Part shown: positions 1-34,628 of the stretch, in pieces
Layout of the letters: each line of letters begins with the position of its first letter
How positions within the stretch are numbered: the first letter of the stretch is position 1
Source of the DNA: an uncultured Bacilli bacterium
GTDB lineage: Bacteria > Bacillota_I > Bacilli_A > RF39 > UBA660
Assembly (NCBI GenBank): GCA_944363735.1
Contig: CALVVB010000008.1
Span: 1 to 34,628 of the forward strand
Reading direction: 5' to 3'
Length of the DNA stretch: 34,628 nucleotides
Notes under the pieces: model-generated
The model's database searches: none
Told to the model about the DNA's origin: nothing
Seen by the model: the letters and a program-made list of their open reading frames with translations, nothing else
Position numbers and translations under genes: made by a program

Positions 1-90
1 GATGGTAATTTAATTAGACAATTTAATTACAACTCTAAGAAATATGCTTATCGTGTCTTTAAATATGAATTTAATAATTTGTTTGATTAA
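1..90 (+). CDS. C-terminal end of an unrecognised protein (partial)
   Basis: Frame 1 is open from the window edge to a TAA at 88-90 and encodes the last 29 residues of a protein, ending in NNLFD. It is rich in Asn, Tyr and Phe. A terminator hairpin follows at once, which supports a genuine gene end. Too little is present to name a family. Confidence 0.6.
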   Translation, partial: DGNLIRQFNYNSKKYAYRVFKYEFNNLFD

Positions 91-112
91 AGTCTAGTAT
101 TAGACTTTTTTC
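91..112 (+). terminator. Intrinsic terminator of the upstream partial gene
   Basis: AGTCTA (91-96) pairs with TAGACT (101-106) around a 4-nt loop and runs into a T tract, directly after the stop at 90. Confidence 0.75.
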
Positions 113-159
113 TTTTTATCTGATAAAATAAAACCGTATTTTGAAGGGAAGTGTGGTAT

Positions 160-1011
160 ATGAAAGGCACTGTTAAAGAAAAAGGAGAACTATTAGATAC
201 ATTATTTATTTTATTTAAAGACTTAAGTAAGAAGAAGATAAAGAACTATTTAAAAGATGGAGGAGTTTTAGTTAACGGTAAAGTTGTAACTAAGTATGAT
301 GCTCCTGTCAAAAAAAATGATACTATTGAGCTTAGTAAGATTAATAAAACTCATAAGAAAAGTAACCTTGATATCATTTATGAAGATGAATATTTCTTTG
401 TAATTAATAAACCAGCTGGACTTTTATCTGTTAGTACTACTAAAGAGAAAGAAAAGACTGCCTATCATGAAGTTAGAGAATTTATTAAAAATAGAAATAA
501 ATCTGATAAGATTTTTGTACTACATCGACTTGATAAAGATACATCAGGAGTTTTAGTTTTTGTAAAAGATAATACTCTTAAAAATCTCTTACAAAATAAT
601 TGGGATAAATATGTAAAGGTACGAGAATATATCGCTTTAGTAACAGGTAATGTAAAAGATGTAGAAGATTATACTTGCTATTTAAAAGAAATAGGTCCTG
701 ATAAAGTTATTGTTACTAATAAAAAAGAAGGTAAGATTGCTGTTACTTCCATCAAAACAATTACTAAAGATAATAAATATTCTCTTATTAAAGTTAATAT
801 AAAAACAGGAAGACGTAACCAGATAAGAGTAGTTTTAAATAATTTAGGAAGTCCAATAGTAGGAGATAAAAAATATGGAGGAAATAAATCTAACAGACTA
901 TATTTACACGCTAGTAGGTTAGTTATAGCGAATCCTCTTAACAATAAAACATATACTTTTGAAAGTAATATTCCATTATCGTTTAAGAAGGTGTTTAAAA
1001 ATGAAAGATAA
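160..1011 (+). CDS. RluA-family RNA pseudouridine synthase
   Basis: Isomerises uridine to pseudouridine in rRNA or tRNA. The first ~60 residues look like an S4 RNA-binding domain. The RluA catalytic motif HRLDKDTSG follows, with the catalytic Asp near residue 125, and the TGRRNQIR motif lies in the C-terminal part. At 283 aa it has the usual length of an S4-bearing RluA/RluD-type enzyme. I start at ATG 160, about 9 nt after an AAGGGAAG ribosome-binding site, rather than at the in-frame GTG at 151. The 3' end overlaps the next gene by 11 nt, so the two are translationally coupled. The sequence does not show which RNA position is modified. Confidence 0.9.
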   Translation: MKGTVKEKGELLDTLFILFKDLSKKKIKNYLKDGGVLVNGKVVTKYDAPVKKNDTIELSKINKTHKKSNLDIIYEDEYFFVINKPAGLLSVSTTKEKEKTAYHEVREFIKNRNKSDKIFVLHRLDKDTSGVLVFVKDNTLKNLLQNNWDKYVKVREYIALVTGNVKDVEDYTCYLKEIGPDKVIVTNKKEGKIAVTSIKTITKDNKYSLIKVNIKTGRRNQIRVVLNNLGSPIVGDKKYGGNKSNRLYLHASRLVIANPLNNKTYTFESNIPLSFKKVFKNER

Positions 1012-1816
1012 AAAACAAGTAGAACATAGCCTTATAACAAAATATCGTAAAGATATCTGGCGTAAGTTTGTGAAAGCAGTTAGGGATTATTCACTTGTAA
1101 ATGAAAATGATCATATCGCTGTTTGTATATCTGGAGGAAAAGATTCTATATTACTTGCTAAATGTCTAGAAGAATTACAGCGTCATGGTAAAACCAGTTT
1201 TAAATTATCATTTATTGTAATGGATCCCGGATATAAAAAAGAAACATTAAGAGTAATAAAAGATAATTTAGAATCTTTAGGCATTGACTATAAAATATTT
1301 AACTCTGATATCTTTGAAGTTGCTAATAAACTAGATAAAGATCATCCTTGTTATATGTGTGCTAGAATGAGAAGAGGTTTTCTTTATAAAACTGCTAAAG
1401 ACCTAGGCTGTAATAAAATTGCTTTAGGTCATCACTTTGATGATGTGATTGAAACAGTTCTTCTATCAATGTTTTATGGTGGAGAATTTAAAACAATGTT
1501 ACCTAAACTACACAGCACCAACTTTTCTTCTATGGAACTTATTAGGCCTCTTTATTTAGTAAGGGAAGAATCTATCAAGAAGTTCTGGCAATATAATGAA
1601 TATACTTTTATAAATTGTGCTTGTAAATTTACAGAGAACCAAGAGAAAAAGAATAATTCTAAACGTTTAGAAGTAAAGAAATTATTAGAAGAGTTAAGGA
1701 AAAAGAGTGATGTTATTGATAATAATATCTTTAAAAGTACAGAGAAAGTTAATCTAGAAACTATTATAAGTTTTCAAGATGAAGAAAAAGTTACTTCCTT
1801 TTTAGACCGTTACTAG
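1001..1816 (+). CDS. TtcA-like tRNA thiolation PP-loop ATPase
   Basis: Member of the PP-loop ATPase group that includes TtcA, which adenylates and thiolates a tRNA cytidine. The ATP-binding PP-loop SGGKDS is at residues 44-49. A CYMC cysteine pair lies in the middle and a CAC pair near residue 205, the arrangement of Fe-S dependent TtcA/TtuA enzymes. The protein has 271 aa from ATG 1001, which follows an AAGAAGGTG site inside the upstream gene. An upstream in-frame TTG at 959 has no support. Together with the pseudouridine synthase it forms a small RNA-modification operon. Substrate (s2C32 or other) is inferred from the family only. Confidence 0.82.
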   Translation: MKDKKQVEHSLITKYRKDIWRKFVKAVRDYSLVNENDHIAVCISGGKDSILLAKCLEELQRHGKTSFKLSFIVMDPGYKKETLRVIKDNLESLGIDYKIFNSDIFEVANKLDKDHPCYMCARMRRGFLYKTAKDLGCNKIALGHHFDDVIETVLLSMFYGGEFKTMLPKLHSTNFSSMELIRPLYLVREESIKKFWQYNEYTFINCACKFTENQEKKNNSKRLEVKKLLEELRKKSDVIDNNIFKSTEKVNLETIISFQDEEKVTSFLDRY

Positions 1817-1827
1817 GTCTTTTTTTG
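1804..1827 (+). terminator. Intrinsic terminator overlapping the ttcA-like stop codon
   Basis: AGACC (1804-1808) pairs with GGTCT (1816-1820), followed by seven or more T. The TAG stop at 1814-1816 lies in the hairpin. Confidence 0.75.
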
Positions 1828-1857
1828 TATAAAAAATTAAACATTTAGTCATTACTA
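1827..1857 (+). promoter_or_regulatory. Possible sigma-F/sigma-G type promoter of sigG
   Basis: GTATA at 1827-1831 matches the GHATR -35 of sigma-F/G promoters. CATTACTA at 1850-1857 resembles the CATNHTA -10 imperfectly, after an 18-nt spacer. It ends 17 nt before the sigG start and starts in the T tract of the upstream terminator. Autoregulated sigma-F/G transcription of sigG is known in Bacillus; use of this site is inferred. Confidence 0.35.
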
Positions 1858-1874
1858 ATTTAGGAGATGATTAA

Positions 1875-2651
1875 ATGGCAAATAATAAGGTATTAATCAG
1901 TGGAGTGAAAACATCAGAATTAAAAGTATTAACAACTGAAGAGATGACAGAATTATTTAAAAAGATGCATGAAGGAGATACTTTCGCTAGGAATGATCTA
2001 GTTAGTGGTAATTTAAAATTAGTTTTAAGCATCTTAAGAAAAGTAAATGCAAGAAATGAAAATTTAGATGATTTATTTCAAGTTGGGTGTGTTGGTTTGG
2101 TTAAAGCGATAGATAACTTTGACTTATCTCATGAAGTTAAGTTTTCAACTTATGCTGTTCCAATGATATTAGGAGAAATAAAAAGATATTTAAGAGATAA
2201 TAATAGTATTAGGGTAAGTCGTTCGACAAGAGATTTGGCCTATAAAGCTTTAAAATTAAAAGAAGAATATTTTATGGAAAAAGGAGAAGAAATCTCTATC
2301 GAAGATTTGGCTTTGTCTTTAGGTGTAAATTCCTATGATATTGTTTTTGCTTTAGAATCTCTAAAAGATCCTGTTTCAATGTTTGAACCAATTTATAATG
2401 ATGGAGGAGATACAATTTATGTTTATGATCAAATTGAAGATAAGAAAAAAACAGGTTCAGTTATGGAGGATAAAATTGCCACAAATGATGCAGTAAATTC
2501 TTTAAGTGATAGAGAACAGTTGATATTAAATGAAAGATATATTATTGGCAAAACACAAATGGAAATAGCTAAAGATATGGATATAAGTCAAGCTCAGGTA
2601 TCAAGATTAGAAAAAAATGCTATAAAGCAGTTAAAGAAAACTTTGAGATAA
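1875..2651 (+). CDS. sigG: RNA polymerase sporulation sigma factor SigG
   Basis: Late forespore sigma factor that directs genes for spore protection and germination after engulfment. Region 2 contains DDLFQVGCVGLVKAIDNFDLS and FSTYAVPMILGEIKRYLRDN, nearly identical to Bacillus SigG. The FEPIYNDGGD segment and the C-terminal region 4 helix-turn-helix KTQMEIAKDMDISQAQVSRLE are also diagnostic and separate it from SigF. At 258 aa it is about the length of B. subtilis SigG (about 260). The start ATG follows a TTAGGAGATGATTAA site. A ylmC/ymxH-type gene and yunB follow, as expected for a sporulation locus. Confidence 0.96.
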   Translation: MANNKVLISGVKTSELKVLTTEEMTELFKKMHEGDTFARNDLVSGNLKLVLSILRKVNARNENLDDLFQVGCVGLVKAIDNFDLSHEVKFSTYAVPMILGEIKRYLRDNNSIRVSRSTRDLAYKALKLKEEYFMEKGEEISIEDLALSLGVNSYDIVFALESLKDPVSMFEPIYNDGGDTIYVYDQIEDKKKTGSVMEDKIATNDAVNSLSDREQLILNERYIIGKTQMEIAKDMDISQAQVSRLEKNAIKQLKKTLR

Positions 2652-2702
2652 GCATAGATTAACTAAGTTTTACATATTTTTAAGTAGTAGGGCAGTGATA
2701 TT

Positions 2703-2930
2703 ATGAGACTTTCTGATTTGCAAAGTAAAGATATAGTTAATGTTATTGATGGAAGAAATATAGGTAATATTATAGATGTTAAAGTAGATGAGAGAAATGG
2801 TGCTATTGTTAGTTTAATAGTAGAGCCTAAAGGTAAATTTATTTCTTTTGGTAAAGGGGAAGATACAGAGATTAGGTGGCAAAGCATAGAAAGAATTGGT
2901 GAAGATGTTATTTTGGTCAAGTTAAATTAG
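2703..2930 (+). CDS. YlmC/YmxH-family PRC-barrel sporulation protein
   Basis: A 75-aa protein made of a single PRC-barrel-like domain: MRLSDLQSKDIVNV at the N terminus, then a GxxIGNIIDV motif and an IRWQSIERIGEDVILV end. This is the pattern of the YlmC/YmxH family, which in Bacillus lies just downstream of sigG and is linked to sporulation, with no defined biochemical role. The ATG follows GGCAGTGATATT. The stop at 2928-2930 abuts the ribosome-binding site of yunB, so they are co-transcribed. Confidence 0.85.
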   Translation: MRLSDLQSKDIVNVIDGRNIGNIIDVKVDERNGAIVSLIVEPKGKFISFGKGEDTEIRWQSIERIGEDVILVKLN

Positions 2931-2939
2931 GTGGAATTT

Positions 2940-3653
2940 ATGAAAAGAATTTATACTTTTTTGAGCCTTTTAACCTTATCTTTCTTTTTAGCATTATATC
3001 TTACTTTTATTATAGGTAAAAAATTAGAAAAAGTTATTATTAATTATGCTACAGCAGAAACAGAACGTATTGCAAATGTAATATTAAATGATGTTGTGGA
3101 ATTAGATGATAATAATTTTGGTTCAAATCTCTTTGAAATTAGTCGTAACAATGAAGGTAATATTGAACTTATTAATTTTGATACTAAAACAACTAATAAT
3201 TTATTAAAAGAAATAAATAAAAAAGCTTTAAAAAGACTTAGTGATATAGAAAAAGGTAAAGGTGAAGATTTGGAACTTTCTGATTCTTTAGAAGGAACTA
3301 GACTAACTTATTTAAAAGATGGTATTGTCTGTGATATACCTTTAGGTGTTCTATATCCGAATGCTTTAATTGTTAATTTAACAACGAGTATCCCTATTAG
3401 ATTTTCTTTTATTGGAACTGTTAGTAGTAATTTAGTAACTAATGTTAAGGAATATGGATTTAATAGCGCTCTTATAGAAGTTTCAATAGAAGTAACTATT
3501 AAGGAAAAAATAACAATGCCACATTCTACTGAAAGTATTCCTATCACGACAACAATAAATCTTGCTACACAGATTATACAAGGAAGTGTGCCAGAATATT
3601 ATAATGGTAGTTTTACTACCACTTCTCCTACTTTTGCTACCACTATTGATTAA
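2940..3653 (+). CDS. yunB: Sporulation protein YunB
   Basis: Membrane-anchored sporulation protein of the YunB family, controlled by sigma-E in Bacillus; its molecular role is not established. One N-terminal membrane segment (about residues 7-25) precedes an extracytoplasmic domain. The conserved DGIVCDIPLGVL and NALIVNLTTSIPIRF segments and the C-terminal IEVSIEVTIKEKITMPHST stretch are typical. The ATG at 2940 is preferred over the GTG at 2931 because AGGTGG (2929-2934) lies 5 nt before it. It is the third gene of the sigG group, about 235 aa. Confidence 0.88.
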   Translation: MKRIYTFLSLLTLSFFLALYLTFIIGKKLEKVIINYATAETERIANVILNDVVELDDNNFGSNLFEISRNNEGNIELINFDTKTTNNLLKEINKKALKRLSDIEKGKGEDLELSDSLEGTRLTYLKDGIVCDIPLGVLYPNALIVNLTTSIPIRFSFIGTVSSNLVTNVKEYGFNSALIEVSIEVTIKEKITMPHSTESIPITTTINLATQIIQGSVPEYYNGSFTTTSPTFATTID

Positions 3654-3683
3654 GAGTGTGTTACAATATAATTGGTGATATAA

Positions 3684-3956
3684 ATGTATAAGTTATTAGA
3701 TACTTATTATAAATTAATAAAAGGGAAAGAAAATTTTGATTATGAGGCAACAAAAGAATTATTTACTGATTACTTTTTAGACTATGATTATGTATTTGGT
3801 GATTATTCATATGGAAAACTTCGTCTTAAAGGTTTTTATGATAGTGATAATAAAAAGGTGAGACAAATTAACGACATATGTATTTTGGATAGCTATATCG
3901 CTGAATATTGTGCTCCCGGGTCTAAAACCTTTTTATTAAAAAAATATGAAAAATAG
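3684..3956 (+). CDS. yutD: YutD-family protein (DUF1027)
   Basis: A 90-aa soluble protein matching the YutD/DUF1027 family. The core YDYVFGDYSYGKLRLKGFYD is the family signature, and the C-terminal IAEYCAPGSKTFLLKK also fits. The function is unknown; in Bacillus the gene sits in the yut/yun region with yunB and yutH/yutI, as it does here. A clear GGTGAT site (3674-3679) lies 4 nt before the ATG. A TATAAT at 3667-3672 may be a separate -10, but its -35 is poor. Confidence 0.8.
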   Translation: MYKLLDTYYKLIKGKENFDYEATKELFTDYFLDYDYVFGDYSYGKLRLKGFYDSDNKKVRQINDICILDSYIAEYCAPGSKTFLLKKYEK

Positions 3957-3988
3957 CTTTTTTAACAAAAAAAAATTAAAAAGTATAA

Positions 3989-4015
3989 AAATAGTCTTTC
4001 TATTTCTTTTTTTTT
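3989..4015 (+). terminator. Weak AT-rich intrinsic terminator after yutD
   Basis: AAATAG (3989-3994) pairs with CTATTT (4000-4005), followed by C and nine T. The stem is entirely weak except for one G-C pair, so efficiency is uncertain. Confidence 0.45.
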
Positions 4016-4056
4016 ATGTTAAAATTATTTATAGAATAGTAAAGGGAGGAAAAAGG

Positions 4057-4326
4057 ATGGATGAAAAAAAGAAAACAACGCTATCAATTATAGGTGAGGA
4101 TGGTTCTATTGATGAGGTAGAAGTTGTTATTGCGTTTGAATTTAAAGATACAAAGAAAGAATACGTTGTTTATACTAAAAATGAAAAAGATGAAAATGGA
4201 AATGTAACTGTTTATGTATCAAATGTTGATAGAAGTGGAGATACTCCAAAATTATATGGCATTGATGATGAAGATGAGTGGAATAGAGTTAAGGACGTAT
4301 TAAGAAAACTTTCAAAAAAAGATTAA
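4057..4326 (+). CDS. DUF1292 (YrzB-like) small acidic protein
   Basis: An 89-aa acidic protein with the DUF1292 layout: a short N-terminal TLSIIGEDGSIDEVEVV, the core FEFKDTKKEYVVYTKNE, and a C-terminal DEWNRVKDVLRKL helix. The function is unknown. The open frame extends upstream to 3946, but GGAGG at 4045-4049 sits 7 nt before ATG 4057 and the upstream residues are low-complexity, so the short form is chosen. In other Firmicutes the family often follows the ruvX homologue, which is absent here. Confidence 0.85.
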   Translation: MDEKKKTTLSIIGEDGSIDEVEVVIAFEFKDTKKEYVVYTKNEKDENGNVTVYVSNVDRSGDTPKLYGIDDEDEWNRVKDVLRKLSKKD

Positions 4327-4364
4327 ATATTAATGACTGTTAATAATTAGTTGGAGGGATTAAC

Positions 4365-5738
4365 ATGAGTATGAAAGAAAAACATGATAATGAAGAATTT
4401 AGAATCGTGAGTATGGATCTGGAAGCTATAAAAGGTGATGCTAACAAATTAAAACTATTAATAACTTCTTATGCTACTATAATGGAAGTTCAAGAAGCTT
4501 ATATGCAAGAAGAAATAAATTCTAAAGAAGAAGAGGCAAGAAGAATAGAAGCTCAAATAGCAAGTGGCAACCTGACTGAAGAAGGACTTGCAACTAAAAA
4601 AGAAGAGTTAGTATCGCTTACTGATCAAATAAGAAGTATGAAAGAAGTTTATGAACAGTTTTCAGAGGCTCGTATAAGATTTATGAGTTTTGCCCATAAA
4701 GCTTTGAAATTACCAGAGGCTAATTTTAAACAGTTAGCAGTTGAAGGTTATACAATAATTTCTGGTGAAAAGATAGAATTATCTAGTCTTTCTAGTTCTT
4801 ATGAAGAAGCAGAGAAAGCTTTGACTACTGAAGAAAATAAAGATTTATTTAGTAATATTAATAATGAAGATATTAAGCAAGAGGTTGAAAGAGTTATTAA
4901 TGAAGAAGTGTATACTGATGATGAGACAGACAAAGAGATTCCGGTTAAAGATTATAATATTGATGAAGTAGATGCAGACAAGTTTGCTGAAAATATTTCA
5001 GAGTTAGCAGACTTTGTTAAAGAAGGTATTGATGATACCAATGAAGAAAAAGTTGATGAAATAGGAAATGATCTTTTCAATGAGTCACTTGTTGCATCTG
5101 AATCTAAAGAAGAAAATAATGTTCAAAATATAGAAATAGCGCCTACTACTGTAGAAATACCACCAATTTCTTTAGACACTGATACAACTTTAGGGGAATG
5201 GGCAACATCAGATACAGTAAAAGATGGTCAAGAACAAAAAAATATTGAAAGAAGTTATACAACTATAAGAAGAGCTCCAAAACCTGAAAAGCTAACTTCA
5301 GCAGATTATATTGAGTTTGATGAAGATAAATTTATACTTGATTATATAAGTCAATTAGAAAAAGATATTCAAGAAATAAAAAATGGTAGAGAAAGAACTA
5401 AAGAAGAAAAAGAACAAGCATTACAGGAAAAAACAGCGGCAGAAAAAGCAAGAGATGAAGCTAAGGCTAAAAGCGAAAAAACTAAAAATGAAGTAGAGAC
5501 ATTAAAACAATATATGCCAAGAATTAATGAGTTAAAGGAAGCAAAAAGAAAAGAGCAAGAAGCTTTAGATGCTGAAATGATAGAATTAACTAATATTAAT
5601 TCAGAAAGAATTGCTATAGAAACAAAGACAGAGATATATAATGAAGAAACTAACGAATCTATAGAAGAATTAAAGAAAATGAAGGCTATGTTACAAGGTG
5701 AAGTTATAGACGAACCAGAAGAAGTTAAAACTTATTAA
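4365..5738 (+). CDS. Unrecognised acidic coiled-coil protein
   Basis: A 457-aa soluble, acidic protein with no signal peptide or membrane segment. Residues ~15-105 form a helical region rich in Glu, Lys and Ala. The centre (~145-300) is low-complexity and acidic, probably disordered. Residues ~325-450 have the heptad-like pattern of a long coiled coil (EKEQALQEKTAAEKARDEA). No enzyme motif is visible. A GGAGGG site precedes the ATG. The two ends look like dimerisation or scaffold helices joined by a flexible linker, but I do not recognise the family. A good terminator follows. Confidence 0.75.
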   Translation: MSMKEKHDNEEFRIVSMDLEAIKGDANKLKLLITSYATIMEVQEAYMQEEINSKEEEARRIEAQIASGNLTEEGLATKKEELVSLTDQIRSMKEVYEQFSEARIRFMSFAHKALKLPEANFKQLAVEGYTIISGEKIELSSLSSSYEEAEKALTTEENKDLFSNINNEDIKQEVERVINEEVYTDDETDKEIPVKDYNIDEVDADKFAENISELADFVKEGIDDTNEEKVDEIGNDLFNESLVASESKEENNVQNIEIAPTTVEIPPISLDTDTTLGEWATSDTVKDGQEQKNIERSYTTIRRAPKPEKLTSADYIEFDEDKFILDYISQLEKDIQEIKNGRERTKEEKEQALQEKTAAEKARDEAKAKSEKTKNEVETLKQYMPRINELKEAKRKEQEALDAEMIELTNINSERIAIETKTEIYNEETNESIEELKKMKAMLQGEVIDEPEEVKTY

Positions 5739-5748
5739 TTTGAAAAGA

Positions 5749-5778
5749 AATGTACTTAGATAGTACGTTCTTTTTTTT
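5749..5778 (+). terminator. Intrinsic terminator after the coiled-coil gene
   Basis: AATGTACT (5749-5756) pairs with AGTACGTT (5762-5769) with one T-G wobble, loop TAGAT, then C and eight T. Confidence 0.8.
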
Positions 5779-5812
5779 ATTTTATTTCATATACTTTATT
5801 GAGGTTTTAGAT

Positions 5813-6718
5813 ATGAAGAATACTCTTTTTTATTACTATCATATTACATCAGACAAAATAATAAAAAAAGATAATTATTATTACTTTTATCTTGATAATT
5901 ACATTTATTATCTATATCAAGTAAATAGGCCATTAGAATATATTGATGAACTAATTATGCTTACTAGAGTACTAACTTATAGTAATTTTATGATGATTAT
6001 CTTTAATATAAATAGGGAAGTTCTTAGTATAATAAACGGTCATTATTATATTCTTTTAAGAATAGTTAAAAATAATAAATTTAATATTAATGATATATAT
6101 AATCCTATTTATTGCCCTAAAGAGGCTTCTAATTTGAAACTGCTAGATCATAGTCATTGGAATAATCTTTGGAGTAGTAAAATAGATTATTTTGAGTATC
6201 AAAAAGATTATATTAAAATGAAATATAGAACCCTTTATCAAACACTAGATTATTTTATAGGACTAGGAGAAACTGCTATAAGCTATTTTAATGCCACTAA
6301 CAGCTATCTTTCTAAAGAATTTACTGATACTTTAGTAGTGTCTAGAAGAAGAGTAAATTTAGATGATTTAAGCTTCTATAATCCTTTAAACATAGTTATA
6401 GATAATAAAGCAAGAGATAGTGCTGAATATCTTAAATATCTCTTTATAACAGATAATTATACATATGACTTTTTAGATGACTTTTTAACTAATTTAAATT
6501 ATAGTACTCATCAGTATGGATTGTTGATTTCAAGACTCCTTTTTCCAAGCCATTACTTTGATATATATGAAAAAATAATCAATGAAAGCCTTAAGGAAAA
6601 AGAAATAATAAAAGTATTAAATAGAACAGATGAATATGAAAAATTCTTAAAATACATCTATAATTTTATAAATAAAAAAAAGCCTATTCTAAAAATAGAC
6701 TGGTTAGATTCTAATTAA
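5813..6718 (+). CDS. YutH/CotS-like spore-coat kinase-fold protein
   Basis: A 301-aa Tyr- and Asn-rich protein. Its organisation (N-terminal lobe, DHSHWNNLWSSKIDYFEYQ centre, GLGETAISYF motif, RLLFPSHYFDIYEK near the C terminus) resembles the YutH/CotS spore-coat family, which has an aminoglycoside phosphotransferase-like fold. I see no clear catalytic HxDxxxxN motif, so activity is doubtful. The NifU-domain gene is next door, as yutH and yutI are near each other in Bacillus, which supports the call. The ATG at 5813 follows a GAGG site by 8 nt; an upstream ATG at 5750 lies in the preceding terminator and is rejected. Confidence 0.55.
   Translation: MKNTLFYYYHITSDKIIKKDNYYYFYLDNYIYYLYQVNRPLEYIDELIMLTRVLTYSNFMMIIFNINREVLSIINGHYYILLRIVKNNKFNINDIYNPIYCPKEASNLKLLDHSHWNNLWSSKIDYFEYQKDYIKMKYRTLYQTLDYFIGLGETAISYFNATNSYLSKEFTDTLVVSRRRVNLDDLSFYNPLNIVIDNKARDSAEYLKYLFITDNYTYDFLDDFLTNLNYSTHQYGLLISRLLFPSHYFDIYEKIINESLKEKEIIKVLNRTDEYEKFLKYIYNFINKKKPILKIDWLDSN
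6674..6700 (-). terminator. Terminator of the NifU-domain gene, inside the convergent gene
   Basis: Read on the minus strand, GTCTATT and AATAGGC pair (one T-G wobble) and run into eight T. It lies within the last codons of the convergent plus-strand gene. Confidence 0.75.
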
Positions 6719-6941
6719 CATTTCTTACTTCTTTAACTTCTGGTACTTCATTCATAATCATCTGTTCAATTCCATCTTTTAAAGTAACATCTAAAAAAGC
6801 ACATTCAGCACAAGCACCACCTAGTTTAACATAAACAATACCATCTTCAAATTTTATATATTCTAAAGCCCCACCATCACTAATTAAAAAAGGCTTTAAC
6901 TCATCAATAATACTTTTAATTTTCTCTTCCACATTTTCCAT
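6711..6941 (-). CDS. NifU C-terminal domain Fe-S cluster scaffold (YutI-like)
   Basis: A 76-aa stand-alone NifU C-terminal (Nfu) domain that carries and delivers Fe-S clusters. The ISDGGALEYIKFEDGIVYVKL segment and the cluster-binding GACAECAF motif (Cys44 and Cys47) are intact. ATG 6941 is preferred over an in-frame GTG at 6950 because the preceding AAGTGAT acts as the ribosome-binding site in the style common in this genome. It has its own promoter, divergent from the S1-domain gene. Confidence 0.92.
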   Translation of the reverse strand: MENVEEKIKSIIDELKPFLISDGGALEYIKFEDGIVYVKLGGACAECAFLDVTLKDGIEQMIMNEVPEVKEVRNVN

Positions 6942-6970
6942 TTTAATCACTTTTCCCTTTCAATATCATA

Positions 6971-6999
6971 ATTATAGAGATATTTATGATTTTTGTAAA
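6971..6999 (-). promoter_or_regulatory. Sigma-A type promoter of the NifU-domain gene
   Basis: On the minus strand, TTTACA (6994-6999), a 17-nt spacer and TATAAT (6971-6976). It is back to back with the promoter at 7002-7030: the two -35 boxes are 2 bp apart. Confidence 0.75.
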
Positions 7000-7001
7000 G
7001 G

Positions 7002-7030
7002 TTGTAAGGATAAACATTTTCTGCTATAAT
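7002..7030 (+). promoter_or_regulatory. Sigma-A type promoter of the S1-domain gene
   Basis: TTGTAA (7002-7007), 17-nt spacer, TATAAT (7025-7030). It ends 20 nt before the ATG. Confidence 0.75.
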
Positions 7031-7050
7031 ACACTAGAAGAGGGAAGTTT

Positions 7051-7404
7051 ATGACAAAAGAATATAAAGAAGGTTCCGTTGTTCTTGGAACTGTTACAGG
7101 TATAAAAGATTATGGTATTTTTGTAAAACTGGATAGTAATCATAGTGGACTTGTTCATATATCAGAAATTGGTAATCATTACATAGAGGATTTAAATAAA
7201 TATGTTACTCTTAATGAACTAATAAGAGTAAGAATAGTTGGCAAGAGTAGTGATAATATGTTTAAGTTAAGCATTAAAAATGTAGACTATAGAATTACTA
7301 AAAGGAATGGTAGTAGGATAAAAGAAACACCAAATGGATTCAAAAATTTAGCTTTACATCTTGATTATTGGATAAGAAAAGAGCTAGAAAAAGCAAAAAA
7401 GTAA
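7051..7404 (+). CDS. S1-domain RNA-binding protein (YugI/CvfD-like)
   Basis: A 117-aa protein. Residues ~5-75 are one S1 OB-fold: EGSVVLGTVTGIKDYGIFVKL, then GLVHISEIG and FKLSIKNVDY. This is the layout of small general-stress S1 proteins such as YugI/GSP13 and CvfD, which bind RNA or the 30S subunit. The C-terminal ~35 residues are a basic helical tail ending in KELEKAKK. An AGAGGGAAG site precedes the ATG. No terminator separates it from the tRNA array. Confidence 0.85.
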   Translation: MTKEYKEGSVVLGTVTGIKDYGIFVKLDSNHSGLVHISEIGNHYIEDLNKYVTLNELIRVRIVGKSSDNMFKLSIKNVDYRITKRNGSRIKETPNGFKNLALHLDYWIRKELEKAKK

Positions 7405-7423
7405 AAAATATGCAAATAAATTG

Positions 7424-7452
7424 TTGACAATCATCAAATTAACTGGTATATT
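7424..7452 (+). promoter_or_regulatory. Strong promoter of the tRNA array
   Basis: Consensus TTGACA (7424-7429), 17-nt spacer, TATATT (7447-7452), 20 nt before tRNA-Val. Confidence 0.85.
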
Positions 7453-7472
7453 TAATCATGTCAAACGGTTTT

Positions 7473-7549
7473 GGGCGATTAGCTCAGTTGGTTAGAGCAC
7501 TTGCCTTACAAGCAAGGGGTCATAGGTTCGAGTCCTATATCGCCCACCA
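7473..7549 (+). tRNA. tRNA-Val (anticodon TAC)
   Basis: GGGCGAT pairs with ATCGCCC. The anticodon stem-loop TTGCC..GCAA carries TAC and the T loop is GTTCGAG. CCA is encoded. First of ten genes in the array. Confidence 0.97.
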
Positions 7550-7562
7550 TTTATTATATGTT

Positions 7563-7638
7563 GCCGAAATAGCTCAATTGGTAGAGCAACTGATTTGTAA
7601 TCAGTAGGTTACGGGTTCGATTCCTGTTTTCGGCACCA
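7563..7638 (+). tRNA. tRNA-Thr (anticodon TGT)
   Basis: GCCGAAA pairs with TTTCGGC. The anticodon loop between CTGAT and ATCAG carries TGT. CCA is encoded. Confidence 0.97.
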
Positions 7639-7650
7639 TTTTATTATGTC

Positions 7651-7734
7651 GGAGAGATAGCGAAGTGGCTAAACGCGACAGACTGTAAATCTGTTCCTTC
7701 GGGTTCGATGGTTCGAATCCATCTCTCTCCACCA
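7651..7734 (+). tRNA. tRNA-Tyr (anticodon GTA)
   Basis: GGAGAGA pairs with TCTCTCC. The anticodon is GTA, with a long variable arm as expected for bacterial tRNA-Tyr. CCA is encoded. Confidence 0.97.
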
Positions 7735-7757
7735 TATTTTAGTTTTATTATTAATAT

Positions 7758-7832
7758 TGCCTCGTAGCCAAGTGGTAAGGCATCAGACTTTGACTCTGAC
7801 ATGCGTTAGTTCGAATCTAACCGAGGCAACCA
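7758..7832 (+). tRNA. tRNA-Gln (anticodon TTG)
   Basis: The acceptor TGCCTCG pairs with CGAGGCA, giving the weak U1-A72 pair typical of tRNA-Gln. The anticodon loop between CAGA and TCTG carries TTG. CCA is encoded. Confidence 0.95.
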
Positions 7833-7846
7833 TCTGATTTGTATTT

Positions 7847-7922
7847 GATCCGCTAGCTCAGTCGGTAGAGCATTTGACTTTTAATCAAAGGGTCATGAGT
7901 TCGAATCTCATGCGGATCACCA
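7847..7922 (+). tRNA. tRNA-Lys (anticodon TTT)
   Basis: GATCCGC pairs with GCGGATC. The anticodon loop CTTTTAA carries TTT. CCA is encoded. Confidence 0.97.
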
Positions 7923-7931
7923 TTTATTTGT

Positions 7932-8020
7932 GCCTGAGTGGCGGAATTGGTAGACGCACAGGACTTAAAATCCTGCGAGGGTTATACCTCGTGCCGGTTC
8001 AAGTCCGGCCTTAGGCACCA
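7932..8020 (+). tRNA. tRNA-Leu (anticodon TAA)
   Basis: GCCTGAG pairs with CTTAGGC (one G-T). The anticodon is TAA, with a long class II variable arm. CCA is encoded. Confidence 0.97.
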
Positions 8021-8035
8021 CTATTTATTGTTTAT

Positions 8036-8128
8036 GGAGGAATACCCAAGTCTGGTTGAAGGGACCGGTCTTGAAAACCGGGAGGTCGTGCAAACGGCGC
8101 AGGGGTTCGAATCCCTTTTCCTCCGCCA
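8036..8128 (+). tRNA. tRNA-Ser (anticodon TGA)
   Basis: GGAGGAA pairs with TTCCTCC, with a G discriminator. The anticodon is TGA, with a long class II variable arm. CCA is encoded. Confidence 0.97.
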
Positions 8129-8143
8129 TTTAGAATTTTATAT

Positions 8144-8219
<76 letters not shown>

Positions 8220-8220
8220 T

Positions 8221-8297
8221 GGTTCCGTGGTGCAGCTGGTTAACACGTCTGCCTGTCACGCAGAAGATCGCGGGTTCGAGCCCCGTCGGAACCGCCA
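8221..8297 (+). tRNA. tRNA-Asp (anticodon GTC)
   Basis: GGTTCCG pairs with CGGAACC. The anticodon loop CTGTCAC carries GTC, with a G discriminator. CCA is encoded. It begins 2 nt after the fMet gene. Confidence 0.97.
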
Positions 8298-8307
8298 TTT
8301 TTTTATT

Positions 8308-8383
8308 GGCTTCATAGCTCAGTCGGTAGAGCAAGGGACTGAAAATCCCTGTGTCGCTGGTTCGATTCCCGCTGGAGCCACCA
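8308..8383 (+). tRNA. tRNA-Phe (anticodon GAA)
   Basis: GGCTTCA pairs with TGGAGCC. The anticodon loop CTGAAAA carries GAA. CCA is encoded. Last of the array. Confidence 0.97.
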
Positions 8384-8396
8384 TGAAGAAATAATC

Positions 8397-8423
8397 CGAA
8401 CCATGTTATAGGTTCGTTTTTTT
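8397..8423 (+). terminator. Intrinsic terminator of the tRNA array
   Basis: CGAACC (8397-8402) and GGTTCG (8411-8416) pair around an 8-nt loop, followed by seven T. Confidence 0.88.
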
Positions 8424-8462
8424 ATATAATGTTGTTATAATAAAGGACATTGGAGTGATATT

Positions 8463-8855
8463 ATGTCAAAATTAAAAGAAATTAATGATTTAATTATGGA
8501 GAGTAAATTATCTGGAAAGATATCAACAAAAGAGATTAGTGATGGACACCATACATTTGGAGAATTATATCATCATAGAATAATTTTATTTTGCACATTA
8601 TGTAATATATTTGCTGATGTATCTTGGAAAAGTAAAAAACACTTTGATAAGGAGAATGATCCAATGTTTAATGATAGTTTTATTGCAGGAATTAATACTC
8701 CTGATGGTATCGCCACATATCATATAAAATTAAAATATTGGGATATGTTTGATATTCCTGAAATAGATAGAGCTCCTAAATATGAACAATATGATTCGGA
8801 TGATGTTATAGAAAGAGTATATTCGTTATCAAAAAGTAAAACCAATAATAGATAA
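8463..8855 (+). CDS. Phage-type small hypothetical protein
   Basis: A 130-aa protein of a family common in prophages. DGHHTFGELYHHRIILFCTL near residue 27 and the C-terminal YHIKLKYWDMFDIPEIDRAP followed by DSDDVIERV match the phage pattern (DGYHTFxELYxHR ... TYHLPxxxWD ... ExAPxxDGHTxxDVLERL). No catalytic function is established. It follows GGAGTGATATT and a TATAAT at 8436-8441. Placed just after a tRNA array with no other phage genes, it is probably a remnant of an integrated element. Confidence 0.72.
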   Translation: MSKLKEINDLIMESKLSGKISTKEISDGHHTFGELYHHRIILFCTLCNIFADVSWKSKKHFDKENDPMFNDSFIAGINTPDGIATYHIKLKYWDMFDIPEIDRAPKYEQYDSDDVIERVYSLSKSKTNNR

Positions 8856-9198
8856 TTATGAAATGAATTAAAAAAATTTTTCTAGAAAAATTAGAAGAAG
8901 TAAAAAGCGAAAGAAAAAACACCAAAAATTGTGTTAAAAGTACGAACTTATAATATACTAATTATAAGTTGGACGCCTAGTACGTACAGCAAGAGGGAAC
9001 ATTCAGTTTTGACGAGTTGAATGCTCACTAAAATTTAATTTAGTTTGGCATCTAATCTCTAAAGGTATCAGTTTAAGTTTTTAAACTCGGACTAATAAGT
9101 TTGGGTTTTATTATACCTAAAAATATGTTACAATCTACTTGATGTAAAACATTTACATAAGTAATTGCTTCTTTAGAATTTACAATAGTGGTGGTAGA
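8856..9198 (+). other. 343-bp non-coding stretch with pairing potential; possible ncRNA
   Basis: No credible coding frame. Inverted repeats are ACTTATAAT/ATTATAAGT (8947-8970 region), outer GTACG/CGTAC, CATTCA/TGAATG (9000-9023 region), CTAAA/TTTAG (9027-9042 region), GTTTAA/TTAAAC (9071-9086 region), and a terminator-like AAACTCG/TGGGTTT hairpin ending in a T-rich run near 9110. The central ~8970-9060 is less AT-rich than its surroundings. I could not match it to RNase P, tmRNA, SRP, 6S or a riboswitch class I know by sequence. The last ~90 bp carry the promoter of the next gene. Confidence 0.35.
9142..9179 (+). promoter_or_regulatory. Promoter and palindromic operator-like site before the C1B peptidase
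   Basis: TTTACA (9152-9157), 16-nt spacer and TAGAAT (9174-9179) form a plausible sigma-A promoter. ATGTAAA-ACA-TTTACAT (9142-9158) is a perfect 7-bp-arm palindrome covering the -35, the usual place for a repressor. Confidence 0.45.
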
Positions 9199-10311
9199 AT
9201 GGATATTTATGATAAATATAAAAATAAAGAATTAATAGAAACTTTTGATGATAAATTTGATATAGAATTAAATAAATATAAAGTATATGATCAAGGTAAC
9301 AGTCTAACTTGTTGGATATATGCTGCTTTCAATACTATAAAAAGAGATGTTGCAAAGTCTTTAAATTTAGATGAAGATAAACTTGATTTTTCAGTTAATT
9401 ATATATCTTTCTATGATAGAATAGAAAAACTAAATAAAATATATGATGAAATAATAACTAAAGATTATGAATTATCAAACGTAAAATATCTATTATTTAA
9501 TTATATCAATACATGTGGAGATTTTAATTCTTTCAAATATCTAGTTAATAAATATGGTATAGTATTTGATAATCAGATGCCAATGAATGATAATTGTTAT
9601 AAACCTAAAGATATTGATAATTTATTAATTCAAAAGGTTATTTTTGATATAGATGAAATAATTAACAAAAAGAATAAAGGTTATAATTTATTAGACTTAA
9701 AGAAAAAATATATGACAGAAAACTATAAGATTTTAGAGCAAATTTATGGGAAACCACCAAAAGAGACTATTATTGACGATTTGCAACTTCCTGTAAAAAA
9801 GTTTTATGATAAATATGTAAAAAATATAGTTAGTAGCTATGTAAGTTTATGTTGCTTAGACAATTTAGAATATAATAAAAACTACAATATAAGTTTTTTA
9901 GATATGAAAATAGATGAAGAGCTATATCTAAATTTAGAATTAAATTCTATAAAACAATCCATAATAAAATCTTTAAAAGATAATAGACCAGTATGGTTTG
10001 GTTGTAGTTTTAGATATATGAGTGGTTCATATAAAAATAAAGATGGAATTTTGGCAGATAATTTGTATATGTTTGATAAAATAGGCATAAAGAAATTACC
10101 TAAAACTTTAGCAGAAAAATATAATGTTTTAGATTACAGTCATGCAATGATATTTACAGGCTATGATAATAAAAATGGAAATAGAAAATGGCAAGTTTGT
10201 AATACATTTGGAGAAGAAAATAATAGAAATGGCTATTTTCTAATGAGTGATGATTTCTTTAATTCCAGTGTATTTATGTTTGCTATCAACAAAAAATATT
10301 TACAGAAATAG
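9199..10311 (+). CDS. PepC/bleomycin hydrolase-like cysteine peptidase (C1B)
   Basis: Papain-fold cysteine peptidase of the C1B (aminopeptidase C) type, cleaving peptides in the cytoplasm. The oxyanion Gln and nucleophile are in DQGNSLTCWIYAAFN (Gln32, Cys38). PVWFGCSF matches the family's PVWFGCD block. The catalytic His is in YSHAMIFTGYD (about 315) and the Asn in CNTFGEENNRNGYFLMSD (about 335). At 370 aa it is shorter than the usual ~440, and the residues around Cys and Asn diverge, so it is an outlying member. No signal peptide is visible. GTGGTGG precedes the ATG. It sits in an accessory-looking segment and is followed closely by a phosphoesterase gene. Confidence 0.78.
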   Translation: MDIYDKYKNKELIETFDDKFDIELNKYKVYDQGNSLTCWIYAAFNTIKRDVAKSLNLDEDKLDFSVNYISFYDRIEKLNKIYDEIITKDYELSNVKYLLFNYINTCGDFNSFKYLVNKYGIVFDNQMPMNDNCYKPKDIDNLLIQKVIFDIDEIINKKNKGYNLLDLKKKYMTENYKILEQIYGKPPKETIIDDLQLPVKKFYDKYVKNIVSSYVSLCCLDNLEYNKNYNISFLDMKIDEELYLNLELNSIKQSIIKSLKDNRPVWFGCSFRYMSGSYKNKDGILADNLYMFDKIGIKKLPKTLAEKYNVLDYSHAMIFTGYDNKNGNRKWQVCNTFGEENNRNGYFLMSDDFFNSSVFMFAINKKYLQK

Positions 10312-10362
10312 TATAATAAAAATAATAAATGATATAAATTATATGGTAAATAGGATAATTAT

Positions 10363-11211
10363 ATGAGAAAAGATTTAAAATATAAAGAAATAGTAAAAAG
10401 ATTAACACTTGAAAACTTTGATATCTTAAAGGAAGAATATAACCTTAATCATAATGTCATGTTAGGAGTATTAGATTATGGCTTACATGATAAAGATATT
10501 CTTGAAGACAAAAGAAAAATCCTAAATAAACTTAAATACAAATATCAGTTTTCTTTAGTCTTAAAAGATTCAAAATATGGAATAATGAGTGATACTCATA
10601 TAGGAAATGTTAAAGATAGTCCATACTATATTAATAAAAGTTCCAGACTTTTAGAACAAATTGGCATAAAGAAAGTTTTTCATACAGGAGACATCTTAGA
10701 TAGTTATGATGAAAGAGATACACTTACTAAAGATGAGTTAATAAACTTGCATTATAAACAGATTGTAAGATTTCATGATATTTGGCCAACTAATATTATA
10801 ACTTATGCTATCTTAGGTAATCATGATACTAAGTTTAAAAGATTAGGTATTAATTTATATAAAGAGTTATCATCTGATACTTTTACTATTCTAGGTGCAG
10901 GAGGTGCTTATATTAAATGTTCTAGCTACAAACTATTCCTAGAGCATAATGTACCATCATCAGTCTTAGTACCACCTCACTATAATTATGATTTAATATT
11001 AAAAGGACATTCCCACTTCTTTAAGTTTAAAGAAAATAGAAATGTCTTTAGAGTAGCTAGTTGCAGTAATCTACAACCTAATAGTTATTCGCTTGGATTT
11101 TATGCACCAGGATTTGCAACCCTTTCTACAACAGATGGCCTAGTAATAGATGGCTATAATTTCATTAAAGATGAAACAGTCCACACTTTAACTCTCAAAA
11201 TAAAAGACTAG
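10363..11211 (+). CDS. Calcineurin-like metallophosphoesterase
   Basis: Binuclear metal phosphoesterase, probably cytoplasmic. The metal-binding motifs are in order: MSDTHIG (Asp77, His79), HTGDILD, LGNHDT, a LEHN His, and GHSHFFKF. The first ~65 residues are a helical extension without a recognised domain. The substrate cannot be read from the sequence. It lies 51 nt after the peptidase gene with no terminator between, so they are likely co-transcribed. A convergent lipoprotein gene begins 5 bp after its stop. Confidence 0.85.
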   Translation: MRKDLKYKEIVKRLTLENFDILKEEYNLNHNVMLGVLDYGLHDKDILEDKRKILNKLKYKYQFSLVLKDSKYGIMSDTHIGNVKDSPYYINKSSRLLEQIGIKKVFHTGDILDSYDERDTLTKDELINLHYKQIVRFHDIWPTNIITYAILGNHDTKFKRLGINLYKELSSDTFTILGAGGAYIKCSSYKLFLEHNVPSSVLVPPHYNYDLILKGHSHFFKFKENRNVFRVASCSNLQPNSYSLGFYAPGFATLSTTDGLVIDGYNFIKDETVHTLTLKIKD

Positions 11212-11228
11212 AAATTCTAGTCATTTTT
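11201..11228. terminator. Bidirectional terminator between convergent genes
   Basis: GACTAG (11206-11211) and CTAGTC (11217-11222) pair. A T run follows on the plus strand (ATTTTT) and a weaker T-rich run on the minus strand. The hairpin overlaps both stop codons. Confidence 0.75.
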
Positions 11229-11687
11229 ACATGTTGCACCTAAACTCTCATAGACGCTTTTAATATCATCAACACTAATTTTTCCATCTTTAATTAAAGT
11301 CCCATTAGCAGAATCAATTTCAAGTAATTTATCAGTATCAACTTTTGCATAATTGATATCAACAGTAGAAGTTAATTTATTATCAGCAATATCAACATTA
11401 TACTCATAGTATTCTACACCTTTATAAGGACTATACAAAGATTCAATCTGGTTTTTGTAAGTGTTAAGTATATAAGTGTCATCAGTTTCAACTGTTTCAA
11501 CAGTTTTAATCCTTGAAACATAATCTCCTTCATACTCAACATTATATTTTAAGCTAGTCTTAATTCCATTTTGATTCATTGTTCTTGTACAAGTCATAGA
11601 TTCCATACTATTATTACCACAACCAGTAACTAGTAATAAAGAGCACACTCCTAAAACTACTTGCCAAATTCTAAATTTCTTTTTCAT
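11217..11687 (-). CDS. Secreted lipoprotein, DUF1307/YehR-like
   Basis: A 156-aa lipoprotein. A basic start (MKKKFR), a hydrophobic core and the lipobox LVTGC (Cys23) direct it to the outer face of the membrane. The mature part, with Lys/Thr/Val-rich strands (LKYNVEYEGDYVSRIKTVE) and a PYKGVEYYEYNVDIADNKL segment, resembles DUF1307 (YehR) lipoproteins of unknown function. Two extra cysteines (TCTRT and ATCKND) could form a disulfide. AGGAGG lies before the ATG. The divergent upstream region carries two Spo0A-type boxes. Confidence 0.75.
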   Translation of the reverse strand: MKKKFRIWQVVLGVCSLLLVTGCGNNSMESMTCTRTMNQNGIKTSLKYNVEYEGDYVSRIKTVETVETDDTYILNTYKNQIESLYSPYKGVEYYEYNVDIADNKLTSTVDINYAKVDTDKLLEIDSANGTLIKDGKISVDDIKSVYESLGATCKND

Positions 11688-11729
11688 ATGTTTCCTCCTA
11701 TTACTAATTTATCACTTTTCTTAAAATTT

Positions 11730-11747
11730 TGCTACAACTTTCGACAA
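11730..11747. promoter_or_regulatory. Tandem Spo0A-box-like sites before the spoIIB-like gene
   Basis: TTCGACAA (11740-11747) is the exact complement of the 0A box core TTGTCGAA. TGCTACAA (11730-11737) is a 6-of-8 match exactly 10 bp away. They lie between the divergent lipoprotein gene and the spoIIB-like gene, about 42 bp before ATG 11790. A TAATAT at 11768-11773 could be a -10. Confidence 0.5.
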
Positions 11748-11789
11748 AATAGTGAAATATCTTTTGTTAATATAAAGACGGTGATAATA

Positions 11790-12242
11790 ATGACAAAGAG
11801 TTTTTTTATAACAATGTTAGTGGCAATTTTAATAGGAGCAGTACTAGGTAATTTTTTATTTGAACAATACAAGCTAGAATCAGAAAGTGTTATTAAAGAA
11901 GTAAATAGTACTTATTTTTTAATGGAAGGATCATACAGTACAGAAGAACAAGCAAAAAAAGCCGTTTCTAATATAGATCCATATTTAATTGTAAAAGAAG
12001 ATGCTAATTATATAGTTTATCTTGCCATAACATCATCTAATGATAATTTAGAGAAGTTAAAGAAAATGTATAAAGAAGAAGATATTAATGCTTCTATTAA
12101 AAAGATGAGTATTGAAAATGAAGAATTCCTAGCAACTCTTGAACAAATGGATGTTTTACTTAACAAAGCCAAATCAAATGATGAGATAACTTCTATTAAT
12201 GAAGTAGTACTAGCTAACTATCAAGAATTTGTTTTAGAGTAA
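11790..12242 (+). CDS. SpoIIB-like membrane-anchored SPOR-domain protein
   Basis: A 150-aa protein with one N-terminal membrane helix (residues ~5-24) and an extracytoplasmic domain. The YFLMEGSYSTEEQAKKAVSN start and NYIVYLAITSSNDNLEKLK strand-helix pattern resemble a SPOR domain, which binds denuded peptidoglycan glycans. In Bacillus spoIIB, whose product helps engulfment-septum remodelling, lies just upstream of maf-radC-mreBCD. Here the gene lies directly upstream of radC. ATG 11790 follows GGTGAT (11780-11785); the upstream open frame to 11661 is non-coding. Assignment is by domain plus synteny. Confidence 0.6.
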   Translation: MTKSFFITMLVAILIGAVLGNFLFEQYKLESESVIKEVNSTYFLMEGSYSTEEQAKKAVSNIDPYLIVKEDANYIVYLAITSSNDNLEKLKKMYKEEDINASIKKMSIENEEFLATLEQMDVLLNKAKSNDEITSINEVVLANYQEFVLE

Positions 12243-12283
12243 AATTTGTAAATTTGTATAAAATATAGATGAGGGGGTAAAAA

Positions 12284-12961
12284 ATGAAAATTAAAGAAAT
12301 ACCAAAAAGTGAAAGACCTAGGGAAAAATTAATTAAAAAAGGTGCCAAAAGTTTATCGAGTAGTGAACTTTTAGCTATTATTCTAGGAGAAGGTGTAAGA
12401 AATGTTAATGCCAATGAACTTGCTTTTGAATTATTAAAGGAAGTTAGGAGTATGAAAAATTTTGTTAGTTTAGATTATCAAGAACTTACCAAAATAAAAG
12501 GAATAGGTCCGGTAAAAGCGACCAAAATACTTGCTATGGTAGAGCTTGGTAAAAGAATATTTTTAGAAGAAGAGAAAGAGCATATTAAATTAGATAAGTC
12601 TAAAGATATTTATAACTTTTGTAAATCATTTTTTTATGGTATAAAACAAGAATGTTTTTACTGTATTTATTTGGATAGTAAGAAAAAGGTACTTAACAGT
12701 AAATTACTATTTAAAGGTACTATGACTAAAAGTAATGTTCATCCAAGAGAAATATTTAAAGAGGCATATAAAGTTAATGCCAGTTATATAATATGTGTTC
12801 ATAATCACCCATCAGGTAGTGTAGATCCTAGTTTTAAAGATATAGAATTTACTAATTATTTAATAGAACTAGGTAGGATTCACGGGGTATTAATATATGA
12901 CCATTTAATTGTTAGTGAAGCTAAATATTATAGTTTTTTAGAAAATAGTTTGTTAGATTAA
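12284..12961 (+). CDS. radC: RadC-family JAMM/MPN protein
   Basis: A 225-aa protein. Residues ~1-100 hold a UPF0758 N-terminal region with a helix-hairpin-helix (ELTKIKGIGPVKATKILAM). Residues ~105-225 form a JAB/MPN domain with an intact zinc motif: VHNHPSGSVDPSFKD gives His173, His175, Ser183 and Asp186. Its precise role is unresolved; it was named for a DNA-repair phenotype now doubted. GAGGGGG precedes the ATG. Its position between spoIIB-like and mreC genes is conserved in Firmicutes. Confidence 0.95.
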   Translation: MKIKEIPKSERPREKLIKKGAKSLSSSELLAIILGEGVRNVNANELAFELLKEVRSMKNFVSLDYQELTKIKGIGPVKATKILAMVELGKRIFLEEEKEHIKLDKSKDIYNFCKSFFYGIKQECFYCIYLDSKKKVLNSKLLFKGTMTKSNVHPREIFKEAYKVNASYIICVHNHPSGSVDPSFKDIEFTNYLIELGRIHGVLIYDHLIVSEAKYYSFLENSLLD

Positions 12962-13013
12962 TTGCAAAAATAAAGAGTTATTAGTATACTAAACTTTGAA
13001 AGGAATAGATACT

Positions 13014-13811
13014 ATGTATAGAAAAAGTAAAAAAAGAAGAAAAATTATTATTATCATTATAGTTATAATCATAGCATTTTTTGTTTTATTTTACTCTCTA
13101 TCATCTAATAGAAAACTAACAGCAGTAGAGTCATTCTTTAAGGATGCTGCCACTATTGTGATGAAAGGAGTAATGTTACCATTTACGTCTCTAAATGCTC
13201 AAAAAGATACTGATTTAACAGAAAGTTATGTAATCCAAAAGAATTTAAATGTTCATTTAGAAGAAGAAATAGAACAACTACGTGATGCTTTAGATTTAAA
13301 TCAGACTTTAACTGGCTATGATGTAGTTAATGCAACTGTCATATCAAGAAATAGAAGTTATTGGTATCAGACTTTAACGATAGATAAAGGTAGTAAAGAT
13401 GGCTTAAAGAAGAACATGGTCGCTATTACTAAAGATGGACTTATTGGTAAACTACAGAATGTTACTAATTATTCTAGTGAAGTAAAACTAATCACTGCCA
13501 ATGATGTAAATAATAAAGTATCTGTTTCTATCGCTACGACAACAGGAGAGACTACTGCCATACTTAGTGGTTATGATAAAGAAAATAACTTAGTATTAAT
13601 TAGTGGAGTAGATAGCAGGGTAGAAATTAACAAAGGTGATGTAGTAACAACTAGTGGACTAGGTGGAATGTTTCCAAGAGGAATATATATAGGAGAAGTA
13701 GAGACTATTACTAATGATAAGTATGGATTAAGTAAAACTTTAGGAGTAAAGACAAATCAAAACTTTAATAATATTCACTATGTTACTGTCCTTAAGGAGG
13801 AAAAACAGTAA
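13014..13811 (+). CDS. mreC: Rod shape-determining protein MreC
   Basis: Bitopic protein of the elongasome that links the cytoskeleton and cell-wall synthases. A basic stretch RKSKKRRK leads into a membrane helix (residues ~10-30). A coiled-coil segment (~75-100, NLNVHLEEEIEQLRDALDL) and the beta-rich MreC core (VISRNRSYWYQTLTIDKGS, GLIGKL, TTSGLGGMFPRGIYIGEV) follow. ATG 13014 follows AAAGGA by 9 nt. mreB, which usually comes just before it, is absent at this locus. The last codons contain a perfect AAGGAGG (13794-13800) with no start codon after it. Confidence 0.94.
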   Translation: MYRKSKKRRKIIIIIIVIIIAFFVLFYSLSSNRKLTAVESFFKDAATIVMKGVMLPFTSLNAQKDTDLTESYVIQKNLNVHLEEEIEQLRDALDLNQTLTGYDVVNATVISRNRSYWYQTLTIDKGSKDGLKKNMVAITKDGLIGKLQNVTNYSSEVKLITANDVNNKVSVSIATTTGETTAILSGYDKENNLVLISGVDSRVEINKGDVVTTSGLGGMFPRGIYIGEVETITNDKYGLSKTLGVKTNQNFNNIHYVTVLKEEKQ

Positions 13812-14016
13812 AAAGTCCGGTTTTCTTGAAAAAAAGTCCGGTTTTCTTGAAAAAAAGTCCGGTTTTCAATTATAAATTATGTATTATAACTTGAGACAAA
13901 CTTAAAAATTATAAATGTAATGAGAGAAAATATAAAGAAAGGAATATGATAATAAGCAGTTAATATTAATACACATTCTCTCTTGTAATTAACTAAGTAT
14001 TATCATAAATGATAAT
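13810..14016 (+). repeat. Structured insertion between mreC and mreD with three 21-bp repeats
   Basis: About 207 bp separate genes that normally abut. The left part has three copies of a 21-bp unit (GTCCGG at 13815, 13836 and 13857) containing the palindrome TTTTCTTGAAAA. The right part has a long hairpin: ATGATAATA (13946-13954) with TATTATCAT (13998-14006), a 4x4 internal loop, then GTTAAT (13959-13964) with ATTAAC (13988-13993). The hairpin loop TTCTCTC (13976-13982) can pair with upstream GAGAGAA (13922-13928), suggesting a pseudoknot. A possible promoter TTGAAA-18-TATAAA overlaps the repeats. Confidence 0.6.
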
Positions 14017-14517
14017 GTGATATTTCAAATAATAATAGTTGTAATATCTTTCTTTTTAGATGGCATCCTAAGTAATTTTCTTCCCTATATGATGGGAGAT
14101 TTATCTTTATTTACTCCATACTTTACTTTAATTAGTCTTGTTATAATTTATCCATTCTTTAAGAAAAAAGATAAAGATTATTATATTCTAGTAGGAATAA
14201 CAGGATTTCTTTATGATTTATTCTATACAAATCTTTTATTTACCCATGCTATTTTCTTTTTATTAATAGGACTAATAGTAAGTTTTATCTATAAGAAAAT
14301 GGAACTTAATCTTTTAACTAACTTATTTTTGACTATATTAGTAATAGTAATATATCAAACTATTTTCTCTCTTAGTCTATTTATCTTTAATGTAGTACCT
14401 GTTTCTATAGAAAGTACTCTTTATTTAATATACAATAGTCTAATACTAAATATTATCTATGGAGAAATACTATATTTAATTTGTAAATATATGCCACATA
14501 AAAGACATTTAAACTGA
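14017..14517 (+). CDS. mreD: Rod shape-determining protein MreD
   Basis: A 166-aa polytopic protein with about five membrane helices, part of the MreBCD elongasome. The acidic/aromatic pattern (FFLDGILSNFLP, GFLYDLFYTNLLFTH, NSLILNIIYGEILY) is that of MreD. The start is GTG 14017, which has no good ribosome-binding site now. Joined directly to the mreC end it would have AAGGAGG 7 nt upstream and a TGA/GTG overlap. A terminator overlaps the stop. Confidence 0.85.
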   Translation: MIFQIIIVVISFFLDGILSNFLPYMMGDLSLFTPYFTLISLVIIYPFFKKKDKDYYILVGITGFLYDLFYTNLLFTHAIFFLLIGLIVSFIYKKMELNLLTNLFLTILVIVIYQTIFSLSLFIFNVVPVSIESTLYLIYNSLILNIIYGEILYLICKYMPHKRHLN

Positions 14518-14526
14518 TGTCTTTTT
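14500..14526 (+). terminator. Intrinsic terminator at the end of mreD
   Basis: AAAGACAT (14501-14508) pairs with ATGTCTTT (14517-14524) around an 8-nt loop containing the stop codon, followed by T-rich sequence. Confidence 0.75.
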
Positions 14527-14562
14527 CTTATACTTAATACATATAATTAAGTGGTGATATAA

Positions 14563-15144
14563 ATGGTAGAATCTAAATTTTATAAGAAGAAAGAACCACA
14601 ACATAATAATAATTTAAAAAAGCATATAAGAAGTCTTATAACAAAAGTATTACTAACTATAATAGTAACTCTTATTCTTTTAATAGGATTTAAAACTAAT
14701 CTAGAATTTAAAAGTAATTTTAATAAATATGTTTATAACACATCACTACCATTTACTGACTTTAAAACACTTTATGATAAATATTTCTTAGGTACAAAGA
14801 AAGAGTCTAATGAGACAAAAGAAGTTTTTAATGAAGACTTAGTTTATACTGATAAAAGTATGTATGAAGATGGTGTTAAATTAACAGTTGAATCTAATTA
14901 TTTAGTGAAATCTTTAGATAGTGGTATCGTAGTTTTTATAGGAGATAAAGATAAATATGGTAAAACTGTTATTATACAGCAGATGAATGGAGTAGATGTT
15001 TTCTATGGTAATGTAACATCAAGTGTAAACATGTATGATTATGTAGAAAAAGGTTCTCTAATAGGAGAGACTATAGATACTAATCTATATCTAGCATTCC
15101 AAAAAGAGGGTAGTTTTGTCGACTATAAAGAATATATTAAGTAG
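14563..15144 (+). CDS. spoIVFA: SpoIVFA-like stage IV sporulation protein (LytM/M23-like domain)
   Basis: A 193-aa protein with a basic cytosolic N terminus (to ~25), one membrane helix (~28-45) and an M23/LytM-like C-terminal domain: LDSGIVVFIGDKDKYGKTVIIQQMNGVDVFYGN. The zinc ligands of active M23 peptidases are missing, as in SpoIVFA. SpoIVFA holds the SpoIVFB protease in check until pro-sigma-K processing. The adjacent overlapping spoIVFB gene settles the call. GGTGATATAA precedes the ATG. CATATAAT (14540-14547) resembles a sigma-E -10 (or sigma-A TATAAT), but no good -35 was seen. Confidence 0.85.
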   Translation: MVESKFYKKKEPQHNNNLKKHIRSLITKVLLTIIVTLILLIGFKTNLEFKSNFNKYVYNTSLPFTDFKTLYDKYFLGTKKESNETKEVFNEDLVYTDKSMYEDGVKLTVESNYLVKSLDSGIVVFIGDKDKYGKTVIIQQMNGVDVFYGNVTSSVNMYDYVEKGSLIGETIDTNLYLAFQKEGSFVDYKEYIK

Positions 15145-15883
15145 AATTTCGATTCATCCAAGTTGTTATTTTCTAATAGTTCTATCTTTTTTATCAGGAT
15201 ATTTTAATTTAATATTTATAACTTCTATTCTTCTTTTAATTCATGAATGTGGGCACTTCTTTACCGCTTATTTCTTTAACTGGGAAGTAGATAAAATAGT
15301 TTTCTACCCTTATGGCGGAGTATCTAAGTTTAATCATGAAGTGAATTGTCCTTTAAAAGAAGAATTAATAGTTCTTTTAATGGGACCAGTTATGCAATTA
15401 GTATGTTATGTTTTTTTTATGAATATACCGTATTTTTATAATTATCAGGAGATAATTGCAAATATTAATTACAGTATTTTATTATTTAATCTTTTACCAA
15501 TCTATCCTTTAGATGGAGGTAGAATAATGCAACTACTTATCTGTTATTTAACATCATACCAGTTAAGCTTTAAAATAATCTATTTTATATCATTCATCTT
15601 TCTTAGTCTTATTACCCTTATCTTTTTCTATCATCCTACCATAAATATCTTACTAATAATAATTCTCTTAGTAATAAAACTAATAAGTGAAAAAAGAAAT
15701 ACAAATTATTACTTAGAAAAGTTTATCTTAGAAAGATATTTACATAAATATAAATTTAAAAAGAGTAAGATAGTAAAGAGAACTAAAGACTTTAAAAGAG
15801 ACTATCATCACTTGATTAAAATCAATGATAAATACTTTTTAGAAGAAGAGTACTTATTAAGAAAATATAAAGATAAATTATAG
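15116..15883 (+). CDS. spoIVFB: SpoIVFB site-2-type intramembrane metalloprotease (M50)
   Basis: Polytopic M50 protease that processes pro-sigma-K in the mother cell. HECGH (His43-His47) is the zinc-binding HExxH on a membrane helix; NLLPIYPLDGGR gives the third ligand Asp. About five or six membrane helices are followed by a basic C-terminal cytosolic tail of ~60 residues. The start is a TTG at 15116 with AGAGGG 5 nt upstream, so it overlaps spoIVFA by 29 nt. The N-terminal ISIHPSCYFLIVL resembles the Bacillus protein (KIHVHP). The tail is shorter than a canonical CBS domain. Confidence 0.9.
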   Translation: MSTIKNILSRISIHPSCYFLIVLSFLSGYFNLIFITSILLLIHECGHFFTAYFFNWEVDKIVFYPYGGVSKFNHEVNCPLKEELIVLLMGPVMQLVCYVFFMNIPYFYNYQEIIANINYSILLFNLLPIYPLDGGRIMQLLICYLTSYQLSFKIIYFISFIFLSLITLIFFYHPTINILLIIILLVIKLISEKRNTNYYLEKFILERYLHKYKFKKSKIVKRTKDFKRDYHHLIKINDKYFLEEEYLLRKYKDKL

Positions 15884-15912
15884 TGACATATTACTACTAT
15901 AGATGTTATAAT
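15883..15912 (+). promoter_or_regulatory. Sigma-A type promoter of the DedA gene
   Basis: GTGACA (15883-15888), 18-nt spacer, TATAAT (15907-15912). It ends 31 nt before the ATG and starts at the last base of spoIVFB. Confidence 0.6.
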
Positions 15913-15943
15913 TAAAAAGACAAAACTAGTAAAGGAGAAACAT

Positions 15944-16570
15944 ATGGAACAAATAATAATTAATATAATGGAACAAGTTGGGTACTTAGGAGTATTCCTT
16001 CTAATTGCAATAGAAAATATTTTCCCACCAATACCATCAGAAGTAATATTAGTATTTGGTGGTTTTATGACTACTTATACATCACTTAATATACCTATAA
16101 TGATACTAGCAGCGACATTAGGTTCCCTACTTGGAGCGATAGTACTTTATTATATTGGTAAAATCTTTAATAAAGAAAGATTAAAAAGAATAGTAAATGG
16201 TAAAATAGGTAAAGTATTAAGACTTAAAGCAAGTGATATAGAAAAAGCCGATAAATGGTTTGATACTAAAGGAAATAAAACAGTTTTCTTCTGTAGATTT
16301 ATACCAATTGTAAGAAGTTTAATATCTATTCCTGCAGGTATGAGTGAGATGCCTATGCAAAAGTTTTTACTTTATACTATATCAGGTTCTCTAATCTGGA
16401 ATACAGTTTTAATAATAGTAGGTAGTATAGTAGGGGATAAATGGGAAACAATAGTAGGTTACTTAGATAACTTCTCTAATATAATCTTAATAATATTAGT
16501 AATAATATTTGTAGTAGCACTTTACTACTGGTTTGTAATAAGAAAAAAGAAACAAAGTAAAAAGGCCTAG
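15944..16570 (+). CDS. DedA-family membrane protein (VTT domain)
   Basis: A 208-aa polytopic membrane protein of the DedA/VTT family, linked to lipid carrier or phospholipid translocation and membrane homeostasis. Conserved features are ENIFPPIPSEVILVFGGFM near the N terminus, the GSLLGAIVLYYIGK helix, and FCRFIPIVRSLISIPAGMSEM with its key Arg residues. The end is a basic cytosolic KKKQSKKA. AAAGGAG precedes the ATG. It is a single-gene unit with its own promoter and a bidirectional terminator. Confidence 0.92.
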   Translation: MEQIIINIMEQVGYLGVFLLIAIENIFPPIPSEVILVFGGFMTTYTSLNIPIMILAATLGSLLGAIVLYYIGKIFNKERLKRIVNGKIGKVLRLKASDIEKADKWFDTKGNKTVFFCRFIPIVRSLISIPAGMSEMPMQKFLLYTISGSLIWNTVLIIVGSIVGDKWETIVGYLDNFSNIILIILVIIFVVALYYWFVIRKKKQSKKA

Positions 16571-16592
16571 AAATCAAGTTCTAGGTCTTTTT
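16561..16592. terminator. Bidirectional terminator after dedA
   Basis: GGCCTAGAA (16564-16572) pairs with TTCTAGGTC (16579-16587) with one G-T. T runs follow on the plus strand, and on the minus strand for the convergent gene. Confidence 0.85.
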
Positions 16593-16599
16593 GCATAAA

Positions 16600-17193
16600 T
16601 TATAATTTTAAAGATAAAACCTTTCCAGTATTAACTTTAGTAGAAGTAGAAGCATCTATGATAGGCAAATAAACTTTTTGCGATTCTAAATCTTCTATCA
16701 TTTGTTTTAAAGTTAATAACTGGCATCTTATATAAAGATTATTTTTATCATTATATTTCTGAAAATTACTAAATATATTATATTGTATTGCTAAAATGTC
16801 TTTTGAGGAAACTTTTAAAAATTTTTGATATTCATCATCATATTCACAATCTCTAAAAGGAAGTGGAGATTGCATAAGAAACATAGGATACATACCATAT
16901 ATCTTAGAATTTCTTGCTTTTACTGTTAATAATTTATTATTTATCATAAACATGGGCTTACTACTTAATTTATTATATATAGAGTTTGAGCAATTTACAT
17001 TTCTTGATAAAGAAACATAAAACTTTCCATTATTACCATCGCCTGGTTTTCCTAATAATATAGGAGCTTTTATTCCTTCTTTTATCATACTAATAAATTC
17101 ATCTTGATTATAATCAAAGGCATGATAATAAAAATCACTATCAAGTTTAATAGATTCATCCTCGATATAATGTATTATCTTTAAATAATCCAT
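16600..17193 (-). CDS. Hypothetical protein, possibly ADP-ribosyltransferase-like
   Basis: A 197-aa soluble protein, not recognised. YYHAFDYNQDEFISMIKEGIKAP, then GNNGKFYVSLSR, a TVKARN segment and RDCEYDDEYQKFLKVSSKDI are arranged like some ADP-ribosyltransferase-fold proteins (an H-[GA]-[FT] start, a YVSLS/T strand and a late Glu-rich motif before a 'dILAIqy' strand). This is a pattern-based guess only. A GGGGGG site lies before the ATG. The gene is 40 nt downstream of tatD and probably co-transcribed with it. Confidence 0.7.
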   Translation of the reverse strand: MDYLKIIHYIEDESIKLDSDFYYHAFDYNQDEFISMIKEGIKAPILLGKPGDGNNGKFYVSLSRNVNCSNSIYNKLSSKPMFMINNKLLTVKARNSKIYGMYPMFLMQSPLPFRDCEYDDEYQKFLKVSSKDILAIQYNIFSNFQKYNDKNNLYIRCQLLTLKQMIEDLESQKVYLPIIDASTSTKVNTGKVLSLKL

Positions 17194-17233
17194 ATTCTTT
17201 ACCCCCCTAACATTTCATATTTCCACTAAGATA

Positions 17234-17989
17234 CTAATTAATTTTTTTAAATAATCTTTTCGTATTTTCTGTAGTAATTTCTTCTATCTCTAAGTAACTA
17301 ATATCTTTTATTAACGCCAACTTTTCTATAATATATTTAATATTGCTAGATTGATTAACTAAATTTCTAACAGGTTCTGGACTAATATAAGGACTATCAG
17401 TTTCTACCAAAAATAAATCATTAGGAACACTATTCGCTACTTCAATAGATTTTTTAGCATTCTTATAAGTAATCCTTCCTGCAAAAGAGATATAGTAATT
17501 GTTTCTAATCAAATAATTTAAATCATCCATATCAGGTTGAAAACAGTGAAAAACACATCCTTCTTTAGGCTTAATATATCTTTCAAATATTTCTATTACT
17601 AATTTATTACTATTATTAGCATGAATTATAACTGGAAGATTAAGAGAGTTAGCAATAGATATTTGTTCTATTAAATATTTTTTCTGTAACTCTATATTAT
17701 CTTTAGTAGTATCTAAACCAATCTCTCCAATCGCTACAACTTTCTCATTAAGAGCAATGTCATATAAATCGTCAATACTTTGATTTTCTACATATAAAGG
17801 ATGAATACCAATAGCAGAGTAGAATTTTGCATTAGAGTTAGAAATAATTATGGATTCTTTTGCAGTTTCACTATTTAGAGAAACATTAATAACACTTTCT
17901 AGATTATGGTTATTATTTATATCAAGTATTTCTTTTTCTATATCTTTAGAAACTATACTATTAATATGCATATGAGAATCTATTGCCAT
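17234..17989 (-). CDS. TatD-family metal-dependent hydrolase/DNase
   Basis: A 251-aa TIM-barrel amidohydrolase-superfamily enzyme. Metal and catalytic motifs are in order: DSHMHIN (residues 4-10), GEIGLD (~93), VIIHANN (~124), VFHCF (~148) and VETDSPYISP (~202). TatD proteins are 3'-5' exonucleases or D-aminoacyl-tRNA deacylase-like enzymes. An AGAAAGAAGGAA site precedes the ATG. It is the first gene of a two-gene unit. Confidence 0.92.
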   Translation of the reverse strand: MAIDSHMHINSIVSKDIEKEILDINNNHNLESVINVSLNSETAKESIIISNSNAKFYSAIGIHPLYVENQSIDDLYDIALNEKVVAIGEIGLDTTKDNIELQKKYLIEQISIANSLNLPVIIHANNSNKLVIEIFERYIKPKEGCVFHCFQPDMDDLNYLIRNNYYISFAGRITYKNAKKSIEVANSVPNDLFLVETDSPYISPEPVRNLVNQSSNIKYIIEKLALIKDISYLEIEEITTENTKRLFKKIN

Positions 17990-18070
17990 AGTATTTCCTT
18001 CTTTCTAAAATTATTTAAACATAAACTAATTATAAAAACAAGAATTACTATGTAATAATAAGTATATATT

Positions 18071-18724
<654 letters not shown>

Positions 18725-18770
18725 TATCTCACCACCTAATATAAAATATGAAATAACTTCCATTTATGAC

Positions 18771-18794
18771 AAAAAAAGCTAGGACAGCCTAACT
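18771..18794 (-). terminator. Second terminator between tRNA-Ala and the collagen gene
   Basis: On the minus strand AGTTAGG and CCTAGCT pair (one T-G wobble) around a 4-nt loop and run into seven T. It lies 47 nt upstream of the collagen gene. Confidence 0.75.
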
Positions 18795-18810
18795 TAATTT
18801 TTATGTATAA

Positions 18811-18832
18811 TAAAACCTCTGATAAACAGAGG
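18811..18832 (-). terminator. Terminator of tRNA-Ala
   Basis: CCTCTG and CAGAGG pair around a 5-nt loop, followed on the minus strand by TTTTATTAT. Confidence 0.8.
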
Positions 18833-18844
18833 ATAAATTCTAAA

Positions 18845-18920
18845 TGGTGGAGAATAGGGGGATCGAACCCCTGACCTTCACGGTGCAAACGTGACGCTCT
18901 CCCAGCTGAGCTAATTCCCC
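18845..18920 (-). tRNA. tRNA-Ala (anticodon TGC)
   Basis: On the minus strand the acceptor GGGGAAT pairs with ATTCTCC, including the G3-U70 pair that identifies tRNA-Ala. The anticodon loop between TCACG and CGTGA carries TGC. CCA is encoded. It stands alone with its own promoter and terminator. Confidence 0.97.
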
Positions 18921-18939
18921 GTTCTTTAAGAACAAATCG

Positions 18940-18969
18940 ATTATATCACAGTAAAAAAACGCTTGTCAA
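18940..18969 (-). promoter_or_regulatory. Promoter of tRNA-Ala
   Basis: On the minus strand TTGACA (18964-18969), 18-nt spacer, TATAAT (18940-18945), 19 nt before the tRNA. Confidence 0.8.
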
Positions 18970-19024
18970 TATTTATTTGTAAAAAAATGCTATTATTAAG
19001 CGTGAAAATATAGATTTGTACTCT

Positions 19025-19053
19025 TTGACATAATAATAAGACAATGATAAAAT
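19025..19053 (+). promoter_or_regulatory. Promoter of the CheD-fold gene
   Basis: TTGACA (19025-19030), 17-nt spacer, TAAAAT (19048-19053). The leader before the ATG is about 57 nt. Confidence 0.75.
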
Positions 19054-19116
19054 TTAGTTACTATGTATAAGTACTAGAATTATTGGAAAATAGTGTAGAG
19101 AGGATGTGTAATATTA

Positions 19117-19686
19117 ATGGAGACATTTAAATTGTTTGAATATAATGATGAATTAATTAAGAAAAGTTTAGAGTTATGGGAATTTGATATTCAAAATATA
19201 CCATTAGAATTAATTCAACATGTACCAATGCACGGTTTTAAAGTTGCTACTTCATCTAAACCATTACTATATGTAGATAATTTACAATGTTGCGTATCTG
19301 TTTGGGCTTTAGCACCTAACTTTGCCTTCGCTTCCCATATTAATCCATCAGTAATTAGAAATGATGATTTCTATGTTGATAGTGAAGATAATCCAATAAA
19401 ATTAAAAAGAACAGATGATTTATACAATACTATTATGAATAGTGACTTAAATAAAGATGATTCTATTAAAATTGGTTTAACATTTGGAGTTACTCCTTTA
19501 CCTAAAGACAATCCAAATATTCGTCTTATTTATGAAGCTATAGAAGAATTGATTATAAAGTTAAAAGAACAAGGCTTAACAGCACATTTTGTTGAAAGAA
19601 ATTATGAAATGAATTTTATTTTAGATTCTAGAAATGGTAAAGTGATAGTACCAGAAGAAGAACTAGAGACAAAAAAAGTTCTGTAG
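19117..19686 (+). CDS. CheD-like (glutamine deamidase-fold) protein of unknown role
   Basis: A 189-aa soluble protein. LQCCVSVWALAPNFAFASHINP (Cys58/59, His74) parallels the CheD catalytic region, where a Cys and a His are about 15-17 residues apart. IGLTFGV and, after a helix, RNYEMNFILDSRNGKVIVP parallel CheD's FGG and GNYGRxVxFxxxTGRVLV blocks. CheD deamidates chemoreceptor glutamines, but no chemotaxis gene is nearby, so the substrate is unknown. GAGAGGATGTGT precedes the ATG. It is a single-gene unit. The fold call is by eye. Confidence 0.6.
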   Translation: METFKLFEYNDELIKKSLELWEFDIQNIPLELIQHVPMHGFKVATSSKPLLYVDNLQCCVSVWALAPNFAFASHINPSVIRNDDFYVDSEDNPIKLKRTDDLYNTIMNSDLNKDDSIKIGLTFGVTPLPKDNPNIRLIYEAIEELIIKLKEQGLTAHFVERNYEMNFILDSRNGKVIVPEEELETKKVL

Positions 19687-19703
19687 TTTATTTAGTTACA
19701 AAT

Positions 19704-19732
19704 TTGACAAAATAAGAAAATTATAGTATAAT
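19704..19732 (+). promoter_or_regulatory. Consensus promoter of the lipoprotein gene
   Basis: TTGACA (19704-19709), 17-nt spacer, TATAAT (19727-19732): a perfect sigma-A consensus, suggesting high expression. Confidence 0.88.
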
Positions 19733-19761
19733 ATAGGCACTTTTAAAGAGTGGGGGTAAAT

Positions 19762-20331
19762 ATGAAAAATTTAAAAGTAAAAAAGAATATTAAAGCTTTA
19801 GCAGTATCAAGTTCATTAGCTTTATTATCGCTAGTAGGGTGTAGTAAATATGGTAATGCTTGTACAGTTAGAGAGTATATGCAATCTGTTGATGAGTTCA
19901 ATTTAATTAATTCTGATAATGGGGAGAATTATAAAATAATTGAAACAGAAAATGAACAAGGTGAGACAAATATTAATTTTGTTCAAGTATTAAGTGGAGC
20001 GCAATTAACAGATACTTATATTGATGATTGGGTTTTTGAAGATTCAAAAGAATATACAAAATATGGTAATGCTTCTTCATCGCTTTATTATATCAATGTT
20101 TTTGATGGAGAACTTGTTTCAGTGAAAGATATAGATTATATTGATAAAGATGAATATGTAATTTCATATTTTGTCTCTAATATTAATTATGAAAATAGTG
20201 TTTACAGCTATGCTTCTTCATATCTTGGTTCTAAAGATACATACACACGTGAAGATATGATTAATTTAGTCGAACTTATAAAAGAAGATAAAGCTAAAGA
20301 GAAAACTGATAAAACATTAAGTCTTAAATAA
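19762..20331 (+). CDS. Unrecognised lipoprotein
   Basis: A 189-aa lipoprotein. A Lys-rich start, a hydrophobic stretch and the lipobox LSLVGC (Cys27) direct it to the outer membrane face. The mature part is acidic and Tyr/Ser-rich, with a second cysteine (NACTVREYM) and a highly charged C-terminal tail (KEDKAKEKTDK). No known domain. ATG 19762 is chosen over the GTG at 19750 because GGGGGT (19752-19757) is its ribosome-binding site. It is driven by a perfect-consensus promoter. Confidence 0.8.
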   Translation: MKNLKVKKNIKALAVSSSLALLSLVGCSKYGNACTVREYMQSVDEFNLINSDNGENYKIIETENEQGETNINFVQVLSGAQLTDTYIDDWVFEDSKEYTKYGNASSSLYYINVFDGELVSVKDIDYIDKDEYVISYFVSNINYENSVYSYASSYLGSKDTYTREDMINLVELIKEDKAKEKTDKTLSLK

Positions 20332-20343
20332 TAATAGAATAAA

Positions 20344-20370
20344 CTCGGTGTTAAGTTGCTGAGCTTTTTT
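20344..20370 (+). terminator. Terminator of the lipoprotein gene
   Basis: CTCGG (20344-20348) pairs with CTGAG (20359-20363), one G-T, followed by C and six T. Short stem. Confidence 0.55.
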
Positions 20371-20423
20371 AATCTAGTAAATGAGAAAAATATATGTTAT
20401 TATTGTACCAAGGAGTGAAGTAA

Positions 20424-21446
20424 ATGAAAGTTTTATTATATGCAGAAGGACTAAAAGTAATAGGAGTAAGTGGACTAGGTAAAGCGATACAGCATCAAAT
20501 GAAGGCTTTAGAATTAGAAAATATTACTTATACTAATGATATAAAAGATACTTATGATATCGCTCATATCAATACATATTTTTTTAAATCTTATTTTCTT
20601 GCTAGAAAACTAAAAAAGAAAGGTATAAAAATAGTTTATCATGCTCATTCGACAGAAGAAGATTATCGTGATGGTTTTATCTTCGGACATCTAACAAGTA
20701 AATTATTTAAATGGTGGATTATTAAATGTTATCGCTATGGAGATATTATTGTAACACCTACAGAATATTCTAAAAATATCTTAGAACATTATAAAGGACT
20801 AGAAGATAAGAAAATAGTCGCTATATCTAATGGACTAGAGTTAGATTTCTTTAAGCCCGATAAATCTTATAAAGACTCTTTTCGTAAAAGATATGGTTAT
20901 AAAAAAGATGATAAAGTAATTGTTGGAATTGGAATATATAGTAGAAGAAAAGGAATAGTTGACTTTGTAGAACTTGCTAGACGTTTACCTATGTATCAAT
21001 TTATTTGGTTTGGTTCTAGTCCAATAAGTGCAGCGACTAGTGATGTTAAGAAAGCATTAAAAGATGCAAAAGACTTACCTAATATTAAATTCCCAGGACA
21101 CGTTCCTCAAGAAATGATAAGAGAAGCTTTAGGAGGTTGTGACTTATACTTGTTCCCAACTTTTGAAGAAACAGAAGGTATTCCAATCATAGAAGCATGT
21201 GCCATGGAGACTAATACAATAATAAGAGATATACCAATATTTAATTATCTAACAGATGGAGTTAATGTTTATAAAGCAAAAGATGTTATGGAATTTGAAA
21301 AGAAGATAAAGATGTTTTTTAATGGAGAGTTAAAAAGTGTAAGTAAAGGAGCTAGAAAAATAGCAGAATCTTGTGATATTAAAACAGTAGGAAAACAGTT
21401 AAAAGAAGTATACGAAGAAGTACTTCGTAATGGGAAAAACAAATGA
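20424..21446 (+). CDS. GT4-family glycosyltransferase, probably glycolipid synthesis
   Basis: A 340-aa GT-B fold enzyme. The N-terminal VSGLGKAIQHQMKALE block resembles diacylglycerol glucosyltransferases of Firmicutes and Acholeplasma. A TPTEYSKNIL motif closes the first domain. The C-terminal donor-binding domain has GIGIYSRRKG, FGSS and the E-x7-E motif in FPTFEETEGIPIIEACAME. It probably adds a hexose to a membrane lipid at the cytoplasmic face, but the acceptor is inferred from family resemblance. AAGGAGTGAAGTAA precedes the ATG. Its stop overlaps the next gene by 4 nt (ATGA). Confidence 0.82.
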   Translation: MKVLLYAEGLKVIGVSGLGKAIQHQMKALELENITYTNDIKDTYDIAHINTYFFKSYFLARKLKKKGIKIVYHAHSTEEDYRDGFIFGHLTSKLFKWWIIKCYRYGDIIVTPTEYSKNILEHYKGLEDKKIVAISNGLELDFFKPDKSYKDSFRKRYGYKKDDKVIVGIGIYSRRKGIVDFVELARRLPMYQFIWFGSSPISAATSDVKKALKDAKDLPNIKFPGHVPQEMIREALGGCDLYLFPTFEETEGIPIIEACAMETNTIIRDIPIFNYLTDGVNVYKAKDVMEFEKKIKMFFNGELKSVSKGARKIAESCDIKTVGKQLKEVYEEVLRNGKNK

Positions 21447-21844
21447 AAAAAGTAGTTATTTCTGGAAGTGCTAAACTTCAAGATAGTATAAACTATTGGA
21501 TAAAATATTTTGAAAATAAAAACTATAATATATTAGACTATCCTAGACCAATAGAAAAAGAAAAATTTATGGAACTATATCCTAAAATACATAAAGATTT
21601 TTTTGAAAATATAACAGAGACAGATATATTATTTGTTATGAATGAAACTAAAGATGAAATAGAAGGTTATATAGGGGCAGAAACTTTTGCTGAATTAACT
21701 TTCGCTTTAATGCAAAATTTAGTTTATAATAAAAATATTCAAATAGTAATATTAAGAATGCCAAGTGTTAACGTACAAAGTTATGAAGAAATTAATTTAT
21801 GGTTAAAACTTGGCTGGATAAAGTTATATGATAAAAATATATAA
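21443..21844 (+). CDS. Nucleoside 2-deoxyribosyltransferase-like protein
   Basis: A 133-aa Rossmann-like protein. MKKVVISGSAKLQDSINYWI, ETDILFVMNETKDEIEGYIGAETFAELTFAL and a late QIVILRMPSV strand match small proteins of the N-deoxyribosyltransferase/TIR-like fold: a first-strand SGS, a DxxxVMN strand, then the GAETxAE Glu motif. Whether it cleaves nucleosides or nucleotides is unknown. The start overlaps the glycosyltransferase stop (ATGA), so translation is coupled. Confidence 0.6.
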   Translation: MKKVVISGSAKLQDSINYWIKYFENKNYNILDYPRPIEKEKFMELYPKIHKDFFENITETDILFVMNETKDEIEGYIGAETFAELTFALMQNLVYNKNIQIVILRMPSVNVQSYEEINLWLKLGWIKLYDKNI

Positions 21845-21854
21845 TAAGATAATA

Positions 21855-21887
21855 AAAAAGTCAGGTTTATAATCACCTGATTTTTTT
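21855..21887. terminator. Bidirectional terminator between convergent genes
   Basis: TCAGGT (21861-21866) and ACCTGA (21875-21880) pair, with seven T on the plus strand and an A run on the other side that reads as T on the minus strand. The rodA-type stop lies in the T run. Confidence 0.85.
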
Positions 21888-23031
21888 AAACATTATATTC
21901 TCTTTCTTTTTCATTACTTATATTTAAAACAATACCAACTAAAATTAAATATGATAATAAACTACTACCACCATAACTAATAAATGGTAAAGTAATTCCT
22001 GTAATAGGTAAGAGTCCTAAAGTCATACCAATATTTTGTACTTGTTGAAATACAAGCATACCAATAATACCTGCTAAAACAAATTTATCACGTGATGCTA
22101 TTTTCTTAGTAGCCATATTAATTAATCTTGTATCAAAGAAAATAATTATTGCAATTAAAACTATCGCTCCAAGTAATCCAAAGTTAGAAGCATAAACAGC
22201 AAAGATAAAGTCAGTTCCAGACTCTGGGAAATATATTGGAGTCTGATTAAATCCATGTCCAAATACTCCTGCAGAACCAATCGCTGCTAAAGCATTTTCT
22301 AACTGTAATCCACTACCATTTTGCCAATCTAAAATCCTATCAAATCTATAATACAAATCAGTACCAAAGATATTTACAAATAAGTCTTCATTTAAGAAAT
22401 AACATCCTAATACTAAACTAAGCATTACAGCAATTATAATTCCTAAAATAACAAACCATCTAAGTCTAATTCCTGATGTAAACATCATACATAAATAAAT
22501 TATAAAATAAATCATAACAGAACCAGTATCAGGCTCTAAAAAGGTTAAAACACTAGGAATTAATACGACTATTAAAGTCTTTAAAATAAATATAAACTCT
22601 TCTTTAATACTAGGATGATCGGTCGTCTCTCTAAAATTAGATATCATAACAGCAAGTACTAACATAATAAAAATCTTCATAAACTCACTAGGTTGAAAAC
22701 TACCTATATAAGGAATAACAAACCAACACTTACTATTATTAATCTCTGGAGCAAAGAGTAGTAGTGATAGTAATAAGATATTTCCTATAATATAGAAAAG
22801 CCAAGCATTCCTATACAAATAATCATTTTTAAGCTTAAAAAGAATTACAATTATAATAACTCCTACTAAATACCATATCGCTTGTTTTAAAGCTAAATTC
22901 CCATTATCAGGAGAAAGATAAGTCATCGCACTATATATAGTAGTAATACTTATAACAAAAAACAAAACAATAGGTATAACAATAGTTAAATCAATTTTTT
23001 GTCTTCTCTTCAAAACACCACGTCCTTTCAT
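21886..23031 (-). CDS. RodA/FtsW/SpoVE-family SEDS peptidoglycan glycosyltransferase
   Basis: A 381-aa polytopic protein with about ten membrane helices that polymerises lipid II with a partner class B PBP. Conserved SEDS features are QPSEFMKIFIML, FLEPDTGSVMIYF, a long outer loop with LENALAAIGSAGVFGHGF and SGTDFIFAVYASNFG, and the C-terminal GLLPITGITLPFISYGGSS. The closest pattern is RodA. The ATG at 23031 has no good ribosome-binding site; an in-frame TTG at 23013 follows AAAGGACGTGG and is a real alternative that would remove six residues. No partner PBP lies nearby. Confidence 0.88.
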   Translation of the reverse strand: MKGRGVLKRRQKIDLTIVIPIVLFFVISITTIYSAMTYLSPDNGNLALKQAIWYLVGVIIIVILFKLKNDYLYRNAWLFYIIGNILLLSLLLFAPEINNSKCWFVIPYIGSFQPSEFMKIFIMLVLAVMISNFRETTDHPSIKEEFIFILKTLIVVLIPSVLTFLEPDTGSVMIYFIIYLCMMFTSGIRLRWFVILGIIIAVMLSLVLGCYFLNEDLFVNIFGTDLYYRFDRILDWQNGSGLQLENALAAIGSAGVFGHGFNQTPIYFPESGTDFIFAVYASNFGLLGAIVLIAIIIFFDTRLINMATKKIASRDKFVLAGIIGMLVFQQVQNIGMTLGLLPITGITLPFISYGGSSLLSYLILVGIVLNISNEKEREYNV

Positions 23032-23109
23032 ATCAAGTCATTACTATTATATCAAAAAAAAGTACATTTTATTATATAAAATACATAAAATGTAATAGGA
23101 GGGAAAACT

Positions 23110-23436
23110 ATGAAACAATTACCACCCATTTTTAAAGTGAGTAATAATATAAGAGATACTAATCAAAAATATTTCTATGATAAAGGAAATAATAAAATAA
23201 AACCTAACGAAGTTAAAAAAAATATTGATAATAACTTATCAATAGAAGAAAAAATAAATAAAATTTTTAGAACTAAAGGTTATGCTTTTAATATCCCAGT
23301 AGAAATTACTTTCTCTAATAAAACAGTTAATACCTATCTTGCCTTAAAGAAAAACGATTCTATCATAACATTAGATAATGAAGTAATTCCCATATCAACA
23401 ATTACTAGATTAGAAATAAAAAGCCCATCGGATTAA
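23110..23436 (+). CDS. CotO-like spore coat/exosporium protein
   Basis: A 108-aa basic protein. The N-terminal MKQLPPIFKVSNN and C-terminal small barrel-like segment (NIPVEITFSNKTVNTYLAL, then IPISTITRLEIK) resemble the ends of CotO, whose gene lies beside the cotV-Z cluster in Bacillus. Here it converges on two cotZ-like genes. The similarity is weak and the call rests largely on this context. GGAGGG precedes the ATG. Confidence 0.42.
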   Translation: MKQLPPIFKVSNNIRDTNQKYFYDKGNNKIKPNEVKKNIDNNLSIEEKINKIFRTKGYAFNIPVEITFSNKTVNTYLALKKNDSIITLDNEVIPISTITRLEIKSPSD

Positions 23437-23455
23437 AGATGGACTTTATTTTTTA
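23422..23455. terminator. Bidirectional terminator between the CotO-like and cotZ-like genes
   Basis: AGCCCATC (23422-23429) faces GATGGACT (23438-23445). The stem has a mismatch on the plus strand but a T-G wobble on the minus strand, so it should work better for the cotZ pair. T-rich runs lie on both sides. Confidence 0.75.
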
Positions 23456-23851
23456 TACACCACTAACTAAGACATCAGGTAAACATTTAATAGCAGAAAC
23501 ACAATCTAGATTAATAGTAAAGAATGTACTAGTTAAAACATAAGGCTCACTACCACTATCATCTGGATTAGATGCTAAAACTCTACAAGTACAGCAATTG
23601 TCTTCTAAATTTTCTAATCTAAAAACAGAAGATGTTCCACTAACTGTTCCAAGATTGTAAGGAAAACTCCAACGACATCCTGTAGTACAGTTATATAAAT
23701 TTATTGGTCTTGTGTTATAGCATACTAAATTAGGAGTAGGGCCTAAATACGGCTTATCACATCCTAGAGTTTCACAGTCATCATCTTTAGTATTTTGTAA
23801 GCAAAGAATAGTCTCTAAGATAGAAGTTAAGCAACTTTTATCATCACACAT
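23453..23851 (-). CDS. CotY/CotZ-family spore coat protein (copy 2)
   Basis: A 132-aa cysteine-rich protein of the CotY/CotZ family, which self-assembles into disulfide-linked lattices of the outer coat and exosporium. Conserved pieces are CLTSILETILCLQ, ETLGCDKPYLGPTPNLVCYNTRPINLY, the CCTCRVL Cys cluster and INLDCVSAIKCLPDV. About 14 Cys residues. AAAGGAGG precedes the ATG. It follows its paralogue by 14 nt on the minus strand, so the two form one transcript. Confidence 0.85.
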   Translation of the reverse strand: MCDDKSCLTSILETILCLQNTKDDDCETLGCDKPYLGPTPNLVCYNTRPINLYNCTTGCRWSFPYNLGTVSGTSSVFRLENLEDNCCTCRVLASNPDDSGSEPYVLTSTFFTINLDCVSAIKCLPDVLVSGV

Positions 23852-23865
23852 AAATTATCCTCCTT

Positions 23866-24270
23866 TTATAAATTATCAATAATAATATCATCTAAACAAC
23901 TAATAGCACAGATACAATCTAAATTAATAGTTATAAACTCATTTGTAGACAGATATGCTCTATTAGAATCACTAGTATCAGGATTAGGTCTTAATATACG
24001 ACATTTAACGCAGCAACCATCAACAGATTCCACTCTAAAAACAGATGAAGTATTAGTATTACCATCTATTGTATAGGTAGTACTAAAGATATTGCCAAGT
24101 CTTGTGTAGAAAGTAACGGGTCTTGTATTAAAACAAATGATATTAGGACTACTTCCTAAATAAGGTCTAGTACAGGATTCATCAAAACAATCATTTCCTC
24201 CAGCATTTCTTTGCAATATATCAATAACCTTTAATAGTTTACCTAAACAACAAGTATCTTTATTATTCAC
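23866..24270 (-). CDS. CotY/CotZ-family spore coat protein (copy 1)
   Basis: A 134-aa paralogue of the next gene, sharing CFDESCTRPYLGSSPNIICFNTRPVTFY, a CCVKCRIL cluster and INLDCICAISCLDDI. The start is a GTG at 24270, preceded by AGAGGTGGTG. Its leader carries a sigma-K-like promoter inside a 10-bp inverted repeat. In Bacillus cotY and cotZ are adjacent and expressed late in the mother cell; two adjacent copies here suggest the same crust or exosporium lattice. Confidence 0.87.
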   Translation of the reverse strand: MNNKDTCCLGKLLKVIDILQRNAGGNDCFDESCTRPYLGSSPNIICFNTRPVTFYTRLGNIFSTTYTIDGNTNTSSVFRVESVDGCCVKCRILRPNPDTSDSNRAYLSTNEFITINLDCICAISCLDDIIIDNL

Positions 24271-24300
24271 TGTTTACACCACCTCTTATCTATTATCTAA

Positions 24301-24346
24301 TATAGGTTATGATACTAATATATTTTTGTGTAGTTAATAACCTATA
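24301..24346 (-). promoter_or_regulatory. Sigma-K-like promoter within an inverted repeat before the cotZ pair
   Basis: On the minus strand CATAACCTA (24303-24311) matches the sigma-K -10 CATANNNTA. ACAC (24328-24331) stands 16 nt upstream as a -35. TATAGGTTAT (24301-24310) and ATAACCTATA (24337-24346) are perfect 10-bp inverted arms; each arm matches 11 of 12 positions of the GerE consensus RWWTRGGYNNYY. Confidence 0.45.
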
Positions 24347-24437
24347 ACTTCTATTATTAGTTTATGAGACTTACTCTTTATAATTTACACTTTTATTTTT
24401 TTTACTTATAGAGTATAATTATTTATAGGTGATAAAG

Positions 24438-24758
24438 ATGAGTTTATTAGATATACAGTACCTTATAATTATTGCAGTCGTATTAATTATTTTATTAGCA
24501 GTGCTTAAAGCAAACAAAAAAGATGCGAATATTGATTTAAATAAACTAGTGGAGTATCTCGGTGGAAAAGATAATATTATCAGCACAGAATCTAAATTGT
24601 CTAGATTTATTGTAACTTTAAAAGACACATCTAAAGTTGATAAAGAATCTATTCAAAAGTTAGGTGCTAAAGGTATAGTTGAGATTAATAATCAATTAAA
24701 GATTATCTTAGGACCTGAATCTAAGCAATTAAAAAAATATATTGATGAACTAAAATAG
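24438..24758 (+). CDS. Membrane-anchored degenerate PTS EIIB (glucose-type) domain
   Basis: A 106-aa protein with one N-terminal membrane helix (residues ~7-24) and an EIIB-Glc-like domain: YLGGKDNIISTESKLSRFIV, then VDKESIQKLGAKGIVEI and KIILGPESKQLKKYIDEL. In active EIIB the segment reads as D-A-C-I-T-R with the phosphorylated Cys; here Lys53 stands there, so phosphotransfer is lost. A regulatory or structural role is likely. ATG 24438 follows AGGTGAT (24427-24433). It is a single-gene unit with a strong terminator, just upstream of the sensor kinase. Confidence 0.8.
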   Translation: MSLLDIQYLIIIAVVLIILLAVLKANKKDANIDLNKLVEYLGGKDNIISTESKLSRFIVTLKDTSKVDKESIQKLGAKGIVEINNQLKIILGPESKQLKKYIDELK

Positions 24759-24776
24759 AGTATAGCTCTATTTTTT
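24752..24776 (+). terminator. Terminator after the EIIB-like gene
   Basis: AAAATAGAG (24752-24760) pairs with CTCTATTTT (24766-24774) around TATAG, followed by more T. Confidence 0.8.
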
Positions 24777-24792
24777 CTTTTTAATATCATTT

Positions 24793-24810
24793 TTCGACAA
24801 ATTTCTACAA
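24793..24810. promoter_or_regulatory. Tandem Spo0A-box-like sites before the KinB-like kinase
   Basis: TTCGACAA (24793-24800) is the exact complement of 0A core TTGTCGAA. TTCTACAA (24803-24810) matches 7 of 8, exactly 10 bp away. TATAAC (24814-24819) or TATACT (24821-24826) could be the -10. The sites lie 39 bp before the ATG. Confidence 0.5.
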
Positions 24811-24848
24811 AACTATAACATATACTTATTTTAGAAAGAGGGAGAAAT

Positions 24849-26105
24849 ATGTCGTATATTGAGATTATAGTTGAAACTACACTTTTATTACTTTGTCCAT
24901 TATCATTACATTTGTTATATACAATATATAAGAAAAATTTATCTTGTGATGAAAAAGATATAGGATTTGAAGTAGCTATTATTTCCTCTCTTTATTTTGT
25001 TTTAAGATTTGGAATTTGTTGTTATAATGATCATCCTATTATTTTGTTTGATATTCCATTACTTATATGTTATTATAAACGAAAAATATTATTATCAATT
25101 TTTATATCTTTAATTTTAATTGTTTATGAAACACTATTTCTTGGTATAAATCCTTTATTTCTAGCTTTAGAATATAGTAGTTATTTAATAGTATATTCTT
25201 TATTTGTAAAAAAGAAAATTAAACCTGTTATTGTTGTTAATTATTTTATTGTTATTAAAAGTTTTATGTTATCTCTTGCAGTATTTTGGTTTATTAGTCC
25301 TGAAAAGACTTATACATCCAACTTATTTTATATCTTTACAATTATAATAACTCTTTACTTTGTAACTAATATAATCATATCTATCTTTGCCAAAGGAGAA
25401 AAAGTAGTAGAGTTACATAGTGATTTAGAAAATATTGAAAAAGAAAAAGAGTTAAGACGTTCCTTATTTAAGGTAACTCATGAAATAAAGAATCCTATCG
25501 CCGTTTGTAAAGGTTACTTAGATATGATAGATATTAATGATAAGAAAAAAGTAAGGAAATATGTTCCTATTATTAAAGACGAAATAACAAGAACTTTAAT
25601 TTTAATGGATGATTTTCTAGATTATACGAAAATAAAAATAGAAAAAGAAGAAATGGATATTGTTATGTTACTAGAAGATTTAGAGGACTATTTAGAAGAT
25701 TTGTTTAAGAAAAATGGGATAAAGTCTGAGTTTAATTTACCAGATCAGGATATTTATATAGAAGCAGATTATAATAGGTTAAAACAAGTCTTTATTAATC
25801 TTTTAAAAAATGCCGTAGAAGCGAAAGATGATAGTAAAGATGTAAAAAAAATAAGAATAAGTTTAGAAAGTGATAATACGTTTATGAAAATAATAATTGA
25901 AGATAATGGTGTTGGTATGGATAATGATGTTCTAAATAAAGTTAGTGATATGTTTTTTACAACTAAAAAGAAAGGTAGTGGACTAGGTGTTAGTTTATCT
26001 AAAGAGATAATAGAACAGCATGAAGGAAACATTGTGTATAATTCAGTAAAAGGAGAAGGAACAAGAGTAATAGTTACTTTACCTAAAGGGGAGTTTGTGG
26101 CATAA
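24849..26105 (+). CDS. KinB-like membrane sensor histidine kinase
   Basis: A 418-aa kinase. About six membrane helices fill residues ~1-180 with almost no extracellular domain, like KinB. HisKA has the phospho-acceptor in THEIKNPIAVCKGYLDM (His211). The HATPase domain shows the N box (NLLKNAVEA, ~318), DNGVGM (G1), FFTTKKKGSGLGVSLSKEI (F and G2) and GEGTRVIVTLP. No partner response regulator is adjacent, as for orphan kinases feeding the Spo0A phosphorelay. AAGAGGGAG precedes the ATG. The gene lies behind two Spo0A-type boxes. Confidence 0.85.
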   Translation: MSYIEIIVETTLLLLCPLSLHLLYTIYKKNLSCDEKDIGFEVAIISSLYFVLRFGICCYNDHPIILFDIPLLICYYKRKILLSIFISLILIVYETLFLGINPLFLALEYSSYLIVYSLFVKKKIKPVIVVNYFIVIKSFMLSLAVFWFISPEKTYTSNLFYIFTIIITLYFVTNIIISIFAKGEKVVELHSDLENIEKEKELRRSLFKVTHEIKNPIAVCKGYLDMIDINDKKKVRKYVPIIKDEITRTLILMDDFLDYTKIKIEKEEMDIVMLLEDLEDYLEDLFKKNGIKSEFNLPDQDIYIEADYNRLKQVFINLLKNAVEAKDDSKDVKKIRISLESDNTFMKIIIEDNGVGMDNDVLNKVSDMFFTTKKKGSGLGVSLSKEIIEQHEGNIVYNSVKGEGTRVIVTLPKGEFVA

Positions 26106-26123
26106 TATTATTGAAGTGATAGT

Positions 26124-26680
26124 ATGTGGAATATAGAAGATATAAGAAAAAGTTTGTCAAATTATAGATATAATCATTCTTTAAGGGTTATGGAAGAAGC
26201 GGTGTCTCTTGCTAAACACTATCATGCAGATATTTAAAAATGTAGAGTTTGTGGACTAACTCATGATATGTGTAAAGAGTATACAAGAAAATAAAATGAG
26301 AAAATCATTGAAGAATATAATCTACCTAAAGAATTGTTAAATAATGAAAATAAAGGTCTTGCTCATGGTTTTATCGATTCAATCATCGCTAAATAAAAAT
26401 ATTACTTTACTAATGATATGGTTTTAGCGTTTAGATATCATTCAACTGGTTATCCTAATATGGATTTACTAGCAAAGATTATTTATTTAGCAGATAAGAT
26501 AGAAAGAGGGAAAGATTATCCTCTAATTGAAGAAGAAAGACTTCTTGCATATCACAATATAGATAAAGCCATTATTTTATGTTTGAATAACCAAATAAAA
26601 CATTAAAAAGAAAAAACAAAGTAATAAATGAAATGGGGTATAAAACATTAAATTTTTTAGAGGAGAGTACAATTAATTGA
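26124..26680 (+). pseudogene. yqeK: yqeK pseudogene (HD-domain Ap4A hydrolase family)
   Basis: One frame from ATG 26124 reads as a YqeK-type HD phosphohydrolase: NHSLRVMEEAVSLAKHY, LTHDMCKEYTRK, LAHGFIDSIIAK, FRYHSTGYPNMDLLAKIIYLADKIE. It is broken by three in-frame TAA at 26235, 26292 and 26394, each where GAA (Glu) would fit. A fourth TAA at 26604 is explained by loss of one T: in the shifted frame the protein runs on as KVINEMGYKTLNFLEE to TGA 26678-26680. The ribosome-binding site (GAAGTGAT) and 18-nt gap after the kinase are intact. In Bacillus yqeK follows nadD; here it is 3 kb upstream. Confidence 0.87.
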
Positions 26681-26705
26681 AATATTTCTAAAATAATGCT
26701 ACAAT
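26677..26705 (+). promoter_or_regulatory. Promoter of the surface-protein gene
   Basis: TTGAAA (26677-26682), 17-nt spacer, TACAAT (26700-26705). It overlaps the end of the yqeK pseudogene. Confidence 0.65.
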
Positions 26706-26735
26706 TTATTTAACTTGAAAGAGAGTGTGTTTGTT

Positions 26736-27920
26736 ATGAATGAAAATAAAGGTAAAGAAGTAATTAGTAATAGTATTGATAATAATCAACCACAAAATTC
26801 TAAACCCGTAAAAGATAATAAAGAAATGAAAAAGAAATTAATGAGAATGATGTTAATAATAGTAGGAATTTTGGTAGTGTTTTTAATCATCATCTTAATA
26901 TTTTCTTTATTAGGTAGTGGTAATAAGAGTTATGAAGAAATAGAACAAGATTTAAAAAATGCAGCAATAGAGTATTATGAAGTTCAAAGTGGTCTTTTAC
27001 CACAAGAAGAAGGAGAGACTGTTACTGTTAGAGCAAGTACTCTAGCAGATGCAGAACTTATGAAACCATTAAGTGAATTAAGAGAAGGAGAAAACTGTAG
27101 TGGTAGAGTAGAAGTTACTAAAGTAGGAGATAATATAATATACACTCCATATCTAGAGTGTGGTGATAAATATACTACTAAAGAATTGTATAAAGCTGTT
27201 TTAGAACAAAAAATAGTAACATCAGGAAATGGTTTATATGATTTAAATGGTGAAAAAGTATATAGAGGTGATGATGTTAATAACTATGTTAGTCTAGATA
27301 ATGATATATATAGAATTGTTAAAGTAACATCTGATAATAAACTATTATTGATATTAAATGAAGTAGATTCTACAATGTCATCTTATTATGATGATAGATA
27401 TAATCCTGCGAAAAAATTTAATAGTGGTTTTAATGATTATCGTATTAGTAGAGTTAATGATTATTTAGATGATCTATATAATGGAAAGAAAGATATAAAG
27501 ATATTAAGTAAAAATGACAAAGAAAAATTAGTAAGTTTTAATTTATGTATAGGTAAAAGAAATGAAACTGAAACTAATAATACAAATGCTATTGAATGTA
27601 GTGATGTATTAGAAAATCAAATGATAGGATTATTAACAGTAAGTGATTATATGAATGCATCATTAGATACAAATTGTAAAGCAACTACTGATAAGAGTTG
27701 TCAAAATTATAATTATTTAAGATTAAAAGAAACAGAGTGGTGGCTCTTAACAGGCAATGCAGCAAATGATTATGAAGCTTATGTTGTTAAAAGTAATGGA
27801 TATATTGATATAAATACTACTTCTGGTTATAAAAAGATAAGACCAACTATTATGCTTAATAATAATGTTATGATCAAATCAGGTAATGGAAGTGCATCTA
27901 ATCCATTTATATTAAAATAA
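26736..27920 (+). CDS. Membrane-anchored extracellular protein with DUF6273-like C terminus
   Basis: A 394-aa protein. A disordered cytosolic N terminus (~30 residues, Asn/Lys-rich), one membrane helix (~35-60) and a large extracellular part. Residues ~65-165 include an AAIEYYEVQSGLLPQ helix and two Cys (ENCSGRVEV, LECGDKY), likely a disulfide. The C-terminal ~220 residues (YRIVKVTSDNKLLLI ... EWWLLTGN ... KIRPTIMLN ... GNGSASNPFIL) resemble the DUF6273 surface domain. No enzyme motif. I chose ATG 26736 over the TTG at 26715. The role is unknown, perhaps surface attachment. Confidence 0.75.
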   Translation: MNENKGKEVISNSIDNNQPQNSKPVKDNKEMKKKLMRMMLIIVGILVVFLIIILIFSLLGSGNKSYEEIEQDLKNAAIEYYEVQSGLLPQEEGETVTVRASTLADAELMKPLSELREGENCSGRVEVTKVGDNIIYTPYLECGDKYTTKELYKAVLEQKIVTSGNGLYDLNGEKVYRGDDVNNYVSLDNDIYRIVKVTSDNKLLLILNEVDSTMSSYYDDRYNPAKKFNSGFNDYRISRVNDYLDDLYNGKKDIKILSKNDKEKLVSFNLCIGKRNETETNNTNAIECSDVLENQMIGLLTVSDYMNASLDTNCKATTDKSCQNYNYLRLKETEWWLLTGNAANDYEAYVVKSNGYIDINTTSGYKKIRPTIMLNNNVMIKSGNGSASNPFILK

Positions 27921-27927
27921 TAAAAGT

Positions 27928-27961
27928 ACTAGGGAAATATTTAAGTTTCTCTAGTTTTTTT
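27928..27961 (+). terminator. Strong terminator after the surface-protein gene
   Basis: ACTAGGGAAA (27928-27937) pairs with TTTCTCTAGT (27946-27955), one G-T, followed by seven T. Confidence 0.88.
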
Positions 27962-27970
27962 AAATAATGA

Positions 27971-27999
27971 TTGACAAATTTTCTTCTTATTAATATAAT
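27971..27999 (+). promoter_or_regulatory. Consensus promoter of the NAD operon
   Basis: TTGACA (27971-27976), 17-nt spacer, TATAAT (27994-27999): perfect sigma-A consensus. The leader is about 70 nt. Confidence 0.9.
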
Positions 28000-28060
28000 G
28001 TTAATAACAGATGAAATAATCTGTAAAAAAATATACTTTGATATTAACAAAACATTAATA
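27987..28060. promoter_or_regulatory. Paired inverted repeats; candidate operator of the NAD operon
   Basis: TTATTAA-N7-TTAATAA (27987-28007) is a perfect palindrome with the -10 in its spacer. TATTAA-N7-TTAATA (28042-28060) in the leader has the same arms and the same 7-nt spacer. The centres are 54 bp apart, close to five helical turns. A small hairpin ACAGAT/ATCTGT lies between. The arms are AT-rich, so chance is possible. The nrtR-like gene of the operon is the natural candidate regulator. Confidence 0.42.
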
Positions 28061-28077
28061 AGAGGGAGTGGAGTTTT

Positions 28078-29151
28078 ATGAGTAATTTAAAATTAATAGT
28101 TTTAGAAAACATTAAAGAATTAGGTAAGGAAATAAATGAGGATCTAAAGAAGATTAGAAAAGATGATTCTAATTATATGATAACTGTTAAAGAAGACATA
28201 TTTTCTAATGGAGAAGGTAAAGTGAAAATAGAAGATACTGTTAGAGATAAAGATATTTATATTATTTCTGATGTAGGTAATTATGATATTACTTATAATA
28301 TGCGAGGGATTGTTCATCATATGGGACCTGATGAACATTTCGGGAATATAAAAAGAACAATCCTTGCTTTATCAGGGTATCAAGAAAAAATAACTTTAAT
28401 TATGCCTTTACTATATCAGGCAAGACAACATAAAAGAAAAGGAAGGGAGTCACTTGACTGTGCCCTTGCTCTACAAGAGTTAGAACATCTAGGAGTTAAC
28501 CATATTATTACTTTTGATGCTCATGATCCTAATGTTTCTAATGCTATTCCAAATCTTCCCTTTGAAAATTTTTATCCTACTAATACTATTCTAGAAGATT
28601 TACTAACTAAAGAAGAGTTAAAAGATATTTTGGTAATAAGCCCAGATATGGGAGCGATGGAACGAGCAAGATATTATGCAGAAATTTTAGACAGTGATGT
28701 AGGGATTTTCTATAAAAGGCGTGACTTATCTCGTGTAGTTAATGGTAAAAATCCTATAGTTGAACATACTTATATGGGTTCTAGTGTTAAAGATAGAGAT
28801 GTTTTAGTAGTAGATGATATGATTGCATCCGGTTCATCTATGTTAGAAGTAGGTAAAATGCTAAAAGAACAAGGTGCTAGAAAAGTATATTTTATTGCCA
28901 CATTCTCATTATTTACAGAAGGAATAGATGCTTTTGATAAAGCATATCTAGATAACATTTTTGATAAACTTTATACTACTAATCTTTCTTATATACCAAA
29001 AGAATTTAAAGAAAAGCCTTGGTTTCATACTGTAGATTGTTCAATGAATATTGCCCTTATAATTAATGCTCTTCATAATAAAGAGTCACTAACTCCATTA
29101 TTAAATGGTAAAGAGAAAATATTAAAATTAAGAGAGGAGAAAAACTCATGA
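28078..29151 (+). CDS. prs: Ribose-phosphate pyrophosphokinase (PRPP synthetase), divergent
   Basis: Transfers pyrophosphate from ATP to ribose-5-phosphate to make PRPP, the donor for NAD and nucleotide synthesis. The flexible ATP loop appears as YQARQHKRKGRE, and the PRPP loop is VLVVDDMIASGSSM. DAHDPNVSN and VISPDMGAMERARYYAE are also conserved. At 357 aa it is ~40 aa longer than Bacillus Prs, with insertions and a different C-terminal half, so it belongs to a divergent branch. GGGAGTGGAG precedes the ATG. Its stop overlaps nadD (ATGA), which ties it to NAD synthesis. Confidence 0.9.
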   Translation: MSNLKLIVLENIKELGKEINEDLKKIRKDDSNYMITVKEDIFSNGEGKVKIEDTVRDKDIYIISDVGNYDITYNMRGIVHHMGPDEHFGNIKRTILALSGYQEKITLIMPLLYQARQHKRKGRESLDCALALQELEHLGVNHIITFDAHDPNVSNAIPNLPFENFYPTNTILEDLLTKEELKDILVISPDMGAMERARYYAEILDSDVGIFYKRRDLSRVVNGKNPIVEHTYMGSSVKDRDVLVVDDMIASGSSMLEVGKMLKEQGARKVYFIATFSLFTEGIDAFDKAYLDNIFDKLYTTNLSYIPKEFKEKPWFHTVDCSMNIALIINALHNKESLTPLLNGKEKILKLREEKNS

Positions 29152-29738
29152 AAATAGGTATTTTTGGAGGTAGTTTTAATCCTCCCCATAAAATGCATAA
29201 GAAAATAGCTTTCGATCTTATAACAAGACATTATGTAGATAAGGTTATCTTTGTACCAACAGGAAATAAATATAAATATAAAAATAATCTTTTAAATAAT
29301 AAAGCAAGATTAGAGATGTTAAAGTTAATGTGTGAAGATAATAAAAATTTAGAAGTTAGTGATTATGAATTAAAAGACCATGTTGTTTATACCTATGAGA
29401 CTCTAGATTATTTTAAAGATAAATATAAAGATGATGAGATATACTTTATCTGCGGTACTGATAATTTTAGTTATGTAGATAAATGGGAAAGAGGCATGTA
29501 TGTTTTATCTAATAATAAATTATTAGTCGTTAAAAGAAATACTTATGATATAACTCCTTTATTAGAAAAATATAAAAACTATAAAGATAATATTATTGTT
29601 ACAGATATAGAAGAAAATGAAATATCTTCTACTAAAATTAGAGAAATGATATATAATAATAAAAGAGTGGAAAATTATTTAGATAAAAGTGTTTATTTAT
29701 ATATTAGAGATAATAATTTATATAAGGGAGGAATTTAG
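29148..29738 (+). CDS. nadD: Nicotinate-nucleotide adenylyltransferase NadD
   Basis: Adenylates NaMN (or NMN) to the dinucleotide. The nucleotidyltransferase signature GGSFNPPHKMH is at residues ~7-17, FICGTDNFSYVDKW matches the family's middle motif, and EISSTKIREM is the C-terminal ISSTxIR motif. At 196 aa it has the usual length. Its start overlaps the prs stop by 4 nt, and pncC starts directly after its stop. The usual partner yqeK does not follow it here. Confidence 0.93.
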   Translation: MKIGIFGGSFNPPHKMHKKIAFDLITRHYVDKVIFVPTGNKYKYKNNLLNNKARLEMLKLMCEDNKNLEVSDYELKDHVVYTYETLDYFKDKYKDDEIYFICGTDNFSYVDKWERGMYVLSNNKLLVVKRNTYDITPLLEKYKNYKDNIIVTDIEENEISSTKIREMIYNNKRVENYLDKSVYLYIRDNNLYKGGI

Positions 29739-30212
29739 ATGGACTTTAAAGAAATAATACATATTTTACAATTAGGTCAAAAAACTATTGCCACAATGGA
29801 GTCTTGTACTGGTGGAGGAGTAGTTAATGCTATTACTAATTGTGAAGGTGCTAGTGAAATATTAAAATTTAGTGCGGTAACTTATTCTAATGAATATAAG
29901 GTTAAAATGGGTGTGCCTAAAGAAGTTATTGATAAATATACTGTCTATAGTATGGAAACGGCAATAGAGATGAGTAAAGCGATTAGTTCTTTTGCAGATA
30001 GTAATTATGGTATAGGAATAACAGGTAAACTTAATAGAAGTGACCCTAATAATCCAACAGGGGATGATAATATCGTTTATATTTGTATTTATGATAGAGA
30101 TAATAATAAATTTTATAAAGAAAAGATGACTGTTAATAAAGAAAATCGTGCTTTAAATAAAGAACATATTATAGATAAGATTATAACAATGTTACTAGAT
30201 ATAATTAAGTAA
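29739..30212 (+). CDS. pncC: CinA C-terminal domain, NMN deamidase (PncC)
   Basis: A 157-aa stand-alone CinA C-terminal domain, converting NMN to NaMN and so feeding NadD. The active-site motif TMESCTGGGVVNAIT (Ser near 22) is intact, followed by FSAVTYSNEYKVKMGV and GIGITGKLNRSDPNN, where most relatives have GIAGPxGGT. That change in the nucleotide-binding loop is worth noting. GGGAGG precedes the ATG, within the end of nadD. Confidence 0.85.
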   Translation: MDFKEIIHILQLGQKTIATMESCTGGGVVNAITNCEGASEILKFSAVTYSNEYKVKMGVPKEVIDKYTVYSMETAIEMSKAISSFADSNYGIGITGKLNRSDPNNPTGDDNIVYICIYDRDNNKFYKEKMTVNKENRALNKEHIIDKIITMLLDIIK

Positions 30213-30262
30213 CATTTTTCTTAAAAGTATGTTATAATCAATTTATGAAAAAGAGGTGTAGC

Positions 30263-31096
30263 ATGGAAAAATTTTATAAGAGTGAAGAAGAGTTTTTAAA
30301 AGATTATAATGCAAAAGACTTTGATCAGTTATCGATGACTGCAGATATTCTACTTATTAGTGTTTCTAGTGAAGAAGTAAATAACTATCGTAAAAATAGT
30401 AAGAAGATGATGAGTATTCTTTTAGTAAAAAGAGATGATTATCCTTTTAAAGATAAATGGTGTCTACCAGGAGGTTTTTTAGACCCTAATAGGGAAACTT
30501 TAGAAGAGTGTGCTAAAAGAGTATTAAAAAGAGAAACTAATTTATCTAATATCTATTTAGAACAACTATATACATATGATGCTTTAGATAGAGATCCAAG
30601 AACAAGAGTAGTATCAACAACGTTTATCGCTTTAGTAGATAAGAATAGATTAACAGAAATGATTAATCCTAATGCTTGTTGGTTTGATATTATGTTAATA
30701 GAAGAAAAAGATAATATAGTAGATGTTTCTTTAACTAATGGAGTAGAAAATATTAATCTATCAATAAAAAAGACTTTAAGAGAAGAGACTACTGATAGAT
30801 ATAGTTTTAAAACAAGAAAAAATGTTTTAGCCTTTGATCATGATTTAGTAGTATTAGCAGGATTAGAGCGTTTAAAAAATAAATTAAATTATACTGATAT
30901 TGTCTTTAATATGATGCCTGAATACTTTACTTTAGGAGAGTTACAACAAGTTTATGAAGTAATACTTAATAAGAAATTATTAGATCCTGCTTTTAGAAGA
31001 ATTATTAAAGATAAAGTAGTTAAAACTTATAAAATGAGAACTGGAGAAGGACATAGACCATCAGTATTATTTAAGTATAGAAAGAAAAATGATTAA
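30263..31096 (+). CDS. nrtR: NrtR-type Nudix-related transcriptional regulator
   Basis: A 277-aa protein. The N-terminal Nudix-like fold (~15-160) contains KDKWCLPGGFLDPNRETLEE. The C-terminal winged helix (~200-275) has FTLGELQQVYEVILNKKL, FRRIIKDKVV and HRPSVLFKYRKK, the NrtR pattern. In a Nudix box G-x5-E-x7-REUxEExGU; here the REUxEE part reads RVLKRE, so hydrolysis is unlikely, as in NrtR repressors that sense ADP-ribose. ATG 30263 follows AAGAGGTG; an upstream ATG at 30245 has no such site. A TATAAT at 30233-30238 may be an internal promoter. It overlaps nadK by 8 nt. Confidence 0.85.
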   Translation: MEKFYKSEEEFLKDYNAKDFDQLSMTADILLISVSSEEVNNYRKNSKKMMSILLVKRDDYPFKDKWCLPGGFLDPNRETLEECAKRVLKRETNLSNIYLEQLYTYDALDRDPRTRVVSTTFIALVDKNRLTEMINPNACWFDIMLIEEKDNIVDVSLTNGVENINLSIKKTLREETTDRYSFKTRKNVLAFDHDLVVLAGLERLKNKLNYTDIVFNMMPEYFTLGELQQVYEVILNKKLLDPAFRRIIKDKVVKTYKMRTGEGHRPSVLFKYRKKND

Positions 31097-31889
31097 GATA
31101 AATAGAATAAAGTTATTTGTTAATGATAACTTAAAGTCGAGAAAAATTGCCGATCTTGTTAAATCTAAATTAAAAGATAATGACTTTAAAATAGTTACTA
31201 AAAACTATGATCTTGCCATTGCTATAGGTGGAGATGGAGCCTTTTTAAGAATGGTTAAAGAGAGTAACTTTGATAGTAAATGTTATTACATTGGAATAAA
31301 TACGGGGACACTTGGCTTTGCGATGGGATTAGGTTTTGATGAGATAGATACTTTTATTAAGAAATTAACTATAGGAGAGTTAAAGTGTGATAAAATTGGG
31401 ATAGGAGAAATAGAAGTAGAAACTAAAGATGATACTTTTAAACACTTTACTTTAAATGAGATAGTTTTAAGAGAACAAGAACTTAATACAGCTAAATTTA
31501 GAGTCTTAATAAATTATGAATTATTAGAAAACTATGTAGGAGATGGACTGTTAATATCAACATCATTTGGTTCTACTGCTTATAATCTTAGTTTTGGTGG
31601 TTCTATTGTCTATAATACTTTCCATACTCTCCAACTTACACCTATCGCTCCACTAAACTCAAAAAGTTATAGAAGTCTTTTAAATTCTTTAATAGTACCT
31701 TCTGATAAGATAATATCTATAAAACCAGAAGTAGTTAGTAAAAATGTTCTTATTAGTATAGATGGAGATAATTATAGATATAATGATGTAATAAGAGTAG
31801 ATACTTATATAAGGGATAAAGAAATTAAAGTGCTTAAAATGAATGATTATGATATGATTAAAAAGATTAATGAGAAGTTTTTAAAATAA
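31089..31889 (+). CDS. nadK: NAD kinase
   Basis: Phosphorylates NAD to NADP with ATP or polyphosphate. AIAIGGDGAFLRMV holds GGDG at residues 47-50, followed by GINTGTLGFAMG, FTLNEIVLRE (the conserved NE), and the substrate-binding DGLLISTSFGSTAYNLSFGG. At 266 aa it has the usual length. The start overlaps the nrtR end and has a poor ribosome-binding site, so translation is probably coupled. Last gene of the operon. Confidence 0.94.
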   Translation: MIKINRIKLFVNDNLKSRKIADLVKSKLKDNDFKIVTKNYDLAIAIGGDGAFLRMVKESNFDSKCYYIGINTGTLGFAMGLGFDEIDTFIKKLTIGELKCDKIGIGEIEVETKDDTFKHFTLNEIVLREQELNTAKFRVLINYELLENYVGDGLLISTSFGSTAYNLSFGGSIVYNTFHTLQLTPIAPLNSKSYRSLLNSLIVPSDKIISIKPEVVSKNVLISIDGDNYRYNDVIRVDTYIRDKEIKVLKMNDYDMIKKINEKFLK

Positions 31890-31894
31890 TTATA

Positions 31895-32575
31895 TTAAAG
31901 ATATTTATATATCTTGACAATATAATTGTTTTTTTTAGTTTGTTTAACTTTACCAATATACTTAAACTTACCATACTTTCTAATACTAAAGATATCTTCT
32001 TCTTTTAAGAGATATGAGGGATTAGTTAATACTTCATAGTTTAAAATAATTTCTTTATTCTTAAATTTATCTTTTACTTTACCTCTAGAAGTGTTAGTAA
32101 TATTAGATACAATACTATCTATTCTTTCACTTTTAATAATTAGTTCTAGTTCTTGATATTTTCTCTTATAATCTTTTAGACTATCAATATCTATTTCTTC
32201 TAGTTTAATATAGTTGTTCTTAATCTTATTGAAGTTAGTTAAAAAATAATCTTTCATAGACTCTAATAAATAAAAATAATAGTTATTATCATCTATTATA
32301 ATATCTCCAAATACACATTTTTCTATATTTAAGGAAAAGATACTACCTAATATATCTTGATGTCTAAAAACTTCTTTAGTTATTATTTTAAATAATACTA
32401 CTTTAGGTAGTGTATCTTTATATAATATCACTTTTTCAGCTTCTTCAAATGGTTTAAATATATTAAATTCATATTTTTTGAAATGTTTACTTACTTCTTT
32501 AATTTCATTAGGTTCCAAAAAGAAAGTAGATTCACCTCTATTTAATCTGTCAATATTTTTCTTAATGTTATACAT
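31895..32575 (-). CDS. ylmH: YlmH-family S4-domain RNA-binding protein
   Basis: A 226-aa protein of the YlmH family, which binds ribosomal RNA/tRNA on the large subunit and is linked to ribosome quality control and to cell division genes. The N-terminal GESTFFLEPNEIKEV, the middle GDIIIDDNNYYFYLLESMKDYF and the C-terminal S4 domain (~155-225, KVKDKFKNKEIILNYEVLTN) fit. Elsewhere it sits in the divIVA/ylm operon; here it follows an unknown gene and overlaps its end. ATG 32575 follows GCGTGAT; a GTG at 32584 is less likely. Confidence 0.85.
   Translation of the reverse strand: MYNIKKNIDRLNRGESTFFLEPNEIKEVSKHFKKYEFNIFKPFEEAEKVILYKDTLPKVVLFKIITKEVFRHQDILGSIFSLNIEKCVFGDIIIDDNNYYFYLLESMKDYFLTNFNKIKNNYIKLEEIDIDSLKDYKRKYQELELIIKSERIDSIVSNITNTSRGKVKDKFKNKEIILNYEVLTNPSYLLKEEDIFSIRKYGKFKYIGKVKQTKKNNYIVKIYKYL
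31898..31915. terminator. Weak bidirectional hairpin between nadK and ylmH
   Basis: AAGATAT and ATATCTT pair around TTAT. It overlaps the end of ylmH. No T run follows on the plus strand, so termination is uncertain. Confidence 0.3.
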
Positions 32576-33083
32576 AATTATCACGCTTTTTTATTAATAT
32601 TTTTTCTTTTTCTTTATTTATATAATTTATAAGAGTTTTTCCATCCTTTATTTCTTCTATAGGAAAAATAGAGTTATCATCTAAAACTTTATTACCTTCT
32701 ATGGTAGAATATTCTAAAAATATAGGAGTTAATCTATTTATAGCATTTATTTGAGTAGTAGTTAATCTTTTAGGAAATGTAATAAAAGCATTATCTACAT
32801 ATTCACTACTTGGAGTAATATTAACAAATGTTGCTATACCTATTTTGGCAAGGGCCCAAGAAATATCAAAAATATCTCCTTTAATTAGTTTTTTCTCTAA
32901 TCTTTTAAGAAGATTTTTTTCTTTTAAAAATGGTTTTATAAGTTTTGGATGCTCAAAATTAAGGGTTGGATGGGGCAAGATAGTTGTATCTATATCATCG
33001 ATGGATGTTCTATAAAACAAAATAATTCTTATCTCACTATAATTATTTAATTTTTCTTTATATATCTCAATTGTATTAAACAT
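32568..33083 (-). CDS. Unrecognised protein upstream of ylmH
   Basis: A 171-aa soluble protein without a recognised motif. It has an N-terminal IRIILFYRTSIDDIDTTIL strand region, a HPTLNFEHPKLIKPF segment and a C-terminal EKEKILIKKRD tail. The length and Ile/Leu distribution suggest one compact globular domain. ATG 33083 follows AAGGAA; the longer frame to 33107 lacks support. The end overlaps ylmH by 8 nt, so the two are co-transcribed. Confidence 0.7.
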   Translation of the reverse strand: MFNTIEIYKEKLNNYSEIRIILFYRTSIDDIDTTILPHPTLNFEHPKLIKPFLKEKNLLKRLEKKLIKGDIFDISWALAKIGIATFVNITPSSEYVDNAFITFPKRLTTTQINAINRLTPIFLEYSTIEGNKVLDDNSIFPIEEIKDGKTLINYINKEKEKILIKKRDNYV

Positions 33084-33175
33084 AGTGTTCCTTCTTTCTT
33101 GGTGCAAATTATTTTATCACATATTTCATTTTTTGTTAAATTATTGTACAATAAAGTTGTAAAGGTAGTGATAAC

Positions 33176-33535
33176 ATGTATGATGTAATAGTAGTAGGAG
33201 CAGGTCCTGCAGGACTTTTCGCTTCTTTAAATCTTGCTCGTAATAGTAAGTTAAAAGTATTACTTGTAGATGAAGGTAAATTTAGTGAAAAAAGAGTTTG
33301 TTCGATGAATGTTAAAGGAACAGCATGTGTTAACTGTAATCCTTGTAATATTTTATCAGGCTATGATGGAGTGGGTACTTTTTCTGATGGTAAACTTAAT
33401 TTTATTCCTAAGTTAGGTAAAACAGATTTATTCAAGTATATGGAGAAAAGTGAAGCTTATAAACTTATCGATGAAGTAGAGTCTATCTTTAATGAGTTAA
33501 TTGCATCTAAAGATATAATAGAAAGGAATAAATGA
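33176..33535 (+). pseudogene. Internally deleted FAD-dependent oxidoreductase (COG2509-like)
   Basis: A 119-aa remnant of an enzyme usually over 400 aa. The FAD-binding VIVVGAGPAGLFASLNLA is intact, followed by EKRVCSMNVKGTACVNCNPC and GYDGVGTFSDGKLNF, the family's Cys motif and GxGxFSDGK block. After about residue 106 it jumps to ELIASKDIIERNK and stops. That tail resembles the 'GIIASKDII' FAD-domain end of the same enzymes, so an in-frame internal deletion of ~300 or more codons is likely. GGTAGTGATAAC precedes the ATG. It may still be translated but cannot be active. Confidence 0.72.
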
Positions 33536-33861
33536 TGAAGAAGTATATAAAAGAATATATTAGTGAAATTGATAAAAAAATTAATGACAATCATAAATTC
33601 AGTAGTGATGAAATAGATGATTTTCTATTTAAGATGAAGTTATTTCAAAAAGAAAGAATAATCCATTTAGTAATAACTCTTTCTTATGTTTTCTTTACAA
33701 TCCTTTTCTTATTTATAACGAAGTATATCTTTGCTATGTTTATAATATTTTTTATATTACTTATCTTTGATGGCTTTTATGTATATCATTATTTCTTTTT
33801 AGAAAATAGTGTTCAATATATGTATAAACAGTATGATAAATTAAGAAATTGCAAGTGGTGA
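33532..33861 (+). CDS. Small membrane protein with two helices, unknown family
   Basis: A 109-aa protein. Residues ~1-45 are a charged amphipathic region (IKEYISEIDKKINDNHKF). Two membrane helices follow (~46-65 and ~70-90), then a short basic tail. The FQKERIIHLVITLSYVFFTILF segment recurs in small Firmicute membrane proteins, but I know no function. Its start overlaps the stop of the deleted oxidoreductase (ATGA) and GAAAGGAATAA precedes it. ATG at 33532 or 33535 is possible. Confidence 0.7.
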   Translation: MMKKYIKEYISEIDKKINDNHKFSSDEIDDFLFKMKLFQKERIIHLVITLSYVFFTILFLFITKYIFAMFIIFFILLIFDGFYVYHYFFLENSVQYMYKQYDKLRNCKW

Positions 33862-33865
33862 TAAG

Positions 33866-34366
33866 ATGATTTTTAGTGTATTAGCTTTCCTGTTTTTAGT
33901 TATTAGTCTTTGTATTAATAATCGTAAAAAGTCTTTAATAGTTCAATCATTAAATTGTTTGTGTGAAGCTCTTTATAATTTTGTAATTTCTGCCTATACA
34001 GGTGCTGTTTTAGGATTAATTAATTTTATTAGAAGTTTTATATATATTAGTAAAGATAAAATTAATAAAGTAGTATACATATTTATTTTAATTCTCTTTG
34101 AAAGTATAATTATTATTAATTGTTTTATGACTTGGCAAGGTTTTATATCAATTTTTCCTACGATAGGTTCATTTATTAGAACTTATTGTTTGTGGCAATC
34201 TAATATGAAATTAGTAAGATTATCAGGTATTACAACTGGTATATTTTATGGAATTTATTATCTTTATTATCAGAGTTTCTTTATGGTATTAGGTGATATA
34301 ATTTTAATTATTACTGGTATTTATGCTATATGGGTAAATGATATTAGAAAGAAGAAAGTTAATTAA
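33866..34366 (+). CDS. YgjV-like inner-membrane protein
   Basis: A 166-aa polytopic protein with about five or six membrane helices. The repeated pattern of short helices with CLCEALYNFVISAYTGAVLGLINFIRSF and later QSNMKLVRLSGITTGIFYGIYYL matches the YgjV (Imp-YgjV) family of unknown function. GTGGTGAT precedes the ATG. It starts 4 nt after the preceding gene and forms a pair with it. Confidence 0.7.
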   Translation: MIFSVLAFLFLVISLCINNRKKSLIVQSLNCLCEALYNFVISAYTGAVLGLINFIRSFIYISKDKINKVVYIFILILFESIIIINCFMTWQGFISIFPTIGSFIRTYCLWQSNMKLVRLSGITTGIFYGIYYLYYQSFFMVLGDIILIITGIYAIWVNDIRKKKVN

Positions 34367-34435
34367 AAATAATAACTTTTCTTTTTTCTTAAATACGTAT
34401 ATAATTATTATAGTAATAATAGAAAGAGGGATAAT

Positions 34436-34628
34436 ATGAATTTACAAGGAAAAATTGCAGTAGTAACTGGAGGTGCGATGGGTAATGGTAAAGGTATTGT
34501 AGAATCATTACTTAAATATGGAGCATCTGTTGTTATTTTAGATAAGTCAAGTGAATTAACTAATACAGTTAATGAATTAGGTTCTAAAGGTTATAAAGTT
34601 TTAGGTATTAATGTGGATATTAGTAATA
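34436..34628 (+). CDS. Short-chain dehydrogenase/reductase (partial)
   Basis: The first 64 residues of an SDR, cut by the window edge. It begins MNLQGKIAVVTGGAMGNGKG, with the TGxxxGxG cofactor motif, then ASVVILDKS and VLGINVDIS. The acidic Asp after the second strand suggests preference for NAD(H). AGAGGG lies 5 nt before the ATG. TATAAT at 34400-34405 may be its -10, with a poor -35. Confidence 0.85.
   Translation, partial: MNLQGKIAVVTGGAMGNGKGIVESLLKYGASVVILDKSSELTNTVNELGSKGYKVLGINVDISN

Follow-up and report, generated by a model that had tools for sequence, protein, structure and literature searches.

A 209-bp insert between mreC and mreD in an uncultured Bacilli bacterium is very probably an ORF-less remnant of a compact mobile Schlafen cassette

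Results

The mreC/mreD junction of the window

The window, i.e., the whole 34,628-nucleotide stretch analyzed here, carries mreC and mreD on the plus strand, with an insert of 209 bp between them (Table 1). The mreC ORF is open from a TTG at 12996 in the ORF listing, and the ATG at 13014 is the likelier start. Its 3' end reads ...AAGGAGG-AAAAACAG-TAA, with the TAA at 13809-13811, and, as an earlier note on this DNA had described, 209 extra bases follow AAGGAGG before the mreD GTG at 14017. Elsewhere in the window, ten tRNA genes form a dense cluster on the plus strand (7473-8380).

Table 1. Coordinates of the features at the mreC/mreD junction of the window
Feature	Position	Strand	Basis
mreC	13014..13811	+	PF04085 / TIGR00219 matches, ORF listing; TAA stop extends into the insert edge
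Whole insert; 209 bp longer than the empty mreC/mreD junction in relatives	13808..14016	+	Junction compared in 30 genomes
Cassette left end: three 21-bp units AAAAAGTCCGGTTTTCTTGAA, the third degenerate	13810..13872	+	In genome G030, this array lies ahead of the intact ORF
Residual cassette DNA after ORF loss; contains SD-like AAAGAAAGGA at about 13934-13943	13873..13944	+	By-eye comparison of junctions L006, L007, L009, L010, L012, and L015
63-bp inverted repeat between the SD-like sequence and mreD	13945..14007	+	No counterpart in any other insert form or elsewhere in the genome
mreD (GTG start, 14017)	14017..14517	+	TIGR03426 above cut-off; Pfam MreD just below cut-off

The three 21-bp repeats pointed out in the earlier note are far from chance. 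Two of the units are identical and one stands at 81%, and a 30-mer across two units occurs twice in the window and in none of 100 dinucleotide shuffles. The long hairpin is likewise real as an inverted repeat, its 20-nt arms (13945-13964 and 13988-14007) being 85% complementary. The pseudoknot that was also suggested found no support, and neither did a strongly folded leader: folding of the whole insert is ordinary on the plus strand (z = -0.8) and weak on the minus strand (z = -2.0). In addition, Rfam searches of the insert returned nothing credible at curated or permissive thresholds, and scans for sigma-70 promoters and terminators at the junction gave chance-level results. The search for further copies in the same genome, a check put forward in the earlier note, found none, so that the insert is single copy; the 21-bp units were not found elsewhere in this genome either. 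One weak 46-bp match in contig 6 lies inside a coding region and was dismissed as chance.

Empty and filled alleles across the genus

We compared the site across a same-genus sample of 35 genomes, 30 of which gave an mreC match. The other five (G006, G014, G024, G029, and G031) gave none, through either incomplete assembly or gene loss, and three of them are 92% complete. The junction is compact in 20 of the 30 genomes, with insert lengths of -4 to +3 and mostly exactly 0 (L008, L013, L014, L016, L017, L020, and others). Exact empty sites occur even in a genome (G034) whose MreC is 99.3% identical to that of the window, which bears out the proposed splitting of the junction by an insertion. 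Moreover, the sequence AAGGAGG-AAAAACA-GTG, restored on paper by removing 13808-14016, exists in relatives as a compact AAGGAGG-AAAAACA-GTG-ATA, and the predicted GTG/TGA overlap is present at most compact junctions of the genus.

The remaining ten genomes are filled: G000 (the window), G007, G030, G022, G013, G025, G010, G001, G023, and G028, the last of which has a contig that ends inside the 21-bp array. Insert lengths at the junction are 89, 119, 132, 139, 160, 209, and about 1650 bp, and a further remnant of the 89 type was found in G029, on a contig starting just before it. All inserts start at one identical point with the same 21-bp array in 2-5 copies, and all readable right ends except that of the window consist of GAAAGGAAAGTGATTAT before the mreD GTG. 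A conserved long spacer shared by relatives was also looked for and was not observed.

In the mreC and mreD trees, the filled alleles form two related groups. Empty alleles nest within both of them, which suggests one old insertion followed by losses or by local recombination. This topology also weighs against a cassette, as nested exact empty alleles require precise loss or local recombination, and no clear target duplication is recognizable at the mreC/mreD site itself.

Translation of mreD

The SD-like sequence of the window is common to other insert forms and probably serves mreD. Relatives with the older insert form have AAAGAAAGGA-AAGTGATTAT-GTG ahead of mreD. Compared with the G007 form, the window insert has 7 extra bases and the 63-bp inverted repeat (13945-14007); its AAGGA and 9-10-nt spacer are similar to those of G007 and are parted only by the hairpin. 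The earlier note had regarded mreD as devoid of a ribosome-binding site. This is true linearly, because the hairpin separates AAGGA from the spacer, but a folded hairpin would again place AAGGA about 10 nt from the GTG, as in relatives. The inverted repeat, which is present in this genome only, is hence a possible hairpin-bridged ribosome-binding site for mreD.

These features would be expected if the insert were a conserved cis-regulatory leader tuning mreD translation: an SD-like sequence is common to the insert forms, and folding of the window hairpin would restore the spacing to the start codon. We nevertheless consider such a leader highly improbable, given that length (89 to 209 bp), sequence, and copy number vary, most relatives lack the insert, the fold energy is ordinary, and Rfam gave no match. 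The regulatory role offered in the earlier note is without support.

An intact cassette encoding a Schlafen-type protein

At the same junction point, G030 harbors a full cassette of about 1.65 kb, in which a promoter region and an intact ORF of 480 aa follow the array; mreD comes next. The ORF matches SLFN_AlbA_2 (PF04326; 83.2 bits, cut-off 25.3, E 3e-23) and HATPase_c_4 (PF13749; 90.5 bits, cut-off 26, E 7e-26), and weak profile matches together with the predicted structure indicate a C-terminal winged helix. Its AlphaFold model (mean pLDDT 81, pTM 0.54) retrieved DIP2311 (E 1e-21) and SLFN13 (E 9e-5) in Foldseek, a profile search also found SLFN chains, and the fold agrees with DIP2311 and the Schlafen N-domains. 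Residues E10, D15, and D49 are nearly invariant in ORF alignment A2, the second acidic position being D, not E, in most members; they were matched by spacing and order only to the SLFN13 carboxylate triad E205/E210/D248 (PMC5862951). In addition, dN/dS values of 0.06-0.12 show that the ORF evolves under purifying selection.

A domain search recognized no recombinase gene in the cassette, of which the Schlafen-type ORF is the sole ORF, and no DDE transposase was found. Terminal inverted repeats are not present either: the cassette ends are not inverted copies, and the palindromes are internal.

PADLOC reported matches of the ORF to pAgo-associated models and a weak match to PDC-S72. The winged helix (ORF residues 391-480, L113:6171-6440) matches the end of this PADLOC candidate, and other single-gene candidates may share the same DNA-binding end. 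PMC12839542, citing a 2025 preprint, describes the Schlafen RNase-GHKL-wHTH type as widely disseminated near BREX and linked to anti-phage defense. By homology, the intact ORF is predicted to be a phage-defense effector of this known type. The window copy has no defense function, since no gene is left there.

Distribution of the family and its palindromic repeats

We scanned GTDB contigs and found 33 ORF relatives; apart from the G030 record, 8 are close, at 62-75% identity. Whole-genome searches revealed members with at least 59% identity in 12 of 386 genomes from 11 genera, with further members order-wide; the family and order draws contained twelve full-length and three truncated relatives at this level (at least 59%), at unrelated loci. 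ORF identity across the family is 59-78%, and each genome has a single such copy. These genes stand alone, downstream of dacF, thrS, lysS, a gene for a membrane protein, and others (names assigned by eye from translations). A phage origin was considered and rejected: viral contigs lack the array and yielded only one relative, which is 49% identical. Phage and plasmid records contain mostly distant Schlafen-type genes.

Palindromes of type AAAAAGTCCGGTTATAAGCGGACTTTTT or AAAAATGTCGCTTATAAGCGACATTTTT lie upstream of nearly all family genes and, in some cases, downstream as well; in the clade of the window, the 21-bp array is built of half-palindromes. Pairs kept via changes on both sides numbered 18 cells, compared with 6.6 +/- 2.0 in shuffled data, and none of 500 shuffles was as high. 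In the stem, 92% of cells are paired, a percentage that would alone be biased, as the structure was written from the same sequences. In the same genomes, AlbA_2 genes of lower identity (23-36%) are for the most part free of comparable palindromes and flanking repeats, so that both features are particular to the close clade. Between the repeats and the ORF, about half of the members have a promoter-like GACA-N-TATAAT block.

The tandem repeats sit immediately before a predicted RNase gene and outlast the ORF in every remnant, which recalls a type III-like toxin-antitoxin system, in which the array would be the RNA antitoxin, kept after loss of the Schlafen RNase toxin. We regard this as very unlikely: the promoter-like block, seen in about half of the members, separates the repeats from the ORF, many members have one or two palindromes and not an array, repeats also occur 3' of the gene in L119, L120, and L168, and the protein does not belong to the ToxN type.

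Two further observations concern other Schlafen genes and their surroundings. A second Schlafen-type group in the genus (445 aa; L093-L095 and L098) is preceded by a palindrome of its own, AATATGTAAATTTCTTTTACATATT, and flanked by direct repeats of 10-19 bp, and may represent another such cassette. In L120 and L130, a 784-aa protein that resembles a TOTE-type helicase-primase by eye only is encoded downstream of the Schlafen gene; this neighbor in two genomes suggests a defense neighborhood.

Target duplications around the cassette

In G364, the cassette lies after dacF between two copies of a terminator-containing stretch of about 40 bp; in G416, whose flanks are 97% identical, the stretch occurs once and the cassette is absent. 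Similarly, the cassette of G234 lies between two copies of a 46-51-bp stretch, of which G323 and G106 have one copy. For comparison, the longest exact repeat shared in 3000 random window pairs was 21 bp. Filled and empty alleles together with a target-site duplication, the broad criteria of a mobile element, are found in two other genera; good empty-site controls exist for these two insertions only, both in genera other than that of the window. A 21-30-bp repeat flanking the cassette around a terminator in G035/G181 stands without an empty-site control. An apparent insertion inside dacF (L115/G166) was set aside, as its left flank is at a contig end and not interpretable.

Both clear duplications include terminators, so similar terminators could contribute to them, and short partial matches to the duplicated stretch of G364 and to its surroundings occur at other places in that genome. 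The uninterrupted comparison sites, however, oppose an account by similar terminators. Against mobility stands the single copy per genome, with no transposition burst. Target duplications of 40-51 bp are exceptional, and the only precedent found was IS1634/IS1549, with 8-514 bp (PMC2266710).

Decay into remnants

Several copies have lost most of their ORF. At the mreC/mreD site, G023 (L035) keeps the first 11 codons (MGLNDYEKIEN versus MSLNDYDKIEN), after which the deletion follows. At other loci, an array with a deleted ORF was found in G173, G031, G372, and G250: in G173 the first 22 codons are fused to the last ~26, and in G031 the array is accompanied by a degraded C-terminal part. The remnants of G372 (L207) and G250 (L214), from two genera, have repeats fused to the last ~85 ORF codons at nearly the same point, apparently via microhomology between a palindrome arm and the ORF. 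These derivatives suggest either that deletion through microhomology recurs or that a short form is mobile. The window remnant fits the pattern of an array plus a deleted ORF. Its residual DNA after the array is not alignable with certainty to the G030 cassette. Most of the genomes are metagenome assemblies, in which tandem arrays break contigs.

Discussion

Collectively, these data make it very probable that the window insert is a decayed, ORF-less remnant of a compact mobile Schlafen cassette once inserted at mreC/mreD. The small mobile element postulated in the earlier note is thus right as to origin but not as to the unit, since the 209 bp are an internally deleted remnant of a 1.65-kb cassette. 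From left to right, the intact cassette comprises repeats with a palindrome-derived core, a promoter region, and one Schlafen-type gene. It would enter intergenic DNA, often at transcription terminators, and duplicate 40-50 bp of the target; internal deletion would often follow, with the repeats outliving the gene. In the window copy, loss of the ORF would have been followed by insertion of the 63-bp hairpin and a 7-bp change. We postulate that the winged helix may bind the palindromes, for autoregulation or end recognition, that the palindromes may also act as two-way terminators, and that movement may be self-encoded or provided in trans.

It is possible, if doubtful, that the Schlafen defense gene and its operator are a passenger, carried by homologous recombination or by the machinery of another element, with the palindromes being only operators or two-way terminators. 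Consistent with such a passenger, the cassette encodes no recombinase, the repeats lie upstream of the conserved GACA-N-TATAAT block in many copies, as operators or insulating terminators would, and allelic recombination could account for the exact empty alleles found among filled ones; PMC12839542 also presents Schlafen RNase-kinase-wHTH genes as widespread defense genes. Homologous recombination nonetheless leaves unexplained how a bare gene came to lie at unrelated loci with local target duplications of 40-51 bp, and the scarcity of palindromes and flanking repeats around distant AlbA_2 genes of the same genomes also argues against a passenger. Our confidence in the passenger and in the mobile cassette overlaps, because they differ only in what moves the cassette.

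That the Schlafen-type protein itself mobilizes the cassette, recognizing the palindromic repeats and inserting its own gene with 40-50-bp target duplications, seems unlikely. If true, it would constitute a class of transposable element without a DDE, serine, tyrosine, HUH, or reverse-transcriptase enzyme, and a defense gene that moves itself.

Abundant in bacteria, Schlafen-type genes have been linked to phage defense, and, to our knowledge, the route by which lone Schlafen-type genes spread has not been established. Our search of the open-licence literature, preprints being outside its scope, returned no account of Schlafen/AlbA_2 genes as mobile cassettes. Our data indicate that one Schlafen clade moves as a cassette of one bare gene, marked by conserved palindromic repeats and by target duplications of unusual length, and one locus displays the course from an intact copy through remnants to an empty site. 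Either the protein self-mobilizes, which would make it a new kind of transposable element, or a trans-acting machinery moves the cassette. Footprints of lost defense genes would also explain tandem arrays and spacers that are otherwise puzzling in conserved operons.

Comparison with known systems

Type III toxin-antitoxin systems (ToxIN) resemble the cassette in that a predicted RNase gene follows short tandem repeats; in the cassette, however, the repeats precede the promoter-like block, occur also after the gene, and take the form of an array or a palindrome, and the protein fold is unrelated. Like MITEs and other internally deleted elements, the window insert is a short remnant without coding capacity in which the ends of a larger element persist, but it is single copy per genome, lacks terminal inverted repeats, and gives no sign of short-form movement. 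Long target duplications are common to the cassette (40 and 46-51 bp) and to IS1634/IS1549 (8-514 bp), from which the cassette differs in its protein and in having neither a DDE transposase nor terminal inverted repeats. The bacterial Schlafen RNase-GHKL/histidine-kinase-like-wHTH defense proteins (COG2865 type, BREX-linked) share with the cassette protein the domain order AlbA_2, HATPase_c_4, and winged helix, as well as acidic E10, D15, and D49 at about the spacing of SLFN13 E205/E210/D248. In contrast to these proteins, the gene described here, for which defense is predicted, stands alone with palindromic repeats at scattered intergenic sites and is associated with long target duplications.
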